Assembly (NCBI GenBank): GCA_031177685.1
Contig: JAPSGI010000008.1
Span: 124,001-188,000, forward strand
Direction of reading: 5' to 3'
Origin: Solirubrobacteraceae bacterium
GTDB taxonomy: Bacteria > Actinomycetota > Thermoleophilia > Solirubrobacterales > Solirubrobacteraceae
DNA: 64,000 nt
The notes below the pieces were generated by a model. That model made no database searches. It saw only the letters and a program-made list of their open reading frames with translations, and was not told where the DNA came from. The position numbers were made by a program, and so were the translations under genes. This document shows, piece by piece, positions 1 to 64,000 of this stretch; positions within the stretch are counted from its first letter, which is position 1; every line of letters begins with the position of its first letter.

Positions 1-1038
1 GGCGAGCGCGAGTACCTGGAGGCGCTGCCCCACTCGATGCTCACGGTGGAGGAGCCGGTCGGGACGACGAGCGCCCTGGCGGTCCGCTTCGTCGCCGAGC
101 TGATGCGCCCGGAGGTGCCCGTCGCCTTGAGCGGCCAGGGCGCCGACGAGCCGCTCGGGGGATACGGGCGGCACCGGGGCGTGCGAATCGCGGAGCTGCT
201 GCGGCGGGTGCCGGGGGCTCGCTTGGCCGCCGGTCTCGTGCCGCGGCCGACGGGTCGCGATGCCGTCGCCCGCGGCCTGGACGCCGTTGCCGCGGCCGAC
301 GATCTGTCGCTGCTGCTCGGCGCCTACCGCGTCTTGACGCCCTTTGAGCGCTCTGCCCTCTACCGGTCTTCGTTCTCCGCCGCGCTGGATGAGGCCTGGG
401 CGAACGGCGCCGGTCGGGGAGGAGCCTCGGCCGGGCCTGTCTCCGCCGCCGGCTCGGTTTCCTCCGGGGGCCCTTCGTCCGGCTGCCTCACCCCGGCGGC
501 CGCCGCCGTCGAGCGGCTTCGCTCGCGCGTCGGGCACCTGTCCCCGCTGTCGCAGATGCTGTACGTCGACACGCGCTTCTCGCTTGCCGACGAGCTGCTG
601 CTGATCGCGGACAAGATGTCGATGGCCGCGTCGGTCGAGCTGCGGGTCCCGATGCTCGACCAGGATCTCGTCGCGCTGGCCGAATCGGCGACGCCGAGCC
701 AGCACGTCCGGCGGCTGCGCGGCAAGGCGCTGCACAAGGAGGCGCTCGAGGGGCTGCTGCCGAAGGAGATCGTCCACCGGCGCAAGCTCGGCTGGCGCAC
801 GCCCGTGGACGCCTGGCTGCGCTCCGAGCTGCGTCCGCTGCTCGACGAGGTCCTGCTCGGCGAGGGCGAGCTGTGCCGCGAGCTGTTCGAGGAGCGCGAG
901 CTGCGGCGGCTGGCCGACGAGCACGCGACCGGGCGCGCCGACCACACGCGGTCGCTGTTCTGCCTGCTCTCCCTCGGGCTGTGGCATCGCGGCTTCGTCC
1001 AGTCCCGGCCCCCGGTGGTCGCGGCCGCCGCGTCGTGA
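1..1038 (+). CDS. asnB: Asparagine synthase (glutamine-hydrolysing), C-terminal part, cut by window edge
   Basis: The reading frame is open at the left edge, so the N-terminal glutaminase domain and start lie outside the window. What remains is the ATP-pyrophosphatase/synthetase domain: the PP-loop-adjacent motif VALSGQGADE followed by GGYGRHRG, then KMSMAASVELRVPMLD and the C-terminal HRRKLGWRTPVDAW, all typical of AsnB. Enzymes of this family amidate aspartate with ATP and glutamine; copies inside polysaccharide loci may amidate other carboxylates. A Gly/Ser/Pro-rich low-complexity stretch (about 390-495) interrupts the domain, which is unusual. The stop overlaps the GTG of the next gene (GTGA), implying translational coupling with the glycosyltransferase. 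Confidence 0.9.
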   Translation, partial: GEREYLEALPHSMLTVEEPVGTTSALAVRFVAELMRPEVPVALSGQGADEPLGGYGRHRGVRIAELLRRVPGARLAAGLVPRPTGRDAVARGLDAVAAADDLSLLLGAYRVLTPFERSALYRSSFSAALDEAWANGAGRGGASAGPVSAAGSVSSGGPSSGCLTPAAAAVERLRSRVGHLSPLSQMLYVDTRFSLADELLLIADKMSMAASVELRVPMLDQDLVALAESATPSQHVRRLRGKALHKEALEGLLPKEIVHRRKLGWRTPVDAWLRSELRPLLDEVLLGEGELCRELFEERELRRLADEHATGRADHTRSLFCLLSLGLWHRGFVQSRPPVVAAAAS

Positions 1039-2279
1039 AGGTCCTCTTCGTCGCGGCGCACCCGCCGCTGCCGCTGGACAACGGAGGCCGGCTGCGCACG
1101 TTCCATTTGCTCGACGAGCTGTCGCGGCGGGCGGACGTCGTGCTGGCGTGCCTGGACCGCGAGCCGGGCTCGGGCCGTGACGGCCCGGGCGCCCGGGAGC
1201 TGGAGGACGCGATCCGCCTCGCGCTTCCCGGGCTGCGCGACGTGGCGGTGGTCCCGGCCCCCCCGGCGCACAAGCGCCTGCGCCAGCTGGCGACCCTCGC
1301 CGGGGGCGGCTCGTACACGGAAGCGATGCACCGCTCGCCGCTGCTCGTCGCGCGGGTGCGCGCGGCGATGGGCTCCTTCGAGCCGGACCTCGTGCACTGC
1401 GACTCGCTCTTCTGCGCGCACGTCCGCCCGTCCCAGCCGGCCGCGACCGCGCACTGGGTGCTGTCGCCGCACAACGACGAGGCGCTGCTGAAGGAGCGCC
1501 TGGCGCAGACGGCGGACGAGTGGCTGCGCCGGGCGCTGTACCGCCGCGAAGCGGGGGCTTTGGCGGGCGTGCAGGGCCGCGCTTTGTCCGAGTTCGACCA
1601 CGTGGTGGCCGTCTCGGAGGTCGAGCGCGACCGGTTCGTGGCGTTCGGTTCCGACCCCGACGTCATCACCGTGCCCAACGGCGTCGAGCCTTTATCCGAG
1701 CCGGCCGGGCCGCCCGCGGGGCCGGGCCCGGGCGAGCCGCTGCGGCTGCTGTTCGTCGGGTCGCTCAACTACGAGCCCAACGCGCAGGGACTGGAGTGGT
1801 TCGCGCACGAGGTGGCGCCTCGGGTGCGCGAGCGGCTGGCGATCGCCATCGAGGTCGTCGGACCGGGCCGGCGGGGGCCGGAGCTGCCCGGCGTCACCTA
1901 CCTCGGACGCGTGGACGACGTCGGCGCGGCGTACGCCCGCGCGCACGCGGCCGTGGTCCCCCTGCGCGCCGGCGCCGGCTCGCGGCTGAAGGTGGTCGAG
2001 GCGCTGGCACGAGGTGTCCCCCTGGTCTCGACGCCGCTCGGCGTGGAGGGCTACGACGTGGTGGACGGAGAGGACGCGCTCATCGCCGACGATCCGCAGA
2101 CTCTCGCGGAGCGCTTCGCCCTGCTCGACGCGAGCCTGCGCGGTGACCGCCACCTCGCCGGCTCGCTCGTCGCCGCGGGGTACGCCTTCGCGCGGGACTA
2201 CTTCTGGCCGCGCATCGGGGAGCGGATGGTGGGCGCGTACGAGGGCTGGGCCGAGGAGGCGGCTTCGGGGCGCGAATAG
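1035..2279 (+). CDS. GT4-family glycosyltransferase
   Basis: A 414-residue GT-B fold glycosyltransferase. The start was placed at the GTG overlapping the asnB stop because VKVLFVAAHPPLPLDNGGR is a classic N-terminal Rossmann strand and glycine loop; upstream extension gives shadow sequence. Further support comes from VLSPHNDEALL (about residue 143), VAVSEVERDRF, VITVPNGVE, the second-domain opening LLFVGSLNYEPN, and the donor-binding region GSRLKVVEALARGVPLV. This architecture matches group-1 transferases of exopolysaccharide assembly (sugar-nucleotide donor, lipid-linked or glycan acceptor, cytoplasmic face). Coupling to asnB and the neighbouring transferase and flippase argue for surface polysaccharide synthesis; donor and acceptor cannot be inferred. 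Confidence 0.88.
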   Translation: MKVLFVAAHPPLPLDNGGRLRTFHLLDELSRRADVVLACLDREPGSGRDGPGARELEDAIRLALPGLRDVAVVPAPPAHKRLRQLATLAGGGSYTEAMHRSPLLVARVRAAMGSFEPDLVHCDSLFCAHVRPSQPAATAHWVLSPHNDEALLKERLAQTADEWLRRALYRREAGALAGVQGRALSEFDHVVAVSEVERDRFVAFGSDPDVITVPNGVEPLSEPAGPPAGPGPGEPLRLLFVGSLNYEPNAQGLEWFAHEVAPRVRERLAIAIEVVGPGRRGPELPGVTYLGRVDDVGAAYARAHAAVVPLRAGAGSRLKVVEALARGVPLVSTPLGVEGYDVVDGEDALIADDPQTLAERFALLDASLRGDRHLAGSLVAAGYAFARDYFWPRIGERMVGAYEGWAEEAASGRE

Positions 2280-2291
2280 AACGGCGGCCGG

Positions 2292-3305
2292 TCAGGGGGT
2301 TGGGCGGCGGGTGTTCCAGGTCTGTTCGATGGCCGCCCACAGTCCCTGGCGGCGGACGTCGACGGGGAACGTGGTGAGGATTCGCTCGCGCGCGCGGCGG
2401 CGGGCCTCTGGGCCGGCGTCCAGCGCCTGGCGGATGCCGGCGGCCACGTCGGCCGGCGCGTCGGAGCCGACCTGGACCCCCGCGTCGGCGACCACCTCGG
2501 GCAGGGCTCCGGCCGCCGTCACGACCGGTACGCAGCCGGCGAGCATCGCCTCGGCGACGGCGATCCCGAAGCCCTCGTGGTGGGAGGGCTGCACGTACAC
2601 GGACGCCTCGCGGAACAGGCGATCCAGGTCCTCCTGCTCCAGCCATCCCGTGAACGTGACGTTTGGTGTCGCCCCCGCGCGTAGCTCCTCGACGGCGTCG
2701 TCCTTCCACGGGCCGGCCAGGACGAACTCCACGTCGGGCAGCTCGGCCGCCGCCTGGACGAACGCCCGCTGACCCTTGATCTCCAGGTTCGCCCGGGTCA
2801 CGAAGCCCACCGACAGCGCCATCCGCCGCCGGTCGGCGTCGTCCGGGAGCTCGCCGTACGGATCCGGGACGCCGTGGTGGACGACCTCCACGCGCGCGGG
2901 CGGGAAGCCGATGTTGCGCTCGATCTCGCTGCGCGAGTACTCGGAGTTCGTCACGAGCTTCGTCGCCCGCCGCATGATCCACCGCGACGCGATCCGCCGG
3001 AACCCGCCCTGCTGGTAGCCGTAGCCGATCTCCGGCATGTTCGCGGTGTCGAACCCCCCGACGATCAGCAGCGACGGCTTGCGCAACAGCGACGCCAGCG
3101 TGAACGGCCAGAACGTATGCCACGACGCCCACCACCCGACCACGACGTCGGCCCGCCGCAGCGCGGCCAGCACGCGCAGCGGGTTCGCCCACCGCCCGCG
3201 CTGCCGCCACACCTCCAGAGGCCACCGCTCGGCCAGAACCTCGCGATCGACCCGGATGAACGAGGCGTCGCTGGGACAGACGAAGAGAATTCGCGGCCGA
3301 TCCAT
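2292..3305 (-). CDS. GT4-family glycosyltransferase
   Basis: A 337-residue GT4 glycosyltransferase. The start is set at MDRPRILFVC, the usual first beta strand; an in-frame extension to 3347 would run into the hairpin that fills the intergenic gap. Motifs include TNSEYSRSEIERNIG (about 119-133), VEVVHHGVPDPYG, and the retaining-transferase E(x7)E signature in EGFGIAVAE (residues 244-252) followed by AMLAGCVPVV. It converges tail to tail with the preceding transferase, 12 bp apart. It lies downstream of the flippase on the same strand, separated only by a 47-nt hairpin, so expression could be attenuated relative to the flippase. Role: addition of a sugar during surface glycan assembly; specificity unknown. 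Confidence 0.88.
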   Translation of the reverse strand: MDRPRILFVCPSDASFIRVDREVLAERWPLEVWRQRGRWANPLRVLAALRRADVVVGWWASWHTFWPFTLASLLRKPSLLIVGGFDTANMPEIGYGYQQGGFRRIASRWIMRRATKLVTNSEYSRSEIERNIGFPPARVEVVHHGVPDPYGELPDDADRRRMALSVGFVTRANLEIKGQRAFVQAAAELPDVEFVLAGPWKDDAVEELRAGATPNVTFTGWLEQEDLDRLFREASVYVQPSHHEGFGIAVAEAMLAGCVPVVTAAGALPEVVADAGVQVGSDAPADVAAGIRQALDAGPEARRRARERILTTFPVDVRRQGLWAAIEQTWNTRRPTP

Positions 3306-3306
3306 G

Positions 3307-3353
3307 ACTTGCGTGTCGTTAACCACCGTATAGGTGGTCAAGTGCACGCAAGT
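3307..3353 (-). promoter_or_regulatory. Concentric 47-nt hairpin filling an intergenic gap
   Basis: Perfect 9-bp outer arms (ACTTGCGTG at 3307-3315 and CACGCAAGT at 3345-3353) and perfect 6-bp inner arms (ACCACC at 3322-3327 and GGTGGT at 3333-3338) share one centre at 3330, with a GTATA loop. The structure occupies virtually the whole gap between the flippase stop (3354) and the downstream glycosyltransferase start (3305). It has no trailing T run, so an attenuator, an mRNA processing or stability hairpin, or a protein-binding dyad are all possible. On the minus strand the loop supplies TATACG, which could serve as a -10 box. Confidence 0.6.
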
Positions 3354-4802
3354 TCACGAGCGCGCGTCGGCCGCGACGGCCCGGGCCTCCGAGACCGCGC
3401 CGGAACGCACGAGGGCCGCGGCCACCACCGCGCCACCGGCGGCGGCGCCCAGCACCGACGCCCACGCCCCCTGAATGCCCGCCGTTTCGAAAGCCCAGAC
3501 CCCGCCGAAGGTCACCGCGACCTGGAGCGCCACGGGGACGAGCACCGGAACGACGGCGGAGAGCACGGCGGCCGGGCGCAGCCCCAGCCGCGCGGCCCCG
3601 AACACCACGTAAGCCGCCGCAAACGGCACGAACAGCACCGCATGGGCCCAGGCCGCCCCCCGGATCCCGTCGATCGAGACGAGCACGATCAGGAGGGGCA
3701 CCATCGCCGCCGCCCACACCGCGTTCACCCGCGCGCGCCAGCCGATCTGACCGGTCCCGGACAGCGACTCGCCGATCATCCCCACCAGCGCGTGACCGAT
3801 CCCGACCACCACGAGGATCTGGAAGGGCGCCACCATCGACGACCACTCGTCGCCGAGCAGCCCCGGCAGCACGTCCGGCGCGAGCACCACGGCGACGGGG
3901 GCCAGCGGCAGGAGGAGCAAAGCCAGCAGTCGCACCGAGACGAGCGTGCGCCGCCCGACGGTCGCGAGATCGCTCGTGGCGGCCGCGGCCGGGAACAGGA
4001 CGCGCCCGATCTGCCACGACACCTGCGTCAGCGGCGCGAAGGCGAGCGTGAAGGCCAGCGCGTAGAGACCCAGCCCGGCCGCCTCGTCGATGTGGCCGAC
4101 CACCAGGAAGTCCGAGTTCAGCGCGACGAAGTCGGTCAGCGCGAGGAAGAAGAACCCCATCCAGCCGGCCTGGCGCAGGCGCATGCGACGCTCGCCGCCG
4201 CCCGCGGGCACCAGCGACCGGGCGGCGGCCCACGCGAACACGGTCAGCAGTCCCATCGACGCCAGCTGGCGCAGCACCAGCGCCCACACACCCGCGCCGG
4301 CCAGGCCCGCCGCGATCCCCGCTGCCGAGGACAGCGTCGCCGCGGCCACGTTGGCGCCCGCGAAGGCCCGGAAGCGCAGGTTCTTCTGCAGCAGGGCGAG
4401 CGGCGTGATCCCCGCGGCGTACAGGACCACGCCCACGGACAGCACCCGGATCACCCCGGCGTCGCCGCCCTCGGCGAACGTCGAGACGATCGGCCCGGCC
4501 AGCAGGGCGATCGCGCCCGCGGCCGCCGCGCCCACCGCCAAGTTGAGCCCCACCGCGCCCCGCACGTCGGCGCGCCCCAACGACGGCGCGGCGATGATGC
4601 TCCCCCGGGTTCCGGAGTCCACCAGCAGGCCCGCCAGATTCACCAGCACCATTCCCGTCGCGATCGAGCCGAAGGCCGCCGGCTCCACCAGCGCGGCCAG
4701 CAGGATCAGCGAGCCCAGCCACAGCCCCTGGCTCGCCACATGGCCGACGCCCATCCAAGAGACCGCGCGGACGACGTGCGCGCGGGATGGAGCCGCGCTC
4801 AT
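3354..4802 (-). CDS. Polysaccharide flippase (Wzx/MATE-like, MOP superfamily)
   Basis: A 482-residue, almost wholly hydrophobic protein with about 12-14 predicted membrane segments, starting MSAAPSRAHVVRAVSWMG. The length, the even spacing of helices and short cytoplasmic basic loops fit lipopolysaccharide/teichoic-acid exporters of the MOP superfamily, which flip undecaprenyl-linked repeat units across the membrane. Its ATG overlaps the stop of the upstream beta-propeller gene (ATGA), so the two are translationally coupled. A much longer open frame continues upstream to 6302, but that part is antisense-type shadow of the propeller gene and was excluded. Its position between glycosyltransferases and a propeller protein supports a surface glycan export role. 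Confidence 0.85.
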   Translation of the reverse strand: MSAAPSRAHVVRAVSWMGVGHVASQGLWLGSLILLAALVEPAAFGSIATGMVLVNLAGLLVDSGTRGSIIAAPSLGRADVRGAVGLNLAVGAAAAGAIALLAGPIVSTFAEGGDAGVIRVLSVGVVLYAAGITPLALLQKNLRFRAFAGANVAAATLSSAAGIAAGLAGAGVWALVLRQLASMGLLTVFAWAAARSLVPAGGGERRMRLRQAGWMGFFFLALTDFVALNSDFLVVGHIDEAAGLGLYALAFTLAFAPLTQVSWQIGRVLFPAAAATSDLATVGRRTLVSVRLLALLLLPLAPVAVVLAPDVLPGLLGDEWSSMVAPFQILVVVGIGHALVGMIGESLSGTGQIGWRARVNAVWAAAMVPLLIVLVSIDGIRGAAWAHAVLFVPFAAAYVVFGAARLGLRPAAVLSAVVPVLVPVALQVAVTFGGVWAFETAGIQGAWASVLGAAAGGAVVAAALVRSGAVSEARAVAADARS

Positions 4803-6142
4803 TCCCCGCGCGCGCGCCGGGGCGCCGCACGCCGCCGAGCCGCCGCGGACCCCTTCCCACTCGCCGTCTTTCGTCCCGAGCGACCGCGCTCCGCCAGCCG
4901 GTACACACGCGCCTTCCCCGTCAACCACACCTGCCGGCCATCCGCGATGATCGGCGAGAACTGGCCGTCCTTGAACCGCCACACCTGGCGGCCGGAACGC
5001 GCGTCGTAGGCGTACGTGCGCGGGGGACGCAAAGACGAGATGTAGACGATCCCCCGCATCACGGTCGGCGAGCCGATGATCGGCCCGATGCGCCGCTTCC
5101 ACAGCCGCCGCCCCGACCGCAGCGAGATCGCGTGGAACCCCCCGCCGAAGTCGCCGACGTACACGCGCCCGCGCCAGATCGACGCGCTGCCGTACACGTA
5201 GCCGTCGCCGTCGTAGCGCCACTTCTGGTCGCCCGTGCGCGCGTCCAGGGCGTACACCGACCCGTCCAGCCCGCCCACGATCAGCCGCCCGCGCCCCAGC
5301 GCCGGCGTCGAGTAGAACGGCACGCGGTTTCCGCGTGCGCCCCGGACGGACGTCCGCCAGCGCAGCCGGCCCGTGAAGCGGTCCAGCGCGTACACGCTCC
5401 CGCCGTAGGAGGCGAAGTACAGCGTCGACCGAGTCAGCGCCGCCCCCGAGGAGATCGTCCCGCTCGCCTTGAAGGTCCAGCGAGTGCGCCCCGTGCGCCA
5501 GTGCACGGCGCGGAAGCGCCCGTCCCCGCCGCGCGGCCCGTCGCCGAAGTACACGAGGCCGTTGCGCCCGATGGGCGGCGACTCGGCCGCCGCGATCTTC
5601 TTGCGGAAGCGGATCTTCCCCGAGCGCAGCCGGTAGGCCCGCAGGTTGCCGTCGTGCGAGGTCACGTACACGGTCCGCCGGTAGATCCCCGGCGAGCCCG
5701 CGAAGTTCGCCGGGTGGCGGTAGTGCTTGCGCCACAGCAGCCGGCCGGTGCGCGCGTCGCGCGCGAACAGGTCCGACCCGAAGCGCTTGCCGTAGGAGCC
5801 GTAGACCAGCACGCCGTCGGAGACCACCGCCGGCGCCTCGAGGTACCCGTTGCGCGGGACCTTCTTCGACCAGCGCACGTTGAACGGCGGCCGCGCCCGC
5901 GCGCCCGGGTTGACCCCCGTCCGACGCTCGTCGTAGCGGAAGAACGGCCACGACGCCTTGGCCGCCGGACGGGGCTTGGGGGGCGGCTCGGGCGCCTCGG
6001 CCTCGTTGGTGGGAAGCGTCTCGCCGCGCTCGGTGTCGGTGGAGCGGAAGGCGCCCGACTCGTACAGGACGTACACGACCGCCGCCGCGACGACGCCCAG
6101 CACGGCGAGGCCCGCGCCGATCCGAAACAGGCGCTTGCGCAT
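4799..6142 (-). CDS. Membrane-anchored PQQ-like beta-propeller protein
   Basis: A 447-residue protein. The start chosen is MRKRLFRIGAG, giving a basic N-terminus followed by one hydrophobic segment (about 8-27), i.e. a signal anchor; a Pro/Glu-rich linker then leads to the extracellular domain. That domain is a series of PQQ-type blades with repeats of the pattern YALD-x-TG-x-x-x-W (for example YALDRFTGRLRWR and YALDARTGDQKWR), forming a beta-propeller. Such proteins act as scaffolds or sugar/quinone-binding modules; no dehydrogenase domain is attached, so no catalysis is claimed. The gene heads a coupled pair with the flippase, pointing to a cell-surface role in polysaccharide export or assembly. 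Confidence 0.82.
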   Translation of the reverse strand: MRKRLFRIGAGLAVLGVVAAAVVYVLYESGAFRSTDTERGETLPTNEAEAPEPPPKPRPAAKASWPFFRYDERRTGVNPGARARPPFNVRWSKKVPRNGYLEAPAVVSDGVLVYGSYGKRFGSDLFARDARTGRLLWRKHYRHPANFAGSPGIYRRTVYVTSHDGNLRAYRLRSGKIRFRKKIAAAESPPIGRNGLVYFGDGPRGGDGRFRAVHWRTGRTRWTFKASGTISSGAALTRSTLYFASYGGSVYALDRFTGRLRWRTSVRGARGNRVPFYSTPALGRGRLIVGGLDGSVYALDARTGDQKWRYDGDGYVYGSASIWRGRVYVGDFGGGFHAISLRSGRRLWKRRIGPIIGSPTVMRGIVYISSLRPPRTYAYDARSGRQVWRFKDGQFSPIIADGRQVWLTGKARVYRLAERGRSGRKTASGKGSAAARRRAAPRRARGE

Positions 6143-6201
6143 GGGCGAGAGGGTACGGAGCGCCCGCGACGGGCCGGCCGAAGTCAGCGAAAGCACCCCC
6201 A

Positions 6202-6241
6202 TTCGGACCAACTCCGACCCGAGCGGTAGGATTTGCCGAGA
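6202..6241 (+). promoter_or_regulatory. Putative leaderless promoter of the suf cluster
   Basis: TAGGAT at 6227-6232 resembles a -10 box and lies 8 bp before the ATG of the Rrf2 gene. Transcription would therefore start at or beside the start codon, with no room for a Shine-Dalgarno site. GC-rich sequence at 6202-6222 (TTCGGACCAACTCCGACCCG) could be the site for autoregulation by the encoded Rrf2 protein. This is inference only; no experimentally known site is matched. Confidence 0.4.
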
Positions 6242-6735
6242 TGATGTTCTCCACCAAGGCCGAGTACGGCATCCGCGTGATGGTCGAGCTCGCGCGGCGC
6301 AACGGGGACGCCCCCGTGTCGCTGTCCGAGATCGCCGAGCACGACGGGCTGCCGCTCGCCTACCTCGAGCACCTGGTGGCTCGCCTGCGCAAGGCGGGCC
6401 TGGTGGAGAGCCGGCGCGGCTCGCGCGGCGGGTACCTGCTCGCGCGGCCGGCCGGCGACATCACGATGGCCGAGGTGGTCGAGGCGCTGGAGGGGGCGAT
6501 CGCCCCAATCGAGTGCATCACCGAGGGCGCGGACGGCGTCCTGCGCTGCGCCCGCGAGAGCGACCCCGACCACGTCTGCCCCACCAAGCTGCTGTGGACC
6601 CGCGTGCGCGGGTCCATCGTGACGACCCTCAACGAGACGAGACTTTCCGACCTATGTCACATGACCTCGAGATCCGCAACCTCCACGTCCGCACCGAGGA
6701 CCGAGAGATCCTCCGTGGCGTCGACCTCGCCGTAA
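6241..6735 (+). CDS. Rrf2/IscR-type Fe-S-sensing transcriptional regulator
   Basis: A 164-residue Rrf2 family protein: winged helix-turn-helix at the N-terminus (STKAEYGIRVMVELARR, then LVESRRGSRGGYLLARP) and three cysteines at 92, 103 and 113, the last in HVCPTKLLW. In IscR-like members these cysteines bind an iron-sulfur cluster that controls DNA binding, so this gene, first in the suf cluster, probably senses cluster status and autoregulates the operon. Oddly, the frame continues 82 bp into sufC; the last 27 or so residues (Ser/Thr/Arg-rich) are out-of-frame sufC sequence and are probably an unstructured tail. The overlap suggests strong coupling of translation between regulator and sufC. 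Confidence 0.88.
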   Translation: MMFSTKAEYGIRVMVELARRNGDAPVSLSEIAEHDGLPLAYLEHLVARLRKAGLVESRRGSRGGYLLARPAGDITMAEVVEALEGAIAPIECITEGADGVLRCARESDPDHVCPTKLLWTRVRGSIVTTLNETRLSDLCHMTSRSATSTSAPRTERSSVASTSP

Positions 6736-7415
6736 GCCAGGGCGAGATCCACGCCCTCATGGGCCCGAACGGCTCGGGCAAGTCCACCCTGGCCAACACG
6801 ATCCTGGGCCACCCCGCCTACGAGGTGACCGAGGGGCAGATCCTGTGGCGCGGCGAGGACCTGACCGAGGCCGATCCCGAGGATCGCGCCCAGGCCGGCC
6901 TGTTCCTGGCCTTCCAGTACCCGGCCGCCATCCCGGGGGTCTCGGTCGCGAACTTCCTGCGGATGGCGCTGAACACCCAGCGCGAGGAGCCGATCAACGT
7001 CAAGGAGTTCGGCGCCAAGCTCAAGCACGCCACCGGCCTGCTGCACGTCGACCGCGAGTTCACCTCGCGCCACCTCAACGACGGCTTCTCGGGCGGCGAG
7101 AAGAAGCGCTGCGAGATCCTGCAGATGGCGATGCTCGAGCCGAAGGTCGCCGTCCTGGACGAGACCGACTCGGGCCTGGACATCGACGCGCTGCGCACGG
7201 TGGCCGAGGGCGTCAACACGCTGCACCGCGAGACCGGCATGGGCGCGCTGGTCATCACCCACTACCAGCGCATCCTGCACTACGTGGAGCCGCAGTTCGT
7301 CCACATCATGCTCGACGGGCGCATCGTCCGCGAGGGCGGTCCCGAGCTGGTCACGCAGCTGGAGGCCGAGGGCTACGACTGGATCCGCGAGGAGGTCGGC
7401 GCGCTCGATGGCTGA
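6654..7415 (+). CDS. sufC: SufC, ATPase of the SufBCD Fe-S assembly complex
   Basis: A 253-residue ABC-type ATPase starting MSHDLEIRNLHVRTEDRE. It has Walker A GPNGSGKSTL (about 36-45), the SufC-specific signature FSGGEKKRCEI, and the Walker B/D-loop region VLDETDSGLDID, all diagnostic. SufC is cytosolic, binds SufB and SufD and couples ATP hydrolysis to conformational change during cluster assembly. The start at 6654 lies 82 bp inside the preceding regulator gene. The stop overlaps the sufD start by 8 bp. Gene order here is C-D-S-U with B displaced, unlike the more usual actinobacterial B-D-C-S-U. Confidence 0.96.
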   Translation: MSHDLEIRNLHVRTEDREILRGVDLAVSQGEIHALMGPNGSGKSTLANTILGHPAYEVTEGQILWRGEDLTEADPEDRAQAGLFLAFQYPAAIPGVSVANFLRMALNTQREEPINVKEFGAKLKHATGLLHVDREFTSRHLNDGFSGGEKKRCEILQMAMLEPKVAVLDETDSGLDIDALRTVAEGVNTLHRETGMGALVITHYQRILHYVEPQFVHIMLDGRIVREGGPELVTQLEAEGYDWIREEVGALDG

Positions 7416-8772
7416 GGCCCGCTCGACCAAGAAGGGCGCCGCCCGCGCCGCCACGCTCTACCAGCCGCTGGAGGGCCGGGGCGCCGGCGACGGTCGCTCC
7501 GTGGAGGAGATCCGCGCCGCCGCGCTGGAGGCCTTCGAGCGCCTGGAGCTGCCGACCTGGCGGCGCTCGGGCTTCTGGACGACCAGCCTGCGCGAGCTCG
7601 ATCCCGAGGCGCTGGAACCCAAGCACGTCGAGCCCGGCGAGATCCCCGCCGTGGTCGGCGAGGCGCTGGGCGACGAGCGCCCGGCCGGCCTGCTCGTGCA
7701 GCGCGGCGCCACGGTCGTGCACGCCGAGCTGGACCCGGAGGCGGCGGCCCAGGGCGTCGTGTTCAGCTCCCTGGAGGACGCGATCCGCACGCACCCCGAC
7801 CTCGTGCGCGAGCACTTCATGAAGCGCCTGCCCTACGACACCCACAAGCTGGACGCCGCGGCGGCCGCGTTCTGGACCGGCGGCGCCTTCCTGCACGTCC
7901 CCGACGGCGTGGTGGTGGAGCGTCCCTTCCAGATTGCCTACGTCATCGACGAGGCCGGGACCGCCCAGTACGCCCACACGCTGGTCGTGGGCGGCGCGAA
8001 CTGCGACTTCCGCGTCCGCGAGTACGACCTGGCCGGCGACTTCACCGGTCCGGCCCTGCACGCCGGGCATTTCGAGTGCTACCTGGGCGACGGCGCGCGG
8101 GCGCGCATCGCCCACCTGCAGGACTGGGGCTCCGACGGCCAGGAGGTCTTCGACGTCTCCACGCACTTCACGCGCGTGGGCCGCGACGGCCACGCCACCT
8201 GGATCCCCATCCACCTCGGCGGCCGCATGACCCGCCAGCACATCGAGCTGTCCACCGCCGAGCCCGGCGCGGACATGCGCCACCGCGGCATCTACTTCAC
8301 CGAGGAGGAGGAACACCTCGACCTGTTCACGGTCGACCTGCACGAGGTGGGCAACACCACGGGCGACACGGTCTGGAAGGGCGCCGCGACCGGGGCGAGC
8401 CGCGCCTCCTACGAGGGCCTGATCAAGATCGTCCCCAACGCGCAGGAGTCGCACACCTACCTGCAGACGCACTCGATGATGCTGTCGCCGCGCGCCAAGG
8501 TCGACGCGATCCCCTCGCTGATCGTGGAGACCGACTCCGTCTCCGCTTCGCACGGCGGGACCGTCGGCGAGGTGGACGAGACGCAGGTCTTCTACATGCG
8601 CTCGCGCGGGCTCACGCGCCACGAGGCGGTGCGGGTGATCGTCGAGGGCTACTTCGAGCCGGTCGTCGTGCAGCTCGACGATCCCGGCCTGGAGGGCCTG
8701 GTCCGCGAGCGCATCGCGCGCAAGCTGGCCGCCGCCGAGGAGGACATCCAGGCCTACGCGGCCGCGAAGTGA
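7408..8772 (+). CDS. sufD: SufD, Fe-S cluster assembly protein
   Basis: A 454-residue member of the SufB/SufD family. The N-terminal helical region is followed by the right-handed beta-helix core (from FWTGGAFLHVPDGVVVERPF, about 150) and a C-terminal helical domain with VDETQVFYMRSRGLTRHEA. It lacks the more complete cysteine set seen in the separate SufB here, supporting the SufD call. SufD forms the SufBC2D scaffold and is needed for iron acquisition into the nascent cluster. It overlaps sufC by 8 bp and is followed after 2 bp by sufS, so it is part of a single operon. Confidence 0.93.
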   Translation: MAEARSTKKGAARAATLYQPLEGRGAGDGRSVEEIRAAALEAFERLELPTWRRSGFWTTSLRELDPEALEPKHVEPGEIPAVVGEALGDERPAGLLVQRGATVVHAELDPEAAAQGVVFSSLEDAIRTHPDLVREHFMKRLPYDTHKLDAAAAAFWTGGAFLHVPDGVVVERPFQIAYVIDEAGTAQYAHTLVVGGANCDFRVREYDLAGDFTGPALHAGHFECYLGDGARARIAHLQDWGSDGQEVFDVSTHFTRVGRDGHATWIPIHLGGRMTRQHIELSTAEPGADMRHRGIYFTEEEEHLDLFTVDLHEVGNTTGDTVWKGAATGASRASYEGLIKIVPNAQESHTYLQTHSMMLSPRAKVDAIPSLIVETDSVSASHGGTVGEVDETQVFYMRSRGLTRHEAVRVIVEGYFEPVVVQLDDPGLEGLVRERIARKLAAAEEDIQAYAAAK

Positions 8773-8774
8773 CC

Positions 8775-10013
8775 ATGGCCACCTCCGCGACGACACCCCG
8801 CCTCCACGTCCGCTCGGACTTCCCGATCTTCGCGCGCGAGATCGACGGGCGCCCGCTTATCTACCTGGACTCGGCGGCCACGTCGCAGAAGCCCGCGGCG
8901 GTGATCGAGGCGATGGACGACTACTACCGGCGCCACAACGCCAACATCCACCGCGGCGTCTACACGCTGGCGCAGGAGGCGACCGACCTGTTCGAGGGCG
9001 CGCGCGAGCGGGTGGCGGCGTTCACGGGGGCGGAGACCGCGACGACGATCTTTACGCGCAATGCGACCGAGGCGATCAACCTCGTGGCCTACGCCTGGGG
9101 CCGCGCGAACGTCGGGCCCGGCGACGTGGTGCTGATCACGCAGATGGAGCACCACTCCAACATCGTTCCCTGGCAGCTGCTGTGCCAGGGGACCGGCGCC
9201 GAGCTGCGCTACCTCGACGTCTCCGACGAGGGGACGCTGTCGCTGGACCAGCTCGACGCCGAGCTGGCGGGCGGCCGCGTGAAGCTCGCCGCCTTCGCCC
9301 ACATCTCCAACGTGCTGGGCACGATCAACCCGGTCGCCGAGATGGCGTCGCGGGTGCGGGCCGCCGGCGCGCTGTCGCTGGTGGACGCTTCGCAGGCCGT
9401 GCCGCAGATTCCCGTCGACGTGGCGGCGGTCGGCGCCGACTTCTACGTCTGGACCGGGCACAAGGCGCTGGGCCCCACCGGGATCGGCGTCCTGCACGGA
9501 CGCCGTGACGTGCTGGAGGCGATGCCGCCGTTTTTGGGCGGCGGCGACATGATCCGCGTGGTCGACTGGCAGGAGTCCACGTGGAACGACCTGCCGTGGA
9601 AGTTCGAGGCCGGGACGTCGATGATCGCCGAGGCCGTAGGACTGGGCGCGGCCGTCGACTACCTCGGAGAGCTGGGGATGGAGAACGTCCGCGCGCACGA
9701 GCGAGCCCTGGCCGCCTATGCCCTGGAGCGCCTCGCCGACGTGGGCGGCGTGCGGGTGATCGGCCCGCCCGATCCGGACGAGCGCGGCGGCGTGATCTCG
9801 TTCGAGCTGGAGGGCGTGCACCCGCACGACGTGGCCGAGCTCATCAACCGCCAGAACGTGTGCGTGCGCGCGGGGCACCATTGCGCGATGCCGCTGATGC
9901 GCCGCCTGGGCGTCCCGGCCACCGCGCGCGCCTCGCTGGGCCCCTACAACGACGCGTCCGACGTGGACGCGCTGGTGGAGGCCCTGGTCAACGCCAAGAA
10001 GGTCTTCGCGTAG
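8775..10013 (+). CDS. sufS: SufS, type II cysteine desulfurase
   Basis: A 412-residue PLP-dependent enzyme. The start MATSATTPRLHVRSDFPIF was chosen because it follows the sufD stop by 2 bp and gives the standard N-terminus; a longer in-frame extension overlaps sufD. The PLP-binding lysine is K230 in WTGHKALGPTG. The catalytic cysteine is C370 in RAGHHCAMP, the type II R-x-G-x-x-C context. It removes sulfur from cysteine and hands the persulfide to SufU, encoded 3 bp downstream. It fits group II SufS family length and its place in the suf cluster. Confidence 0.96.
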   Translation: MATSATTPRLHVRSDFPIFAREIDGRPLIYLDSAATSQKPAAVIEAMDDYYRRHNANIHRGVYTLAQEATDLFEGARERVAAFTGAETATTIFTRNATEAINLVAYAWGRANVGPGDVVLITQMEHHSNIVPWQLLCQGTGAELRYLDVSDEGTLSLDQLDAELAGGRVKLAAFAHISNVLGTINPVAEMASRVRAAGALSLVDASQAVPQIPVDVAAVGADFYVWTGHKALGPTGIGVLHGRRDVLEAMPPFLGGGDMIRVVDWQESTWNDLPWKFEAGTSMIAEAVGLGAAVDYLGELGMENVRAHERALAAYALERLADVGGVRVIGPPDPDERGGVISFELEGVHPHDVAELINRQNVCVRAGHHCAMPLMRRLGVPATARASLGPYNDASDVDALVEALVNAKKVFA

Positions 10014-10016
10014 GCC

Positions 10017-10397
10017 GTGGACGACCTCTACCGCGACTACATCCTCGACCACTACAAGCAGCCGCGGAACTTCGGCGAGCTTGAGCCCCACGACCTCGAG
10101 GCCCACGACCACAACCCGCTGTGCGGCGACGAGATGGGCGTCCACATCCGCGTGCGCGACGGAAAGATCGCCGACCTGCGCTTCCACGGCCAGGGGTGCG
10201 CGATCTCTCAGGCCGCGGCGTCCATCGCCTCCGAGGAGTACGTGGGGATGCCCGTGGACGACGTCGGTCAGCTCGACGCCGACTGGGTCATCGACCTGCT
10301 GGGGATCCCGATCAGCGCGACACGGCGCAAGTGCGCACTGCTCAACCTGAAGGTGATGCGCGGCGCCACGACCGGCGACGCGTCCTGGCCCGAGTAG
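10017..10397 (+). CDS. sufU: SufU/IscU-like sulfur-transfer or scaffold protein
   Basis: A 126-residue protein starting with GTG 3 bp after sufS. Metal/sulfur ligands are visible: C36 and D38 (PLCGDEM), C61 (GQGCAISQ) and C106 (RRKCALL). Position after sufS and the Lys before the last Cys resemble SufU, the zinc-dependent sulfur acceptor of SufS. However, the C61-C106 spacing equals that of IscU and lacks the roughly 18-residue insertion typical of SufU, and IscU's His before the last Cys is absent. So it is either a short SufU or an IscU-like scaffold. Its 3' end overlaps, on the opposite strand, a small membrane ORF. Confidence 0.88.
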   Translation: MDDLYRDYILDHYKQPRNFGELEPHDLEAHDHNPLCGDEMGVHIRVRDGKIADLRFHGQGCAISQAAASIASEEYVGMPVDDVGQLDADWVIDLLGIPISATRRKCALLNLKVMRGATTGDASWPE

Positions 10398-10659
10398 CCC
10401 GCGCGACGGCGTCGGCACCGCGGACCCGGCCAACGGCCACGAGTACCGCCCGGCGCCCGCGCCGGAAGCGGCGGTCCGTACGTCCCAGGCGGCTGATCGC
10501 AACCGTGCGCTCCGGGTGCGGCGCGCGACGCGACGCGCGGCGCGCCCGCCTGACCGCGCGGCTGGCGGCTTCGTCGGCGCGTGCCGCCGCGCTGCCCAAG
10601 GCGCACCCGAGGACCAGCACGCAGGCCCAGGCCAGCATCAGGATCATCCACCAGCTCAT
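10342..10659 (-). CDS. Small single-pass membrane protein (hypothetical)
   Basis: A 105-residue ORF whose ATG overlaps the stop of the CAP-domain gene (ATGA). It begins MSWWMILMLAWACVLVLGCA, one strong transmembrane or signal-like segment, followed by a highly basic Arg-rich tail. The last 56 bp overlap the 3' end of sufU on the other strand. I do not recognise a family. Translational coupling with the secreted CAP protein is the best argument that it is expressed; the long Arg/Ala-rich tail could instead be out-of-frame GC-rich sequence, so only the first part may be real. Confidence 0.4.
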   Translation of the reverse strand: MSWWMILMLAWACVLVLGCALGSAAARADEAASRAVRRARRASRRAPHPERTVAISRLGRTDRRFRRGRRAVLVAVGRVRGADAVARATRARTRRRSWRRASPSG

Positions 10660-11264
10660 GCCCCTGCCCTCACCTTGCGCCCGACCATGACGTGCTTCGT
10701 CGCGCGGCCGCTGGGACCGCGGTCGACGGACCCCAGCAGAAGCGTGTAGGTCGCGCCCGCGATCCGCGTGCGGCGCGGGGTGCCGGCGACCACGCCGACC
10801 CCGAGCCGCCGCCAGCGCCCGTCCAGCAGGTTCGCCCTGTGCCCCGGGCTCTCCATCCAGCCGGTGACCATCGCAGCCGGGGTGGACAGAGCGCCGGTGC
10901 CCCAGCCGAGGTTCTCCGCGCCATGCCAGGGCTCGGCGCGGCTGACGTAGCCCGAGCCCAGCAGCCGGTCGCGCAGGTCCTCGCCCCACGGCGTGACGTG
11001 CCCGAAGAAGCGGCGGGCGACCATCACTCGGGAGTAGCGGGTCGCGGCACGGGCCAGGCTGGGGTTCTCGCGCAGCGGTGCGCGTCCCCGCCGCGCGCGC
11101 TCCTCGTTGATCTCGCAGACGGTGGCGTCCACCGCGTCGTCGAGTTCCCCGGGCGCCGGGATCTCGCGGGCGTCGCCGCATGTCGCGTTCGCGCTCGCCG
11201 CCGTCGCGCCGAGCAACAGTCCCGCGAACGTCGATCCGAAGAGGAGCGCTCTGCCGACTCCCAT
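10656..11264 (-). CDS. Secreted CAP-domain (SCP/PR-1) protein
   Basis: A 202-residue protein with a signal peptide (MGVGRALLFGSTFAGLLLGA, predicted cleavage after ASA near 25) and a CAP/SCP domain. It carries CEINEERARRGRAPL, then FFGHVTPWGEDL with the first cavity His, GAENLGWG, and MVTGWMESPGHRANLLD with the second His, followed by LGVGVVAG. Bacterial CAP proteins are extracytoplasmic and of unclear biochemical role (wall association or lipid binding). A good Shine-Dalgarno (GGGAGGTGA) precedes the ATG. Two 16-bp direct repeats lie 35-75 bp upstream. It interrupts the suf cluster between sufU and sufB on the opposite strand. Confidence 0.87.
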   Translation of the reverse strand: MGVGRALLFGSTFAGLLLGATAASANATCGDAREIPAPGELDDAVDATVCEINEERARRGRAPLRENPSLARAATRYSRVMVARRFFGHVTPWGEDLRDRLLGSGYVSRAEPWHGAENLGWGTGALSTPAAMVTGWMESPGHRANLLDGRWRRLGVGVVAGTPRRTRIAGATYTLLLGSVDRGPSGRATKHVMVGRKVRAGA

Positions 11265-11298
11265 GGCTCACCTCCCGCGCCGGCATAAAGCCGTAGGC

Positions 11299-11336
11299 CC
11301 CGCGCCTCCCTGCGTGTCATCCCGCGCCTCCCTGCG
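11299..11336 (-). repeat. Pair of 16-bp direct repeats upstream of the CAP gene
   Basis: CCCGCGCCTCCCTGCG occurs at 11299-11314 and again at 11321-11336, a 22-bp period (about two helical turns). Both lie in the upstream region of the CAP-domain gene. Two identical sites on one face of the helix suggest an operator for a dimeric regulator, or a simple local duplication. No matching known motif is claimed. Confidence 0.55.
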
Positions 11337-11473
11337 GCGGATCCCGTCCGTGATGGTTGGTGCGAGCGAGTATTCCGGCCGCAAACTTCCACGCGAGAGG
11401 AGCGCAGCATTTGTTCAGATTCGAGTGCGCGATAGGGCGGCCAAACCTCCACCGCGGGCGGCGGCGGGCGGCT

Positions 11474-11728
11474 TCAGGCGCTGACGCGCACGTGCGCCAG
11501 GGCGTCCGCGGCCGCGTCCTCGCGGTCCGCTGCGGCCCGGTAGGCGGCGTAGGCCTCGCGCCCGCCGGCGGCCAGCCAACCGGCGTAGGCGTCATTGGCC
11601 TCCACGCGCGCGGCCTCCCAGACCGCGTACAGCTCGTGGCGCGGCTGCGCCGGCGCGACCGCGCCCAGGACGATCTCGCGCGTGTCCTCGACGTCCTCGA
11701 GCAGGTCTTCCAGGTCTCTGTGGCTCAT
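11474..11728 (-). CDS. Small acidic helical protein (hypothetical)
   Basis: An 84-residue ORF starting MSHRDLEDLLEDVEDTREIV. The composition is Ala/Glu/Asp-rich and strongly helical, with evenly spread aromatic residues (HELYAVWEAARVEAND, AGGREAYAAYRAAADRE), unlike shadow frames. No membrane segment, signal peptide or recognised motif is present. It sits divergently from sufB, about 150 bp before that gene's start, between the CAP gene and sufB. No function can be assigned. Confidence 0.55.
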   Translation of the reverse strand: MSHRDLEDLLEDVEDTREIVLGAVAPAQPRHELYAVWEAARVEANDAYAGWLAAGGREAYAAYRAAADREDAAADALAHVRVSA

Positions 11729-11833
11729 CCGTCCGTCCCCTCCCCGTGCCCTTTCGGCGTCTCCACGCGATCGCCTGCCGGGTTCGGTGGTCAAAACCCG
11801 GACACGCGCGGGGGGTTGCGGTGCCGGCCTCGA

Positions 11834-11880
11834 TACAATCCCGACCAGGCAACACGGAAATCGCTTTCCCGGAGGGACAT
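11834..11880 (+). promoter_or_regulatory. Putative sufB promoter -10 box and strong ribosome binding site
   Basis: TACAAT at 11834-11839 is a near-consensus -10 hexamer; no convincing -35 is seen 16-18 bp upstream. The GGAGGGAC at 11871-11878 abuts the ATG at 11879. Unlike the rest of the suf genes, sufB therefore seems to have its own promoter and leader. The segment at 11790-11806 (GGTCAAAACCCGGACAC) loosely resembles GGACCAACTCCGACC ahead of the Rrf2 gene and could be a shared regulator site, but this is weak. Confidence 0.45.
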
Positions 11881-13279
11881 GGCAGCCACGGACAAGACGC
11901 GCATCACCAAGCCCAGCCCGGTCGTCGAGGACGACCAGGGGCAGCTTCGTGCCCGCACGGGCATCTCCCGCGAGGTCGTGGAGGAGATGTCGAAGATCAA
12001 GGGCGAACCGGGGTGGCTGCGCGACAAGCGGCTGAAGTCGTTCGAGATCTTCGAGCGCAAGCCGGTCCCCACGTGGGGCGTCGACCTGTCCGGGCTGAAC
12101 TTCGACGACCTCGTCCTCTACTCCCCGCCCACCGCCGGGCGCTTCAACTCGTGGGACGACGTGCCCGCGGACATGAAGAAGACGTACGAGGACCTGGGGA
12201 TCCCGCAGGCCGAGCGCGAGCATCTGGCCGGCGTCGTCGGCGTGTGGGACAACGAGCCGGTCTACGAGGGGCTCAAGGAGGAGTACGCCAAGCAGGGCAT
12301 CCTCTTCTGCTCCACCGACACCGCGGTCGAGCAGTACCCCGAGCTCGTCCAGCAGTACTTCATGACCAAGTGCGTGCCGCCGCAGGACAACAAGTTCAGC
12401 GCGCTGCACGGCGCGATCTGGTCCGGCGGCTCCTTCCTGTACGTCCCGGCCGGCGTGAAGGTCGACCTGCCGTTGCAGGCCTACTTCCGCATGGAGGGCC
12501 AGGGCGAGGGCACCTTCGAGCACACGCTGATCGTGGTCGAGGAGGGCGCCGAGGTGAACTACATCGAGGGCTGCACGGCGCAGACGTACTCCGTGAACTC
12601 GATGCACAGCGCCGTGGTCGAGATCTTCGTCAAGGAGGGCGCCAAGGCGCGCTACACGACGGTCCAGAACTGGTCCAAGGACGTCTACAACCTCAACACC
12701 AAGCGCGCGGTGGTCGAGGCCAACGGCACCGTCGAATGGGTCGGCGGGTCGATGGGCGCCAAGTACGTGATGCTCTACCCCGGCTCGTTCTTGATGGGCG
12801 AGGGCGCGCGCGCCGACCACCTGAACGTCGGCGTGGCCGGCGAGGGCGTCCACAAGGACACCGGCGCGAAGGTCGTCCACCTCGCGCCGAACACCACGTC
12901 CAACATCCTCGCGAAGTCGATCTCCAAGGACGGCGGGATCATGGGCTACCGCGGCCTGGTCCGCATGGGACACAACTCGCGCGGCTCCAAGGCCCGCGTC
13001 CAGTGCGACGGCCTGATGATGGACCCGATCTCCCGTTCGGACACCTGGCCCGACATCCAGATCCAGAACCCCCACGTCACCGTGGCCCACGAGGCCGTGG
13101 TCGGCAAGATCTCCGACGAGCAGCTCTTCTACATGCAGAGCCGCGGCTTCTCCGAGGACGAAGCCGCCGCGATGATCGTCAACGGCTTCATCGAGCCGGT
13201 GACGAAGGAGCTGCCGATGGAGTACGCCGTCGAGCTGAATCGGTTGATCCAGCTGGAGATGGTGGGCTCCATCGGGTAG
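11879..13279 (+). CDS. sufB: SufB, Fe-S cluster scaffold protein
   Basis: A 466-residue SufB with the family's full signature: TWGVDLSGLNFDDLVLY near residue 60, IWSGGSFLYVPAGVKVDLP, VNYIEGCTAQTYSVNSMH, SRGSKARVQCDGLMMDP (late conserved Cys) and ISDEQLFYMQSRGFSEDEA. SufB is the cytosolic scaffold on which the cluster is built with SufC and SufD. The ATG follows a strong Shine-Dalgarno; an in-frame extension upstream is not protein-like. It is separated from sufCDSU by about 1.5 kb containing genes on the other strand, so coordinate expression must rely on a separate promoter. It converges with an oxidoreductase gene, 6 bp apart. Confidence 0.96.
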   Translation: MAATDKTRITKPSPVVEDDQGQLRARTGISREVVEEMSKIKGEPGWLRDKRLKSFEIFERKPVPTWGVDLSGLNFDDLVLYSPPTAGRFNSWDDVPADMKKTYEDLGIPQAEREHLAGVVGVWDNEPVYEGLKEEYAKQGILFCSTDTAVEQYPELVQQYFMTKCVPPQDNKFSALHGAIWSGGSFLYVPAGVKVDLPLQAYFRMEGQGEGTFEHTLIVVEEGAEVNYIEGCTAQTYSVNSMHSAVVEIFVKEGAKARYTTVQNWSKDVYNLNTKRAVVEANGTVEWVGGSMGAKYVMLYPGSFLMGEGARADHLNVGVAGEGVHKDTGAKVVHLAPNTTSNILAKSISKDGGIMGYRGLVRMGHNSRGSKARVQCDGLMMDPISRSDTWPDIQIQNPHVTVAHEAVVGKISDEQLFYMQSRGFSEDEAAAMIVNGFIEPVTKELPMEYAVELNRLIQLEMVGSIG

Positions 13280-13285
13280 TCGCCG

Positions 13286-14254
13286 CTACGGCGCGAGGAC
13301 GACTCGGCCGAAGGCTTGCCGGCTCTCTATGTACGCGTGAGCCTGGGCGGCTTCTTCGAGGGGGAAGGTTCGGTCGATCTGCACGTGCAGCTCGCCGCGC
13401 GCGACCCCGGCGAGCAGGTCGCCGATCATCGCGTGGACGCGGGGGAACTCGGTCAGCAGGGCGCCGCCGAGGTAGACGCCGCGCAGGGTGGTGTTCTGCT
13501 GCCAGAGCTCGCGGGCCTCGATCGCCGAGCCGGAGCGGCCGGCCACGCCGACGCTGACCAGGGTTCCCCGGTAGGCGAGCGCGGCGATCCCGTCGACCAG
13601 GGTCTGGCCGCCGATCGAGTCGACGATCACGTCGGCCCCGCGGCCGTCGGTCAGCTCGCGGGTTCGCTCGACGAAGCTCCCCGTGGCGTAGTTGATGCCG
13701 TGGTCGAGGCCGAGCTCCGTCAGCCGCGCGAGCTTCTCGTCGCTGGACGCGGTGGCGAGGACGGTCGCGCCGGCCTGCTTGGCCAGCTGGATCGCCGCCA
13801 TCCCCACGCCGCCGGCGCCGGCCTGGACGAGGACGGTCTGGCCGGCCTCCAGCCCGCCCGCCGTGAAGAGGCACTCGTACGCGGTGCCGAAGGCGACCGG
13901 TACGCACGCGGCGCGGGCGGCGTCCAGGCCGTCGGGGATCGGCCACGTGACGAGTGCGGGCAGCGCTCGCCGCGCGGCGTGGGATCCGGCGCCGAACAGC
14001 GCGACGACCCGGTCGCCGGCGGCGCGGTCCTCGACTCCGGCGCCCACCTCCGTGACGGGACCGGCGCTCAGGTAGCCCACGACGTGCGGGACCTCGTCCG
14101 GCGGCGAGCCGGCGCGCGAGAGCACGTCGCCGCCCTCGATGCTGATCGCCTCGGCGTCGACCACGACGAAGCCGTCCGGACACGCCGGTTCCGGCACGTC
14201 CTCGTAGCGCAGGACCTCCGGCGGCCCGTTCTCGTAGATCACCGCTGCCTTCAT
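13286..14254 (-). CDS. Zinc-free medium-chain NADPH:quinone oxidoreductase-type dehydrogenase
   Basis: A 322-residue medium-chain dehydrogenase/reductase of the quinone oxidoreductase branch. It opens MKAAVIYENGPPEVLRYEDVPEP (GroES-like domain) and has the nucleotide-binding loop VLVQAGAGGVGMAAIQLAKQ near 140-160, with LATASSDEKLARLTELG following. It ends with FPLEEAAQAHAYIESRQAFG, the usual C-terminal block. Zinc-ligand cysteines of alcohol dehydrogenases are absent. It likely reduces quinones or enones with NADPH in the cytosol; the substrate is unknown. It converges on sufB and is divergent from a small ORF beginning at 14308. Confidence 0.88.
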   Translation of the reverse strand: MKAAVIYENGPPEVLRYEDVPEPACPDGFVVVDAEAISIEGGDVLSRAGSPPDEVPHVVGYLSAGPVTEVGAGVEDRAAGDRVVALFGAGSHAARRALPALVTWPIPDGLDAARAACVPVAFGTAYECLFTAGGLEAGQTVLVQAGAGGVGMAAIQLAKQAGATVLATASSDEKLARLTELGLDHGINYATGSFVERTRELTDGRGADVIVDSIGGQTLVDGIAALAYRGTLVSVGVAGRSGSAIEARELWQQNTTLRGVYLGGALLTEFPRVHAMIGDLLAGVARGELHVQIDRTFPLEEAAQAHAYIESRQAFGRVVLAP

Positions 14255-14307
14255 CGTGCTCCTGCCGATCGGGGGCGCGAGTCTAACCCCGGGAGTACTC
14301 TCCTCCC

Positions 14308-14499
14308 ATGAGCCCGATCCCCGGCGAGCCGCACGACCGCAAGTCGGACGAGCTGACCACGAGCGACGGCCGCAAGGTCAAGCTCAAGATCCCCGGACTG
14401 GCGCCGCGGCCGAAGCCCGAGAAGTCGGAGGAACGCGGCGCGGACGAGCCCCCGCGCGAAGATCCGCGCCCGCCACACAACCCGTATCAGGGCGCCTGA
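14308..14499 (+). CDS. Small hydrophilic protein (hypothetical)
   Basis: A 63-residue ORF starting MSPIPGEPHDRKSDELTTSD, rich in charged residues and proline, probably disordered. Third-position GC and a plausible -10 box (TACTCT at 14296-14301, 6 bp before the ATG, hence possibly leaderless) support it. Its TGA overlaps a CTG that is the only available upstream start for the following SRPBCC gene. No family recognised. Confidence 0.5.
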   Translation: MSPIPGEPHDRKSDELTTSDGRKVKLKIPGLAPRPKPEKSEERGADEPPREDPRPPHNPYQGA

Positions 14500-15008
14500 G
14501 CTCGACCGCCGACGACTTCCCCGGACCGCTGCCGCGCGGGCGCGGCGGTCCGATCGCGCCGAGCCCGCCGCTCCCGATCGCCGGCTCGGTGGAGCTGGAC
14601 ATGCCGGTGCAGCGGATGTGGGAGGCCTTCCTCGACGTCCCGCGCTGGCCCCAGTGGAACCCGTGCATCTGGCGCTCGCGCGTGCGCGGCGGGGGCGAGC
14701 TGCGCGAGGGCGCCACGCTCCTGTGGGTGTTCAACCCGATCCGGCGCGTCTACCCGTACAAGATGCCGGCGACGGCGAAGATCGTGGAGTTCGAGCGCTG
14801 CGACCGCGTGACGTGGGAGGTGGACGCCCCCGGCTTCCACGCGGTGCACAGCTACTGCTTCGCCGAGGCGGGCGACGGGCGCAGCCGCTTCGGGTCGTGG
14901 GAGGTCGCGGAGGGAGCGCTGTACCGAGCGACCCGGCGGTTCTGGCTCGCGCACTTCCGCTACGTGTGCCGCGCCTCCCTGGCGGGCGCTGCGACGCTCG
15001 CGCGCTAG
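14496..15008 (+). CDS. SRPBCC-fold protein (START/Bet v1-like ligand-binding)
   Basis: About 170 residues with the SRPBCC pattern: beta-1 SVELDMPVQRMWEAFLDVPR, then WPQWNPCIW, VTWEVDAPGFHAVHSYCF and a C-terminal amphipathic helix. Such proteins bind hydrophobic ligands or act as cyclases/AHSA1-like factors; ligand unknown. The start is uncertain. The first strand requires sequence before the ATG at 14601 and the GTG at 14589, yet the only upstream initiation codon that does not overlap the previous gene is CTG at 14496, in a CTGA overlap with the preceding stop. An alternative ATG at 14256 would make the small upstream gene spurious. Confidence 0.72.
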   Translation: MSSTADDFPGPLPRGRGGPIAPSPPLPIAGSVELDMPVQRMWEAFLDVPRWPQWNPCIWRSRVRGGGELREGATLLWVFNPIRRVYPYKMPATAKIVEFERCDRVTWEVDAPGFHAVHSYCFAEAGDGRSRFGSWEVAEGALYRATRRFWLAHFRYVCRASLAGAATLAR

Positions 15009-15871
15009 CCGGCCCAGTCGCGGATCGCCGCGACGATCTCTTCGGGCGCGTCCTCCTGGATGTAGTGGCCGGCGCCTTCGAGGGTCACCGTGCGGTGGTC
15101 GGGGAAGATCTGCTGCCAGCGGCGCAGCTCGGGCTTGCGGAAGGCGACGTCCTTGGTCGGCCAGACGACGAGGGCCGGCCGGTCGCTCAGGGCGGCGAGG
15201 CCGCGCTCGACCTCCGCGAGCAGCGGGCGGGCGGCGAGGATCTCGCGCGGGAAGACGTGCACGGGGCGCCGCGACTCCGGGTCGGGGAACGGGCCGCGGT
15301 AGGCGTCCATCACCTCGGGCGCCAGCTTCCGGCGCTTGACGTTGCTCGGGAGGATGCGCTCGACGAAGGCGTTGCGGTTGCGGATCATGTAGCCGCCGAG
15401 CGGACCGGCGAGCAGGCGCGAGAACACCTGGGTGCCCGGATCGGACTTCGGCCACGCCCACGTGTTGCCGATCACGAAGCGCGCGAAGCGGTCGGGATGG
15501 CGGGTGGCGACGGCGAAGCCGATCGGCCCGCCCCAATCCTGCACCATCATCGTCACGTCGCGCAGGTCGAGCTCGAGGACCAGCCGCTCCAGCACCGCGG
15601 CGTGCTCGCGGGCGGTGAACCCGTACCCCGGCGGCGCCGTCGAGAGCCCGAACCCGGGGTGGTCCGGCGCCACGCAGCGGAAGCGGTCGCGCAGCCCGCC
15701 GATCACCTCGCGGTACAGGAACGACCACGTCGGGTTGCCGTGCAGGAGCAGCAGCGGCGGCCCCTCGCCCTCGTCGACGTAGTGGACGCGCGCGCCGTCG
15801 ATCTCGGCGTAATGGTCCTCGAACGGATACAGCGCCTCCGGGACCCAGGACGGACGGGCGGCGGGCGACAT
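15005..15871 (-). CDS. Haloalkane dehalogenase-like alpha/beta hydrolase
   Basis: A 288-residue alpha/beta hydrolase starting MSPAARPSWVPEALYPFEDH. The catalytic set fits haloalkane dehalogenases: nucleophile D112 in VQDWGGPIG, oxyanion and halide motif HGNPTW (N46) with W113 next to the nucleophile, acid D241 in WPTKD, and base H269 in GAGHYIQED. Family members hydrolyse carbon-halogen bonds in the cytosol; some homologues are epoxide or ester hydrolases, so the substrate is not certain. The stop overlaps the SRPBCC gene end, convergent. It follows a nitroreductase-fold gene on the same strand after 5 bp, suggesting one transcription unit with it. Confidence 0.82.
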   Translation of the reverse strand: MSPAARPSWVPEALYPFEDHYAEIDGARVHYVDEGEGPPLLLLHGNPTWSFLYREVIGGLRDRFRCVAPDHPGFGLSTAPPGYGFTAREHAAVLERLVLELDLRDVTMMVQDWGGPIGFAVATRHPDRFARFVIGNTWAWPKSDPGTQVFSRLLAGPLGGYMIRNRNAFVERILPSNVKRRKLAPEVMDAYRGPFPDPESRRPVHVFPREILAARPLLAEVERGLAALSDRPALVVWPTKDVAFRKPELRRWQQIFPDHRTVTLEGAGHYIQEDAPEEIVAAIRDWAG

Positions 15872-15876
15872 GGCTC

Positions 15877-16323
15877 CTACCGTCGCTCCAGGATCACCAG
15901 CGGAATCTCGCGGTCGGTGCGGCGCTGGTAGCCGTCGTAGCCGGGCCAGACCCTGACGGCCTCGGGCCACAGGCGGGCGCGTTCCTCGGGGTTGGCGATG
16001 CGGGCGTGGACCTCGCGGCGCTCGGCGCCGACCTGGACGGTGGTGTCGGGGTTGGCGCGCAGGTTGTGGAACCAGGCGGGGTGACGGGGGTGGCCGCCCT
16101 TGGAGGCGACGATCACGAGGTCGTCGCCGTCGCGGACGTAGACCAGCGGGGAGGTGCGCCGCTTGCCGCTCTTGGCGCCGACGTGGTCGAGGAGAAGCAT
16201 CGGCGGTGCGCCGAGGCGGCCGCCGTGGCCGACGAGTCCGCGGGTCGCGCGGTACGTGACCACGTGCAGCGAGGTCCCGACCCCGAAGGTCCGCCACAGC
16301 AGGCGGCTCGCAGTGCTCGCCAT
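15877..16323 (-). CDS. Deazaflavin(F420)-dependent nitroreductase family protein
   Basis: A 148-residue split beta-barrel protein with the DDN-family pattern: LLLDHVGAKSGKRRTSPLVY, then DLVIVASKGGHPRHPAWFHNL and RANPDTTVQVGAERREVHAR, closing with YDGYQRRTDREIPLVILER. Members use F420H2 to reduce quinones or nitro compounds at the membrane. The start ATG (16323) follows the stop of the upstream membrane protein by 2 bp, and the dehalogenase-like gene follows 5 bp downstream, making a tight operon. A paralogue lies at 16837-17319, with one membrane protein gene between. Confidence 0.87.
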   Translation of the reverse strand: MASTASRLLWRTFGVGTSLHVVTYRATRGLVGHGGRLGAPPMLLLDHVGAKSGKRRTSPLVYVRDGDDLVIVASKGGHPRHPAWFHNLRANPDTTVQVGAERREVHARIANPEERARLWPEAVRVWPGYDGYQRRTDREIPLVILERR

Positions 16324-16325
16324 CG

Positions 16326-16829
16326 CTACAGCCCCGGCTTGTCGACCATCAGGTACACGACGACGAGCACGAGGATGCCCGTGAGGGCCCCGAGGCCCCC
16401 CTCGCGCTGGGCCTGGCGGCGGTAGTCGTCGGACAGCACGACCTCCCCCGGTCCGGCGGCGTCGATCTCGCGCTGGACCATGGCCTCGAGCCGGCGGTCG
16501 GCGGGGATGAAGTAGGCGCCGGTGAGCAGCGAGAGCACGATCACGATCGCGATCGCCGCGCTGAGCCAAAAGTCCGCGAGCTCCCAGTTGCCTTCGGCCA
16601 CCTGGTAGAAACCGGTGGCCAGGATCACCACGATCGCCGGCAGCACGAAGTACTGGCTCAGCCGCAGGCTCAGGCGGTGCACGTAGGGCAGGTGGCGCGG
16701 GTCCATCCGCAGCGCCAGCGGGAACGCGATCGCCATCGCAAACGTCGCGCCGAACCCCACCACGGCCGCGGCGATGTGCAGGAACAGCGAGAGCTCGTAG
16801 GTGCCGACCGCCACCACGGCGCCGCACAC
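16326..16829 (-). CDS. Four-helix integral membrane protein (DUF2269-like)
   Basis: A 167-residue protein beginning with GTG. Four hydrophobic segments are clear: LSLFLHIAAAVVGFGATFAM, YFVLPAIVVILATGFYQV, DFWLSAAIAIVIVLSLLTGA and the C-terminal ALTGILVLVVVYLMV. An early His in the first helix and the overall pattern resemble DUF2269-type predicted membrane proteins. It lies between two deazaflavin nitroreductase-fold genes in one operon, so it may anchor or serve a quinone-linked reductase. This is an inference from position only. Confidence 0.72.
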   Translation of the reverse strand: MCGAVVAVGTYELSLFLHIAAAVVGFGATFAMAIAFPLALRMDPRHLPYVHRLSLRLSQYFVLPAIVVILATGFYQVAEGNWELADFWLSAAIAIVIVLSLLTGAYFIPADRRLEAMVQREIDAAGPGEVVLSDDYRRQAQREGGLGALTGILVLVVVYLMVDKPGL

Positions 16830-16836
16830 TAGACGG

Positions 16837-17319
16837 TCACCGCGGCTCGAGGACGAAAACGGCGATGTCGCGGTCCGTGCGCTCCTCGTAGTCCTCGAAC
16901 CCGGCGAACTGCGCGTTCATACGGCGCCACAGGTCGGCGCGCTCGTCGCCCTGCGTCACGCGGGCGCGCACGAGCCGGCGGGAGCCCCCGACCTCGATCT
17001 CGGCGTCCGGATTGGCCCTGAGGTTCAGCGACCACGCGGGCTCGTGGCGATTGCCGGCGTTGGAGCCGATCACCACCAGCCGCTCGCCGTCGCGCAGGTA
17101 CACGACAGGCGCGGTCCGCGGCTGTCCGGAGCGGCGGCCGGTCGTGGTGAGCAGCAGGACCGGCGCGCGACCGATGCGTCCGAACAGGCGCCCCCCGGAC
17201 AGCCGGTAGAGCGGGACGTTCAGCTTCCCGACGACCCGCAGTCCGCGCTCCCCGAGGCCCGAGGACACGCGTGAATAGAAGCGATCGCTCGGCACGCCAG
17301 GCGCATCCTCGCACGCCAC
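16837..17319 (-). CDS. Deazaflavin(F420)-dependent nitroreductase family protein
   Basis: A 160-residue paralogue of the 15877 gene. It shares the family blocks LLLTTTGRRSGQPRTAPVVY, ERLVVIGSNAGNRHEPAWSL, LRANPDAEIEVGGSRRLVRA and the terminal FEDYEERTDRDIAVFVLEP. The start is GTG at 17319; a later GTG (17295) in VPSDRFYSRV is also possible. It leads the operon of nitroreductase-fold, membrane protein, nitroreductase-fold and hydrolase genes. Expected activity is F420H2-dependent reduction of quinones or nitroaromatics. Two divergent copies in one operon suggest different substrates or a heteromeric arrangement. Confidence 0.85.
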   Translation of the reverse strand: MACEDAPGVPSDRFYSRVSSGLGERGLRVVGKLNVPLYRLSGGRLFGRIGRAPVLLLTTTGRRSGQPRTAPVVYLRDGERLVVIGSNAGNRHEPAWSLNLRANPDAEIEVGGSRRLVRARVTQGDERADLWRRMNAQFAGFEDYEERTDRDIAVFVLEPR

Positions 17320-17364
17320 GCGCGGCAGACTGCGCAGTACCGCGACTCCGAGTGGGAGCGCGCC

Positions 17365-18421
17365 TCACTCGGTTTCGATGACCGCTGGCAGCGGCACGGA
17401 GAGCGCCGCGCACTCGTCGGCGAGGATCCCCCAGCTCGCCGGCTCCAGCGGCACGCGTCCGAGCGCGGTCAGCTCACGGTGGCGCCGAGCCCCGCGCTCG
17501 CCCGGCACGAGCAGCTCGTCCACGCCGTCCACCCGCTCGCCGCCCTTGACCTCGTCGACCAGCGCGTCGACCCGGGCCTCGAACTGCGCGCGCGGCATGA
17601 AGGCCTCGACGTCGAGCGCCCATAGGAAGCTCCCCGGCGCGCCGTCCGCGACGCCCTGCGCGAAGGCGCCGCCGCTCAGGACCCCGCCCAGCGCGTCCAC
17701 CAGCAGCGCCAGGCCGAACCCCTTGTGCGCGGCGTGGGGCGTACCCAGCGGCGCCAGCAGTCCGCCCTCCTCCAGGAACCGCCGCGGGTCGGTGAGCGGC
17801 CCGCCGTCGCGGTCGAGGACCAGACCCTCGGGCAGCGGCTCGCCACGCTTCGCCGCCACCACGACCTTCTGCCGGGCCACGACGGTGGTCGCCACGTCGA
17901 GCACGATCGGCGCCCCGCGCCCGGCCGGCAGCCCGTACGCGAGCGGGTTGGTCCCCAGCACGGGCGTCCGGCCGCCCGGCGGGGCCATCAACGGGACGAA
18001 GTTCGTGCACGCGAACCCGATGCAGCCCGCCTCGGCGGCCATCAGCACATACGGCCCGGCCACCAGCAGCTGCCAGTCGCGCACCGCCGCGACCGCCACG
18101 CCACACTGCTCGCGCGCGCTCCACGCACCAACGCATCGCGCGCTCCGGCGCGGCCGGCCCGCAGCCGCGGTCGCCGTCGAGCAGCAGCGCGCCGTCGGTC
18201 TCGCGCAGCACCCGCACCCGCGGGCGCGGGTTCAGCTTCCCGTCGCGGTAGAAGCCGGCGAGCACGCCCAGCGCCGCCGCACCGTGGTCCGGGCGCCCCC
18301 GCAGCTCGGAGTCGACCAGCAGCCCCGCCAATCCGTCCGCGTCCTGCGCGCCGAGGCCGAGCCGCTCGAACGCCGCGCCCAGGCAGCGCCGCAGCTCCTC
18401 GATGTCCACCCACCGAGCCAC
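17365..18421 (-). pseudogene. Ldh2/MDH2-family oxidoreductase, frameshifted
   Basis: Two overlapping frames together make one Ldh2-type NAD(P)-dependent dehydrogenase (malate/L-lactate/ureidoglycolate family). The N-terminal part from 18421 reads MARWVDIEELRRCLGAAFER through LRGRPDHGAAAL to ERAMRWCVERAR. The rest, in another frame, resumes with EQCGVAVAAVRDWQ and continues through LGTNPLAYGLPAG, IVLDVATTVVA and AHKGFGLALLVDALGG to 17365. The frames switch at a (CG)4 tract at 18111-18118; restoring a lost CG pair gives ERAREQCGVAV, the expected family sequence and a normal length near 350. The conserved His of the family's NSNHFG motif is also absent (DWQLLVAG). It is either a true pseudogene or a sequencing slip. 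Confidence 0.78.
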
Positions 18422-18456
18422 GCCCCGGCGACCCTACGCGGATCGCGGCCGCGCGG

Positions 18457-20325
18457 CTAGGCCTCGATGCGGTCCGGCTGCGCCGGGATCGACGGGCCGT
18501 CGCCGCTGGGATCGAGGATGCCCTCCTCGATCCAGACGTGACGGTCGTCGAGGACCGCGCGGCCCAGCGCGTAGCCCTCGTCGTCGTCGTTGGCCCATAG
18601 GGCGCCGAACAGCACGTCGACGCGGCGGCGGGCCTGGCGGCAGAACAGGTCGGCGAGCTCCGTCGCGGACTCCGCGCGCTCGGGACGCTCCTGGGCGATC
18701 GTGTGCGCGTAGACCGCGGCGCTGGCGATGGCGAACAGCTCGGCGCCGATGTCCACGATGCGGCCGAGGAACGACTGGCGCTTCTCCAGACCGGCCTGCC
18801 AGCGGGTCATCCCGTAGAAGGTCGCGCGCGCCAGCTTGCGCGAGGCGCGCTCCACGAAGCGCGCGTGCGCCGCCAGCGGCCCCAGCTCGTCGTAGGCGCC
18901 CGGCCGCAGCCCCGGCCCGACCGTCAGCCCGGGCAGCCAGCGCGCGTAGAAGGCGCCCGCGCCCGCCGCGGCGCGGGCCTTGGCGCGCAGGTCGCCGTCG
19001 CCCTCCAGCAGCTCGCCGGCCGCCTCCAGGTGGCGGTCCACCGCCTCGCGCGCGATCAGCAGATGCATGATCTCGGTGGAGCCTTCGAAGATCCGGTTGA
19101 TGCGCATGTCGCGCATCGCCTGCTCCACCGGCACGGGCTTCTCGCCGCGCGCGGCGAGCGACTCCGCCGTCTCATAGCCGCGGCCCCCGCGCACCTGGAC
19201 CAGCTCGTCGACCACGCGCCAGCCCAGCTCGGACGCGTAGAGCTTGGCCAGCGCGGCCTCGATCCGGATGTCGTGGCGCTTTTCGTCGGCCAGCCGCGAC
19301 GACACGTCGAGCATCGCCTCCAGACCGAACGCGCTGGCCGCGATGAACGCGACCTTCTGCGCCACGGCGTCGTGCTGTCCCACGGGGCGGCCCCACTGCA
19401 CCCGCTCGCGCGACCACTCGCGCGCCACCTTGGTCGCCCACTTGGAGACGCCGACGCAGATCGCGGGGAGCGCGAGCCGGCCGGTGTTCAGCGTGGTGAG
19501 CGCGACCTTCAGCCCCTTGCCCTCGCCGGCGATCACGTTCTCGGGGGGCACGAACACGTCGTCGAAGCGCGTCACCGAGTTCTCGATGCCGCGCAGCCCC
19601 ATGAACTCGTTGCGGTGCTCGACCTCGATCCCCTCGCTGTCGGTCGGTACGACGAAGGCGGTGATCCCCGCGTCGGGCACCTGCGCCATGACCACCACCA
19701 CGTCGGCGATCACGCCGTTGGTCGCCCACAGCTTGCGGCCCGACAGACGGTAGCCCCCGTCCACGGGCTCGGCGCGCGCGGCCAGGCGCGCCGGGTCCGA
19801 TCCCACGTCGGGCTCGGTCAGCAGGAAGGCCGAGACGTGCGTGCGCGCGACCAGCGGCAGCCAGCGCTGCTTCTGCTCCTCGGTGCCGAACAGCATGAGC
19901 GGCTCGGCCACGCCGATCGACTGGTGCGCTGACAGCAGCGCCGACAGCGACGAGTGCCACGCCCCCGCCAGCACGAGGGCGCGGTTGTAGTAGACCTGCG
20001 AGAGACCGAGCCCGCCGTATCGCTCGGGGACCTTCATCCCCAGCGCGCCCAGCTCCTTGAGCCCGTCGATCACGGGCTCGGGGATGCGCGCGTCGCGCTC
20101 GATCGCGCGCGGGTCCACCTCGGATTCGAGGAAGCCGCGCAGCGCGGACATGAAGCGCTCGCCCTTCTCCACCGATGCGGGGTCCTGCCGCGGCTGGGGG
20201 TGAATCAGGTCCAGGCGGAAGGAGCCGAGGAACAGCTCGCGTCCGAAGCTCGGCAGCTCCCAGCCGCGCTGGCGCGCCTCCTCGGCGACCTGGCGCGACT
20301 GACGCTCGTCGACGTTGGTGGTCAC
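18457..20325 (-). CDS. Acyl-CoA dehydrogenase, long form (VLCAD-like, with C-terminal extension)
   Basis: A 622-residue flavoprotein starting with GTG. The ACAD core is clear: FLLTEPDVGSDPARLAARAE (FAD/substrate loop), YRLSGRKLWATNG, LKVALTTLNTGRLALPAICV, RGGRGYETAESLA, and INRIFEGSTEIMHLLIAREA containing the catalytic-base region. A roughly 170-residue helical extension follows the core, as in very-long-chain/ACAD9-type enzymes. It would oxidise acyl-CoA thioesters to enoyl-CoA, passing electrons to ETF. It is divergent from a WS/DGAT gene with only 43 bp between, linking fatty acid oxidation and storage-lipid synthesis. Confidence 0.9.
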   Translation of the reverse strand: MTTNVDERQSRQVAEEARQRGWELPSFGRELFLGSFRLDLIHPQPRQDPASVEKGERFMSALRGFLESEVDPRAIERDARIPEPVIDGLKELGALGMKVPERYGGLGLSQVYYNRALVLAGAWHSSLSALLSAHQSIGVAEPLMLFGTEEQKQRWLPLVARTHVSAFLLTEPDVGSDPARLAARAEPVDGGYRLSGRKLWATNGVIADVVVVMAQVPDAGITAFVVPTDSEGIEVEHRNEFMGLRGIENSVTRFDDVFVPPENVIAGEGKGLKVALTTLNTGRLALPAICVGVSKWATKVAREWSRERVQWGRPVGQHDAVAQKVAFIAASAFGLEAMLDVSSRLADEKRHDIRIEAALAKLYASELGWRVVDELVQVRGGRGYETAESLAARGEKPVPVEQAMRDMRINRIFEGSTEIMHLLIAREAVDRHLEAAGELLEGDGDLRAKARAAAGAGAFYARWLPGLTVGPGLRPGAYDELGPLAAHARFVERASRKLARATFYGMTRWQAGLEKRQSFLGRIVDIGAELFAIASAAVYAHTIAQERPERAESATELADLFCRQARRRVDVLFGALWANDDDEGYALGRAVLDDRHVWIEEGILDPSGDGPSIPAQPDRIEA

Positions 20326-20368
20326 GAAGCTCCGCTACCCCGTGCGGCGCGGGGATAAGCTCGCACTC

Positions 20369-21808
20369 GTGCGGCAGCTCACAAGCCTGGACTCGCAGTT
20401 CCTGGCGCTGGAGACGCCACGGCAGTACGGGCACGTAGCGGGGCTGGCGATCCTCGACCCGTCCACCGCGCCGGGCGGGACGCTGGTGCTGGAGGACCTG
20501 CAGATCCTGCTCTCCGAGCGCCTGCCGCTGCTGCCCCCGCTGCGCTGGCGGCTCGTGGAGGTTCCCTTCGGGCTGGACTACGGCTACTGGATCGACGACC
20601 CGGACTTCGACCTGGAGTACCACGTCCGCGAGCTGGCGCTGCCGCCGCCGGGCACCGACGAGCAGCTGGCCGAGCAGACCGCGCGGATCACCGCCCGGCC
20701 GCTGGACCGCGCGCGCCCGCTGTGGGAGCTGTACCTCGTCCACGGCCTGCAGGGCGGCAAATCCGCCGTGCTGACCAAGATCCACCACTCGGTGATCGAC
20801 GGCATGTCGGGCGCCGAGATCATGGGGCTGCTCCTGGACACGACGCCCGAGGGCCGCGAGGTGCCGGAGGAGCTGCCCCCCGGCGGCGAGCCGTGCCCGG
20901 GCGACCTGGAGATGCTGGCGCGCGGGCTGATGGGCCTGCCGCGCTACCCGCTGCGCGCCCTGCGCTCGCTGCCCAACGCGGTCCCCAACCTCGACGAGAC
21001 GCCGCTGGGCACGCTTCCCGGCGCCGGCGCGGTGAGCCGCCTGGCCGGCCGCCTCCAGCAGGCGGTGGCGCGCGACGGCCACCGGCTCGAGCGCACCAGC
21101 CTGCGCGCGCCGCGCACCTCGTTCAACCGGCGCATCTCGCCGCACCGGCGCTTCTCCTTCGGCAAGCTCGCGCTCGACGACTTCAAGGCGGCCAAGAACA
21201 AGTACGGCTGCACGGTCAACGACGTCGTCGTCTCCACCTGCGCCGGCGCGGTACGCCGCTGGCTGATCGAGCACGAGGAGCTGCCGGCCGAGCCGCTGGT
21301 CGCGCAGATCCCCGTGTCCGTGCGCACGAGCGAGCAGGTCGGCACGTACGGGAACCGGATCATGCTGATGGCGGCGCCGCTGTTCACCGACGTCGGCGAC
21401 CCGGTGGAGCGGCTGCTGCGCACGCACGAGGCGCTGCGCGAGATGAAGGAGCGCCACCGCGCGCTGCCCGCCGAGCTGCTGCAGGACACCAACCACTTCA
21501 TCCCGCCCGCCGTGTTCTCGCGCGCCGCGCGGCTGACGTTCTCGCTCGCCACGAGCGGCGCGGGGCGGCCCACCTGGAACCTCGTGATCTCCAACGTCCC
21601 GGGGCCCCAGTTCCCGCTCTATCTGGCGGGCGCGCGGCTGGAGGCCAACTACCCGGTGTCGGTGATCACGGACGGCATGGGGCTCAACATCACCGTCATG
21701 AGCTACATGGGCGAGATGGACTTCGGGATCGTCGCGGACCGCGACCAGATGCCCGACGTGGGCCTGCTGATTGGCTGGATCGGCGAGGAGCTGGCGGCCC
21801 TGCGCTGA
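20369..21808 (+). CDS. WS/DGAT: wax ester synthase / diacylglycerol acyltransferase
   Basis: A 479-residue acyltransferase. The GTG start gives MRQLTSLDSQFLALETP, the standard N-terminus of the family. The catalytic motif is HHSVIDG (H139, H140, D144, G145). Other family blocks are PLDRARPLWELYLVHGL, NDVVVSTCAGAVRRWL and the late NLVISNVPGPQFPLYLAGA. WS/DGATs esterify acyl-CoA to fatty alcohols or diacylglycerol, making wax esters or triacylglycerol at the membrane/lipid droplet. GATAAG, 8-13 bp ahead of the GTG, could be a -10 for a short or absent leader. An 11-bp-stem terminator follows the stop. A second family member lies at 33179. Confidence 0.93.
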   Translation: MRQLTSLDSQFLALETPRQYGHVAGLAILDPSTAPGGTLVLEDLQILLSERLPLLPPLRWRLVEVPFGLDYGYWIDDPDFDLEYHVRELALPPPGTDEQLAEQTARITARPLDRARPLWELYLVHGLQGGKSAVLTKIHHSVIDGMSGAEIMGLLLDTTPEGREVPEELPPGGEPCPGDLEMLARGLMGLPRYPLRALRSLPNAVPNLDETPLGTLPGAGAVSRLAGRLQQAVARDGHRLERTSLRAPRTSFNRRISPHRRFSFGKLALDDFKAAKNKYGCTVNDVVVSTCAGAVRRWLIEHEELPAEPLVAQIPVSVRTSEQVGTYGNRIMLMAAPLFTDVGDPVERLLRTHEALREMKERHRALPAELLQDTNHFIPPAVFSRAARLTFSLATSGAGRPTWNLVISNVPGPQFPLYLAGARLEANYPVSVITDGMGLNITVMSYMGEMDFGIVADRDQMPDVGLLIGWIGEELAALR

Positions 21809-21816
21809 GAACGCGA

Positions 21817-21842
21817 ACGGGGCGGCCAGCAGGCCGCCCCGT
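21817..21842. terminator. Bidirectional terminator hairpin
   Basis: Stem ACGGGGCGGCC / GGCCGCCCCGT (11 bp, perfect) with an AGCA loop, positioned between the convergent ends of the WS/DGAT gene (21808) and the secreted protein gene (21866). There is no long T run on either side, as is common for actinobacterial terminators. Confidence 0.8.
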
Positions 21843-21865
21843 AGCGCTTCGTTCAGTCGTCGCCC

Positions 21866-22705
21866 CTACGGCTGGCAGGCCGAGTTCGCGAACGCGGTCG
21901 AGGTCTGACCCGTCGTGTTCGTGAACTGCACCTCCACGCGGTGGTTGCGCCGCGCGCAGCCGATGGTCTCGAAGAACCCGCGGGTGCGGCGCACGATGCG
22001 CCGTCCCACGCGCGTGTTCACGCCGGTCTTGCTCTTGAACACGCTCGACGTCACCTCGACGACCGAGTTCTCCACGCCGGGCAGCGGCTGCTGGAAGGGC
22101 ACCCGCGGCACGTGGAAGGCCAGCGCCGTGCCGCCCCGGTAGCGCACCAGCGCCGCCGGCAGGGCCGCGTCGACCGTCAGCGGGCAGGCGCCCGGGACGC
22201 TCTTGAGCCCCAGCCACAGGTCCGCGTCGACCCGCTTGCCGTCGTTCTGGCTCGGCGGGAACAGGCGCCCGTCGCCGATGAACACGTTGAGATTGAGACG
22301 GCAGGGGATCTTGTCGTTGGGGTTGGTCGCCGAGCCGGCCAGGTTGTTGACGACGCCGCTACCGAGCTTGGTGGCGGACGGACACGAGTTCGTGCTGGCC
22401 AGCCGCTGCGGGCACTGCGGCCAGATCTTGCGGCCCGTGCGCGCGTCGCGGACGTTGTGGGTCGCGCGGATGCCGGCGCCGAAGCCGATGATGTAGTCGG
22501 TCGTGACCGCCGGACGCGTGCCGTCCGTGCTGCCGACCTGGTAGCCGAAGCCGATGCGCGCCGGCTTCGGGTTGGACGGCGTGCCCGCGTTGACGGGCGT
22601 CACGCGCGCCAGCGAGACGCGGTACGTGTTCGCCGCCTGGGCGGCGGCGGTGATTCCGAGCGACGCCGTGACGGCGAGCGCTGCGGCGATGGCGAACTTA
22701 CGCAT
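21866..22705 (-). CDS. Secreted protein of unknown function
   Basis: A 279-residue protein with a clear signal peptide (MRKFAIAAALAVTASLGITA, predicted cleavage after AQA near 28) and a mature part rich in Asn/Thr/Ser/Val with six cysteines. Expected beta-rich extracellular fold. Segments such as YIIGFGAGIRATHNVRDART, CRLNLNVFIGDGRLFPP and VRYRGGTALAFHVPRVPFQ read as a genuine protein. I do not recognise a characterised family. A good Shine-Dalgarno (AGGAGGAG) precedes the ATG. It stands alone between a convergent WS/DGAT gene and the CADD-like gene upstream on the same strand. Confidence 0.75.
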   Translation of the reverse strand: MRKFAIAAALAVTASLGITAAAQAANTYRVSLARVTPVNAGTPSNPKPARIGFGYQVGSTDGTRPAVTTDYIIGFGAGIRATHNVRDARTGRKIWPQCPQRLASTNSCPSATKLGSGVVNNLAGSATNPNDKIPCRLNLNVFIGDGRLFPPSQNDGKRVDADLWLGLKSVPGACPLTVDAALPAALVRYRGGTALAFHVPRVPFQQPLPGVENSVVEVTSSVFKSKTGVNTRVGRRIVRRTRGFFETIGCARRNHRVEVQFTNTTGQTSTAFANSACQP

Positions 22706-22729
22706 GCTCCTCCTGAGGACTGTGGGTGG

Positions 22730-22747
22730 GGTGGCGCCTGCGCCACC
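22730..22747 (-). terminator. Hairpin downstream of the CADD-like gene
   Basis: GGTGGCG/CGCCACC, a perfect 7-bp stem with a CCTG loop (22737-22740), lies 70 bp after the stop of the CADD-like gene and about 25 bp before the start of the secreted-protein gene on the same strand. It may be a terminator for the former or part of the 5' region of the latter. No T run is visible. Confidence 0.5.
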
Positions 22748-22816
22748 GTCAGTAGAACACAGGACGAGGGGTACCCGACCCCGACGACGCCTAGAACATG
22801 CGTCCAGGCCGCACCT

Positions 22817-23443
22817 CTAGCGCGTCTCCACGCCGTCCAGCAGGCGCCAGCTCGCCCGCAGGACCGACTCCGCCTCGGCCAGCAGCGCCTCGACGTCGGC
22901 CTCGTCCAGGCGCGGCTCGATCAGCGCGCGCTCGGCCTTGGCGTGCTCGTGATCGAGCTCGGCGTGCAGGTCGAAGTAGGCGGTCGCGGCCGGGTCGTCC
23001 ACGCCGTAGTGCGCGTGCAGACCCTCCAGCTTGGTCTGCGAGATCGCCGGCTGACCGGATTCGATCGCGTACAGCGCGACGAGGCTGGGGAGCAGGTCGC
23101 GCTCGCCGTCGCCGGCCCAGGCGCGGGCGCACTCCTCGGTCTGCGCCGAGACGGGCGCGGCGGGGTCGCCGCCGACGGCGCGGGCGAACTCGTCCCACAG
23201 CGCCACGTGCGAGGCCTCCTCGGCGGCGTGGGCCTCCAACGCGCGGCGCTCGTCACCTTCGGCGTGGCGTGCGGCGCCGGCGGCGGCCTCGGCCAGGGCG
23301 ACCACGGCGTGGCGGTACTCGCCCGCGTAGCGCGCGAGCTCGTCGGGGGACAGCGTCCCGGCCGTCCACCGCTGGTAGAAGGGGTGCTCGAGCACGTTCC
23401 AGCGAGCGCGCACTGACTCCAGCCGGCTCCAGAAGTCCTCCAC
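22817..23443 (-). CDS. CADD-like diiron/heme-oxygenase-fold protein (candidate p-aminobenzoate synthase)
   Basis: A 208-residue all-helical protein of the heme-oxygenase-like diiron (HDO) group, closest in pattern to Chlamydia CADD. It starts with GTG after a strong AGGAGGT site. Visible CADD landmarks: LEHPFYQRW (Y23, equal to CADD Tyr27), ELARYAGEY (Y39, CADD Tyr43), EEASHVALW (E75/E76, H79), YAIESGQP (E128) with K138 exactly ten residues later (CADD Glu142 and Lys152), and LHAELDHEH giving H160, D164, H167 in the H-x3-D-x2-H spacing. CADD makes p-aminobenzoate using its own Tyr and Lys, so the same role in folate synthesis is plausible here. A TenA/PqqC-like enzyme is the alternative. Confidence 0.82.
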   Translation of the reverse strand: MEDFWSRLESVRARWNVLEHPFYQRWTAGTLSPDELARYAGEYRHAVVALAEAAAGAARHAEGDERRALEAHAAEEASHVALWDEFARAVGGDPAAPVSAQTEECARAWAGDGERDLLPSLVALYAIESGQPAISQTKLEGLHAHYGVDDPAATAYFDLHAELDHEHAKAERALIEPRLDEADVEALLAEAESVLRASWRLLDGVETR

Positions 23444-23468
23444 GTCCTACCTCCTCGTCCTCGGGTGA

Positions 23469-24236
23469 ATGGGACGGCGATGCTACCGTGCCGCGCCCTT
23501 GCGACCGCCTGTCGAGATCCCGGCGCCCGCGTTCCCGCGCGACCTGCCGTGGGTGAACGTCGCGCCGCTGCGAATGGACAAGCAGGTGGGCCGCCCGGTG
23601 CTCGTCGAGTTCTGGGACGCCTGCCGCGCGAACTCCATGCGGACGCTGCCCTACGTGCGCGAGTGGCATCGCCGCTACGCCGACGCCGGCCTGCGCGTGA
23701 TCGGCGTTCACACGGCCGGTTTCCCGCCGTCCGAGGGCGAGGACGCCGTACGCCGCGCCGTGGCGCGGCTGGGCGTGGACTGGCCGGTCGTGGTGGACGT
23801 GGACGCCCAGGTGTGGCGGCTGTACGAGAACCGCGGCTGGCCGGCGCGCTACCTGTGGGACCGGCGCGGCGTGCTGTTCGACTACCACTACGGCGAGGGC
23901 GCCTACGACGAGACCGAACGCGCGATCCAGGAGCTGCTGGGAGTGGAGGGTGAGTTGGTGGAGCCCGTGCGTCCCGAGGACGCGCCGGGCGCCGAGCTGG
24001 TCGCGCAGAGCGCCGACCAGGAGGGCGCCTACTGCGGCCCGTACGCGGCCGGCGGCGTGTGGGCGGTGCTCGACGGGACGGGCACGGTCACGGCGAACGG
24101 GCGCGAGGTCGCCGTGGACGGACCGGGTGCGTACCCGCTGCTCGAGCACGAGCGCCACACCGAGGGCTTCCTGGAGCTCGTGCTGGGCGAGGGCGTGGCG
24201 TGCTGGGCCGTGCAGTTCACGCCGGGCCTGCGATGA
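23469..24236 (+). CDS. DipZ/TlpA-like thioredoxin-fold protein lacking CxxC
   Basis: About 255 residues. The core VLVEFW...MRTLPYVREWHRRYADAGLRVIGVHTAGF matches the thioredoxin-like domain of DipZ-type proteins, but the CxxC position reads RANS (residues 53-56), with a single Cys one place earlier (C52). YENRGWPARYLWDRRGVLFD and YHYGEGAYDETERAIQELL follow, then a C-terminal domain of about 85 residues. No signal peptide or membrane segment is obvious. Thiol-disulfide exchange of the usual kind is therefore unlikely; a peroxiredoxin-like or binding role is possible. The start is either ATG 23469 or TTG 23499. The 3' end overlaps the metallophosphoesterase gene by 20 bp, convergent. Confidence 0.75.
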   Translation: MGRRCYRAAPLRPPVEIPAPAFPRDLPWVNVAPLRMDKQVGRPVLVEFWDACRANSMRTLPYVREWHRRYADAGLRVIGVHTAGFPPSEGEDAVRRAVARLGVDWPVVVDVDAQVWRLYENRGWPARYLWDRRGVLFDYHYGEGAYDETERAIQELLGVEGELVEPVRPEDAPGAELVAQSADQEGAYCGPYAAGGVWAVLDGTGTVTANGREVAVDGPGAYPLLEHERHTEGFLELVLGEGVACWAVQFTPGLR

Positions 24237-25344
24237 GCTCGGCGCGCGTGCGGTCCTCCAGGAGACGCGTGGCGCTCACCGCGTCGCCGTTCACGCGCAC
24301 GACGCCGCCCGGCCAGTAGGGGTGCGCCCCCGGCCGGCCGGGGTTGTCCGCCGCGCTCTCGCCCACCAGGAAGCGCTCGAAGATCCAGCTGCCCGAGTTG
24401 TGCAGGCGCGCGCCGCCGGGAGCGGTCCATTCGGCGGCATCGTCGTGCGGCAGGGGTCCGAAGCGGTGGGTGTGGCCGAAGATCACGTGGCGCGCGTCCG
24501 GCGCCACGCGCCGCGCCACCTCGCCCATGGCGCGCAGGGCGGCGCGGCGCAGGGCCGGGCCGGAGACGTCTGCGTCGACGGGTCCCAGACCGGCCCGGTT
24601 CACCGCGGCCACGAGGGCCGGGAAGCCGACGCCGGCGAGGACGCGCTGCGAGAGCGGGCGCGGTCCGCTGGCGGTGAGCATGCGCTGGGCGCGCTGCGAG
24701 GGGCCGGCGCCGGCGGACGCGTGGCCCGGGACGTGCTGGACGAGCTCGTGCAGGAAGGCGTAGACGGGGCGCAGCACCGCCTCGTAGCCGTCCACCCCCG
24801 CGGGGACGGCGCCGCGGCGGGACAGCACGCGCTCGACGGCGCGCGCGCCGAGCGTCTCCAGCGCCGGCACGGTGTTGTGCACGTCGAGGTAGTGGCCGTG
24901 GGTCGCGTAGACGCCGTCGGCGATCCACGCGCCCGGGTACACGACCTCGACGCGCGCGGGCGCGAGCGCGCCGGCAATCGCGGCCGCAACGGGTGAGGCC
25001 TCGGCGGGCGTCATCCGGTGCTCCGCCTCCAGCGGTGGGGCGTCCGGGTCGTGGCGCCGGCGATCCAGCCATGCGCCGACCACCTGGTGGTCGTGGTTGC
25101 CGGCGGTGAGGATCACGCGCCGCCGCGAGCCCAGCGCGCGACCAAGCGCCTCCAGGGCGGGGCGGGCGGCGGCCAGAACCTGCCCCACGGGGTCCTCGCG
25201 CAGCTCGACCACGTCGCCGAGCAGCACGACCTCCTCGACGCCGTCCAGCGCCTCGGCGAGGGCCGCGCGCGGGCCCTCGCGGCGCAGCAGGTCCAGGCCG
25301 GAGCGGGTCCCCAGGTGCAGGTCGGAGACGACGAGCGCGGTCAC
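24217..25344 (-). CDS. Calcineurin-like metallophosphoesterase
   Basis: A 375-residue phosphoesterase with the full dimetal signature: VSDLHLG near the N-terminus (D, H), LLGDVVEL (GD), TAGNHDHQV (GNHD), ATHGHYLD (H) and the late VIFGHTHRFG (GHTH). The GTG start overlaps the stop of the acyl-CoA ligase gene (GTGA), so it is translationally coupled. Family members hydrolyse phosphomono- or diesters, including UDP-diacylglucosamine and cyclic nucleotides; the substrate is unknown. A much longer open frame upstream is the antisense-phase shadow of the ligase gene and was excluded. Confidence 0.88.
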   Translation of the reverse strand: MTALVVSDLHLGTRSGLDLLRREGPRAALAEALDGVEEVVLLGDVVELREDPVGQVLAAARPALEALGRALGSRRRVILTAGNHDHQVVGAWLDRRRHDPDAPPLEAEHRMTPAEASPVAAAIAGALAPARVEVVYPGAWIADGVYATHGHYLDVHNTVPALETLGARAVERVLSRRGAVPAGVDGYEAVLRPVYAFLHELVQHVPGHASAGAGPSQRAQRMLTASGPRPLSQRVLAGVGFPALVAAVNRAGLGPVDADVSGPALRRAALRAMGEVARRVAPDARHVIFGHTHRFGPLPHDDAAEWTAPGGARLHNSGSWIFERFLVGESAADNPGRPGAHPYWPGGVVRVNGDAVSATRLLEDRTRAELIAGPA

Positions 25345-26900
25345 GCGCGCGAGGCGGCGAAGCGCGCGCGCAGGGCCTTCTTGTCGAACTTGCCCACCGA
25401 GGTCTTGGGCACCTCGTCGACCAGCTCGACGCGGTCGGGCAGCCACCACTTCGCGACGCGGCCCTCGAGGAAGGCGCGGATGGCCGCGGCGTCCAGGTCG
25501 GCGCCGTCGCGCGGGACCACGCACGCGCAGGGGCGCTCGCTCCAGCGCTCGTCGGGCACCGCGATCACCGCCGCCTCCAGCACGTCGGGGTGGGCCATGA
25601 TCTCGTTCTCCAGCTGGACCGAGCTGATCCACTCGCCGCCGGACTTCACGAGGTCCTTGGTGCGGTCCACGAGGCGGATGTAGGACCGGTGGCGCACCTC
25701 GGCGACGTCGCCGGTGCGCAGCCAGCCGTCCTCGGTGAACCTCTCGCCGCTGTCGGGGTCCTCGTGGTACGCGCGCGCGATCCACGGGCCGCGGACCTGC
25801 AGCTCGCCGCCGGTTTCCTCGTCGATGCGGAAGTCCACCAGCGGCAGGGTTCGCCCCTGGCACGCGCGCAGCGCGTAGACCTCGTCCTCGGAGAGCCCCT
25901 CGACCTCGGCGGGCAGCCGCGAGGTGGCGGCCAGCGGGCTGGTCTCGGTCATCCCCCAGCCCTGGACGATCGGGACGCCGAAGCGCTCGTCGAAGGCGCG
26001 GATCAGCGCCTCGGGGACGGCGGAGCCGCCGCACTTGATCTCGACGAGCGAGCTGAGGTCGGGCGGTGGGTCCAGCTGGAGCATCCCCTGCCAGATCGTC
26101 GGCACGCCGGCGGTGCGGGTGACGCGCTCGGCGGCGATCAGCTCGGCCAGCTGCGCGGGGGTCATGCGCGGCCCCGGGAACACCTGGCGCGCGCCGGCCA
26201 GCGCGGCGGCGTACGGGATGCCCCACGCGTTGGCGTGGAACATCGGGACGACCGGCATGACCGAGTCGGCGTGGCGGATGCCGATCGCGTCGGGGCTCAG
26301 GACGCCGAGGGAGTGCAGCAGCGTCGAGCGGTGCGAGTAGACGACGCCCTTCGGGCGCCCGGTGGTGCCGCTCGTGTAGCACATGGCCGCGGCGGCGTTC
26401 TCGTCCAGGTCGGGGAACTCGAAGCCCGGATCGCCCTGCGCGATCAGCTCCTCGTAGTGCAGGGCGCCGGCGCGCTCGCCGACGCCGTCGGGCATGAGGA
26501 TCTCGTGCTCGACGCCGTCGAAGCGCGGCATGACCTCGGCCAGGCTCGCGTCGAGGAAGACGACGCGGTCCGCGGCGTGGCCGGCGATGTAGCGCAGGTC
26601 GTCCTCGAACAGACGGATGTTGAGCGTGTGCAGGACGGCGCCCATGCTGGGAACGGCGAGGTAGAGCTCGAGGTGGCGCGTGGAATTCCAGGCGAAGGTC
26701 GCGACCCGGTCGCCGCGGCGCACGCCGAGCTCGCGCAGCGCGCTGGCCAGCCGGCGCGCGCGGTCCACGACCTGGGCGTACGTGGAGCGCTCGACGCCGT
26801 CCTGCGTGCGCGAGACGAGCTCTCGGTCCCCGAACACCGCCTCGGCCCGCTGTGCGATGTGCCGCACGAGCAGCGGGGTCTCCATCATCAGCCCCTCCAT
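25341..26900 (-). CDS. Long-chain fatty acid-CoA ligase (AMP-binding)
   Basis: A 519-residue member of the ANL superfamily. The P-loop motif MCYTSGTTGRPKGVVYSH (about 172-190), GWGMTETSPLA (A5), DGWLRTGDVAE (A7), LVDRTKDLVKSGGEWIS (A8) and the C-terminal PKTSVGKFDKKALRAR with the catalytic Lys (A10) are all present. It activates carboxylic acids, probably medium or long-chain fatty acids, via acyl-adenylate to acyl-CoA in the cytosol. The first Met is at 26900, but in-frame Mets at 26888 and 26885 are equally plausible starts. It is coupled to the metallophosphoesterase gene downstream. With the ACADs and WS/DGATs it belongs to the window's lipid metabolism. Confidence 0.92.
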   Translation of the reverse strand: MEGLMMETPLLVRHIAQRAEAVFGDRELVSRTQDGVERSTYAQVVDRARRLASALRELGVRRGDRVATFAWNSTRHLELYLAVPSMGAVLHTLNIRLFEDDLRYIAGHAADRVVFLDASLAEVMPRFDGVEHEILMPDGVGERAGALHYEELIAQGDPGFEFPDLDENAAAAMCYTSGTTGRPKGVVYSHRSTLLHSLGVLSPDAIGIRHADSVMPVVPMFHANAWGIPYAAALAGARQVFPGPRMTPAQLAELIAAERVTRTAGVPTIWQGMLQLDPPPDLSSLVEIKCGGSAVPEALIRAFDERFGVPIVQGWGMTETSPLAATSRLPAEVEGLSEDEVYALRACQGRTLPLVDFRIDEETGGELQVRGPWIARAYHEDPDSGERFTEDGWLRTGDVAEVRHRSYIRLVDRTKDLVKSGGEWISSVQLENEIMAHPDVLEAAVIAVPDERWSERPCACVVPRDGADLDAAAIRAFLEGRVAKWWLPDRVELVDEVPKTSVGKFDKKALRARFAASRA

Positions 26901-26918
26901 CGGGGCGAGCGTAGCGGG

Positions 26919-27887
26919 TTAGGCCGGAGCGCCCTCGCGCTCGGCGAGCGCGCGGCGGATCGTCTTGGGGAGCATGAAGCGCACGTCCTCCTGGATGACC
27001 TCGAACTCCGCCACCTGCTCGGTCCCGCGCTCGCGGAAGAAGCGCACCAGGCGCTGCACGAGCTCCTCGGGGGCGCTGGCACCGGACGTGATGCCGACGA
27101 CGCTTTTGCCCTGCAGCCACTCCTCGCGCACCTGCGACTCGTTGTCGATCAGGTGCGACTCGGCGCCGTACTCGCGCGCGACCTCCACCAGGCGGTTGGA
27201 GTTCGACGAGTTGCTCGAGCCGATGACCAGGACGAGGTCGCACTCGGCGGCCATCTGCTTGACGGCGGCCTGGCGGTTCGTGGTGGCGTAGCAGATGTCG
27301 TCGGTGCGAGGACCGACGATCCCCGGGAACTTCTCGCGCAGGCGGGCGATGATCTGGCGGGTCTCGTCGACGCTCAGCGTGGTCTGGGAGATGTACGCCA
27401 CCTTCTCCGGATCCTCCACCTCCAGGGCGTCCACGTCGTCCTCGGTCTCGATCAGGACGATGTGGTCGGGCGCCTCGCCCATCGTCCCCTCGACCTCCTC
27501 GTGGCCGGCGTGGCCGACCAAAACGATGGTGTAACCGTCGGCGGCGAACTTCTTGGCCTCGACGTGGACCTTGGTGACGAGCGGACAGGTCGCGTCGAGC
27601 GCGAAGAGCTTCCTTTCGGCCGCATTGGCGTGCACCGTTGGGGAGACCCCGTGGGCCGAGAAGACGACCGTGGAGCCCTCCGGGACCTCGGTCTCCTCCT
27701 CCACGAAGATCGCGCCGCGCTCGCGGAGCTTCTCCACGACGTGCTTGTTGTGGACGATCTCCTTGCGGACGTAGACGGGCGCGCCGTAGAGGTCGAGCGC
27801 GTGCTCGACCGTCTGGACGGCCCGGTCGACGCCGGCGCAGTAGCCGCGCGGCGCGGCCAGGAGGAGCTTCTCGGGGGCTTGCGGCAT
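26919..27887 (-). CDS. ispH: IspH, 4-hydroxy-3-methylbut-2-enyl diphosphate reductase
   Basis: A 322-residue IspH (LytB). The three cluster cysteines are visible in [10 protein letters not shown] (C17), [12 protein letters not shown] and [10 protein letters not shown]. Substrate-binding elements include VFSAHGVSP (His), [15 protein letters not shown] (catalytic Glu region), the [14 protein letters not shown] loop and [13 protein letters not shown]. It converts HMBPP to IPP and DMAPP, the last step of the MEP pathway, using a [4Fe-4S] cluster, so it depends on the SUF system encoded earlier in the window. The DUF559 gene upstream on the same strand ends 9 bp before it, suggesting co-transcription. 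Confidence 0.97.
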
Positions 27888-27896
27888 TGCTGCGTT

Positions 27897-28862
27897 TCAG
27901 TGTAGGGAGGGTGCTCGCTTGGCGTTTACGACGGCGGCTAGGGTGGATTGGGTTTCGGCGGGATCGGTGGTTATCTGGCGCCAGGTGAAGCGGAGCGTGT
28001 CCCAGCCGTGGCGCTTGAGGGTTTGGTCTCTGCGGCGGTCGCTTTCGAAGGCTCGGCGGGTGCCGTGGGTGGCGTGGCCGTCGGTCTCGACGGCGAGCTG
28101 GAGGTCGGGCCAGGCGAAATCGATCTCGATCGGCTGGTCGTCGACGGTGAGGACGTAGTTCACGCGCGGCCTGGGCACGCCGGCTCGCCGGCAGATCCGC
28201 AGGAACCGGCGCTCCAGCTCGCTGCGGGTGCGGATGCGCTCCGGGTCGTACGCGGCGAGGGCGGCGCGGAGCCGTCTCACCCCGTGGCGCCCGGGCGCCC
28301 GGGCGACGGCGTCCTCTAGCTGGTTGACGTCCAGGAGCCGCAGCTGCTCGGCCCGGTCCATGGCCCGCTCCAGGCCGGCGGCGTCCACCGCCTCCGCCAG
28401 GTCGAGCAGCGTGCGGGCGACCGTGGTGCAGGGGATGCCGTCGACGCGGGTTATATCGGCGGTGTCGAGCCGACCTTCGTGCAGTCTTAGGCCGCCACGG
28501 CTTCGACCTCCCGGCGCCGTCACGTCCACGACCCGCCGGTCAGAGCGGCGCAGGTCGTGCAGCGCCGCCGCCGACCTATGCGAGAGCACCGCGCCCGGGC
28601 CGCATGCCAGCACGGCCGCCATCCACAGTCCCCTCCCGGTCAGGCGCGAATGGCCGACGGCGTACACGCCACGGTGGATGCGATGCAGGCGGCCGGAGGC
28701 GGCGCGGGACCTGACCGCGCTGGCACTCAGTCCGAGCCCGCGCAGCTGCGCCAGCGAAACGACGCCGTGCTGGGCGCGGGCGAGCTCTGCCAGGTCCACA
28801 TCCCCCGACGTCCCGTAAGTTCCGTCCAACCTATCGTCGTTTCTTGCGGCACGTCGGGGCAT
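27897..28862 (-). CDS. AbiEi-like N-terminal domain fused to DUF559 nuclease-like domain
   Basis: A 321-residue two-domain protein. The N-terminal half (VDLAELARAQHGVVSLAQLR, then HRIHRGVYAVGH and CTTVARTLLDLAEAV) has the pattern of AbiEi/type IV toxin-antitoxin winged-helix antitoxins. The C-terminal half is DUF559, a Vsr-like PD-(D/E)XK fold: ELERRFLRICRRAGVPRPRV, IEIDFAWPDLQLAVETDGHA with the D...E-x-D core, and TLKRHGWDTLRFTWRQI. A DNA-cutting or DNA-repair role is possible but unproven. It is upstream of ispH by 9 bp. A paralogue with the same domain order is at 39647-40552. Confidence 0.82.
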   Translation of the reverse strand: MPRRAARNDDRLDGTYGTSGDVDLAELARAQHGVVSLAQLRGLGLSASAVRSRAASGRLHRIHRGVYAVGHSRLTGRGLWMAAVLACGPGAVLSHRSAAALHDLRRSDRRVVDVTAPGGRSRGGLRLHEGRLDTADITRVDGIPCTTVARTLLDLAEAVDAAGLERAMDRAEQLRLLDVNQLEDAVARAPGRHGVRRLRAALAAYDPERIRTRSELERRFLRICRRAGVPRPRVNYVLTVDDQPIEIDFAWPDLQLAVETDGHATHGTRRAFESDRRRDQTLKRHGWDTLRFTWRQITTDPAETQSTLAAVVNAKRAPSLH

Positions 28863-28914
28863 GCGGGGAGTGTGGGGTGCGAACCGTTGTGGAACAGCAT
28901 GCGTTTGTGCCGGC

Positions 28915-29445
28915 TCAAACGTGGGTGATCCACATACCGCCGCGCAGCTCGCCGGCCAGGCCGAGGGCCTCGACCGCGGCTCGGACGCCTGGGAACTCTG
29001 GGTGGTCGTAATCGTGGAAGGCCACCACGGCGCCCGGGGCCAGGCGCGGCCGCCACGCCTGGAACTCGGCGACGGTGGGCTCGCGCTCGTGGGTGGAGTC
29101 GACGAAGAGCAGCTCGACTCCGTCGCCGCGCGCGTCGACGCCGGGGGCCGTCACCCACTCGATCCGCGCCGCCGCGTCAGATGCCAGCGCGGCGTAGGCG
29201 TCGCGGTGGTCGTGGACGACGGGGTCGAACGTGGTGACGCGGCGCTCGGGGTCGGCGAGGGCAAGCGCGATCGTCGTCCAGCCCGGCCCGGTGCCGAGCT
29301 CCACGACGTGGCGCCGTCCGCGGGCGAGGCGCAGCAGCTCGGCCACGTCGCCGCGGCGGGTGGCGGCCTCCAGCCCCCACGCGTGATCGAGGCGCCGGGC
29401 GAGCCGGCGCGCTCGCCAGAGGAACCAGCGGACGCGCAGCGGCAT
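28915..29445 (-). CDS. Class I SAM-dependent methyltransferase
   Basis: A 176-residue protein with motif I VVELGTGPGWTTIALA (about 47-62), an acidic residue after the next strand (VTTFDPV), LLFVDSTHEREPT and the HDY-containing strand VVAFHDYDHPEFPGV. This is the methyltransf_24 pattern also seen near glycosyl-modification genes. The ATG at 29445 overlaps the stop of the M28 peptidase gene (TGATG); a TTG just before it is the alternative. Substrate unknown. A hairpin CGTTTG/CAAACG (28902-28921) overlaps its stop codon and may assist termination. Confidence 0.8.
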   Translation of the reverse strand: MPLRVRWFLWRARRLARRLDHAWGLEAATRRGDVAELLRLARGRRHVVELGTGPGWTTIALALADPERRVTTFDPVVHDHRDAYAALASDAAARIEWVTAPGVDARGDGVELLFVDSTHEREPTVAEFQAWRPRLAPGAVVAFHDYDHPEFPGVRAAVEALGLAGELRGGMWITHV

Positions 29446-30359
29446 CAACGGCGCGTGCGCAGGAGCTCGACCACGGTCTCGCCGACGGCGTCCAGCGCGC
29501 GCGGGGAGAGCTTGTCCGGCGTGTCCTGCGGGGTGTCGGCGTAGCGGTAGGAGAAATCGATGAGGTCGACCGCGGGCACGCCGGCGCGCAGGAACGGCGT
29601 GTGGTCGTCGAGGATCCCCGCCTGGGTCCCCCGGGGGAAGAAGGACGCCGCGCCGACGCGCCGGGCGGCCGCGCGCACCTGCGCCCAGAGCTCCGGCGTG
29701 GAGGTGCCTTCGCGGGGCAGCCGCAGACCGCGGTTGGCGACGTAGTCCAGGAGCACCATCGCACGGGTCTGCCCGGGATGCGCGCGCACGTAGGCGCGGC
29801 TCCCGCGCAGGGCGTCGCGCTCGAAGTCCTCGGGACGCGAGCCACGCGGCTCCTCCTCCCCGTCGAACAGGACGAAGCGCAGCTCCGGGGCGCCGCGCGG
29901 GCGGCGCAGCCCGCGCAGCGCGCGCGCCGCCTCCACGACGGCGGCGGTCCCGGCGGCCCCGTCGTTGGCACCGACATGTCCCGGGACCGTCGCCTCGGTG
30001 TCGTAGTGGGCGCCGAGCACGATCGCCGGCCGCCGGCCCGGCAGCGTCCCGACGACGTTGCGCAGCCCACCGGGCACCGCCTCGAAGCGCCCCCGCGGCA
30101 GCAGCCGGCGCAACCGGACGGCCAGTCGCCGCGAAGCAGCACTCCCCGCCGGCCGCGGCCCGTAGCGCACCTGCGCGCGGATCAGCGCAAAGGCCCGGCG
30201 CGAGTCGAAGCGATCGGGGGCTCGGGCAGCCCCGACCGAAGCCGCCCCCGTCCGCGCCTCACTCCGATCGCCGTCGTTGAACGGCGCAAAGTCATTCACG
30301 GCCAAAACGACCAGCACCCCGCCCAAAGCGAGCTGGACCACCAGCACGACCACGAGCAA
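29445..30359 (-). CDS. Membrane-anchored or secreted M28-family zinc aminopeptidase
   Basis: A 304-residue M28 metallopeptidase. The N-terminus (LLVVVLVVQLALGGVLVVLA) is a signal anchor. Zinc ligands and catalytic residues are recognisable: AHYDT (H), GANDGAAGTA (bridging D), LFDGEEEPRG (catalytic Glu pair), VLLDYVANRG (D) and the final DDHTPFLRAGVPAVDLID (H). It probably cleaves N-terminal residues of peptides outside the membrane. The start is TTG at 30359 or GTG at 30353; no ATG is available. It ends in an overlap with the methyltransferase gene. Confidence 0.87.
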   Translation of the reverse strand: MLVVVLVVQLALGGVLVVLAVNDFAPFNDGDRSEARTGAASVGAARAPDRFDSRRAFALIRAQVRYGPRPAGSAASRRLAVRLRRLLPRGRFEAVPGGLRNVVGTLPGRRPAIVLGAHYDTEATVPGHVGANDGAAGTAAVVEAARALRGLRRPRGAPELRFVLFDGEEEPRGSRPEDFERDALRGSRAYVRAHPGQTRAMVLLDYVANRGLRLPREGTSTPELWAQVRAAARRVGAASFFPRGTQAGILDDHTPFLRAGVPAVDLIDFSYRYADTPQDTPDKLSPRALDAVGETVVELLRTRR

Positions 30360-30387
30360 CCGGACGCCACGAAACCCCCGGGAACCC

Positions 30388-31689
30388 TCAGTCGTTGGAG
30401 GTCACCGCCTCGAGCAGCCAGGCGAACTTCTCCCGCGCCGCCGCCCGCCGGGTCGGCACGTGCTGCGAGGGGAACGGCCCCTCCGGCGCCTCGTAGCCGC
30501 GCAGGATCTGCCGCGCCACCGACTCGCGGTGCACCTCGTCGGGCCCGTCGTAGAAGCGCGCGCCGCGCGCGTAGCGGTACATCGCCTCCAGCGGCATGTC
30601 GGTCGAGTAGCCCAGCGACCCGTGGATCTGCAGCGCGCGGTCCACCACGTCGTGCAGGACCCCAGCGCCGAAGAACTTGATCAGCGAGATCTCGCGGCGC
30701 GCCGCCGCCACGCCCTCGGCGTCCATCTTCCAGGCCGCGTTCAGGGTCATCAGCCGCGCCGCCTGCATCTGCGCCGCGGAGTCGGCGATCCAGTTCTGGA
30801 TCGTCTGCTTCTCGCTCAGCTTGGAGCCGTGCGCCTCGCGCATCAGCGAGTACTCGCACAGCATGTCGAAGGCGCGCTTGGACACGCCGAGCCAGCGCAT
30901 GCAGTGGTGGATGCGCCCCGGGTACAGCCGCTGCTGGGCGATGAGGAAGCCGGCGCCCTCGGCGCCGAGCAGGGCCTCCTTGGGGACGCGCACGTCGCGG
31001 TAGAGGATCTCGGCGTGGTTGCCGTACTTGCCCCACGACTCCCACGGATGCTCCATCGTCGCCACGTCGCGGACGATGTCGACCCCCGGCGTGTCGGCGT
31101 CCACGACGAACATCGACGCGCGCTGGTAGCGGCGCGCGTCGGGGTCGGTCACCGCCATCACGATCAGGAAGTCCGCGATCGACGCGTTGGACGAGAACCA
31201 CTTGTGCCCGTTGATCACGTAGTCGTCGCCGTCGCGCACGGCGCGGGTGGACAGCGTGGTGGGATCGGAGCCCGCGTTCTCCGGCTCGGTCATCGAGAAG
31301 GCCGACCGCAGGTCCCCCGCCAGCAGCGGGTACAGGTAGCGCTCCTTCTGCTCGGGCGTCCCGGCGAGCGCGAGGATCTCGGAGTTGCCGGAGTCGGGCG
31401 CCGCGTTGCCGAAGGCGAAAGGCGCCAGGGGGCTGGTGCCGAGGATCTCGTGCATGAGGCCGAGCTTGACCTGGCCGAAGCCCTGACCGCCCAGCTCGGG
31501 ATCGAGATGCGCCGCCCAGAGCCCCCGCTCGCGCACGCGCTGCTGGACGGGCTCGATCGCGCGCATGATCTGGTCCCACTCCAGCTCTTCCAGCAGCGTC
31601 TCGAGCGGCCAGATCTCCTCGCGGACCAGCTCCGCCATCCAGTCGAGATGCTCCTGGAACTCCGGCTCGGTCGAGAAGTCCCACGCCAT
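30388..31689 (-). CDS. Acyl-CoA dehydrogenase (ACAD10/11-like)
   Basis: A 433-residue flavoenzyme starting MAWDFSTEPEFQEHLDWMAE. Diagnostic blocks: FSMTEPENAGSDPTTLSTRA, YVINGHKWFSSNASIADFLI, RIHHCMRWLGVSKRAFDMLC, and ALQIHGSLGYSTDMPLEAMY near the C-terminus. The Asp-containing C-terminal motif YDGPDEVHRESVARQIL matches the ACAD10/ACAD11 type, where the base lies elsewhere than in short-chain enzymes. It likely oxidises long or modified acyl-CoAs and donates electrons to ETF. It is 28 bp upstream of the M28 gene on the same strand. Confidence 0.92.
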   Translation of the reverse strand: MAWDFSTEPEFQEHLDWMAELVREEIWPLETLLEELEWDQIMRAIEPVQQRVRERGLWAAHLDPELGGQGFGQVKLGLMHEILGTSPLAPFAFGNAAPDSGNSEILALAGTPEQKERYLYPLLAGDLRSAFSMTEPENAGSDPTTLSTRAVRDGDDYVINGHKWFSSNASIADFLIVMAVTDPDARRYQRASMFVVDADTPGVDIVRDVATMEHPWESWGKYGNHAEILYRDVRVPKEALLGAEGAGFLIAQQRLYPGRIHHCMRWLGVSKRAFDMLCEYSLMREAHGSKLSEKQTIQNWIADSAAQMQAARLMTLNAAWKMDAEGVAAARREISLIKFFGAGVLHDVVDRALQIHGSLGYSTDMPLEAMYRYARGARFYDGPDEVHRESVARQILRGYEAPEGPFPSQHVPTRRAAAREKFAWLLEAVTSND

Positions 31690-31737
31690 GCTCCGCTCTC
31701 CTTCGGTCGCCCGGAAAGGACGATACCCGCCGCGAGA

Positions 31738-33093
31738 TCAGCGGCGGACGCCCACGCGCGCCGTCGCGCGGCCGCCCTGCCGGTCGACCGCCGTCACCAC
31801 CACGCGGTGGCGGCCCGCGGCGAAGCCTGGGCGGCGGAGCGATGCGCGGTTGGCACCGGCACGGCCGGACATCCGGACGCGGCCGGGCACGGCCACCCAC
31901 CGCCCGCGGACGCGACGCTGGAGCGCGAGCGCCACCCGCGCCCGTTCGGAGAGCGTGAAGCGCGCGAGCACGCCCGACCGCCCGCCGAGCGCACTCAGGC
32001 TCCGTACGCGAGGCGGCGGGTCGTCGAGGATCGTGACCGTGGCGGTGGGACGGCTAAGGCGCGCTCGAAGCGGGGCGAAGGACACCGTGAACGTCTCGTC
32101 CGGCTCCCGGCGACGCCGGTAGACGGTCGGCACCGTGACCGTCGCCTCGCTCGCGCCGGCGGGGATCGTCGCCGTGTGGGAGATCTTCACGTAGTCGCTG
32201 CCTTCGCGGGCGGTTCCCGGGTTCGTCGAGTAGGCGAGCGAGAACGGCTGAAGGGCCGGCGAGGCGAGCCGGACCCGGATCACGGCGGCTTGCCCTTCGC
32301 GGATCCGTACGTTCCCCGGTCCGCCGCGGATGAAGCCGGGAGGCCGCGTGACACGCGTCGCCTCCGGAATCGTCCCGATGCCCCGGACGCGGCCGATGGC
32401 CGCCCCGCTCGGGTTCGAGAGGTCGACGTAGAAGACCTTCGTCGAGCCGTCCGGCGGCAAGAAGCCTGCACGGCTGTAGTTCACAGACACTCGCGCCTGG
32501 GTCTGGCCGGCCGAGAAGTGCACCCGCTCCGACATGGGGTCGTAGTCGCGCGTGGCCTGTGCGGTGCCGTTCACCGTCGTGGCGAGGACATCCACCGGCC
32601 AGCTACTCGGCGCCGAGAGCGTGATCGCGAACTCCATCCACGAGAACGGCTGCGAGGAGCCGTCGCCGATCGACAGCGTCGGCGCCGGGTCGTCGTCCAG
32701 CAGCGTGACGGTGTCCGAGCCGCCGACCACGGTCGCGCCCGTCGCGTCGGAGAGGTCGAGGGCGAAGTCCTCGTCGAGCTCGTCGAGCGTGTCGTCGAGC
32801 ACGGGGACGGGCACGATCGCGAACGTGTCCCCGGACGGGATCGTCAGGCGTCCGGAGGTCCGCGTGTAGTCGGCCGGCTGGGTCGCGGTGACGTCGCGGG
32901 TGGTGAAAGAGACCTCGACGTCGTCCGCCGACGGCTCGGACAGGAACACCACGAAGCCGGCGTCCGTCGCCGCGGCCTCCGCCTCCGCGACCTCCTCCCC
33001 CTCCACCCACACGTCCGGGACCGCGGCGGCCGGGGGAGCCGTCATGGCCAGCAGGAGGAGCGCCATCCCGGCGCCCGCGAGGACCCGTCGCAC
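31738..33093 (-). CDS. Secreted Calx-beta domain protein
   Basis: A 451-residue protein with a signal peptide (RRVLAGAGMALLLLAMTAPP, predicted cleavage near AAA-VP) and three tandem Calx-beta-like modules. Each ends in an acidic strand such as VTLLDDDPAP or VTILDDPPP and contains the G-x-x-Y motif (ATQPADYTRTSGRLTIPSGD; TARDYDPMSERVHFSAGQTQ-type; REGSDYVKISHTATIPAGAS). A basic C-terminal Ig-like region follows. Calx-beta domains bind calcium and mediate adhesion, so a surface or matrix role is likely. It starts with GTG and is divergent from a WS/DGAT gene. Confidence 0.85.
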   Translation of the reverse strand: MRRVLAGAGMALLLLAMTAPPAAAVPDVWVEGEEVAEAEAAATDAGFVVFLSEPSADDVEVSFTTRDVTATQPADYTRTSGRLTIPSGDTFAIVPVPVLDDTLDELDEDFALDLSDATGATVVGGSDTVTLLDDDPAPTLSIGDGSSQPFSWMEFAITLSAPSSWPVDVLATTVNGTAQATRDYDPMSERVHFSAGQTQARVSVNYSRAGFLPPDGSTKVFYVDLSNPSGAAIGRVRGIGTIPEATRVTRPPGFIRGGPGNVRIREGQAAVIRVRLASPALQPFSLAYSTNPGTAREGSDYVKISHTATIPAGASEATVTVPTVYRRRREPDETFTVSFAPLRARLSRPTATVTILDDPPPRVRSLSALGGRSGVLARFTLSERARVALALQRRVRGRWVAVPGRVRMSGRAGANRASLRRPGFAAGRHRVVVTAVDRQGGRATARVGVRR

Positions 33094-33166
33094 CGGCGGA
33101 AGGATGGCAGACCGCGCAGGCGGCGTCGACCGGTCGCTTGCCTGCTCGCGCCGGGCGGCGACGGAC

Positions 33167-33181
33167 TAGGCTAGGCCCGTG
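33167..33181 (+). promoter_or_regulatory. Putative leaderless promoter of the second WS/DGAT
   Basis: TAGGCT at 33167-33172 sits 6 bp before the GTG start at 33179, with no Shine-Dalgarno between. The geometry matches that upstream of the Rrf2 gene (TAGGAT). Confidence 0.35.
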
Positions 33182-34615
33182 GCACAGCAGCACCTCGATC
33201 GCCTCACGGCCGTCGACGCCTCGTTCCTGGCCAACGAGGGCCGGTCCTCGCACATGCACGTGGGCGGGATCACGACGTTCGAGGGCCCGCCGCCGTCGTA
33301 TCCGGACTTCCTCGACCAGATCCGGGGCCGCCTGCACCTCGTGCCGCGCTACCGCCAGAAGCTGGCCGTCCCGCCGCTGGAGACCGGCCGGCCCGTGTGG
33401 GTGGACGACCCCAACTTCAACCTCGAGTACCACGTCCGCCACACCGCGCTGCCCGAGCCGGGCGACGAGCCGCAGCTGCTGCTGCTGGCCGGGCGGATCT
33501 TCTCCCAGCGCCTGGACCGCTCCAAGCCGCTGTGGGAGACGTGGTTCGTCGAGGGACTCGAGGGCAACCGCTTCGCGCTGATCTCCAAGACCCACCACGC
33601 GCTGATCGACGGCATCGCGGGCGTGGACCTCGCGACGGTGCTCTTCGACCTCGGCCCCGTGCCGCCCGAGCTCCCCACGGGTGGCGACGAGTGGCAGCCG
33701 GCCCCCGAGCCGGGATCGGCCGAGCTGCTGGTGGCCGGCGTGCGCGGGCTCGTGCGGGCGGGGACCGAGCTGGCCACCCGCAGCGTGCGCGCCGCCAGCC
33801 GTCCCGACAGCACCGCGCGCCGCGTCCGCGAGGCGCTGGAGGGGGTGGGCGAGATCGTCTGGGCCGGCCTGAACCCCGCGCCCGAGACGCCGCTGAACGT
33901 GGAGATCGGCCCGCACCGGCGGATCGTCGTCGTCCGCGGCGAGCTGGAGGACTTCAAGACGATCAAGAACGCCCTGGGCGGGACCGTGAACGACGTGGTG
34001 CTGACCGTGGTGACCGGCGCGCTGCGCCGCTGGCTGCACTCGCGCGGAGTGCGGACGGAGGGCATGGAGCTGCGCGGCCTGGTTCCCGTCTCGATCCGCG
34101 GGGACGACGAGCACGGCCAGCTCGGCAACCGCATCGCGGCGATGCGCGGGCCGCTGCCCGTCTACATCGCCGATCCCGTGGCGCGGCTGCGCTTCGTCAA
34201 GCAGGCGATGGACGGGCTGAAGGAGTCCAAGCAGGCGCTCGGCGCCGAGGTCATCGCCGGCGTCAACGACTTCGCGCCGCCGACCATCCTGGCGCAGGCC
34301 TCGCGGATCAACTTCTCCACGCGCCTGTTCAACCTCATCGTGACCAACGTGCCCGGTCCGCAGTTCCCGCTCTACCTCCTCGGGCGCGAGCTGCAGGACA
34401 TCTACCCGATCGCGTTCCTGCCCGAGAAACACGCGCTGGCCGTGGCGATCATGTCCTACAACGGCAAGCTGGACTTCGGCCTGCTGGCCGACTTCGACGC
34501 CCTGCCCGACCTCGACGTCATCGAGGAGGGCATCCGCGAGTCGCGCGACGAGCTCCTGCGCGCCGCGCGCAAGGCCGGCGGCGCCCGCCGCCCGCGCGCC
34601 GAGCAGCCGGCCTAG
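33179..34615 (+). CDS. WS/DGAT: wax ester synthase / diacylglycerol acyltransferase
   Basis: A 478-residue enzyme beginning with GTG (MAQQHLDRLTAVDASFLANE). It has the catalytic motif HHALIDG (H139, H140), PLDRxRPLWE-equivalent RLDRSKPLWETWFVEGLEGN, NDVVLTVVTGALRRWLHSRG and the C-terminal NLIVTNVPGPQFPLYLLGRE. It is clearly paralogous to the 20369 gene but diverged. It would form wax esters or triacylglycerol from acyl-CoA. The next gene begins 5 bp after its stop, so they are probably co-transcribed. Confidence 0.93.
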   Translation: MAQQHLDRLTAVDASFLANEGRSSHMHVGGITTFEGPPPSYPDFLDQIRGRLHLVPRYRQKLAVPPLETGRPVWVDDPNFNLEYHVRHTALPEPGDEPQLLLLAGRIFSQRLDRSKPLWETWFVEGLEGNRFALISKTHHALIDGIAGVDLATVLFDLGPVPPELPTGGDEWQPAPEPGSAELLVAGVRGLVRAGTELATRSVRAASRPDSTARRVREALEGVGEIVWAGLNPAPETPLNVEIGPHRRIVVVRGELEDFKTIKNALGGTVNDVVLTVVTGALRRWLHSRGVRTEGMELRGLVPVSIRGDDEHGQLGNRIAAMRGPLPVYIADPVARLRFVKQAMDGLKESKQALGAEVIAGVNDFAPPTILAQASRINFSTRLFNLIVTNVPGPQFPLYLLGRELQDIYPIAFLPEKHALAVAIMSYNGKLDFGLLADFDALPDLDVIEEGIRESRDELLRAARKAGGARRPRAEQPA

Positions 34616-34620
34616 CCGCG

Positions 34621-35364
34621 ATGGCCCAGGACGACCTGCTCGCCGCGGCGCTGGAGGCCCACGGCGGCGCCCGGCGCTGGGCCGAGGTGCAGGAGATCGC
34701 GGTCTCCGTGCGATCGGGCGGCTTCGCGCTGGTGTCCAAGGGGCGGGGACGCGACGTGCGGGAGTTCCGCGCGCGCGTGTCCGCCCACCGTCCGCGGACG
34801 GTGGTCGAGGACTTCGCCGCGGACGGCCACCGCGGGATCTTCGAGCCCGATCGCGTCCGGATCGAGGACGCGGACGGCGCCGTCCTGTCCGAGCGCCGCG
34901 ATCCCCGCGCGGCCTTCCGCGGCCGGCGCAACCTGTGGTGGGACCCGCTCGACCTCCTGTACTTCGCCGGCTACGCGCTGTGGGGTTACCTGACCCAGCC
35001 GTTCCTGCTCGCCGGGCCCGGGTTCGCCGTCCGCGAGATCGAGCCGTGGGACGAGGGCGGCGAGCCGCGCCGTCGCCTGCACGTCACGTTCCCGCCCGAG
35101 GTCCCGGCGCACTCGCGCGAGCAGGTCTTCCACTTCGACGACGAGCTGCGCATCCGCCGCAACGACTACACGGCGGAGGTCTTCGGGGGGTGGGCCAAGG
35201 CGGCGCACTACTCCGACGAGCACCGCGAGCACGGCGGGCTGCTCTTCCCGGCGCGCCGGCGGGTCTACCCGCGGGCGCGCTCGGGCCGGCGCCGGCCGCT
35301 GCCGCTGCTGGTGCGGATCGACCTCGACTCGGTCGAGCCGGTCACCGGCGCACCCGCACCGTGA
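34621..35364 (+). CDS. Conserved-looking cytosolic protein of unknown function
   Basis: A 247-residue protein starting MAQDDLLAAALEAHGGARRW, 5 bp after the WS/DGAT gene. It is predominantly beta-rich, with alternating hydrophobic strands (VQEIAVSVRSGGFALVSKGR, FEPDRVRIEDADGAVLSERR) and HFDDELRIRRNDYTAEVFGG, reminiscent of lipocalin or LolA-like barrels. No signal peptide or catalytic motif is visible. Coupling to a lipid acyltransferase suggests handling of a lipid, but that is inference. Its 3' end overlaps the subtilase gene on the other strand by 23 bp. Confidence 0.7.
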   Translation: MAQDDLLAAALEAHGGARRWAEVQEIAVSVRSGGFALVSKGRGRDVREFRARVSAHRPRTVVEDFAADGHRGIFEPDRVRIEDADGAVLSERRDPRAAFRGRRNLWWDPLDLLYFAGYALWGYLTQPFLLAGPGFAVREIEPWDEGGEPRRRLHVTFPPEVPAHSREQVFHFDDELRIRRNDYTAEVFGGWAKAAHYSDEHREHGGLLFPARRRVYPRARSGRRRPLPLLVRIDLDSVEPVTGAPAP

Positions 35365-37024
35365 CGTCCGGCCGCGCCGGGCGCGGCTCGCGGTTGCCCG
35401 CGGCGTCCACGGCGATCGTGAAGAAGGAGTACGCGCGACCGGGCACGCCGCGGACCAGCCGGCTGCGCGCGCGGGCGTAGCTGCCGATGCGCCGGTAGCG
35501 CCCGCGGCGCACGGCGCGCCACAGCTCGACGGTCGCCACGCCCGAGGAATGCAGCCCGGGAGGCGCCGCATCGCTGTGCGACCAGCGCACGCGGAAGCGG
35601 CGCGCCCGCGTGCGGCGCGCGGCGCGCGCGCGCGACGACGGCGTGCGGCGGTCCAGCCCGGCCGACGCCTCCAGGGCCGTGCCCGCGTCGAGGATCCCCC
35701 ACCCCAGCTCGGGCGTCCACGCCCCGGCCGGCCGCCGGGCGGTCAGCTTGAGCAGGCGGATCACGTCGGCCGCGCTCAGATCGGGGTTCTGCACGCGCAT
35801 CAGGGCCGCGATCGCCGCGACCTGCGGCGCGGACATCGACGTGCCCTGCAGGTAGGCGAACGTCGCGCCCTCGCTGGAGGTGCGACAGGCGCACGTGTTC
35901 GCCATGAGCGGCAGTCCGCCGTCCAGCCGCCGCGCGGGCGCCGCGGGCGCGACGCCGAGCAGCCCGGGCGGCCCCGACGGGTCCTGGAAGTCGCCGAAGG
36001 CCCCGGCGGCCGCCATCGAGATCTGCGTCCCGGTCCCGGTGCCGGGATTGCGGTCGGCGAGCGTGGACGCCGTGACCGAGAGGCCGCGGCCGGCGTTGAC
36101 GTCCGGTCCGGTTCCGGTGGGCTGCAGGATGTTGGGCGGCTGGCCCTGGTCGGAAACGTCCTCGTCGGCCGCGGCGCCGACGAGCACGACGTTGCGCGCG
36201 TACGCGTAGTCGATCGCCGCGACGATCGCCTGCACCGGCGGGCGCGGTTCGGCATCGCCGAAGCTCATGTTGATCGCGTGCGCGCCGCGGTCGGTCGCGT
36301 CCACGATGGAGGCGGCGATGCTGGAGTCCGACAGGTCGCTCTTCTCCACGATCAGCCGGCAGTCGCGCCCGGCGCCCGCGATCCCCACGCCGTTGCCGGT
36401 GGTCGCGCAGGCCAGCGAGGCGACGTGCGTGCCGTGGCCCTCCTCGTCGGTCAGCGCGTTGTCGCTGTAGGCGTCCTGGTCGACGGCTGCGGCGATCTTG
36501 CTCGCGAGCTCGGGATGAGTGCCGTCCACGCCGGTGTCGATCACCCCGACCAGCGCGCCGGCGCCGGTCGTGAAGTCCCACGCGCGCTCGAAGCGCTGGC
36601 GGATCGCCGGCCACTGCTGCGGCGTCCCCGGCGGCGTGCCGAGCGCGGTCTCGGCGCGGCGCAGCGCGGGATCGTTGGACGTCGCGCGCAGCGACATCCG
36701 CCCCTCTGACTGCACCGAGGCGACGGCGGGATCGGCGCGCAGGGCGCGCGCGAAGGCGCTGAAGGGTCGCCCGTTCGGCACGTCGACCGTCACCAGGCCG
36801 ATCTGGGGGACCTGCGGACCGGCGCGCCGGGCGCCCGTGCGCGCGAGGAAGGCCCGGGCGGCGGAGGCCTGCGCGCGGGGACCGCCCTCCAGCAGGACCA
36901 GCGCGCGGCCGGTGGGCGCGGCGTGCGCGGGAGCCCCCGCGCCGAGCACCGCGACCGTCGCCGCGAGGGCGACTAGAAGCCGAGCGCGAACTTGGCGTCC
37001 TCGGACATGCGTTCGGGCGTCCAC
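35342..37024 (-). CDS. Secreted S8 subtilisin-like serine protease, atypical
   Basis: About 560 residues: signal peptide (basic MDARTHVRGRQVRAR then LLVALAATVAVLGAGAPAHA), a propeptide-like segment, and an S8 domain with D163 (GVIDTGVDGTHPEL), H197 (EEGHGTHVASLA) and S396 (GTSMSAPQVAAIAALM). The oxyanion-hole Asn normally found in a GN-containing strand is not present; the equivalent reads LVGAAADEDV. A C-terminal fibronectin-like, Arg-rich domain follows. The start is GTG at 37024, the only initiation codon giving an intact signal peptide, and it overlaps the DUF59 gene by 52 bp. It either uses another oxyanion donor or is inactive. Confidence 0.82.
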   Translation of the reverse strand: MDARTHVRGRQVRARLLVALAATVAVLGAGAPAHAAPTGRALVLLEGGPRAQASAARAFLARTGARRAGPQVPQIGLVTVDVPNGRPFSAFARALRADPAVASVQSEGRMSLRATSNDPALRRAETALGTPPGTPQQWPAIRQRFERAWDFTTGAGALVGVIDTGVDGTHPELASKIAAAVDQDAYSDNALTDEEGHGTHVASLACATTGNGVGIAGAGRDCRLIVEKSDLSDSSIAASIVDATDRGAHAINMSFGDAEPRPPVQAIVAAIDYAYARNVVLVGAAADEDVSDQGQPPNILQPTGTGPDVNAGRGLSVTASTLADRNPGTGTGTQISMAAAGAFGDFQDPSGPPGLLGVAPAAPARRLDGGLPLMANTCACRTSSEGATFAYLQGTSMSAPQVAAIAALMRVQNPDLSAADVIRLLKLTARRPAGAWTPELGWGILDAGTALEASAGLDRRTPSSRARAARRTRARRFRVRWSHSDAAPPGLHSSGVATVELWRAVRRGRYRRIGSYARARSRLVRGVPGRAYSFFTIAVDAAGNREPRPARPDVTVRVRR

Positions 37025-37269
37025 GGTGGTGTGAACACCATCCGGGGCTCGACCGATTCGACGCCGGGCAGCTCGCCGACGAATTCCTGCATCTGCTCGG
37101 TGACCTGCGGGCCGATCGGGCAGCCGGGGGTGGTGAGCGTGAACGTGATCGCGACCTTGCCGCCGTCGACCTCGACGTCGTAGACCAGGCCGAGCTCGAC
37201 GAAGTCGAGGCCGAGCTCGGGGTCGATCACGTTGGTGAGCGCTTCGGTGACTTCTTCGACGGTTGGCAT
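36973..37269 (-). CDS. DUF59/MIP18-family protein (SufT-like Fe-S maturation factor)
   Basis: A 98-residue protein: MPTVEEVTEALTNVIDPELG, then VELGLVYDVEVDGGKVAITF, LTTPGCPIGPQVTEQMQEFV and VFTPPWTPERMSEDAKFALG. These are the DUF59 landmarks, including the conserved Asp-Pro-Glu and the TTPGCP cysteine. Stand-alone DUF59 proteins (SufT type) help mature Fe-S proteins and are often the last gene of actinobacterial suf operons; here the gene is 24 kb from sufB. Its ATG lies in a CATG palindrome shared with the divergent STAS gene. Translation through the end overlaps the subtilase start. Confidence 0.9.
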   Translation of the reverse strand: MPTVEEVTEALTNVIDPELGLDFVELGLVYDVEVDGGKVAITFTLTTPGCPIGPQVTEQMQEFVGELPGVESVEPRMVFTPPWTPERMSEDAKFALGF

Positions 37270-37618
37270 GGACCTCGACCTTGAGTCTAGCCAGGCGCCT
37301 TCGGTAGCTTCGCATCGGGTGGTCTCCTGGGAGGAACAGCAGTCCCTGCTGCGCTGCTGCGGGGAGGAGGATTCGTCGACGCAGAGTTTGCGGCGCCGTC
37401 ACTTCGCACGCGCCGTCAAGGCGACGAAGGACGTCGTGGTCGACCTCTCGGAGCTGTCCTTCGCGGACCCCTCGCTGATCTTCGACCTCGCGATCCTCGC
37501 GCAGCGCCTGCGCGCCGGCGGGCGCCGGCTGCTGCTGCACAAACCGCAGCCGCACATCGAGCGCCTGATCGAGATGGTCGGGCTCAACCGCCAGCCGGGC
37601 GTCCAGCTCGCGGTCTGA
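37268..37618 (+). CDS. STAS-domain protein (anti-sigma factor antagonist-like)
   Basis: A 116-residue protein. The STAS core is VVVDLSELSFADPSLIFDLA with an amphipathic helix (ILAQRLRAGGRRLLLHKPQP) and IERLIEMVGLNR at the end, like SpoIIAA. At the phosphorylation site, where SpoIIAA has D-S-S/A, the sequence is D-P-S, so regulation by a SpoIIAB-type kinase is doubtful. The start is ATG at 37268, overlapping the divergent DUF59 start, or GTG at 37319. It may regulate a sigma factor such as the SigF-like protein at 55.5 kb, which is speculative. Confidence 0.72.
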   Translation: MDLDLESSQAPSVASHRVVSWEEQQSLLRCCGEEDSSTQSLRRRHFARAVKATKDVVVDLSELSFADPSLIFDLAILAQRLRAGGRRLLLHKPQPHIERLIEMVGLNRQPGVQLAV

Positions 37619-37653
37619 GGCGCGGGCCGACGCTTCCGTAGCCTGTAGGGCCG

Positions 37654-38112
37654 ATGGCCCTCCTCCTCGTCGCGCTGTTCATCGTCGTCCCGATCGCGGA
37701 GCTGTACGTGATCATCCAGGTCGGCCAGGAGATCGGCGCGCTGCCCACGATCGGGATCCTGGTCGCGGATTCGATCGTCGGCTCGCTGCTGCTGCGCTCG
37801 CAGGGGCGCCTGGCGTGGCGGCGCTTCAACGAGGCGCTCTCGGCGGGGCGGGTGCCCGCGCGCGAGGTGCTGGACGGGGCGATGGTGATCTTTGGCGGCG
37901 CGTTCCTGATCACGCCGGGGTTCCTCACGGACGTCGTGGGGATCCTGCTCCTGCTGCCGCCCACGCGGGCCGTGGCGCGGCGGGCTCTGGTCGGCGTGTT
38001 CTCGCGGCGCTTCGTGGTGCGGGCGGCGCGCCGGACGCGCCGGCGGGGCGGCGACGGGTATGACGTCGAGGGGACGGCGCGGGAGGTCGACCCGCCGCAT
38101 CTGCGGCCGTGA
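37654..38112 (+). CDS. fxsA: FxsA family cytoplasmic membrane protein
   Basis: A 152-residue membrane protein matching FxsA: MALLLVALFIVVPIAELYVI (first helix with conserved E-Y), VGQEIGALPTIGILVADSIV, SLLLRSQGRLAWRRF, and GAFLITPGFLTDVVGILLLL. A basic tail ends in a cytosolic extension. FxsA overproduction counters phage T7 exclusion by F plasmid in E. coli; its normal role is unclear. TAGGGC sits immediately ahead of the ATG, possibly a -10 of a leaderless transcript. The stop overlaps the GTG of the next gene (GTGA), indicating coupling. Confidence 0.9.
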   Translation: MALLLVALFIVVPIAELYVIIQVGQEIGALPTIGILVADSIVGSLLLRSQGRLAWRRFNEALSAGRVPAREVLDGAMVIFGGAFLITPGFLTDVVGILLLLPPTRAVARRALVGVFSRRFVVRAARRTRRRGGDGYDVEGTAREVDPPHLRP

Positions 38113-38984
38113 GTGGGGGTGCTGGGCCGTCGGCGCCGGGGAACGCCGGCGACTGGGAAGAGACGTCTGCTTTCGCGACTTCCTCTGCGGAAGGCTTCGC
38201 TGACGCGGTGACGCTGTCTTGGGGCGATCCGAACGCCGGCGTCTACGGACTCGCGCGGATCGGCGTCGCTCCCGGGGAGGGCACGGCGAGCGCCCTGGGG
38301 ATCCTGTTCGCGGGGGATTCGGTGGTGGAGAGTGCCGCCGAGGGCGGGCTGGAGGTCGAGGGCAGCGACTGGGGGGTCGTCCGGGCGGGGCCGCTGGAGA
38401 TCTCGGGCGAGGAGCCCGACTCCTGGAGGTTGCGCTGGGGGGAGACGGACCTCCTGTTTTGTGCAGCATCGCCGCCGCTGGCGCTGGCCGGTGGGGGGAT
38501 GGAGGGGCACGAGCGGCTGTGCGGTGTCTCGGGCACGGCCGCGGGACGGCGCCTCGACGGCCGGGGTCAGCGGGGACGCAGCTCGGGCGTCGCCGACTGG
38601 GACCGCGTCGCGCTCGCCCGGTCGATCTCCGCGTGGTGCGACGAGGAGCGCGCGGTGGTGCTCGGCGCGATCCGCCCGGCGAAGGCGCGCGATCATGCCG
38701 CCGAGGAGCTGACGGCCTGGCTGGTGGATGGCGAGGCCGGCGCCGTGCAGGTGGCCGATCCGCGGTTGTCCACCACGTACGACGCGGAGGGCCGCCAGCG
38801 TCGCGCCGGCCTGGAGCTCTACGTGACGGGCGACGAGGACGAGTACCCGCGCCGCGCCGCCGGGCAGGTGGAGTGCGGGACCTCGCTGGAGCTGGGGCGC
38901 CTGCGCCTGGACTGCGCGTTCTTTCGCTGGCGCATGGAGGGCCGCGCCGGCGTGGGCCGCTACGACGTGCTGCGCCGCACGTGA
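38109..38984 (+). CDS. Hydroxyneurosporene synthase/AttH-like beta-barrel protein (tentative)
   Basis: A 291-residue protein starting with GTG in a GTGA overlap with fxsA. It shows alternating strands with many Trp/Glu/Gly (AVTLSWGDPNAGVYGLARIG, SDWGVVRAGPLEISGEEPDS) and ends FFRWRMEGRAGVGRYDVLRRT, a pattern seen in CrtC/AttH-like double beta-barrels and related DUF7064-type proteins. No membrane segment is visible. I would not assign an activity. It is coupled at its end to a HAD phosphatase gene (GTGA). Confidence 0.6.
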   Translation: MSGGAGPSAPGNAGDWEETSAFATSSAEGFADAVTLSWGDPNAGVYGLARIGVAPGEGTASALGILFAGDSVVESAAEGGLEVEGSDWGVVRAGPLEISGEEPDSWRLRWGETDLLFCAASPPLALAGGGMEGHERLCGVSGTAAGRRLDGRGQRGRSSGVADWDRVALARSISAWCDEERAVVLGAIRPAKARDHAAEELTAWLVDGEAGAVQVADPRLSTTYDAEGRQRRAGLELYVTGDEDEYPRRAAGQVECGTSLELGRLRLDCAFFRWRMEGRAGVGRYDVLRRT

Positions 38985-39631
38985 GCCGGATCGAGGCGGT
39001 CGTCAGCGACTTCGGCGGGGTCCTGACGTCCCCGCTGATCGAGTCGTTCGGCGCGCTGCAGCGCCAGTCCGGCATCGGGCTGGAGGAGATCGGGCGCGCG
39101 ATGGCGCGCGTGGCGCAGTCCGACGGCGCCAACCCGCTCTACGAGCTGGAGACCGGCCGGCTCACCGAGGCGGACTTCATGGCCAAGCTCGCGGTCGCCC
39201 TGCGCGAGGAGACGGGCCGCGACGTCGAGCTGCATGGCTTCGGCGAGGCGTACTTCGCCGAGCTGCACCCGAACGCCGAGCTGATCGAGTACTTCCGCGA
39301 CCTGCGCGGCCGGGGGCTGCGCCTGGCGCTGCTGACGAACAACGTGCGCGAATGGGAGCCGCTGTGGCGCGCCAAGCTCCCGGTGGACGAGCTGTTCGAG
39401 CTGGTGGTCGACTCGGCTTTCGTCGGCATGCGCAAGCCCGATCCCGAGATCTTCGAGCTCACCCTGGCCCGCCTCGGCCTGCCGGGCCCGGCGTGCCTGT
39501 TCCTCGACGACCTCGACGTGAACGTCGCCGCCGCGCGGGCCGCGGGGATGCAGGCGATCCACTTCCGCGACACGCCCCAGGCGATCGCCGAGCTCGAAGC
39601 CGCGCTCCGGGCTGGGGCAATGTGGACTTAG
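38981..39631 (+). CDS. HAD superfamily subfamily IA hydrolase
   Basis: A 216-residue phosphatase. GTG at 38981 overlaps the preceding stop. Motif I is VVSDFGGVLTSPL, where the second Asp of the usual D-x-D is replaced by Gly (DFGGV), as in the HAD-IA subset related to soluble epoxide hydrolase N-domains (ACAD10/HADs with DFGGV). Motif II is ALLTNNVREW, motif III K in GMRKPDPEIFELTL, motif IV CLFLDDLDVNVAAARAAGM. It likely dephosphorylates a small metabolite. It ends 15 bp before the DUF559 gene end, convergent. Confidence 0.85.
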   Translation: MSRIEAVVSDFGGVLTSPLIESFGALQRQSGIGLEEIGRAMARVAQSDGANPLYELETGRLTEADFMAKLAVALREETGRDVELHGFGEAYFAELHPNAELIEYFRDLRGRGLRLALLTNNVREWEPLWRAKLPVDELFELVVDSAFVGMRKPDPEIFELTLARLGLPGPACLFLDDLDVNVAAARAAGMQAIHFRDTPQAIAELEAALRAGAMWT

Positions 39632-39640
39632 CCGCCCATA

Positions 39641-39656
39641 TCGCGGTCAACTCCAC
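39641..39656. repeat. 16-bp direct repeat, copy 1, at the 3' end of the DUF559 gene
   Basis: TCGCGGTCAACTCCAC, identical to 40572-40587, preceded in both by AT plus one variable base. This copy encodes, on the minus strand, the last residues and stop codon (VWS-stop) of the DUF559 protein. Confidence 0.7.
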
Positions 39657-40552
39657 ACGCTGGCTGCGAGGAGGCGTCTGAGGTCGGCGAGGACGGCTTC
39701 GGGCTCGTCGCGCAGCTGACGCCACGTCACGCGGATCACGCGCCACCCGGCGGCCTGGAGCGCCCGGTCGCGCGCGCGGTCGCGCTCGAAGGCGGCGCGG
39801 GTGGAGTGGTACGCGTGGCCGTCCAGCTCCACCGCGACCCTTGCGTGCGGCCAAGCGCAGTCGAGCTCGTAAGCGCGACCGCCGGCTCGCACGCGCATGT
39901 TGACGCGCGGCTTCGGCAGGCCGGCGGCGTCGAGGAGGGAAAGGAAACGCGCCTCCAGGTCGCTGCGAGTCACACGGTCGAGCCGCCCGGATTCCGCGAT
40001 CCGCCGCAGTGCGGCCGCGCCTTTTCGGCCCGGGTGGCGGTCGAGCAGAACGTCGAGTCCGGCCCCGCCCGTCAGGCGCCGGCGTTCCGCCTCCTCGGCC
40101 GCCCGCTCCAGGCGGTGCACCGGGAGCTCGCCGGCAAGGTCGAGCAGCGTGCGCGCGACGGTGGTCACCGGGATGCCGCGACACTCGGAGACTTCGTCCG
40201 GAGCCAGCCGCCCCAGGTGGGCGCGGATCGCGGGGTGCGCCACCTGGCGCGGCGCGATCACCTCCACGCGGCGCGGGGCGGTCTCGAGCAGTTCCCACAG
40301 CTCACCCGCGGACGCATGGCTGAGCACGGCGCCGTCGCCAGCCGCCAGGACCGCCGCCGCCCACCGCCCCTCCTGCGAGATCACCGCGTGCCCTACGGCG
40401 TACACACCGCGATGGATCCGGTGCAGACGACCCGCGGCGTGCCGGTGGTCGATCGCGTCGTCTCCCAGCCCGAGCGCCCTCAACTGCCGCCGCCCCACCA
40501 CGCCATGCTGCCGCGCCGCGAGGTCTGCCACCGCCCGGTCCACCGGCGCCAT
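39647..40552 (-). CDS. AbiEi-like N-terminal domain fused to DUF559 nuclease-like domain (paralogue)
   Basis: A 301-residue protein from the Met at 40552 (MAPVDRAVADLAARQHGVVG); a longer frame starts at 40600 but crosses the direct repeat and is less protein-like. N-terminal AbiEi-like winged helix with HRIHRGVYAVGHAVISQEG and VTTVARTLLDLAGEL, then DUF559: LEARFLSLLDAAGLPKPRVN, YELDCAWPHARVAVELDGHA (D...E-x-D nuclease core), LQAAGWRVIRVTWRQL. It shares HRIHRGVYAVGH and the overall order with the 27897 protein. It is bracketed by identical 16-bp repeats, suggesting past insertion or recombination. Function unproven. Confidence 0.83.
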   Translation of the reverse strand: MAPVDRAVADLAARQHGVVGRRQLRALGLGDDAIDHRHAAGRLHRIHRGVYAVGHAVISQEGRWAAAVLAAGDGAVLSHASAGELWELLETAPRRVEVIAPRQVAHPAIRAHLGRLAPDEVSECRGIPVTTVARTLLDLAGELPVHRLERAAEEAERRRLTGGAGLDVLLDRHPGRKGAAALRRIAESGRLDRVTRSDLEARFLSLLDAAGLPKPRVNMRVRAGGRAYELDCAWPHARVAVELDGHAYHSTRAAFERDRARDRALQAAGWRVIRVTWRQLRDEPEAVLADLRRLLAASVWS

Positions 40553-40571
40553 GTGGCCTTTCCCGCGTATT

Positions 40572-40587
40572 TCGCGGTCAACTCCAC
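40572..40587. repeat. 16-bp direct repeat, copy 2, upstream of the DUF559 start
   Basis: TCGCGGTCAACTCCAC, identical to the copy at 39641-39656, in the same orientation, 20 bp before the start codon of the DUF559 gene. Read on the minus strand it contains TTGACC, a possible -35 hexamer. Confidence 0.7.
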
Positions 40588-40624
40588 TCGGCTTGGGCAT
40601 GCCGCGGAGGTTGCCGCGGCGTTT

Positions 40625-40640
40625 GCGCCCTGTGGGGCGC
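40625..40640 (-). terminator. Short hairpin after the 40661 gene
   Basis: GCGCCC/GGGCGC with a TGTG loop, 20 bp beyond the stop of the minus-strand gene ending at 40661. Without a T run, it is a weak terminator candidate. Confidence 0.4.
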
Positions 40641-40660
40641 CAACTGTTACGAAAGTGCGG

Positions 40661-41116
40661 CTAGTTCTCGGAGCCGAGGCGGTCCCAGCAGTAGATCTCG
40701 AGGACCTCGACGGCCAGCTCGCGGGCGCGGGTGGCGCCGAGCCAGGGCAGGACCGTCTCGAGCGCCTCCTCCTCGGCGACGCCCGCCTCGAAGGCCTCCT
40801 CGCCGCGGAAGCCGGCCGCGATCTTCAGCGCCTCGCGGCGGTTCTCGCCCAGCGTCGGGAACGCGTTGAGGAGGAACTCCTTGTTGGCGATGGGCTGGCC
40901 CACCTCCAGCGAGGCGTGCCAGGCGGCGAGCAGGGACAGGTCGTGCTCGTCGAGGTCGCCGATCGCCTTGGCGTAGTGCGCCTCCAGCTCCTCCTCGGGG
41001 ATCTCGTCCACCCACGCGCGGACGAGCTCGCCCAGGACCTGGCGCCGCGCCTCGCGACCGACCGACTCGGCGATGACGCGAATGGCGTCCTTCGGTTCGA
41101 TGAAGCAGAGCGGCAT
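40661..41116 (-). CDS. Acidic helical protein of unknown function
   Basis: A 151-residue protein starting MPLCFIEPKDAIRVIAESVG; an upstream in-frame Met at 41170 adds a basic, shadow-like stretch and was not used. It is rich in Glu/Leu/Ala and largely helical (QVLGELVRAWVDEIPEEELE, LSLLAAWHASLEVGQPIANK), with two cysteines. No membrane segment or recognised motif. It is divergent from the helicase-nuclease operon with 116 bp between, so it may share regulatory DNA with it. No function assigned. Confidence 0.6.
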   Translation of the reverse strand: MPLCFIEPKDAIRVIAESVGREARRQVLGELVRAWVDEIPEEELEAHYAKAIGDLDEHDLSLLAAWHASLEVGQPIANKEFLLNAFPTLGENRREALKIAAGFRGEEAFEAGVAEEEALETVLPWLGATRARELAVEVLEIYCWDRLGSEN

Positions 41117-41232
41117 GGCGCGGAAGGTACGCCGAGGCGCGGACGGCACCGGGGGCCTGGGAAAGGCCATCTCCGCAACGTGCGGGGATCTCGCCTTGGG
41201 GTCGTCATGCCGCCGCGCGACGATAGGGGGCG

Positions 41233-44121
41233 ATGCCGCTCACGCTCGTCACCGGACCGGCCAACGCCGGCAAGGCCCGCGTCGTCCTGGACGGCGTTCG
41301 CGCGCGCGTGAACGAGGACCCGATCCTGGTCGTCCCGACCGGCGCGGACGCGGCCGCCTACCGGCTGGAGCTGGCGCGCTCGGGCGCGGTGTTCGGGCCG
41401 CAGGTCGTCACCTTCGAGGGCCTCGCGCGGACGGTCGCGCGCCGCACCGGCACCCCGTCCCGAGCGCTCGGCGGGCCGGCGCGCGACCGGATCCTCGCCG
41501 CCGCGGTGGCCGACGCGCGGCTGGACGCGCTGGCGGACGCGGCGCGTGCCCCCGGCTTCCTGGCCGCCGCCGGCGAGCTGGTGGCCGAGCTGCAGCGCGA
41601 GCTCGTGACGCCGCAGCGCTTCGCGCAGGCGCTGGACGCGTGGGGCGCGACGCCGCAGGGTGACCCCGCGCAGGCGCGCGAGATCGCCGCGCTGTACTCC
41701 GGCTACCGGCGGCGGCTCGACGCGCTCGGGCTGGTGGACCGGGAGCTGCGCGCCTGGCACGCGACCGAGGAGCTCGCGCGCGCGCCCGATCGCTGGGGCG
41801 GCACGCCCGTGTTCCTGTACGGCTTCGACGACCTCACTCGCCTGCAGCGCCACGCCGTCGAGACGCTGGCCGGCATCGCCGACGTGACCGTCGCGCTGAC
41901 GTGGGAGGACCGCGCGGCGCTGGCGGGACGCGCGCGGACCGTGGACGCCCTGGCGCCGCTGGCCGGCGAGCGCGTCGAGCTGCCCGCGGACGCCGACCAC
42001 TACGCCGACCACGCGCGTGAGGCCCTCCACCACCTGGAGCGCGGCCTGTTCGAGGACGACCTCGCCCGCGTGGACCCCGGCGAGGCGGTGCGGCTGCTGG
42101 AGTCCGGCGGCGAGCGCGCGGAGGCCGAGCTCGTGGCGTCCGAGGTGCTGGCGCTCGTGCGCAACGGCGTGCTGCCCGAGGAAATCGCGGTCGTCTTCCG
42201 CTCGCCGCGCGAGGCGGCGCCGTTAGTACGGCGGGTGTTCGCCGAGTACGGGATCCCGGTCGCCGTCGACGCGCCGCGGCCACTCGGGGACACGGCGCTG
42301 GGCCGCGGGATCGTCGCGCTCCTGCGCTGCGCGGCCGGCGACGCACGCGCGGACGACGTGCTGGCCTGGCTGCGCACGCCGGGCCTCCTGGAGCGCCACG
42401 AGCTGGCCGACGCACTGGAGGCGGACGTCCGCCGCGCCGGAGTGACGAGCGCCGAAGCGGCCCGCCGGCTGTGGGAGGAGAAGCGCTGGCGGCTGGACGC
42501 GATCGACCGGATGAGCGGCGCCGCGGATGTTGCGAAGCAAGCCCAGGTGGAGATGGAGTCCCTGTTCGCCGCCCCGCGGCGCCGCATGGCCGCGCGGCTC
42601 GACGGCGAGGAGGCGCTGGACGCCCGCGTTCTGGCCGCGGCGCGCGAGGCGCTGAAGGACCTGGCCGCGCTGGCCGCCGCCGACGCGGAGCTCGCGCCGT
42701 CGCCGGGCGAGCTGGCCGCCGCGCTGGCCGCGCTCGACGTGCGCGAGGACCCGGCCCCCGGCGCGGTGCGCCTCGCGGACCCGCTGGCCCTGCGCGCCCG
42801 GCGCGTGCGGGCGCTGATCCTGTGCGGTCTGCAGGAGGGCGCGTTCCCGCGACCCGGCCGCCCCGAGCCGTTCCTGCCGGACGGCCGGCGGCGCGAGCTG
42901 GCCGCCGCGTCGGGCCTCGCGCTGCGCCTGCGCGAGGACGCGCTGGACGACGAGCGCGCGCTGTTTTACGCGTGCGCGTCGCGGCCCGAGGAGCTGCTGG
43001 CGCTCTCCTACCGCTCCTCCGACGAGGAGGGACGCCCGGCAGTCCGGTCGTTCTTCGTCGACGACGTCCGCGACCTCTTCGGCGCGGCGCTGGACGAGGG
43101 GCGCCGCACGCGCCCGCTGGCGGATGTCACGTGGCCCGAGCGCCTGGCGCCCACGGCACGCGAACGCGCGCGGGCCGCCGCCGCGGCCGGCTCCGGAGCG
43201 CCGCCCGCCCCGATCGGGCCGCTGCGCGAGCCGGCGGTCCTGGAGCGGATGTCCGAGCGCGGAGTGTGGCCGGCGCGCGCGCTGGAGACGGCCGCGGGCT
43301 GCGCCGTGCGCTGGCTGGTCGAGCACTGGCTGCGCCCGGACACCTTCGAGCCGGACCCGGAGCCCATGGCGCGCGGGAGCGTGGCGCACGAGCTGCTGGA
43401 GCGCGTCTTCGCGCGCGTGCGCGAGGAGACGGGCTCACCGCGCCTGGACGCCAACACCCTCCCGGCCGCCCAGGCGATCGTGGCCGAGGAGATCGAGCGC
43501 GTCCGGCCGCAGCTGCGCCTCTCCCCCCACCCCGCCCGCCAGCGCAGCGCGATCCGCCGCCTGGAGGCCGACCTGCTGCGCTACCTGCGCAAGGCGGCGG
43601 CGGAGGCGACGGCGTTCGCGCCCGCGCACCTGGAGCTGGCCTTCGGACGCGCGGGCGAGGACGAGCACCCGCCGCTGGAGCTCGACGACGGCCTGCGCGT
43701 CGCGGGGCGCATCGACCGCATCGACACCGGGCCGGACGGGCAGGCCGCGGTCTACGACTACAAGGGCTCCGAGGGCTATGCCGTGAAGCGCTGGATCGAG
43801 GACGGGCGCCTGCAGGTCCCGCTCTACATGCTCGCCGCGCGCGACGTCCTCGGCCTGGACCCCGTCGCCGGGCTCTACCAGCCGATCGGCAAGGACCAGC
43901 AGGCGCGCGGCGCCGTGCTGGCGGGCACGCAGCTCGAGCCGCTGGCGGTCCGGACCGACCGCGTGGACCGCGCTCAGCTGGAGGAGACGCTCGACGCCGT
44001 CGCGCACCGCGCCCGGGAGGTCGCCGCGGCGGTCGCCGCCGGCGAGCTGGACCCGCGCCCCAAGACCTGCGGCTACCGCGGCGAGTGCCAGTACCCGGGC
44101 ATCTGCCGGTGCGAGGGATGA
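41233..44121 (+). CDS. AddB-like Fe-S nuclease subunit of a helicase-nuclease
   Basis: A 962-residue protein. The N-terminus has a degenerate Walker A, VTGPANAGKA (G8-A15), with Ala where Ser/Thr is needed. The UvrD-like body has IAVVFRSPREAAPLVRRVF and ALILCGLQEGAFPRPGRPEP. The C-terminus is a RecB-type nuclease: GSVAHELLERVF, GRIDRIDTGPDGQAAVYDYKG (D...D-x-K) enclosed by an Fe-S cysteine set, one in AAGCAVRWLVEH and CGYRGECQYPGICRC at the end. AddB subunits act with an AddA helicase in double-strand-break resection. The stop overlaps the partner's ATG (ATGA). A -10-like GATAGG lies just before the ATG. Confidence 0.87.
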   Translation: MPLTLVTGPANAGKARVVLDGVRARVNEDPILVVPTGADAAAYRLELARSGAVFGPQVVTFEGLARTVARRTGTPSRALGGPARDRILAAAVADARLDALADAARAPGFLAAAGELVAELQRELVTPQRFAQALDAWGATPQGDPAQAREIAALYSGYRRRLDALGLVDRELRAWHATEELARAPDRWGGTPVFLYGFDDLTRLQRHAVETLAGIADVTVALTWEDRAALAGRARTVDALAPLAGERVELPADADHYADHAREALHHLERGLFEDDLARVDPGEAVRLLESGGERAEAELVASEVLALVRNGVLPEEIAVVFRSPREAAPLVRRVFAEYGIPVAVDAPRPLGDTALGRGIVALLRCAAGDARADDVLAWLRTPGLLERHELADALEADVRRAGVTSAEAARRLWEEKRWRLDAIDRMSGAADVAKQAQVEMESLFAAPRRRMAARLDGEEALDARVLAAAREALKDLAALAAADAELAPSPGELAAALAALDVREDPAPGAVRLADPLALRARRVRALILCGLQEGAFPRPGRPEPFLPDGRRRELAAASGLALRLREDALDDERALFYACASRPEELLALSYRSSDEEGRPAVRSFFVDDVRDLFGAALDEGRRTRPLADVTWPERLAPTARERARAAAAAGSGAPPAPIGPLREPAVLERMSERGVWPARALETAAGCAVRWLVEHWLRPDTFEPDPEPMARGSVAHELLERVFARVREETGSPRLDANTLPAAQAIVAEEIERVRPQLRLSPHPARQRSAIRRLEADLLRYLRKAAAEATAFAPAHLELAFGRAGEDEHPPLELDDGLRVAGRIDRIDTGPDGQAAVYDYKGSEGYAVKRWIEDGRLQVPLYMLAARDVLGLDPVAGLYQPIGKDQQARGAVLAGTQLEPLAVRTDRVDRAQLEETLDAVAHRAREVAAAVAAGELDPRPKTCGYRGECQYPGICRCEG

Positions 44122-47100
44122 GCGGCGCGATGCTCCAGACGACGCTGTTCGACGACGCCGCCGGCGACGAGCGGATCCCGGGGCCCGGCGGACGGCTTTT
44201 CACCCCCGAGCAGTCGGACGCGATTCGCGCGCGGAGCGGGTCGCGCGTGCTCTCGGCCAACGCCGGCAGCGGCAAGACCGCCGTGGTGGTGGAGCGCTTC
44301 GCGCGCGCGGTCCTGGAGGACGCTGTCGACGCGCGGCGGATCCTCGCGATCACCTTCACCGAGAAGGCCGCCGGAGAGCTCAAGCAGCGCCTGCGCGAGC
44401 GCTTCGTGGAGCTGGGCGACCGCGCCGCCGCGCGCGCCGCCGAGGGCGCGTTCGTGTCCACGATCCACGGCTTCTGCGCGCGCCTGCTGCGCGCCCACCC
44501 GCTGGCGGCCGGTCTGGACCCGGCGTTCCGGGTGCTCGAGCCCGCCGAGACGGCCCGCCTGCGCGCCGACGCCTTCGAGGCCGCGTTCGCGGCGTTCCTG
44601 GACTCCGCCGCCGAGGGCGGGCCCGAGGCGCTCGAGCTGGCCGCCGCCTACCGGCCGGAGCGCCTGTTCGGCCTGGTGGACGACGCGCACAACCGCCTGC
44701 GCAGCCGCGGCGACAGCGAGCCGGAGCTGCCCGACCCCGGCGACCGGCCCGTTGCGCCGCAGCTGCGCGAGCGCCTGCGCCGCGCTCACGCCGCCGCGGC
44801 CGTGTGCCTGGACGGCGCGCGCGACGGCGCGAGCGTCGAGCGCGCCCGCGCGGCGCTCGCGGGCGCGGGGGAATGGTTGAGCCGCGAAGAGCTCCCCGCC
44901 CTCGCGCAGCTGACCGCCGCGGCGTTCAAGGCCGGCAACACGAACGTGCTCAAGGACGCGGAGTGCACGGAGTACCTGGAGGCGCTGGACGTCTACACGC
45001 GCGCGGTCGCCGACCACCTCGCCGCGCCGGCGTGCCGGCGGATCGGCGAGCTGCTGCGCCGCTACGCGCGCGAGTACGCGGCGCGCAAGCGCGCGCGCTC
45101 GGGCCTGGACTTCGAGGACCTGGAGCTGATGGCGCGCGACCTTCTGCAGTCGGATGCCGGCGTGCGCACCGCGTGGCGTGAGCGCTTCGCCCTGGTCATG
45201 GTCGACGAGTTCCAGGACTGCAACGGGCGCCAGCTGGCGATCCTCGAGCTGCTGGAGGACGGCAACCTGCTGACCGTCGGCGACGAGCTGCAGTCGATCT
45301 ACGGCTTCCGCCACGCCGACGTGGAGATCTTCCGCCGCCGCCGCGACCGCCTGGCGGCGCAGGGCGCGGCGGGCGAGCTGCGCGCCAGCTTCCGCGCGCG
45401 CCGACCGCTGCTGGATGCCATCAACGAGGCGTTCGCGCCGCTGTTCGGCGAGCGCTTCACCCCGCTGGTGCCGGGCCGCGACGACGCCGCGGAGAAGCCG
45501 CCGCCGCTCGTCGAGCTGCTGGTCACCGACCAGCGCGGGTGGGACGACGCGGACCTGGATCTCGGGGACACCCTTCCGCCCGCGGCGCGCTACCGCCACG
45601 CCGAGGCGCGCCTGCTGGCCCAGCGCGTGCGCGAGCTGGTGGACGCCGGCGACGCCGAGCCGGGGAACACCGCGGTGCTCGTGCGGGCGCTGACCGACCT
45701 GGGGGTCTACGAGCGCGCGCTGGAGGACCAGGGGCTGCGCACGTACGTGGCGGGCGGCCGCGGCTACTGGTCCGGCCAGCAGGTCGGGGACCTGCTCGCC
45801 TACCTGGGCGCGCTGGCCAACCCGCGCGACGAGACCCGTACGTTCACGCTGCTCGCCTCGCCGCTCGCCGGCCTGAGCAGCGACGGCCTCGCCGCCCTGG
45901 CCGCCGCGCGCCGCGAGCGGCGCAAGCACGCGTGGTGGGTGCTGGAGGAGGCCTTCTGCGGGGAGGCGGAGACGCCCATCCCCGGCATGCCGGCCGGCGA
46001 CGCCGTGCGGATGCGCGAGTTCTGTGCCTGGTTCGCCGCGGAGCGGCGCGGGATGGCGCGCCGCTCGCTGGAGGAGCTGCTGGAGCGGGCCGTGACCGCG
46101 CGCGACTACGACCTGCACGTCCTCGGCCTGCGCGGCGGCGCGCGGCGGATGGCCAACGTGCGCAAGCTGCTGCGCCTCGCGCGCGAGTACGAGGCGCACG
46201 AGGGGCGCGACGTGCGCGGGTTCCTGGACAGCGTCGAGCTGCGCCGCGAGGTCGACACCACCGAGGGCGACGCGCCGGTCGAGCCAGAGGACCTGGACGC
46301 GGTGCGCCTGCTCACGATCCACGGCGCGAAGGGGCTGGAGTTCGACACCGTCTGCGTCGCCGACATGGGCCGCCCGGGCCGCGGCGACCATCCCGACCTC
46401 CACGTGTCGCAGGACGGCCGCATCGGGCTGCGCCTGCTCACCCTGGAGGGCAGCGGCGGGGTGAAGTCCCTGCATTTCGAGGAGCTGCAGGCCGAGCGCG
46501 ACGCCGCCGACGCGGCCGAGGAGCACCGCATCTTCTACGTCGCGATGACGCGCGCGAGCGAGCGGCTGGTCGTCTCGGGGACCGTGCCCAACGCGGAGAG
46601 CTGGCCGGCGCCCGCGCTGACCGCTGCGCCGCTGGCGTGGGCGGCCCCCGCGCTCGCCCCGGGCGTTCGCGAGACCCTGACGCCGGCGCGAGCGGTGTGG
46701 GAATCGCCGACCGGAGTGACTTGCCGGCTCAACGCTCCCGACACCGTGGGCGAGGTGCTGACCGACCTCGCGCCGGCGCGCACGCCCGAGGGCGACACCC
46801 CGGCACGCCACGCGCCGCCCACCGCCGAGCTCGTCGAGCTGCCCCCGGCGCGCCCGCCGGCCGTGCGCACGCTGTCCTACTCCGGCCTGGAGGCCCTCGC
46901 GCGCTGCGGCTACCGTTTCTACGCCGAGCGCGTGCTGCGCCTGCCGCCGGTGCGCGAAGCGGCCCCCGCCCGCGCGGACGAGCCGGTGACCGGCATAGAC
47001 CCCCGTCTGCGGGGGTCGCTGGCGCACATCCTGCTGGAGCGCACGGAGCTGGCGCCGACCGCCGAGGAGGTCGAGCGGCTCGCGCGGGAGCTGGGCGAGG

Positions 47101-47660
47101 AGGTCGGAGGCGAGGACGCCGAAGAGATCGCCGCGCTGGCGGCCGCATTCGCCCAAACCGACCTGGGCAACCGCCTGACGGAGTGCGAAAAGGTCCGCCG
47201 CGAGGCGCCGTTCGCCTTCCCCCTCGCGGTGGACGGCGGCGAGGTCGTGATCAACGGCATCGTGGACGCGATCGGCCGCGCCGGGGACCGCGCGCTCGTC
47301 GTCGACTACAAGACCGACCGCCTCGATCCCGAGGAGGACCCGGCCGCGCGCGCCGAGCGCGACTACCGCATCCAGCGCATCGTCTACGCGCTCGCCGCGC
47401 TGCGCGACGGCGCCGCCGAGGTCGAGGTGGCGCACGCCTTCCTGGAGCGCCCCGAGGCCCCGGTGTCGGTCACCTTCGGGACCGCGGACGTCGCGAACCT
47501 GCAGGCCGAGCTGGCCGGCCTGGCTCGCGACGTCCTGGCCGAGCGCTTCGTGCCGGCGGCCGAGCCGCACCGCCGGCTGTGCGCCGAGTGCCCGGCGCGC
47601 CCGGCGCTGTGCTCGTGGGACGAGGCGATGACGCTGCGCGACCCGCCGCCCGCCGAATGA
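44118..47660 (+). CDS. AddA/AdnB-like UvrD helicase with C-terminal nuclease
   Basis: A 1180-residue SF1 helicase-nuclease. Motifs: Q-motif FTPEQSDAIRA, Walker A SANAGSGKTAVVVER, Ia ITFTEKAAGELKQRL, II VMVDEFQDCN, III VGDELQSIYGFRHAD, IV region NTAVLVRALTDLGVYE, V LTIHGAKGLEFDTV, VI IFYVAMTRASERLVV. The C-terminal nuclease has GSLAHILLERTEL, INGIVDAIGR and VVDYKTDRL. Four cysteines flank it (EALARCGYRF; CAECPARPALC), so it too may carry a cluster, as in AdnAB-type complexes. ATP-driven DNA unwinding with strand cleavage supports recombination repair. Coupled by ATGA to the AddB-like gene. Confidence 0.9.
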   Translation: MSGAMLQTTLFDDAAGDERIPGPGGRLFTPEQSDAIRARSGSRVLSANAGSGKTAVVVERFARAVLEDAVDARRILAITFTEKAAGELKQRLRERFVELGDRAAARAAEGAFVSTIHGFCARLLRAHPLAAGLDPAFRVLEPAETARLRADAFEAAFAAFLDSAAEGGPEALELAAAYRPERLFGLVDDAHNRLRSRGDSEPELPDPGDRPVAPQLRERLRRAHAAAAVCLDGARDGASVERARAALAGAGEWLSREELPALAQLTAAAFKAGNTNVLKDAECTEYLEALDVYTRAVADHLAAPACRRIGELLRRYAREYAARKRARSGLDFEDLELMARDLLQSDAGVRTAWRERFALVMVDEFQDCNGRQLAILELLEDGNLLTVGDELQSIYGFRHADVEIFRRRRDRLAAQGAAGELRASFRARRPLLDAINEAFAPLFGERFTPLVPGRDDAAEKPPPLVELLVTDQRGWDDADLDLGDTLPPAARYRHAEARLLAQRVRELVDAGDAEPGNTAVLVRALTDLGVYERALEDQGLRTYVAGGRGYWSGQQVGDLLAYLGALANPRDETRTFTLLASPLAGLSSDGLAALAAARRERRKHAWWVLEEAFCGEAETPIPGMPAGDAVRMREFCAWFAAERRGMARRSLEELLERAVTARDYDLHVLGLRGGARRMANVRKLLRLAREYEAHEGRDVRGFLDSVELRREVDTTEGDAPVEPEDLDAVRLLTIHGAKGLEFDTVCVADMGRPGRGDHPDLHVSQDGRIGLRLLTLEGSGGVKSLHFEELQAERDAADAAEEHRIFYVAMTRASERLVVSGTVPNAESWPAPALTAAPLAWAAPALAPGVRETLTPARAVWESPTGVTCRLNAPDTVGEVLTDLAPARTPEGDTPARHAPPTAELVELPPARPPAVRTLSYSGLEALARCGYRFYAERVLRLPPVREAAPARADEPVTGIDPRLRGSLAHILLERTELAPTAEEVERLARELGEEVGGEDAEEIAALAAAFAQTDLGNRLTECEKVRREAPFAFPLAVDGGEVVINGIVDAIGRAGDRALVVDYKTDRLDPEEDPAARAERDYRIQRIVYALAALRDGAAEVEVAHAFLERPEAPVSVTFGTADVANLQAELAGLARDVLAERFVPAAEPHRRLCAECPARPALCSWDEAMTLRDPPPAE

Positions 47661-47681
47661 GGAGGGCGGCGGTCGCCGAAC

Positions 47682-47849
47682 CTACGTACGGGCGCCCCAG
47701 CGGCTGCCCATGCCGAACCCTCCGCTCGGGATCCCCGCCAGCAGCACCAGGACGGCGCCCACGATGGCGACGATGGCCGAGCCCGTGATGGCCGCGAGGA
47801 TGACGTAGACCAGTGCGGCCAGCAGTACGGCGATGAGAATTCCAACCAT
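47682..47849 (-). CDS. Small two-helix membrane protein (55 aa)
   Basis: Translation of this strand gives 55 residues beginning MVGILIAVLLAALVYVILAA and continuing ITGSAIVAIVGAVLVLLAGI, i.e. two hydrophobic helices joined by a TGS turn, then a Gly/Arg C-terminus ending GART. A good Shine-Dalgarno (AAGGAG) lies 6 bp before the ATG. The pattern resembles small Gly-rich membrane proteins of stress-response loci, but I recognise no family. It lies between the helicase operon and the alpha-glucosidase gene, on the other strand. Confidence 0.65.
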   Translation of the reverse strand: MVGILIAVLLAALVYVILAAITGSAIVAIVGAVLVLLAGIPSGGFGMGSRWGART

Positions 47850-47920
47850 GCTGCGCTCCTTGCCTTTGGTTGTCCTCCTTTTCCCAGGCTTCGGGCACGG
47901 GTAAACGGGAGCGCGCGGCC

Positions 47921-49366
47921 ATGTGGTGGCAGGACGCCGTCGTCTACCAGGTCTATCCGCGGTCCTTCCAGGACTCCGACGGCGACGGCGTGGGAGACCT
48001 GCGCGGCATCGCGCAGCGCCTGGACCACATCGCCTCGCTCGGCGTCGACGCGCTGTGGATCTCGCCGGTCTACCCGTCCCCCATGGCGGACTTCGGCTAC
48101 GACATCGCGGACTTCACGGACGTCGACCCCGTCTACGGGACGCTCGCCGACCTCGACGCGCTGATCGCCGCCGCCCACGCGCGCGGCCTGCGGCTCCTCA
48201 TGGACCTCGTCCCGTGCCACACCTCGATCGAGCACCCGTGGTTTCGCGCGCATCCCGAGCGCTACGTGTGGGCCGACGGCGAGCGCCCGCCCAACAACTG
48301 GGTCGCCTCGTTCGGCGGGCCGGCGTGGACGCGCGACCCGCGGACCGGCCGCTGGTACCTGCACTCCTTCTATCCCGAGCAGCCCGACCTGGACTGGCGC
48401 AACCCGGACACCGTCCGCGCGATGCAGGGGGTGATCCGCTTCTGGCTGGACCGCGGCGTCGACGGCTACCGCGTGGACGCGATCGATCGGCTGCTCAAGG
48501 ACCCGCAACTGCGCGACGACCCGCCCGCCACCGAGCCCTACCTGCTCCCGCTCGACGAGGAGCACGGGAGCCTGCGCCACGACCATTCGCGCAACGCGCC
48601 GGACATCGGCAGCGCGCTCGCGGCGATCCGCGCGGCGGCCGGCGACGCGTTCCTGGCCGGCGAGGTCTACCTGCCCACGCGCGAGCTGCGCCCCTACCTC
48701 GAGCACCTCGACGTGGCCTTCGACTTCGAGTTCCTCCACGCCCCCTGGGACGCCGAGCGGCTGCGCGCCTCGATCGCCGCCGCGCTGGAGGTGCGCGACA
48801 CGGCGTGGGTGCTGTCCAACCACGACTTCGGGCGCGCGGCCACGCACTTCGGCCCGGAACGCGCCCCCGCGGTCGCGCTGCTCCTCCTCACCCTCCCCGG
48901 GCCGGCCTTCATCTACCAGGGCGACGAGATCGGGATGGAGGAGGGCCCCGGCGGCGACCCGCCGCTGGACCGCTTCGGCCGCGACGTCACGCGCCACCCG
49001 ATGCAGTGGGAGCCCGAGCCGCTGGGCGGCTTCACCACCGGCCGGCCCTGGCTGCCGCTGGTGGACCCGCAGCGGCGCAGCGTGGCCGCCCAGGAGGACG
49101 ATCCGCGCTCGCTGCTGTACCTCTACCGCGCCGCCATCGCGCTGCGCCGCCAGCTGGGCGACGGGCTGCGCTTCGAGGACGCCACGCCCGGCGTCCTGGC
49201 CTACCGTCGCGGCGAGGATCACGTCGTCGCGCTCAACACGGCGGACGAGCCACGGCCCGCGCCGCCCGCCGGCGAGCTGCTGCTCTCCACGGCAGGCGCA
49301 AGCGGCGGGCCGGCCCCGCGAGAGCTCGCCCCCGCCGAGGGGTTCGTCGCGCGCGCCAGGGTTTGA
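47921..49366 (+). CDS. GH13 alpha-glucosidase (oligo-glucosidase type)
   Basis: A 481-residue GH13 enzyme starting MWWQDAVVYQVYPRSFQDSD; the TTG-initiated extension to 47870 is unnecessary. Region I is DLVPCHTS (95-102), with Cys99 replacing the near-invariant Asn. Region II is DGYRVDAID, nucleophile D186. Region III is FLAGEVY, acid/base E248. Region IV is VLSNHDFGR (N300-D302). No signal peptide, so it acts in the cytosol, hydrolysing alpha-1,4/1,6-glucosides or trehalose-related sugars. It heads an operon with an LpqY-SugABC-type importer, suggesting that imported sugars are its substrates. A GGGAG ribosome site precedes the ATG. Confidence 0.92.
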   Translation: MWWQDAVVYQVYPRSFQDSDGDGVGDLRGIAQRLDHIASLGVDALWISPVYPSPMADFGYDIADFTDVDPVYGTLADLDALIAAAHARGLRLLMDLVPCHTSIEHPWFRAHPERYVWADGERPPNNWVASFGGPAWTRDPRTGRWYLHSFYPEQPDLDWRNPDTVRAMQGVIRFWLDRGVDGYRVDAIDRLLKDPQLRDDPPATEPYLLPLDEEHGSLRHDHSRNAPDIGSALAAIRAAAGDAFLAGEVYLPTRELRPYLEHLDVAFDFEFLHAPWDAERLRASIAAALEVRDTAWVLSNHDFGRAATHFGPERAPAVALLLLTLPGPAFIYQGDEIGMEEGPGGDPPLDRFGRDVTRHPMQWEPEPLGGFTTGRPWLPLVDPQRRSVAAQEDDPRSLLYLYRAAIALRRQLGDGLRFEDATPGVLAYRRGEDHVVALNTADEPRPAPPAGELLLSTAGASGGPAPRELAPAEGFVARARV

Positions 49367-49371
49367 CCGGT

Positions 49372-49385
49372 TCCCCCGAAGGGGA
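49372..49385 (+). terminator. Short hairpin between alpha-glucosidase and binding-protein genes
   Basis: TCCCC/GGGGA with a CGAA loop, in the 33-bp gap. It is too short to be a strong terminator, but may tune read-through from the enzyme gene to the transporter genes. Confidence 0.4.
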
Positions 49386-49399
49386 GAACGGGAAGCGCA

Positions 49400-50650
49400 A
49401 TGAGGAGGGAAGGGAGGAGCCGGTGGTGGATCGCCGCCGTCCTCGTGGCGCTGGGAATCGCCGGATGCGGCTCCGACAGCGAGGGCGGCGGCGGAGCGCG
49501 CACGCTCAACTGGTACGTCTTCAACGAGCCCGGCGGCGCCTACGAGCAGGCCGTCAAGACGTGCAACGAGAGCGCGCGCGGCCGCTACCGGATCAACTAC
49601 GTCCGGCTCCCCACGGACGCCAACCAGCAGCGCGAGCTGATCGTCCGGCGCCTCGCCGCCAAGGACTCGGACATCGACATCATCGGGATGGACGTCATCT
49701 GGACCGCGGAGTTCGCCGAGGCCGGCTGGATCAAGCCGTGGACGGGCGCCCGCCAGCGTGCCGCCCGCGCGGGGCGGCTGGCCGGACCGCTGAAGACCGT
49801 CGAGTACGACGGGCGGACGTGGGCGGCGCCGTTCACCACCAACACCCAGCTGCTGTGGTTCAACAAGGACAAGGTGCCGACGCCGCCCGCAGGCATCACC
49901 TGGGACGAGCTGATCGACCGCGCCGCGAAGGCGGGCACGGGGATCGAGGTCCAGGGCAACCAGTACGAGGGCCTCACGGTGTGGGTCAACGCGCTCATCG
50001 CGGGCGCGGGCGGCGAGATCGTCGGCGAGCAGGGCCAGGATCGCGTCGGACCGACCGCCGAGACCGCCGCGCGCATCGTCCACAAGCTCGCGACCTCGCG
50101 CGCCGCGCCCCCCGGCCTGGCCACCAACAAGGAGGACGAGGCGCGGCTGGGCTTCGAGTCGGGACGCTCGAGCTACCAGATCAACTACACGTTCATCTAC
50201 GCCTCCGCCGCCGAGCTGCCCGGCGGCTTCCAGAAGAAGATCGGCTGGGCGCGCTACCCGCGCACGGTCGCCGACCGGCCCAGCCGCCCGCCCATCGGCG
50301 GAATCAACCTGGGCGTCGGCGCCTACTCGAAGAACCCGGACCTGGCCTTCGACGCGGCCCAGTGCCTGGCCCGGCCGGAGAACCAGCTCGTGGCGTCGGA
50401 GAAGGGCGGCCTGCCGCCCACCACCGAGGCGGTCTACGACGACCCCAAGCTCCAGAAGGCCTTCCCCTTCGCCGACCTGCTGCGCGAGTCGATCGAGGCC
50501 GGCGCGCCGCGTCCCGTCACCCCCGCCTACAGCGACATCTCGCTGGCCATCCAGCGCACGTTCCACCCGCCCGACGAGATCGACCCGGACGAGGTCGTGA
50601 GCAAGCTGCGCGAGCGGATCGAGAAGGCCGGCGAGGGGAAGATCTTCTGA
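49400..50650 (+). CDS. lpqY: Solute-binding lipoprotein of sugar ABC transporter (LpqY-like)
   Basis: A 416-residue family-1 sugar-binding protein. N-terminal signal peptide with lipobox LGIAGC (lipidated Cys23) and Gly/Ser linker, then [20 protein letters not shown]. Further MalE-like blocks: [40 protein letters not shown] and [20 protein letters not shown]. Anchored outside the membrane, it captures the sugar for SugAB. The gene order binding protein-permease-permease-ATPase matches the mycobacterial trehalose-recycling LpqY-SugABC system, but alpha-glucosides in general are possible. The stop overlaps the sugA start by 1 bp (TGATG). Confidence 0.88.
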
Positions 50651-51537
50651 TGAGCGAGCGGCGTCGCTCCGAGCGGCGACTGGCGTGGATGCTGTGCGCG
50701 CCCGCGGTCATCGCAATGCTGATCGTCACCGGCTACCCGATCGGCTACGCGGTCTGGCTGTCGCTGCAGGACTACGACCTGCGCTTCCCCGACGACCGCG
50801 AGTTCGTCGGCCTGTCCAACTACGCCGACGTGCTGACGTCGAGCATCTGGTGGGGCGACGTGTGGAACACCACGATCATCACCGTCGCCTCGGTGAGCAT
50901 CGAGCTGGTGCTGGGCATGGCGATCGCGCTGATCATGCACCGCGCGATCTTCGGCCGCGGCGCCGTGCGGGCGTCGGTGCTCATCCCCTACGGCATCGTG
51001 ACCGTGGTGGCCGCGTTCGGCTGGCGCTACGCCTTCGATCCGGCCAGCGGCTTCGTCCAGAACCTGCCGCTGATCTCCGACACCGCCGCCCCGCTGACCG
51101 AGCGCGGCGGCTCGCTGGCGGTGATCGTGCTCACCGAGGTGTGGAAGACCACGCCGTTCATGGCGCTGCTGCTGCTGGCCGGCCTGGCGCTGGTGCCCGA
51201 CGAGCTGCACGAGGCCGCCAAGGTGGACGGCGCCGGCCCGGTGCAGCGCTTCTTCCGCATCACGCTGCCGCTCATGAAGCCGGCGATCCTCGTGGCGCTG
51301 CTGTTTCGCACGCTGGACGCCTTCCGCGTCTTCGACACCGTCTACATCCAGACGGCCGGCGCCAACGGCACCGAGACCGTCTCGATCCTCGGCTACCAGG
51401 TCCTGATCAACCGCGTGAACCTGGGCGTGGGCTCCGCCGTGTCCGTGCTGATCTTCCTCGCGGTCATCCTGATCGCGACCTTCTTCGTCCGCGGCCTGGG
51501 CGCGAGCACCGCGCGCCAGCGGGGGGAGGCGGCGTAG
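50650..51537 (+). CDS. sugA: Sugar ABC transporter permease (SugA/MalF-type)
   Basis: A 295-residue permease starting [20 protein letters not shown], in TGATG overlap with the binding-protein gene. Six membrane helices are visible ([60 protein letters not shown] and others). The EAA loop is [20 protein letters not shown]. It forms the translocation channel with SugB. Its stop overlaps the sugB GTG by 1 bp. A longer open frame upstream is shadow of the preceding genes. Confidence 0.93.
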
Positions 51538-52367
51538 TGCTGCGCTCCTCGCGCGAGGCGGCCCTGTGGTCGATCGGGATCCTCGTCGTGCTGCTGTACG
51601 CGCTGATCCCGGTGCTGTGGATCCTCTCGCTGTCGCTCAAGCCGGCCGACCAGCTCGGCGACCGCCGGTTCGTCCCGCAGGAGTTCTCCTTCGAGAACTA
51701 CGAGACGATCTTCAACACCGAGACGTTCACGCGGGCGCTGGTCAACTCGGTGGGCATCGCGGGCCTCGCGACGCTGATCTCGATCCTCCTGGCGGCGATG
51801 GCCGCCTACGCGCTGGCCCGGCTGGACTTCGCCGGCAAGGCGCTCATTCTCTCGGGCGCGCTCGCGGTGGCGATGTTCCCGCCGATCTCGATCGTCGGCT
51901 CGCTGTTCAACATCTGGCGCGAGGTCGGCCTCTACGACACGTGGCCCGGGCTGATCATCCCCTACATGACCTTCACGCTGCCGCTGGCGATCTACACGCT
52001 GTCGGCGTTCTTCCGCGAGATCCCCTGGGAGCTCGAGCAGGCCGCCCAGGTCGACGGCGCCACGCCGTTTCAGGCCTTCCGCAAGGTCATCGTCCCGCTG
52101 GCCGCGCCGGGCGTCTTCACCTCGGCCATCCTCGTCTTCATCTTCGCCTGGAACGACTTCATCTTCGCCAACACGCTGACCTCGACCGACGAGGCCCGCA
52201 CGGTCCCCGCGGCCCTGGCCTTCTTCACCGGCGGGTCGCAGTTCGAGCAGCCGATCGGGGCGATCTCCGCCGCCTCGATCGTCGTCACGATCCCCATCAT
52301 CGTCATGGTCCTGATCTTCCAGCGCCGCATCGTGGCCGGTCTGACCGCGGGCGCCGTGAAGGGTTAG
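51537..52367 (+). CDS. sugB: Sugar ABC transporter permease (SugB/MalG-type)
   Basis: A 276-residue permease with GTG start overlapping the sugA stop. Six helices, first [20 protein letters not shown], and EAA loop [21 protein letters not shown]-terminus ends GLTAGAVKG followed by TAG. This stop codon is also the left end of the ~168-bp inverted-repeat element; removing the element leaves TAG and brings the sugC ribosome site next to it, implying the original operon was contiguous. Pairs with SugA in sugar import. Confidence 0.93.
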
Positions 52368-52534
52368 ATGGCTGATTCCACGACCCCCACGACCGGCTGC
52401 ACGCGTCTCGCGCCGCCGGATCGCCACGTGCCGAAGGGGTCCGTGGCTCCGCCACTGTCCCCCTTCGACCCGCGGCGCCCGGCATCCCCGAGCCACGCAC
52501 ATCCGGCCGCGCCGGCCGCGGACTCAACCATCTA
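52365..52534 (-). mobile_element. ~168-bp inverted-repeat element, copy 1 (MITE-like), between sugB and sugC
   Basis: Reverse-complementary to the copy at 59731-59899, about 88% identical by eye along its length. Ends TAGATGG(C/T)TGA... and ...TCAACCATCTA form terminal inverted repeats of about 12 bp. The central hairpin GAAGGGG...CCCCTTC (52433-52466) contains a nested GTGGC/GCCAC-type stem and is unchanged apart from one loop base between copies. It is flanked by TA at both ends (52365-52366 and 52533-52534), compatible with a TA target duplication. No coding capacity. It interrupts the sug operon; a structured RNA or bidirectional terminator is the alternative reading. Confidence 0.75.
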
Positions 52535-52550
52535 GAGAGGAGCTCCCGTT

Positions 52551-53726
52551 ATGGCCGACATCGTCCTCGACCACGTCACGAAGCGATATCCCGACGGCTA
52601 CGAGGCCGTCAAGGAGATGGACCTCCAGGTCGCCGACGGCGAGTTCATCATCCTGGTCGGGCCGTCGGGCTGCGGGAAGTCCACGGCGCTGCGGATGATC
52701 GCCGGGCTGGAGGACATCACCGACGGCGAGCTGCGCATCGGCGGGGACGTGGTCAACGACCGCGCCCCCAAGGACCGCGACATCGCGATGGTCTTTCAGA
52801 ACTACGCGCTGTACCCGCACATGACCGTGCGCGAGAACATGGGGTTCGCGCTCAAGCTGGCCAAGGCGCCCAAGGAGGAGATCGACCGCAAGGTGCTCGA
52901 GGCGGCGCGCATCCTCGACCTCGAGCAGCACCTGGACCGCAAGCCGGCCAACCTGTCCGGCGGCCAGCGCCAGCGCGTGGCGATGGGCCGCGCGATCGTG
53001 CGCGACCCCAAGGCCTTCCTGATGGACGAGCCGCTGTCCAACCTGGACGCCAAGCTGCGCGTGCAGATGCGCACCGAGGTCTCGCGCATCCAGTCGCGCC
53101 TGGGGACCACGACCGTCTACGTCACGCACGACCAGACCGAGGCCATGACGCTGGGCGACCGCGTCGCGGTGATGCGCACGGGCCGCCTGCAGCAGGTCGG
53201 CAGGCCCAGCGAGCTCTACAACGACCCGGTCAACCTGTTCGTGGCCGGGTTCATCGGCTCCCCCGCGATGAACTTCCTGCCGGCCACGGTGGAGGGCGAC
53301 ACCATCCACCTGCCGATCGGCGACGTGCCCGTCGCCGAGGAGCACCGCCGCGGGCTGCAGTCCGGCGGCGCGCGCAGCGTGATCGCGGGCCTGCGTCCGG
53401 AGAGCTTCGAGGACGCGGCGCTGGTCGGCGACCAGCGCGAGCGCGGGATCGCGTTCCAGGCCAAGATCGACGTGGTCGAGTCGATGGGCTCCGAGCTGTA
53501 CGCGTACTTCGCCGTGGAGACGGAGGGCGTGGCCTCCCAGGAGCTGGAGGAGCTCGCCCAGGACGCCGGGACCGCCGAGGTGCCGGGCGCGGAGAGCGGC
53601 CAGGTGGTCGCCCGCCTGGACGCCGCGAGCCAGGTGAGCGAGGGCGCGGAGGCCGAGCTGTGGTTCGACGCGGCCAAGCTGCACCTGTTCGACGCCGAGA
53701 GCGGCCGCAGCCTGCGCGCCGCCTAG
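52551..53726 (+). CDS. sugC: Sugar ABC transporter ATPase (SugC/MsiK/UgpC-type)
   Basis: A 391-residue ATPase. Walker [16 protein letters not shown]-loop [20 protein letters not shown], signature [19 protein letters not shown], Walker [16 protein letters not shown]-loop [20 protein letters not shown], and a C-terminal TOBE/OB domain (from about 240) with [15 protein letters not shown]. It energises SugAB. A ribosome site (AGAGGAG, 52536-52542) precedes the ATG and lies just outside the inserted element. The TAG stop overlaps, in a shared CTAG, the stop of the convergent ParB-like gene. Confidence 0.95.
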
Positions 53727-54568
53727 CTGCCGGGCAGCTCCTCGCGCAGCCGGGCGAGGATCTCCTCGTTCCACTCGTGCGTACGCATGAGGTGCCAGCG
53801 CAGCGCCATCGCGCGCATGTAGGCCTCGGTCTCGGTCCCGCGGCCCAGCAGCTGCGCCTCGCGCAGAGCGTCCACCACCGGGACGTAGTCGTCGCGAAAC
53901 CACGCCGCGGCGACCTCGTCGCGGCTCAGCGGCTGGCGGATCGCCTGGATCACGCGAAAGCCCCACGCCTCCACGCCCTCGGCGAGCACGTGGTACGCCC
54001 AGGGATCCGCCAGCTCGATGCGCCGGCGCGCGTCGGGATCGAGCGGTACGCGGTCGTAGAAGAGGCGCTCGTGGCTCTTGAGCGGCAGGTCACGGCGGCT
54101 CAGCTGGCCCGCGGGGACCTTCGTGATCACCTCGGTGACGTAGGCGTCGATGTGCGTGTGGCCCAGGGCGCGGCCCACCGAGACGCGGTGGTGGCCGTCG
54201 TCCACGAAGTGCATGTCGCCCACGCGGTAGACGGAGATCGGCGGCATCGCCTCGCCGCGGCGCTGGGCCTCGGCGATGCGCTCCCAGCGCACCCGCACCC
54301 GGCGCGAGCGCGGGCGGAAGCGGCGGTCGAACTCCCGCGTGCGGTTCACCGAGCCCACGATCGAGTCCAGCGCGATCGACCGCAGCCCCAGCCGGCGCTC
54401 CCCGGCGCGCCCCAGCGCGTCGAGCACCTCGTCCAGGGGCAGGATGACCTCCACGTCGGCGGGCTCGCGGCGCAGGCGCTGGGCGAGGCGGCCGAGGGCC
54501 GCCCGGCGGCGGGCGCGCAGGAAGTCGTCCTGCGCGTCGGCCGTGGAGAAGCCGGTGGCTCGGGGCAC
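53723..54568 (-). CDS. ParB/Srx-fold domain protein
   Basis: A 281-residue protein. The centre ([20 protein letters not shown], then [20 protein letters not shown] with the DGHHR motif) is the ParB/sulfiredoxin-like fold seen in ParB N-domains, where the His/Arg box binds nucleotide. A helical N-terminus ([20 protein letters not shown]) and a long helical C-terminus flank it. No HTH centromere-binding domain is obvious, so it is not a canonical ParB; roles in nucleotide-dependent signalling or regulation are possible. It converges on sugC, sharing the CTAG stop palindrome, and is divergent from a HAD gene. Confidence 0.75.
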
Positions 54569-54641
54569 CTCCGAAGGGATACCCGCTCCTTAAAGCACTG
54601 AGACGCCCCTCAAGGAGGCGCCCCAGCACTGGAACGGGAAG

Positions 54642-54717
54642 TGCGTCAGGCAGGCCGAGGACGGGTTCGGCGTATGTGTGCCTGACGCAAGGTGTGATTT
54701 CCCCCCTGCGGGGGAGA
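54642..54717 (+). promoter_or_regulatory. Two inverted repeats in the leader of the HAD gene
   Basis: A perfect 11-bp dyad (TGCGTCAGGCA at 54642-54652 and TGCCTGACGCA at 54679-54689) is followed by a hairpin at 54698-54717 (TTTCCCCC/GGGGGAGA, 8 bp including one G-T, loop CTGC). A T run (54728-54732) lies right before the ATG at 54737. The arrangement could be an operator plus an attenuator for the HAD gene, or a terminator for antisense transcription. Positions are read directly; function is inference. Confidence 0.5.
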
Positions 54718-54736
54718 CCAAACCAACTTTTTCACA

Positions 54737-55390
54737 ATGCCGCGCCCTGCCGCCATCCTCGACGTCGACGGGACCCTCGTCGACACCGTCTACCACCACG
54801 CCCTGGCGTGGCACCGGGCGTTCCTGCGCCAGGGCCTGGAGATGGAGGTCTGGCGCGTGCACCGGCGGATCGGCATGGGCGGCGACCAGCTGGTGAGCGC
54901 CCTGCTGGGCGACGAGGTGGAGGCCGAGCACGGCGACGCCCTGCGCGACGCCGAGAAGGAGATCTACGACGGGATGATCGACGACGTGCGGCCGCTGCCC
55001 GGCGCGCGGGCTCTCGTGGAGGCGCTCAAGGAGCGTGGGCACGAGGTCGTGCTGGCCAGCTCGGCCAAGCCCGATGAGCTCGACCACTACCTCGACCTGC
55101 TGGACGTGCGCGAGCTGGCGGACGCCTGGACGTCGTCCGGCGACGTGGAGGACACCAAGCCCGCGCCCGACCTGGTGCAGGTCGCGCGCGACCGGGTGAG
55201 CGTCGAGGCGGCGGTGATGGTCGGCGACTCGACGTGGGACGCGGAGTCGGCGGGCCGCGCGGGCGTCCCGACGATCGGGCTGCTGACCGGCGGATTCTCG
55301 GAGGCCGAGCTGCGGGACTCCGGCGCGGATCCCGTGTTCTCCTCGCTGGACGAGCTGCGCGCGCGGCTCGCGGAAACGCCCCTTCGCTAA
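54737..55390 (+). CDS. HAD-IA family phosphatase (phosphoglycolate phosphatase-like)
   Basis: A 217-residue HAD-IA enzyme. Motif I AILDVDGTLVDT (two Asp), cap region with helical AWHRAFLRQGLEMEVWRVHR, motif II VVLASSAKP, motif III Lys in DTKPAPDLVQVA, and motif IV AVMVGDSTWDAESAGRAGVP. It dephosphorylates small phosphorylated metabolites in the cytosol, such as 2-phosphoglycolate or sugar phosphates; the substrate is uncertain. Its leader holds two inverted repeats. It starts at an ATG preceded by a T-rich stretch and no clear Shine-Dalgarno. Confidence 0.88.
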   Translation: MPRPAAILDVDGTLVDTVYHHALAWHRAFLRQGLEMEVWRVHRRIGMGGDQLVSALLGDEVEAEHGDALRDAEKEIYDGMIDDVRPLPGARALVEALKERGHEVVLASSAKPDELDHYLDLLDVRELADAWTSSGDVEDTKPAPDLVQVARDRVSVEAAVMVGDSTWDAESAGRAGVPTIGLLTGGFSEAELRDSGADPVFSSLDELRARLAETPLR

Positions 55391-55464
55391 CCTGACCTGC
55401 AGTGGGCCGGTCAAGCTCCCAGGACTAAGTCGTCTCGACCTCACCCAGGGAACCAGAGGAGGCC

Positions 55465-56238
55465 ACGGCCCCCGACCCCGAGCGCGGTCGCCAGACGGAC
55501 GCACTCTTCCGTCGCCTTCGCGACGGTGGAGACCCCGCGGTCCGCGACGAGCTCGTCGAGCGGTTCCTGCCGCTCGCGCGCCAGCTGGCGCGCCGCTACC
55601 AACGCGCCAACGAGCCGCTCGACGACCTCGTCCAGGTGGCGAGCATGGGGCTCGTCAAGGCCGTGGACCGCTTCGACCCGGAGCGCGGCGTCGCCTTCTC
55701 CTCCTACGCGGTGCCCACGATCCTCGGCGAGCTCAAGCGCTACTTCCGCGACGCGGGGTGGGCGGTGCACGTGCCGCGCGGCGTGCAGGAGCGCGCGATG
55801 CAGGTCGACCGCGCGGTCAAGGACCTGTCGGGCCGGCTCGGCCGCTCGCCCTCGGTGGACGAGGTCTCCGAGCACGTCAACGCCACGGTCGAGGAGGTGC
55901 TGGAGGCGATGGAGGCCGGACAGGCCTACGAGGCCGTCTCGCTCGACGCCCAGCGCCCCAGCGGCGACAGCGACGGCAACACCTTCGCGGACTCCATCGG
56001 CGAGGAGGACGAGCGCTTCGACCTCGTGGAGTACGGCGCGACCATCGCGCCCACGCTGCAGGCGCTGCCCCAGCGCGACCAGCTCGTGCTGCACCTGCGC
56101 TTCGCCCAGGACATGACGCAGTCGCAGATCGCCGACCGGATCGGCGTCTCGCAGATGCAGGTCTCGCGCCTCATCCGCCGCGCGCTGGCGCGCCTGCGCG
56201 CCGTCGCCGACGCCACCGAGAAAGACCGCCAGGACTGA
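55465..56238 (+). CDS. SigF/SigB-type RNA polymerase sigma factor (start uncertain)
   Basis: A group 3 sigma factor of about 257 residues. Region 2 reads VERFLPLARQLARRYQRANE, LDDLVQVASMGLVKAVDRFD and VAFSSYAVPTILGELKRYFR with the -10-recognition helix. Region 3 is VHVPRGVQERAMQVDRAVKD, region 4 LVLHLRFAQDMTQSQIADRI and IGVSQMQVSRLIRRALARLR. Coding pattern clearly extends upstream of the first ATG (55636) and GTG (55627), which lie inside region 2. The frame is open only from 55429, after an in-frame TAA, and contains no ATG, GTG or TTG there; ACG at 55465 is shown provisionally. Possible stress-response sigma, perhaps controlled by STAS proteins. Confidence 0.83.
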   Translation, partial: TAPDPERGRQTDALFRRLRDGGDPAVRDELVERFLPLARQLARRYQRANEPLDDLVQVASMGLVKAVDRFDPERGVAFSSYAVPTILGELKRYFRDAGWAVHVPRGVQERAMQVDRAVKDLSGRLGRSPSVDEVSEHVNATVEEVLEAMEAGQAYEAVSLDAQRPSGDSDGNTFADSIGEEDERFDLVEYGATIAPTLQALPQRDQLVLHLRFAQDMTQSQIADRIGVSQMQVSRLIRRALARLRAVADATEKDRQD

Positions 56239-56255
56239 GGGACTAAGCCAGTCCC
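56239..56255. terminator. Shared hairpin between convergent genes
   Basis: GGGACT/AGTCCC, a perfect 6-bp stem with AAGCC loop, directly after the sigma-factor stop (56238) and overlapping the stop of the convergent ferritin-like gene (56243). It probably terminates both. Confidence 0.6.
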
Positions 56256-56755
56256 TCTGCTTCGTACTCGCGCAGGAAGCCCTCGAACAGGCGGCGGTGG
56301 CCCTCCTCGTCGCGCAGGATGTCGATGACCATGTCCTGCGTGACGAAGTCGCAGCCGTCGGTGACCTCGATGATGCGGTTGTAGTGCTCGATCGCGCCGG
56401 TCTCGGCCTCGATGACGCCCTTGATGACGTGGACGATGTCGGTCTGCGCGCCCGGGGGCTGGAGGTAGCTCTGGCTGGCGCCGAACTCCAGCGAGCCCGG
56501 CACGACGCCGTAGAGCTCCTTGATGCGGGCCGCGAACTGCTGCGCGTGGCCCAGCTCCTCCTGGATGTCCCCGCGCAGCGCCTCGACGATCTCCTGCGCG
56601 CGCACGCCGTCCGGGTTGACCGAGTTGGCGATGTAGCTCATCACCGTCTCGATCTCCATCCAGTAGGCCTGCTTGAGCAGCTCGAGGATCTCCTCGCGCT
56701 TGCCCGACAGCTCGTCCGAGAGGATCCCCTGTCCGGCGCTTCGTGTGGTCGCCAT
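56243..56755 (-). CDS. Ferritin-like diiron protein (Dps/bacterioferritin-like)
   Basis: A 170-residue four-helix-bundle protein. Candidate iron ligands: Glu/Tyr in helix A (AYWMEIETVMSYIANS), E and H in helix B (IQEELGHAQQFAARIKELYG), E in helix C (GVIEAETGAIEHYNRIIEVT), and E/E/H in helix D (ILRDEEGHRRLFEGFLREYE), two E-x-x-H type pairs of the ferritin-like fold. It may store iron or detoxify peroxide, relevant to Fe-S supply. It converges with the sigma factor gene and shares its start CATG with the divergent mobA ATG. Confidence 0.83.
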   Translation of the reverse strand: MATTRSAGQGILSDELSGKREEILELLKQAYWMEIETVMSYIANSVNPDGVRAQEIVEALRGDIQEELGHAQQFAARIKELYGVVPGSLEFGASQSYLQPPGAQTDIVHVIKGVIEAETGAIEHYNRIIEVTDGCDFVTQDMVIDILRDEEGHRRLFEGFLREYEAEGLA

Positions 56756-57359
56756 GCCGGGCGGCTACCCTCGCGCCATCGCCGGCAAACCGCAGCCCCT
56801 GGGAGTGCTCCTGGCCGGCGGCCGGTCGTCTCGGCTGGGCGGCGCAAAGGCCACGCTGGACCTGGCCGGACGCCCGCTGCTGGCCTGGCCGCTGGAGGCC
56901 ATGCGGGCCGTCCTCGAAGAGGTCGTGGTGGTCGCGAAGGCGTCCACGCCGCTGCCGGCGCTGGACGTCGAGACGTGGCGCGAGCCCGACGAGCCGCTCC
57001 ATCCCCGCGCCGGGCTGGTGCACGCGCTGGAGCGCGCGGACGGCCGCGCGATCCTGGCCTGCGCCGGCGACCTGCCGCTGGTCACCCCCGCGCTGGTGCA
57101 ACGGCTGGCCGAGGCGGACGGCGGCGGGGCCCCGGCGGTGGTGCCGCGCGCCGCAGGCCGCCTGCAGCCGCTTTTGGCGCGTTACGAGCCCGCGGCGCTG
57201 GACCTGCTGGCCGCCGCGCCGCCCACCGAGGCGCTCACCGCCACGGTCGCGGCACTGCATCCGCGGGTGCTGGAGATCGAGGACGAGGGCGCCTTCGCGA
57301 ACGTCAACACGCCCGCGGACCTCGAGGCCGTCGCGCAAGAGATCGTTCGCCGCTCCTGA
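56754..57359 (+). CDS. mobA: MobA, molybdenum cofactor guanylyltransferase
   Basis: A 201-residue nucleotidyltransferase. The N-terminal signature LGVLLAGGRSSRLGGAKATL (about 17-36) with the conserved Lys, then GRPLLAWPLEAMRAVLEEVV, ILACAGDLPLVTPALVQRLA (metal-binding Asp) and VLEIEDEGAFANVNTPADLE, identify MobA/MobA-like proteins. It attaches GMP to molybdopterin to form the guanine dinucleotide cofactor, or CMP in the MocA branch. The ATG lies in the CATG shared with the divergent ferritin gene, leaving no leader, so initiation could also be internal. Confidence 0.87.
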   Translation: MPGGYPRAIAGKPQPLGVLLAGGRSSRLGGAKATLDLAGRPLLAWPLEAMRAVLEEVVVVAKASTPLPALDVETWREPDEPLHPRAGLVHALERADGRAILACAGDLPLVTPALVQRLAEADGGGAPAVVPRAAGRLQPLLARYEPAALDLLAAAPPTEALTATVAALHPRVLEIEDEGAFANVNTPADLEAVAQEIVRRS

Positions 57360-57388
57360 TTTGGCCCGTCATGGGTAAGACTTAGGGC

Positions 57389-58255
57389 ATGCCACGCGCG
57401 ATCTGGAGCGGCGCGATCTCCTTCGGCCTGGTCAACGTGCCGGTCAAGCTCTACAGCGCCGTCTCCCGCAAGACCGTCCGCTTCCACCAGCTGCACGACT
57501 CCACCGGGTCGCGCATCCAGCAGAAGCGCGTCGACCCGACGACGGGCGAGGAGGTGCCCTACGAGAACATCGTCAAGGGCTACGAGCTCGCGCCCGACCG
57601 CTACGTGGTGATCACCCCGGAGGAGCTGGAGTCGCTGGACCCGGCCAAGACCCGCTCGATCGACATCACCGACTTCGTCTCTCTGGACGACATCGATCCG
57701 ATCTACTTCGACCACCCCTACTACCTCGCGCCGGCGCAGGGCGGCGCCAAGGCCTACGAGCTGCTGCGCCAGGCGATGGAGGAGTCCGGGAAGGTCGCGA
57801 TCGGGCGCGTGGTGATCCGCTCCAAGGAGAGTCTCGTCGCGATCCGCCCCGCCGGCCCCGCGCTGGCCATGGAGACGATGCTGTTCCCCGACGAGGTGGT
57901 CGAACCCGATTCGCTGGACGAGCTGCCCGTCGAGGAGGCGGACGCCGCCAAGCGCGAGCTGCAGATGGCCCAGCAGCTGATCGACACGCTCTCGGGCGAC
58001 TTCGACCCGTCCAAGTACCGCGACGAGTACCGCGAGCGCGTGCTCGAGCTGATCGAGCGCAAGGCGCAGGGCGAGGAGATCGCCGTGCAGCCCGCGGCCG
58101 AGGAGCCCGCGAAGGTGCCCGACCTGATGGCCGCGCTGGAGGCCTCGATCAAGGCGGTCAAGGACCGCACCGAGGACGGCGACGGCGAGCCGAAGAAGAA
58201 GCCGGCGCGCAAGCGGGCGTCCGCCAAGAAGGCGCCCGCCAAGGCGAAGAAGTAG
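57389..58255 (+). CDS. ku: Ku, non-homologous end-joining DNA end-binding protein
   Basis: A 288-residue bacterial Ku homodimer subunit. The core starts MPRAIWSGAISFGLVNVPVK, with FHQLHDSTGSRIQQKRVDPT, YVVITPEELESLDPAKTRSI, YYLAPAQGGAKAYELLRQAM and MLFPDEVV. The C-terminus has a Lys-rich tail (PKKKPARKRASAKKAPAKAK) expected to contact DNA. Ku threads onto broken ends and recruits LigD; no ligD is found in the window. With the helicase-nuclease pair at 41-47 kb, both repair routes are represented. It converges on the PfpI-like gene 6 bp away. Confidence 0.96.
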   Translation: MPRAIWSGAISFGLVNVPVKLYSAVSRKTVRFHQLHDSTGSRIQQKRVDPTTGEEVPYENIVKGYELAPDRYVVITPEELESLDPAKTRSIDITDFVSLDDIDPIYFDHPYYLAPAQGGAKAYELLRQAMEESGKVAIGRVVIRSKESLVAIRPAGPALAMETMLFPDEVVEPDSLDELPVEEADAAKRELQMAQQLIDTLSGDFDPSKYRDEYRERVLELIERKAQGEEIAVQPAAEEPAKVPDLMAALEASIKAVKDRTEDGDGEPKKKPARKRASAKKAPAKAKK

Positions 58256-58261
58256 CCGCCG

Positions 58262-58834
58262 CTAAGAGGTGATCGACTCGGTCTGGCGCTCGTGGCGCCC
58301 CTCGCCGATCTCCTCCACGAGCTTGGAGCAGAAGGCCGGCAGGTCGCCCGGGTTGCGGCTGGTGACCAGGCCGCCGTCCACGCAGACCTGCTCGTCCACC
58401 CACTCGCCGCCGGCGTTCTTGATGTCGGTGCGCAGGCTGGGATAGGAGGTCAGCCGCCGGCCGCGCACCATGTCGGCCTCCACCAGCAGCCAGGGCCCGT
58501 GGCAGATCGCCGCCACCGGCTTGCCGTCCTCGAAGAACCCGCGCAGGAAGCCCACGGCGTTCTCGTCCTGGCGCAGGAAGTCGGGATTCGCGACGCCGCC
58601 GGGGAGCACGAGCGCGGCGTAGTCGCCGGCGTCCACGTGGTCGACCGAGGCGTCGACAGGGAACGTGCGGCCCTTGTCGAGGTGGTCGAAGCCCTGGATC
58701 TCCCCCTCCTTGAGCGAGATCAGCTCGGGCTTTCCGCCGGCCTCCTCGACGGCGCGCCACGGCTCCTCGAGCTCGACCTGCTCGACGCCGTCGGTCGCCA
58801 GGAACGCGATCCTCTTTCCCTCGAGCTGCGCCAT
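58262..58834 (-). CDS. DJ-1/PfpI family protein (glutamine amidotransferase-like)
   Basis: A 190-residue protein: RIAFLATDGVEQVELEEPWR, ALVLPGGVANPDFL and the nucleophile elbow VAAICHGPWLLVEADMVRGR with Cys-His. C-terminal VTSRNPGDLPAFCSKLVEEI closes the fold. PfpI/YhbO/HchA-type proteins act as stress proteins: chaperone, deglycase or protease-like. The Cys of the elbow and the adjacent His fit the general-stress (YhbO) subtype. It converges on ku and is divergent from the phosphodiester glycosidase gene. Confidence 0.9.
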   Translation of the reverse strand: MAQLEGKRIAFLATDGVEQVELEEPWRAVEEAGGKPELISLKEGEIQGFDHLDKGRTFPVDASVDHVDAGDYAALVLPGGVANPDFLRQDENAVGFLRGFFEDGKPVAAICHGPWLLVEADMVRGRRLTSYPSLRTDIKNAGGEWVDEQVCVDGGLVTSRNPGDLPAFCSKLVEEIGEGRHERQTESITS

Positions 58835-58923
58835 CTCTCGCCTCCTCCTCGTCGCTCGTCAGTCCTCACGTACCGCACGCGTCGTGCCGAGAAACATGGA
58901 GGACACGGAACGTTCACGCCGAA

Positions 58924-58939
58924 CCTCCGCGCGCGGAGG
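58924..58939 (+). promoter_or_regulatory. Palindrome enclosing the ribosome binding site of the next gene
   Basis: CCTCCGCGCGCGGAGG is a perfect 16-bp palindrome. Its right arm GGAGG (58935-58939) is the ribosome binding site for the gene starting at 58951. The left arm, CCTCC, could pair with it in the mRNA and hide it, so translation may depend on melting or a bound factor. Alternatively the palindrome is an operator. Confidence 0.5.
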
Positions 58940-58950
58940 AAGCTCCAGCC

Positions 58951-59733
58951 ATGGCCTCCAGGCCCGCCCACCAGCTCGCGCCCGCCCCCGTTCCGGCGCA
59001 CCTGCGGCGCATGCGCGTCACGCTCGCCGACGGCCTGCGCACGACGGTCCACGTGGCGCGCTACGACCTCGCGCGCACGGCGCTGCGCGTCGCGCTGCTG
59101 CGCCGGCCCGCCCCGCTGGAGGCGTGGTGCGCCGCACAGGGCGTCGACGAGGCGCTGGTCGGCGGGTTCTTCACGCGCCCGGACACCCGCCCGCTGGGCG
59201 AGGTGCGCACGCGCGGCATGGCGCGGCGCTTCACGCCGTTCGACGCGCCGTGGGGTGCGTCGCGCGCCTGCGTGCACGTGGAGCGCGGACGTGTCCGCAT
59301 CGCGGCCCGCGACGAGCTCGCGCGCCAGCCGCGCGGCGACGTGCTCCAGGCCGGGCCGCTGCTGGTGCGCGGCGGCGAGACCGCGCTGCGCGACTGCGAC
59401 GACGCGGAGGGGTTCTCCGCCGGCGCGCATCAGTTCGACTCCGACATCACGGCGGGGCGCTACCCGCGCGCCGCGCTGGGCATCTCGCGGCACGAGCTGA
59501 TCGCGGTCGCCTGCGATGGGCGCTCGCGCACGGACGCCGGCCTCACCCTGCCCGAGCTGGCGTCTGTGCTGATCGAGCTCGGCGCGCTCGACGCGCTCAA
59601 CCTCGACGGGGGCGGATCGACGTCGCTGGTCTGCGGCGGCGCACTGCGCAACCGCCCCCGCGCGCAGTTCGGCATCCCCCTGCCGGGGGGCCGGCCGGTG
59701 GCCACGGCGCTGGTGTTCGCGGCGCGCGAATAG
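58951..59733 (+). CDS. Phosphodiester glycosidase family (NAGPA-domain) protein
   Basis: A 260-residue protein with no clear signal peptide. The NAGPA-domain signature ALDALNLDGGGSTSLVCGGA followed by LRNRPRAQFG lies near 213-240. Earlier ALVGGFFTRPDTRPLGEVRT, PWGASRACVHVERGRVRIAA and ALGISRHELIAVACDGRSRT fit the same fold. Homologues hydrolyse phosphodiester-linked N-acetylglucosamine or modify exopolysaccharide; this branch is poorly characterised. Its mRNA may be controlled by the palindrome at the ribosome site. The stop TAG is the left end of the second copy of the inverted-repeat element. Confidence 0.82.
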   Translation: MASRPAHQLAPAPVPAHLRRMRVTLADGLRTTVHVARYDLARTALRVALLRRPAPLEAWCAAQGVDEALVGGFFTRPDTRPLGEVRTRGMARRFTPFDAPWGASRACVHVERGRVRIAARDELARQPRGDVLQAGPLLVRGGETALRDCDDAEGFSAGAHQFDSDITAGRYPRAALGISRHELIAVACDGRSRTDAGLTLPELASVLIELGALDALNLDGGGSTSLVCGGALRNRPRAQFGIPLPGGRPVATALVFAARE

Positions 59734-59899
59734 ATGGTTGAGTCCATGGCCCGCGCGGCCGCAGGTACGTGGCTCGTGGATGCGCGGCGACGCGGGGCGA
59801 AGGGGGACAGTGGCAGAGCCACGGACCCCTTCGGCACGTGGCGTCCGCGCGCCGCGAGACGCGTGCATGCGGTCGTGGGGGTCGTGACTCAGCCATCTA
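59731..59899 (+). mobile_element. ~168-bp inverted-repeat element, copy 2 (MITE-like), after the phosphodiester glycosidase gene
   Basis: Inverted relative to the copy at 52365-52534. Terminal repeats TAGATGGTTGAGTC and GACTCAGCCATCTA pair at 13 of 14 positions. The central hairpin (59799-59832) is GAAGGGG...CCCCTTC with an inner GTGGC/GCCAC stem and AGA loop. Further complementary arms CGTGGCTC and GAGCCACG are also kept in both copies. TA lies at both borders (59731-59732, 59898-59899). Deleting the element with one TA leaves a TAA stop for the upstream gene and 12 bp to the downstream ATG. No ORF inside. Confidence 0.75.
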
Positions 59900-59912
59900 A
59901 CCTCCGGCGCGC

Positions 59913-61289
59913 ATGCCGCGCGCCCTGATCGGACTCATGTTCTTCCCGCGTGGGGGGTCGGCGCACGTCACGCGCGCTCTCGCGCACGCGCTCCCCGCCC
60001 ACGGCTGGGACGTGCAGGTCGTCACCGGGTCGGTGCGCGACGGCCCCTCGGACGCCAAGCGCTTCTTCGCCGGCCTGGACGTCTGCACGATGGACTACAC
60101 CGGCGCGCTGACGGCGGCGAACCCGCTCGCGCACGACCCGCCGATGCACCCGTCCTTCGAGGACCGCCCGGACGCGCCCGACCCCGTCTTCGCCAAGGTC
60201 GACGACGCCGGCTACGAGCGCCTGGTGGACGCGTGGTCGGCCAAGCTCGCCGAGGCGGGGGCGGCGGACGCCGACGTGCTGCACCTCAACCACCTCACCC
60301 CGCTGCACGCCGCGGCGGAGCGCGTGGCCCCGGACGTGCCCGTTGTGACGCACGTCCACGGGACCGAGCTGCTGATGCTCGAGGCGATCGCCGCCGGCCC
60401 ACCCGCGGGCTGGGACCACGCCGAGGCCTGGTCCGCGCGGATGCGCCGCTGGGGCCGCGCGTCGGGCCGGCTGGTCCTGCTCTCCGACACCCAGGAGGAG
60501 CGCGTGGAGCGCGAGCTGGGCATCCCGCCCGAGCGCTGCACGGTCGTCCCCAACGGCTTTGACCCGGAGGTGTTCGACCGCCGCGAAGTCGACCGCATGG
60601 CGGTCTGGCGGCGCTGGCTCGTGCAGGAGCCGCGCGGCTGGCGCCCGGGCGCCGGCGCCGGCAGCGTCGCCTACGAGGACGCCGACCTCGGCGCGTTCTC
60701 CGACCAAAATCCCGTCCTGCTCTACGTCGGGCGCTACACGCGCGTGAAGCGCATCGGGCTGCTCGTGCGCGCCTACGCCCGGGCCCGGACGCAGTTCGCG
60801 CGACCGGCGCCGCTCGTGCTGCTCGGCGGCTACCCCGGCGAGTGGGAGGGCGAGCACCCGGTCGAGGCGATCGAGCGCTGCGGCGTGGAGCGCGAGGTCT
60901 TCGTCGCCGGCTGGCACGACCACGACCTGCTGCCGGAGTTCTTCGCGGCCTGCGACGCCGTCGTGCTGCCCTCGGTGCGCGAGCAGTTCGGGCAGGTCCT
61001 GGTAGAGGGAATGGCGTGCGGGCTGCCGGCGATCGCGGTGGACGCGCACGGCCCCGGGCAGATCGTCGACGACGGCCGCACGGGCTGGCTGGTCGAGCCC
61101 GACGACGAGGAGGCGCTGGCCGGGGCGCTGGTTGCCGCGGTCAACGACGACGCCGAGCGCCGCCGCCGCGGCGAGGCGGCCCGCGTCGATGTCCGCGGGA
61201 AGTATTCGTGGCCCGCGCTGGCCGCGCGCGTCGCCGCGATCTACGACACCGAAGTCGGACAGCCGGTGTCGCGTCCGGCTAAGATCTGA
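59913..61289 (+). CDS. GT4-family glycosyltransferase
   Basis: A 458-residue GT-B enzyme starting MPRALIGLMFFPRGGSAHVT. N-terminal domain with PVVTHVHGTELLML; linker VVPNGFDPEVFDR; C-terminal domain with VLLYVGRYTRVKRIGLLVRA, LVLLGGYPGEWEGE, and E(x7)E signature in REQFGQVLVEGMACGLPAIA. Overall similar to glycogen/sucrose-type transferases, but substrates are not evident. Acts in the cytosol. The element in front separates it from the phosphodiester glycosidase gene; before insertion the two probably formed an operon of glycan-active enzymes. Its 3' end contains a dyad and -10-like box for gltB. Confidence 0.87.
   Translation: MPRALIGLMFFPRGGSAHVTRALAHALPAHGWDVQVVTGSVRDGPSDAKRFFAGLDVCTMDYTGALTAANPLAHDPPMHPSFEDRPDAPDPVFAKVDDAGYERLVDAWSAKLAEAGAADADVLHLNHLTPLHAAAERVAPDVPVVTHVHGTELLMLEAIAAGPPAGWDHAEAWSARMRRWGRASGRLVLLSDTQEERVERELGIPPERCTVVPNGFDPEVFDRREVDRMAVWRRWLVQEPRGWRPGAGAGSVAYEDADLGAFSDQNPVLLYVGRYTRVKRIGLLVRAYARARTQFARPAPLVLLGGYPGEWEGEHPVEAIERCGVEREVFVAGWHDHDLLPEFFAACDAVVLPSVREQFGQVLVEGMACGLPAIAVDAHGPGQIVDDGRTGWLVEPDDEEALAGALVAAVNDDAERRRRGEAARVDVRGKYSWPALAARVAAIYDTEVGQPVSRPAKI
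61244..61285 (+). promoter_or_regulatory. Dyad and -10-like box ahead of gltB
   Basis: CGACACCG at 61244-61251 and CGGTGTCG at 61264-61271 form a perfect 8-bp inverted repeat with a 12-nt spacer, inside the 3' end of the glycosyltransferase gene. TAAGAT at 61280-61285 is a good -10 hexamer, 43 bp before the gltB ATG. The dyad would overlap a -35 region, so it may be the site of a regulator of glutamate synthase. Confidence 0.4.
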
Positions 61290-61328
61290 AGTTCGCCTCG
61301 CGTCTCTGACGCCGCCCCGGAGCGCCCC

Positions 61329-64000
61329 ATGACCGACCCCACGCCGCCACACGCCGCTGGCCTCTACGACCCCGCGCACGAGCACGATGCGTGCGGCGTC
61401 GGCATCGTGGCGCGCCTGGGCGGCGGGCCCAACCACGAGGTGGTCGCCAAGGCCGTGCTCGCCAACGAGCACCTCTACCACCGCGGTGCGACGGGAGCCG
61501 ACGCGGACACCGGCGACGGCGCGGGCATCCTGCTGGAGATTCCCGACGCCTTCCTGCGCGCGGAGTCGGGCCTGGAGCTGCCGCCGGCCGGCGCCTACGG
61601 GGTCGCGGCCTGCTTCTTGCCCGTCGAGGACTCCGAGCGCGCCCGACTGGAACGGGCGCTGGAGGACGCGGTGCGCGCGGAGGGCCAGGACGTCCTGGGC
61701 TGGCGCGACGTGCCGGTCGACTCCGAGGCCTGCGGGCGCACCGCGCGCGAGGTCATGCCGGTCTTTCGCCAGCTGTTCGTCGGCGCGACCGGCGAGCTGG
61801 CGCACGACCGCGACGCCTTCGAGCGCAAGCTCTACGTGATCCGCCGCCGCGCCGAGCGCGCGGTCGGCGCGGACCTCGTCGTCCCGTCGTTCTCCTCGCG
61901 GACCATCGTCTACAAGGGCATGCTCACCTCGCTGCAGCTCGGGCGCTTCTTCCCCGACCTGCGCGACGAGCGCATGGCGAGCCGCGTGGCCGTCGTGCAC
62001 TCGCGCTACTCCACCAACACGTTCCCCAGCTGGGAGCTGGCGCATCCGTACCGGATGGTCGCCCACAACGGCGAGATCAACACGCTGATGGGCAACGTCA
62101 ACTGGATGCGCGCGCGGGAGTCCGAGCTGCACTCCGAGGTGCTCGGCGCCGACCTGGAGAAGGTCCTGCCGGTCGTGCGCCCGGGGAACTCGGACTCCGC
62201 GACGTTCGACAACGTGCTCGAGCTGCTGGTCCTCGCGGGGCGCTCGCTGCCCCACGCGATCATGATGATGATCCCCGAGGCCTACAAGGAGCGCGACGAC
62301 ATCCCGGAGTCGGTGCGCGACTTCTACGACTTCCACGCCTGCGTGATGGAGCCGTGGGACGGTCCGGCCGCGGTCGCCTTCACCGACGGGCGCTGGGCCG
62401 GCGCGACCCTGGACCGCAACGGTCTGCGCCCGGGCCGCTGGGTGGAGACGCGCGACGGCTACGTGGTGCTGGCCTCGGAGACCGGCGTCCTGCCCATCCC
62501 CGAGGAGCTGATCGTGCGCAAGGGTCGCCTGCGGCCCGGCCGGCTGTTCCTCGTCGACCTCGACGAGGGCCGCCTGGTGCCCGACGACGAGATCAAGCGG
62601 CGCGTCGCCGCGCAGCAGCCCTACGGCGAGTGGGTGCGGCGCTGCTCGGTGCACTTCGACGACCTGCCCGACGTCGCGCCCCGCGTGCCGCGCGTGGAGC
62701 CGCGCCGCAACCGCCAGCTGGCCTTCGGCTACTCGCAGGAGGACCTGCGCGTGCTGCTGGGCCCGATGGCCACCACCGGCGCCGAGCCCACCGGCTCGAT
62801 GGGCAACGACCTCGCGCTCGCGGTGCTCTCCGACCGCCAGCCGCCGCTGCTCTCCTACTTCAAGCAGCTGTTCGCGCAGGTCACCAATCCCGCCATCGAC
62901 CCGCTGCGCGAGACGATCGTGATGAGCCTGGCCACCGGCGTGGGCGCGGAGCGCAACCTGCTCGGCGAGACGCCCGAGCACGCCCACGTGCTGCTGATGC
63001 GCCAGCCGATCCTGCGCGACGACGAGCTGGAGAAGCTGCGCCAGGTCTCCCACGACATCTTCAAAGCCGCCACGATCGACATCACCTGGCCGGTGTCCGA
63101 GGGCCCCGCGGGCATGGAGCGCGCGGTGGAGCGCATCTGCGCGCAGGCGCACGACGCCGTGGCCGGCGGCATCTCGATCCTGATCCTGTCCGACCGCAAC
63201 GTGTCGGTCGATCGCGCGCCGATCCCCTCGCTGCTGGCGGTGGCGTCCGTCCACCACCACCTCGTGCGCGAGGGGACGCGCCTGCGCGCCGGCCTGGTGA
63301 TCGAGTCCGGCGAGCCGCGCGAGGTGCACCACATGGCGACGCTGATCGGCTACGGCGCCAGCGCGATCAACCCGTACCTGATGCTGGAGACGCTGACCGA
63401 TCTCGAGGAGGCCGGGCTCCTGGGCGACCTGAACCGCGACGAGGCCGAGGCCAACGTGGTCAAGGCGATCGGCAAGGGCCTGCTGAAGGTGATCTCCAAG
63501 ATGGGCATCTCCACCATCCGCTCCTACTCCGGCGCGCAGATCTTCGAGGCCGTCGGGCTGGACCGCGAGCTGGTCGACCGCCACTTCACGGGCACGGCGT
63601 CGCGCATCGGCGGCGTGGGGATGGACGTGCTGGCGCGCGAGGCGCTGGAGCGCCACGCCCGCGGCTACCCGGAGCCCGAGGGCGAACTGCTGCCGGTGGG
63701 CGGCGTGTACCAGTGGCGCCGCCACGGCGAGCGGCGCATGTGGGACCCCGAGACGATCGCGCTGCTCCAGCACTCCGTGCGCTCCAACGGCGACGGCAGC
63801 GAGGGGCGTCAGACCTACGCGCGCTTCGCCCACCTGGTCAACGAGGAGAACGCGCGCGCCGGGATGCTGCGCGGCCTGCTGCGCTTCCGCCAGGACGTCG
63901 AGCCCGTGCCGCTGGAGGAGGTCGAGCCGGTGGCCGAGATCGCCAAGCGCTTCTCCACCGGCGGCATGAGCCTGGGCGCGCTGTCCCCGGAGGCGCACGA
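61329..64000 (+). CDS. gltB: Glutamate synthase large subunit, N-terminal part (cut by window edge)
   Basis: Open from ATG 61329 to the right edge, 890 codons of a protein usually about 1500 long. The N-terminal Ntn glutaminase domain begins after a 21-residue propeptide with HDACGVGIVA (catalytic Cys22). SRVAVVHSRYSTNTFPSWEL and HNGEINTLMGNVNWMRARES follow, and the central domain with SILILSDRNVSVDRAPIPSL. The FMN/synthase domain opens at FSTGGMSLGALSPEAH near the edge. GltB with GltD converts 2-oxoglutarate and glutamine into two glutamates, using an Fe-S cluster. A GGAG ribosome site lies 7 bp before the ATG. Confidence 0.96.
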   Translation, partial: MTDPTPPHAAGLYDPAHEHDACGVGIVARLGGGPNHEVVAKAVLANEHLYHRGATGADADTGDGAGILLEIPDAFLRAESGLELPPAGAYGVAACFLPVEDSERARLERALEDAVRAEGQDVLGWRDVPVDSEACGRTAREVMPVFRQLFVGATGELAHDRDAFERKLYVIRRRAERAVGADLVVPSFSSRTIVYKGMLTSLQLGRFFPDLRDERMASRVAVVHSRYSTNTFPSWELAHPYRMVAHNGEINTLMGNVNWMRARESELHSEVLGADLEKVLPVVRPGNSDSATFDNVLELLVLAGRSLPHAIMMMIPEAYKERDDIPESVRDFYDFHACVMEPWDGPAAVAFTDGRWAGATLDRNGLRPGRWVETRDGYVVLASETGVLPIPEELIVRKGRLRPGRLFLVDLDEGRLVPDDEIKRRVAAQQPYGEWVRRCSVHFDDLPDVAPRVPRVEPRRNRQLAFGYSQEDLRVLLGPMATTGAEPTGSMGNDLALAVLSDRQPPLLSYFKQLFAQVTNPAIDPLRETIVMSLATGVGAERNLLGETPEHAHVLLMRQPILRDDELEKLRQVSHDIFKAATIDITWPVSEGPAGMERAVERICAQAHDAVAGGISILILSDRNVSVDRAPIPSLLAVASVHHHLVREGTRLRAGLVIESGEPREVHHMATLIGYGASAINPYLMLETLTDLEEAGLLGDLNRDEAEANVVKAIGKGLLKVISKMGISTIRSYSGAQIFEAVGLDRELVDRHFTGTASRIGGVGMDVLAREALERHARGYPEPEGELLPVGGVYQWRRHGERRMWDPETIALLQHSVRSNGDGSEGRQTYARFAHLVNEENARAGMLRGLLRFRQDVEPVPLEEVEPVAEIAKRFSTGGMSLGALSPEAH

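Follow-up and report, generated by a model that had tools for sequence, protein, structure and literature searches.

A p-aminobenzoate (pABA) synthase of the CADD/NePabS kind very probably takes the place of PabB, and so of the aminodeoxychorismate route, in the Solirubrobacteraceae bacterium from which the window, the analyzed stretch of 64,000 nucleotides, was taken. Judged from its relatives and conserved residues, the protein encoded by the window would very probably make pABA, and self-sacrifice is the highly probable way in which it would do so. These readings draw on homology, fold, the invariance of residues known to be essential, the absence of PabB and a genome-wide mutual exclusion between PabB and the CADD-type gene.

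The first-pass annotation had recognized a CADD-type protein here, and its coordinates proved correct, with the gene on the minus strand (Table 1). The GTG start codon at 23443 is directly preceded by a GAGGAGG Shine-Dalgarno-like sequence. When the single sequence was searched with HMMER against the whole PDB, the sole strong matches, far beyond chance, were CADD (CT610 of Chlamydia trachomatis; PDB 1rcw, 8va9) and NePabS (NE1434 of Nitrosomonas europaea; PDB 9pj4) with E values of 1.4e-21 to 2.4e-20, and the depositors of these entries name them 4-aminobenzoate synthase. Internal stop codons had been flagged in several genomes carrying the gene, and in the three that were read (G005, G059, G041) the normal C-terminal stop was found.

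Table 1. Position of the CADD-type gene, its predicted functional residues and the neighboring gene within the window.
Feature	Position	Strand	Evidence or remark
CADD-type heme-oxygenase-like dimetal enzyme, predicted self-sacrificing pABA synthase	22817..23443	-	208 aa, GTG start
Tyr23 codon, counterpart of sacrificial Tyr27 (CADD) / Tyr25 (NePabS)	23375..23377	-	alignment; 44/44
Tyr39 codon, counterpart of essential Tyr43 (CADD) / Tyr41 (NePabS)	23327..23329	-	alignment; 44/44; mutants in PMC11965152
Helix motif H72-x2-E75-E76-x2-H79, predicted first metal ligands E76 and H79 (E-x2-H)	23207..23230	-	44/44; spacing compared with UndA, BesC, CADD, NePabS
Glu128 codon, predicted metal ligand (CADD Glu142)	23060..23062	-	alignment, invariance
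Lys138 codon, counterpart of amino-donor Lys152 (CADD) / Lys159 (NePabS)	23030..23032	-	alignment; 43/43
H160-x3-D164-x2-H167, predicted metal ligands	22943..22966	-	alignment, invariance
Thioredoxin-fold protein without CxxC active site, conserved neighbor	23469..24236	+	19/50 related loci; weak AhpC-TSA/Redoxin match

PabB is missing from a genome that retains folate genes

The source genome (3.15 Mb, 96.6% complete) was searched with PF00425 for chorismate-binding enzymes and only two were found, TrpE and an isochorismate synthase. TrpE scored above the TrpE cut-off and lies in a hisIE-trpE-trpG-trpD arrangement, in which the names other than TrpE were read from the sequence. The isochorismate synthase scored above the cut-off of its model and adjoins an acetolactate synthase small-subunit-like gene, likewise named from its sequence. 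In a tree both enzymes grouped with TrpE and MenF, away from PabB. PabB was not found in the source genome by PF00425 search, model scores or tree, and a diverged PabB that had been overlooked was judged unlikely, since PF00425 gave TrpE and isochorismate synthase only and 47 of 52 carriers of the CADD-type gene agree with this picture.

FolP, FolB and FolK are present and their genes are grouped (folP-folB-folK), which indicates that folate is synthesized and pABA needed. It had been proposed earlier that the protein provides a PabABC-independent route. Indeed, no complete pabABC exists and PabB is absent, but TrpG and a standalone class-IV aminotransferase (L008) remain, so that the missing piece is strictly PabB. 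The aminotransferase, a candidate for a dedicated PabC, is ambiguous by model and its standalone type occurs in carriers and in PabBC-fusion genomes alike; one carrier, G226, has a single class-IV aminotransferase in total.

The CADD-type gene and PabB exclude each other across the order

In a sample of 158 genomes of the order, each at least 85% complete, 52 carried the CADD-type gene and 106 did not. Two or fewer chorismate enzymes were found in 47 of the 52 carriers compared with 15 of the 106 non-carriers (Fisher p = 3e-21, inflated by relatedness like the other p-values across genomes, hence the comparison within genera given below), and 91 of the 106 non-carriers had three or more. The PabBC fusion, which joins a chorismate domain to an aminotransferase, was present in 1 of 52 carriers versus 50 of 106 non-carriers (Fisher p = 4e-10). 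The third chorismate enzyme was also fetched from twelve genomes having neither the CADD-type gene nor PabBC. Ten of these enzymes grouped in a tree with PabAB (glutamine amidotransferase-PabB) proteins, the amidotransferase being visible at the start of nine, and the remaining two (G116, G076) fell with PabB types on long branches. The same pattern was obtained in another family of the class, where a second chorismate enzyme was detected in none of 9 carriers and in 16 of 24 non-carriers (p = 9e-4). Within mixed genera, non-carriers more often had the extra enzyme in seven out of seven (g12, g14, g17, g19, g24, g87, g88; sign test 0.016), and an eighth mixed genus, g23, showed no difference between carriers and non-carriers.

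A third chorismate match was observed in five of the 52 carriers, G150 (PabBC), G139 (PabAB fusion), G228, G232 and G152, and the 15 non-carriers without a third chorismate enzyme include some fragmented assemblies. The CADD-type gene, PabBC and PabAB constitute a three-way replacement of one step, with swaps that recur inside genera. The fusions of the sister genomes act at the same step of pABA supply in the same order, but are unrelated, chorismate-using enzymes that replace the window gene and rarely co-occur with it.

In one order the CADD-type gene was seen to alternate with PabBC and PabAB fusions (L072, L083, L084; L071, L086, L089-L090, L092-L097). Two chorismate matches in the f7 carriers G027 and G136 turned out to be a single gene reported as two pieces. 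Seven f7 genomes (G021, G033, G069, G103, G106, G109, G115) have a single chorismate enzyme and lack the CADD-type gene; these are either pABA auxotrophs, incomplete assemblies or users of yet another route.

Residues of the pABA synthases are invariant in the window clade

Residue positions were compared with CADD by HMMER alignment and their invariance was scored in 44 clade members, one of which is cut short, so that later positions were scored on 43. All correspondences proposed in the first-pass annotation aligned, with Y23, Y39, E128, K138, H160, D164 and H167 matching Y27, Y43, E142, K152, H174, D178 and H181 of CADD. Y23, Y39, Y43, H72, E75, E76, H79, W83 and E128 are invariant in 44 of 44 sequences, and K138, Y156, H160, D164 and H167 in 43 of 43. 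The full 3-His/3-carboxylate set by which the HDO superfamily is recognized (E76, H79, E128, H160, D164, H167) is therefore kept on a heme-oxygenase fold, and these residues would bind the metals.

Tyr45 and Trp99 of NePabS have been proposed as radical-transfer residues (PMC11965152), and their counterparts Y43 and W83 are both conserved in 44 of 44 clade members. The residue beside the bridging Glu is always Ile or Val in the clade, compared with Tyr141 in CADD and Phe148 in NePabS, and the position of CADD Tyr170 and NePabS Phe177 is always Tyr (Y156). The Phe148 and Phe177 positions determine the Fe/Fe or Mn/Fe preference in NePabS (PMC11965152); with Ile/Val at the one and an invariant Tyr at the other, the clade has a combination of its own at the two metal-preference positions, and because of the Ile/Val its radical path cannot equal that of CADD and NePabS. 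The F177Y variant of NePabS shifted to Mn/Fe (PMC11965152), and from Tyr156 a use of Mn/Fe, or of either metal, would be predicted for the window protein. Both Tyr and Phe beside the bridging Glu occur in working enzymes and influence metal preference (PMC11965152), and an aromatic residue at this place is probably no defining requirement for a pABA synthase.

The first metal helix differs from that of the characterized enzymes. In the stretch EEASHVALW, E75 and E76 stand 4 and 3 residues ahead of H79 as had been described, whereas the first Glu and His of CADD, NePabS and BesC are seven apart (E-x6-H) with a Gly/Pro-containing insertion between them. The E-x6-H pair of the two characterized pABA synthases is not present in the window protein, where AlphaFold2 predicts an unbroken helix from 63 to 89 that holds E76 and H79. 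The earlier suggestion that this spacing may affect the first metal ligand lost its force, since UndA displays E-x2-H too in the profile alignment and a survey of the superfamily found the first two ligands to be variably spaced among HDOs (PMC11363339). The metal ligands of AetD include D76 and H79 (PMC10654658). On sequence grounds, E76-x2-H79 is a different but precedented geometry, a variant rather than a defect or a reason for exclusion. E76 and H79 are the candidate site-1 ligands, and H72 and E75 are equally invariant.

When a family profile was searched against the whole PDB, CADD and NePabS were matched with E values of 3.5e-46 to 1.2e-45, and BesC (3e-7), UndA (9e-7) and PqqC (1e-4 to 2e-5) followed. 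An ordinary diiron HDO of specialized metabolism, similar to UndA, BesC or SznF and acting on a free small substrate, with the Tyr and Lys being structural, would likewise have complete 3-His/3-carboxylate ligands, could show the UndA-type E-x2-H spacing and would be consistent with a gene that has no folate gene adjacent to it. Such an enzyme is nevertheless improbable, as the profile separates CADD/NePabS (1e-46 to 1e-45) widely from BesC and UndA, and the invariant Tyr/Tyr/Lys trio is missing as a set from both of them: at the aligned positions both Tyr and the Lys are absent from BesC, and UndA keeps the Tyr without the Lys. Furthermore, mutual exclusion with PabB would be unexpected for a specialized HDO. 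UndA, a fatty-acid decarboxylase (PDB 4wwj/6p5q), thus shares the heme-oxygenase-like dimetal fold and the first ligand pair with the window protein, but it lacks a counterpart of Lys138, is far weaker in sequence similarity and catalyzes another reaction.

Relatives and degenerate homologues

In a tree, the window clade received 100/99 support and occupied a long branch of its own; CADD, NePabS and a cyanobacterial homologue fell outside it. A second actinobacterial group, which includes Acidimicrobiaceae, was also separate from it, and Tyr, Tyr and Lys are kept in both of these other groups. A phylum-wide sample gave 33 matches among 296 genomes, 28 of them outside the order in other actinobacterial families, and several of the matches from outside the order keep the Tyr/Tyr/Lys trio. 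On the sequences, the window clade is a diverged one, with a remodeled first-metal helix and Ile/Val beside the putative metal.

The order also contains four weaker homologues, L114-L117 (genomes G208, G217, G168 and G179), in which neither the sacrificial Tyr nor the Lys is left and several of the metal ligands are gone as well. All four genomes contain at least three chorismate enzymes, and G217 and G179 have the PabBC fusion. Intact residues thus go with a missing PabB and lost residues with extra chorismate enzymes (Fisher 3e-4, on small numbers).

These homologues bear on whether the protein itself is consumed. The known mechanism costs one protein copy per pABA molecule and the aromatic residue beside the metal is gone, which on physiological reasoning would fit pABA production without self-sacrifice, a free aromatic substrate, for instance, being converted over several turnovers. 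This route is very improbable, since the sacrificial Tyr and the Lys never vary within the clade, and both are gone from the degenerate homologues, as expected of substrates. Self-sacrifice remains the preferred reading.

L114-L117 are retained as long open frames, so that a new role is possible and these homologues may have acquired one. Two matches from family f22 (L111, L112) keep the metal ligands, but Leu, Phe and Leu occupy the positions of sacrificial Tyr, second Tyr and Lys, respectively; by these replacements they appear to form another HDO subfamily and are not to be called pABA synthases. The CADD-type protein L110 (G517) of another actinobacterial family shares the HxxEExxH helix motif of the window clade, which suggests either more than one origin of the short spacing or an origin before that of the clade.

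Family models and predicted fold

The CADD model TIGR04305 of NCBIfam matched the window protein with E 9e-34 and 117 bits, under its curated cut-off of 200. Because the gene scores below this cut-off, genomes of the group may be mis-scored as deficient in pABA synthesis. A structure was predicted with AlphaFold2 from the window protein and 36 relatives, resulting in a mean pLDDT of 97.7 for the window protein. In Foldseek the top match of this model was CADD (E 3e-10, TM 0.88, 29% identity), and TenA, UndA and PqqC ranked below it at 7e-6 or weaker.

A TenA/PqqC-type protein, thiaminase-like or a cofactor enzyme and devoid of a dimetal site, would share its fold with TenA and pass the Pfam cut-off of TENA_THI-4 (30.7 bits), but its probability is negligible, given that Haem_oxygenas_2 scores higher (44.9 bits, also above cut-off), the PqqC model reaches only E 0.055 against 9e-34 for the CADD model, the best TenA is at 7e-6 in Foldseek against 3e-10 for CADD and all six metal ligands are invariant. 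Membership of TenA/PqqC, which the first-pass annotation had named as the placement that would count against it, was rejected: model scores, family-profile search and fold ranking all favor CADD/NePabS.

A thioredoxin-fold protein is a conserved neighbor

No folate gene was found adjacent to the CADD-type gene, either at the window locus or at 50 related loci. A thioredoxin-fold gene diverges from it with 25 bases between the two, and the other recurrent neighbors are IspH (16 of 50 related loci) and a wax-ester synthase homologue (13 of 50). At the active-site place of the thioredoxin-fold protein, CxxC is absent from every readable sequence; in the window protein and the homologues in L009-L036 it is replaced, for example, by FWDACRANSMRTLPY or FLDYSQLNSVRTLPY. 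With the CxxC replaced, the neighbor probably does not act as an ordinary redox thioredoxin. By eye we take it to be DipZ-like. It is possible that this protein is a partner of the pABA synthase. A more far-reaching reading is rather unlikely. In it, the clade would be a separate lineage of self-sacrificing pABA synthases whose first metal site is built as in UndA and whose radical path is altered. Many environmental actinobacteria would obtain their pABA from this lineage alone, and the thioredoxin-fold protein without redox cysteines would be its dedicated partner, serving for example the loading of metals, reduction or the removal of spent enzyme.

Discussion

For the self-sacrificing pABA synthase favored here, the following course of reaction can be proposed from the residues shared with CADD and NePabS. 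The reduced dimetal site (E76, H79, E128, H160, D164, H167) would react with O2, and the oxidizing equivalent would pass along the aromatic residues W83, Y43 and probably Y156 to Tyr23. The side chain of Tyr23 would then be cut off the backbone and oxidized to the benzoate, with Lys138 as the presumed nitrogen donor. The pABA produced would feed FolP, and in this way folate synthesis.

The self-sacrificing chemistry itself is already known from Chlamydia and Nitrosomonas, and experimental evidence for it was found for these two enzymes only. The likeness to CADD extends beyond the catalytic trio to counterparts of Tyr47, Tyr170 and the Trp that follows the first His ligand, and the six metal ligands follow in the same order. 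The two proteins differ in their first ligand pair, which is E-x2-H in an unbroken helix in the one and E-x6-H in the other, in the Ile/Val that the window clade has where CADD has Tyr141, and in genomic context, the window gene not being clustered with folate genes. Moreover, the host of CADD is an obligate intracellular pathogen, whereas the hosts of the window clade are environmental actinobacteria. NePabS, which complements an E. coli pabABC deletion (PMC11965152), has counterparts of all five residues Tyr25, Tyr41, Tyr45, Trp99 and Lys159 in the window protein, and its gene lies outside any folate cluster, as in the window clade. It differs by its E-x6-H spacing and by Phe148/Phe177, which are Ile or Val/Tyr in the clade.

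In the literature searched, which left most subscription journals outside its reach, no case from actinobacteria or Thermoleophilia was found, and the clade, its spread as a PabB replacement and the altered metal helix were undescribed. This substitute for PabB looks widespread across a little-studied actinobacterial order, where repeated exchanges with PabB fusions of two kinds appear to have taken place. Its apparent wide use makes it testable how all the folate that a normal cell requires can be supplied by an enzyme that is destroyed once per product. The natural variants, namely those in ligand spacing, those without an aromatic residue at the metal and the homologues without Tyr and Lys, could help to tell features essential to the chemistry from those that only tune it.

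Two copies of the CADD-type gene were observed in some assemblies (L014/L020, L023/L027, G260), which may be real duplicates or mixed bins.

Follow-up and report, generated by a model that had tools for sequence, protein, structure and literature searches.

Two short palindromic elements in the window, the stretch of 64,000 nucleotides from a Solirubrobacteraceae bacterium that was analysed here (G000:C29:124001-188000, in a 3.15 Mb draft assembly of 31 contigs), are probably non-autonomous insertion sequences (MITEs) that are moved in trans by a transposase of the IS982 family, that survive in stop codons, and whose body is a hairpin kept on one of its two strands. On this account they offer a clean case of a transposon end that rebuilds the codon in which it lands, TA plus G giving TAG on either side. 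They would also represent bacterial MITE bodies that evolve like structured RNA on a single strand, with an orientation bias against the host operon.

Insertion at the stop codons of tight operons

Copy 1 (52365..52534, 170 bp including both TAs) separates sugB (51537..52367, plus strand), which encodes an ABC sugar transporter permease (PF00528), from sugC (52551..53726, plus strand), which encodes a MalK-type ABC transporter ATPase (PF00005, PF17912). Copy 2 (59731..59899, 169 bp including both TAs) separates a phosphodiester glycosidase gene (58951..59733, plus strand; PF09992) from the glycosyltransferase gene 3' of it (59913..61289, plus strand; PF00534, PF13439). Both copies are inverted repeats bounded by TA, and they read TAGATGGCTGATTCC...GGACTCAACCATCTA and TAGATGGTTGAGTCC...GACTCAGCCATCTA, respectively. 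The left terminal repeat of copy 1 (52365..52379, plus strand) comprises the TA target duplicate and GATGGCTGATTCC, an end that matches the end of an IS982-family insertion sequence (IS), while its right terminal repeat (52520..52534) reads TAGATGGTTGAGTCC on the minus strand and includes the second TA. In copy 2 the left terminal repeat (59731..59745, plus strand) reads TAGATGGTTGAGTCC, and the right terminal repeat (59885..59899), again with the second TA, reads TAGATGGCTGAGTCA on the minus strand. The two copies lie in opposite orientation, copy 2 being the reverse complement, and this holds relative to their own genes as well: the strand whose fold contains G-U pairs (hereafter the G-U strand) is the minus strand in copy 1, antisense to sugB-sugC, and the plus strand in copy 2, the same strand as the operon.

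The preliminary description had each copy begin at the TAG of the upstream gene, and the reading frames agree, with 52365-52367 closing the sugB ORF and 59731-59733 closing that of the phosphodiester glycosidase; the TA that it placed on both sides of each copy is read directly in the sequence. Removal of the element together with one TA leaves GGT TAG AGAGGAGCTCCCGTT ATG between sugB and sugC. The restored TAG is as described, while the distance of 14 bp given to the sugC ribosome site is slightly off: a purine-rich ribosome site directly follows the stop codon, and 15 nt separate the stop from the sugC ATG. At the second site the same operation leaves GAA TAA CCTCCGGCGCGC ATG, with the TAA and the 12 nt to the ATG that had been claimed.

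Relatives that lack the element provide an independent view of the first site. A search with the sugB protein against 121 family genomes returned 29 relatives with readable loci, among which 27 are empty, one was left unparsed and one (G006) is filled, so that among readable loci only the window genome and G006 carry an element between sugB and sugC. The 27 empty junctions consist of a stop codon, 3 to ~31 nt and a start codon. Several have exactly the form that had been predicted for them and equal the empty site deduced from the window (e.g. GGC TAG AGAAGGAGTCCCC GTG and GGT TAG AGGAGCACGCC ATG). Within the window genome we mapped six full copies (89-100% identity to copy 2) and one short copy; the preliminary description had proposed mapping all copies to stop codons, and with the flanks of each copy joined, six of the seven are placed in a stop codon, two of the six in a TA that is common to two convergent stop codons. 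The short copy (G000:C17:46074-46129; L007:1476-1531) retains the two ends only, in 56 bp, and is itself in a stop codon; it demonstrates that hairpins do undergo internal deletion. Taken with the full-length IS described below, which has the same ends, the empty sites and the other copies sustain the view that both elements are TA-duplicating insertions at stop-codon TAs of tight operons that leave both proteins intact.

Copy 1 falls outside the recent clade formed by the five other full copies (copies 2-6; support 100/99). No other copy comes as close to the G006 element as copy 1 does (79.4% identity, vs 72-75%). Both occupy the sugB-sugC junction with like orientation, and both-sided changes between them leave pairs intact. 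The simplest reading is one old shared insertion that was lost later in some relatives; two independent insertions are possible, the tree being without resolution on this point. A further explanation is that a host regulatory feature of gene ends, such as a bidirectional terminator or an RNase III site, became domesticated at sugB-sugC, and the common junction and orientation, the mutual best match outside the recent burst and the preserved pairs would all suit it. We nevertheless consider it improbable, as the 27 relatives without the element include a genome of G006's own genus, no T-run follows the element, and the copies are scattered at unrelated genes, the copy 1 and G006 sites being the only pair with homologous genes alongside.

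A probable mobilising insertion sequence and its target

A family-wide search for the terminal sequence revealed inverted pairs of TAGATGGTTGATTCC spaced 992-1005 bp apart in G036 and G004. These ISs of ~1 kb end in TA-GATGGTTGATTCC, as the element does, and carry an ORF of 289-293 aa for an IS982-family transposase. The G036 and G004 proteins score 158.1 and 173.3 bits against the NCBIfam IS982 model NF033520 (cut-off 130), and the length of ~1 kb also fits the family. Relatives of this transposase are found in 24 of the 146 family genomes. IS630, the first guess from the TA, was ruled out as the mover by the transposase model, and the IS5 family was rejected at 45 bits, far below its cut-off of 110. 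IS5-family elements use C-TA-G or TA targets, the same target word as here, but the present transposase fails the IS5 models. In the IS982 family the terminal repeats start with 5'-AC in 57 of 69 members (PMC7335449); this terminus is absent here, where the ends start with GATGG after the TA. Direct repeats in the family vary in length, and members with 2 bp or 0 bp are listed (PMC7335449); the IS described here has a constant 2-bp TA.

Judged by its sequence the element is a MITE: it is short, it lacks an ORF, its terminal inverted repeat TAGATGGTTGATTCC is common to an autonomous IS, and it shows both TA duplication and empty sites. An autonomous partner in the same genome was not found in the window's 31-contig draft assembly, which yielded no matching transposase at E <= 1e-15 and no ~1 kb pair of element ends. 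From the ends, the target and the empty sites we infer that mobilisation occurs in trans by an IS982-family transposase.

The behaviour of a related IS in G093 (one contig) bears on the choice of site. Sixteen identical copies are readable in this genome, 15 of them at C-TA-G with TA on both sides, and 12 of the 15 scorable copies are in stop codons. The related IS is thus also found mostly in stop codons, so the habit is one of the transposition system and of the insertions that survive, and not of the hairpin alone. When 54 family hairpins were scored on their empty sites, 33 fell in stop codons, 18 were intergenic and three were coding, against 51, 237 and 980, respectively, for all remaining TAs in those stretches. 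CTAG words are themselves concentrated at stop codons in these GC-rich genomes: in this null, drawn from the window and the retrieved flanks, they are distributed as 17 stop, 24 intergenic and three coding. Among the 51 non-coding hairpin sites the 33 stop codons compare with 20.1 +/- 3.3 expected from the tetranucleotide alone. Gene calls came from a simple script that had learnt codon usage from the window, and stop codons that it missed in the null may contribute part of the excess; the excess over the tetranucleotide is most simply explained by loss of promoter insertions. As far as these counts show, stop codons are not targeted as such, the related IS targeting C-TA-G.

These observations can be accommodated in a single scheme. 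Relatives of the IS982-family transposase target TA, preferably within C-TA-G, and leave a TA on each side. Both flanking TAs always become TAG, since a G opens the terminal repeat, which accounts for the TAG on both sides of the element; insertion into the TA of a TAG or TAA rebuilds a stop on either strand, even where convergent genes share that TA. The target words are concentrated at gene ends in these GC-rich genomes, and coding or promoter insertions appear to be lost, leaving the survivors in stop codons. The surviving stop-codon sites then follow from three causes, namely the TA target, the G-starting end that rebuilds TAG and the loss of harmful insertions, and stop codons, even doubly used convergent ones, act as safe harbours in GC-rich genomes.

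Some sites hold composite arrangements. The tandem IS copies of G036 (L152; G036:C5:158700-160500) lie head to tail with a single common TA, and two hairpins do so at G270:C177:1860-2192, an arrangement that would arise if one copy inserted into the TA at the border of another. At G019:C113:20293-21184 (L154, L032) a hairpin directly adjoins the end of a truncated IS whose ends match its own, which suggests insertion into that IS or recombination with it. A 420-bp element with similar ends (L156; G156:C63:62347-62766) is not an IS and does not have the ~167-bp length of the hairpins.

Strand asymmetry and covariation in the hairpin body

The body of the element is a full-length hairpin of ~73 bp whose two strands differ markedly in predicted RNA stability. 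For copy 1 the fold energy is -131 kcal/mol on the minus strand vs -84 on the plus strand, and for copy 2 it is -135 on the plus strand vs -91 on the minus strand; across the genomic copies the stronger strand ranges from -129 to -140 kcal/mol and the other from -83 to -100. The difference is due to G-U pairs. Breaks in the palindrome are nearly always G-U on the same element strand, and this is the case for copies 1 and 2 despite their opposite orientation. The 69 family elements contain 699 G-U vs 58 A-C oppositions, with G-U exceeding A-C in every element, and 60 elements from elsewhere in the class contain 545 vs 92, G-U outnumbering A-C in 59 of them. The expected G-U share is 0.62 and not 0.5, as the model selects whichever strand is better; the shares observed, 0.92 in the family and 0.86 in the class, lie above the maximum of 5000 simulations. 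G-U makes up about 15% of the pairs.

The stem also shows coordinated change between its arms. Both-sided changes are seen in 38 of 73 pairs (vs 19.8 +/- 2.3 in shuffles) and, for 45 diverse elements aligned by a fit to the structure that leans towards it, in 68 of 73; they are far commoner than in shuffled or slid controls, and sites move from G-C through G-U to A-U with pairing kept. A mid-stem motif, GTGGATG, occurs near position 46 (44-50) or near 24-25 in about half of the elements, compared with 2/129 shuffled sequences and 3/129 on the other strand. In an exact-pattern scan of named genomes the motif matched only two contigs of a single MAG. In copy 2 it lies at element position 46 (59776..59782, plus strand) with a bulged A and a U-G pair, and a U-G pair beside a bulged A is present in 16/16 elements and in 41/45 diverse elements. 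None of the 4227 Rfam covariance models gave a match at E <= 1 within either copy. By comparative analysis the body looks like a structured RNA on two counts, covariation beyond shuffles and strand-specific G-U, a combination that implies selection on a single strand, whether RNA or single-stranded DNA (ssDNA). A full-length hairpin that shows G-U and not A-C, on one strand and across deep divergence, is not a decayed IS remnant, and a near-perfect hairpin kept on one strand is something that a simple transposon relic would not need.

The same data could be read as a plain IS982-type MITE that is palindromic by chance, with a hairpin that has no role, a perfection that stems from recent copying and template-switch repair, and stop-codon sites that are leftovers of selection. 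Its ends, target and empty sites fit this reading, as does the single recent clade of copies 2-6. Template switching can moreover copy one arm of a palindrome onto the other and so mimic compensatory change with no function needed, and for this reason our argument rests on the asymmetry between G-U and A-C and not on covariation alone. A plain MITE predicts G-U and A-C alike on each strand, contrary to the counts in both sets of elements, and it leaves unexplained the mid-stem motif and a length of ~167 bp that is common to three end types (see below); we regard it as unlikely.

The orientation of the elements relative to host genes provides a further constraint. In 57 tandem settings the G-U strand is antisense to the genes in 45 and sense in 12 (p = 1.3e-5), a rule that copy 1 follows and copy 2 does not. 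Strand mutation bias could in principle have created the G-U asymmetry without selection, since cytosine deamination yields G-U through C to T changes on one strand, and these are the commonest mutation in many bacteria. However, the strand most exposed to deamination is the coding or leading one, so that G-U would be expected on the coding strand; the observed sign is the reverse, which argues for selection. The passage from G-C through G-U to A-U with pairing kept also speaks against mutation bias, and we judge this explanation very improbable.

For selection on the G-U strand we favour a transcript. The single-stranded form of this strand, most probably a transcript, would have to fold for the element to persist, and sense insertions would have been purged on account of the damage that so strong a hairpin in the mRNA would do to the operon. 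No promoter for such a transcript was seen. With the G-U strand antisense the mRNA would carry the weaker hairpin, and read-through and translation of the next gene may be less disturbed. Alternatively, the selected form may be a DNA hairpin that arises on ssDNA during replication or transposition, with the orientation bias reflecting avoidance of the lagging-strand template, on which a strong hairpin would face cutting or deletion. Strand-specific tolerance of G-T fits ssDNA as well as RNA, and the orientation bias fits replication too, genes tending to be co-directional with it. The ends and the TA duplication instead point to a DDE transposase acting on double-stranded DNA rather than to one of the HUH enzymes, which work on ssDNA hairpins, and a G-U fraction of ~15% fits RNA helices better, G-T being costlier in DNA. 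We hold the DNA hairpin to be possible but do not favour it.

Spread across the class and relation to known elements

A covariance model built from 16 elements matches 45 of the 146 family genomes and 19 of 25 genera. A second model, from 45 elements, matches 55 of 249 sampled class genomes in several families and has no matches outside the class among 198 sampled phylum genomes, ~180 of which lie outside it. Different ends (CTAAGAACC, TAGAGCCTATC, TAGAGGCTTGATGTG and more) are present in many members of the class. Lengths cluster at 163-174 bp, near 167 bp, even where the ends are unrelated, and for three end types 19/34, 6/9 and 11/18 end pairs fall within 160-180 bp. The constant length is not an artefact of the model, as the clustering persists when measured from the ends alone. 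Searches for ~1 kb autonomous IS pairs with the ends CTAAGAACC and TAGAGCCTATC found none. We tentatively raise a class-wide family of ~167-nt hairpins, selected as a single-stranded molecule, that would spread wearing the ends of different ISs, with the hairpin and not any IS as the lineage; the outer stem would fit one IS end or another (TAGATGG, CTAAGAACC, TAGAGCCTATC and more), with the mid-stem motif and the length retained. We think this the lesser prospect, and the hairpins with other ends may instead be several lineages of similar form.

The same hairpin length and mid-stem motif occur with the ends CTAAGAACCTGTTTC (L199, L209, L310, L311, L313) and TAGAGCCTATCTCG (L273, L282), and one of these ends is matched 55 times in G330; no autonomous IS was found for hairpins with either.

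IS982-family MITEs have been described previously, an example from Cardinium being the MITE of ISCca4, ~240 bp long (PMC9769881), which is likewise short, lacks an ORF and has ends that match an IS982 element. The present elements differ from it in forming a single hairpin over their entire length, with strand-specific G-U, and in their TA duplication at C-TA-G and ends of GATGG rather than AC. As reviewed in PMC2229807, RUP of Streptococcus pneumoniae, ERIC/IRU and Correia/NEMIS resemble them in size (100-170 bp), TA termini, long stem-loop transcripts and intergenic location; RUP is mobilised by IS630-Spn1, the transposase family differs, and NEMIS hairpins are cut by RNase III. The passages of that review consulted here contain no description of strand-biased wobble, a mid-stem motif or a stop-codon preference for these three groups. 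YPAL/RU-2 of Yersinia is a 168 bp palindromic element that is co-transcribed with upstream genes, but its termini lack the TA and its target duplications measure 3-26 bp (PMC2229807). The Chunjie MITE of Geobacter uraniireducens (Chen et al. 2008, cited by PMC10969869) is 235 bp long, unlike the ~170 bp here. Why ERIC, RUP, Correia and YPAL have long hairpins is an old question in the field, and the count of G-U against A-C is a simple test for single-strand selection that can be applied to each of them.

The hairpin tip of the two window copies, GGGGACAGTGGC...GCCACGGACCCC (window 52436-52475 and 59805-59828), recalls short REP-like GGGGACAGTCCCC palindromes; many relatives carry other sequences at this position.
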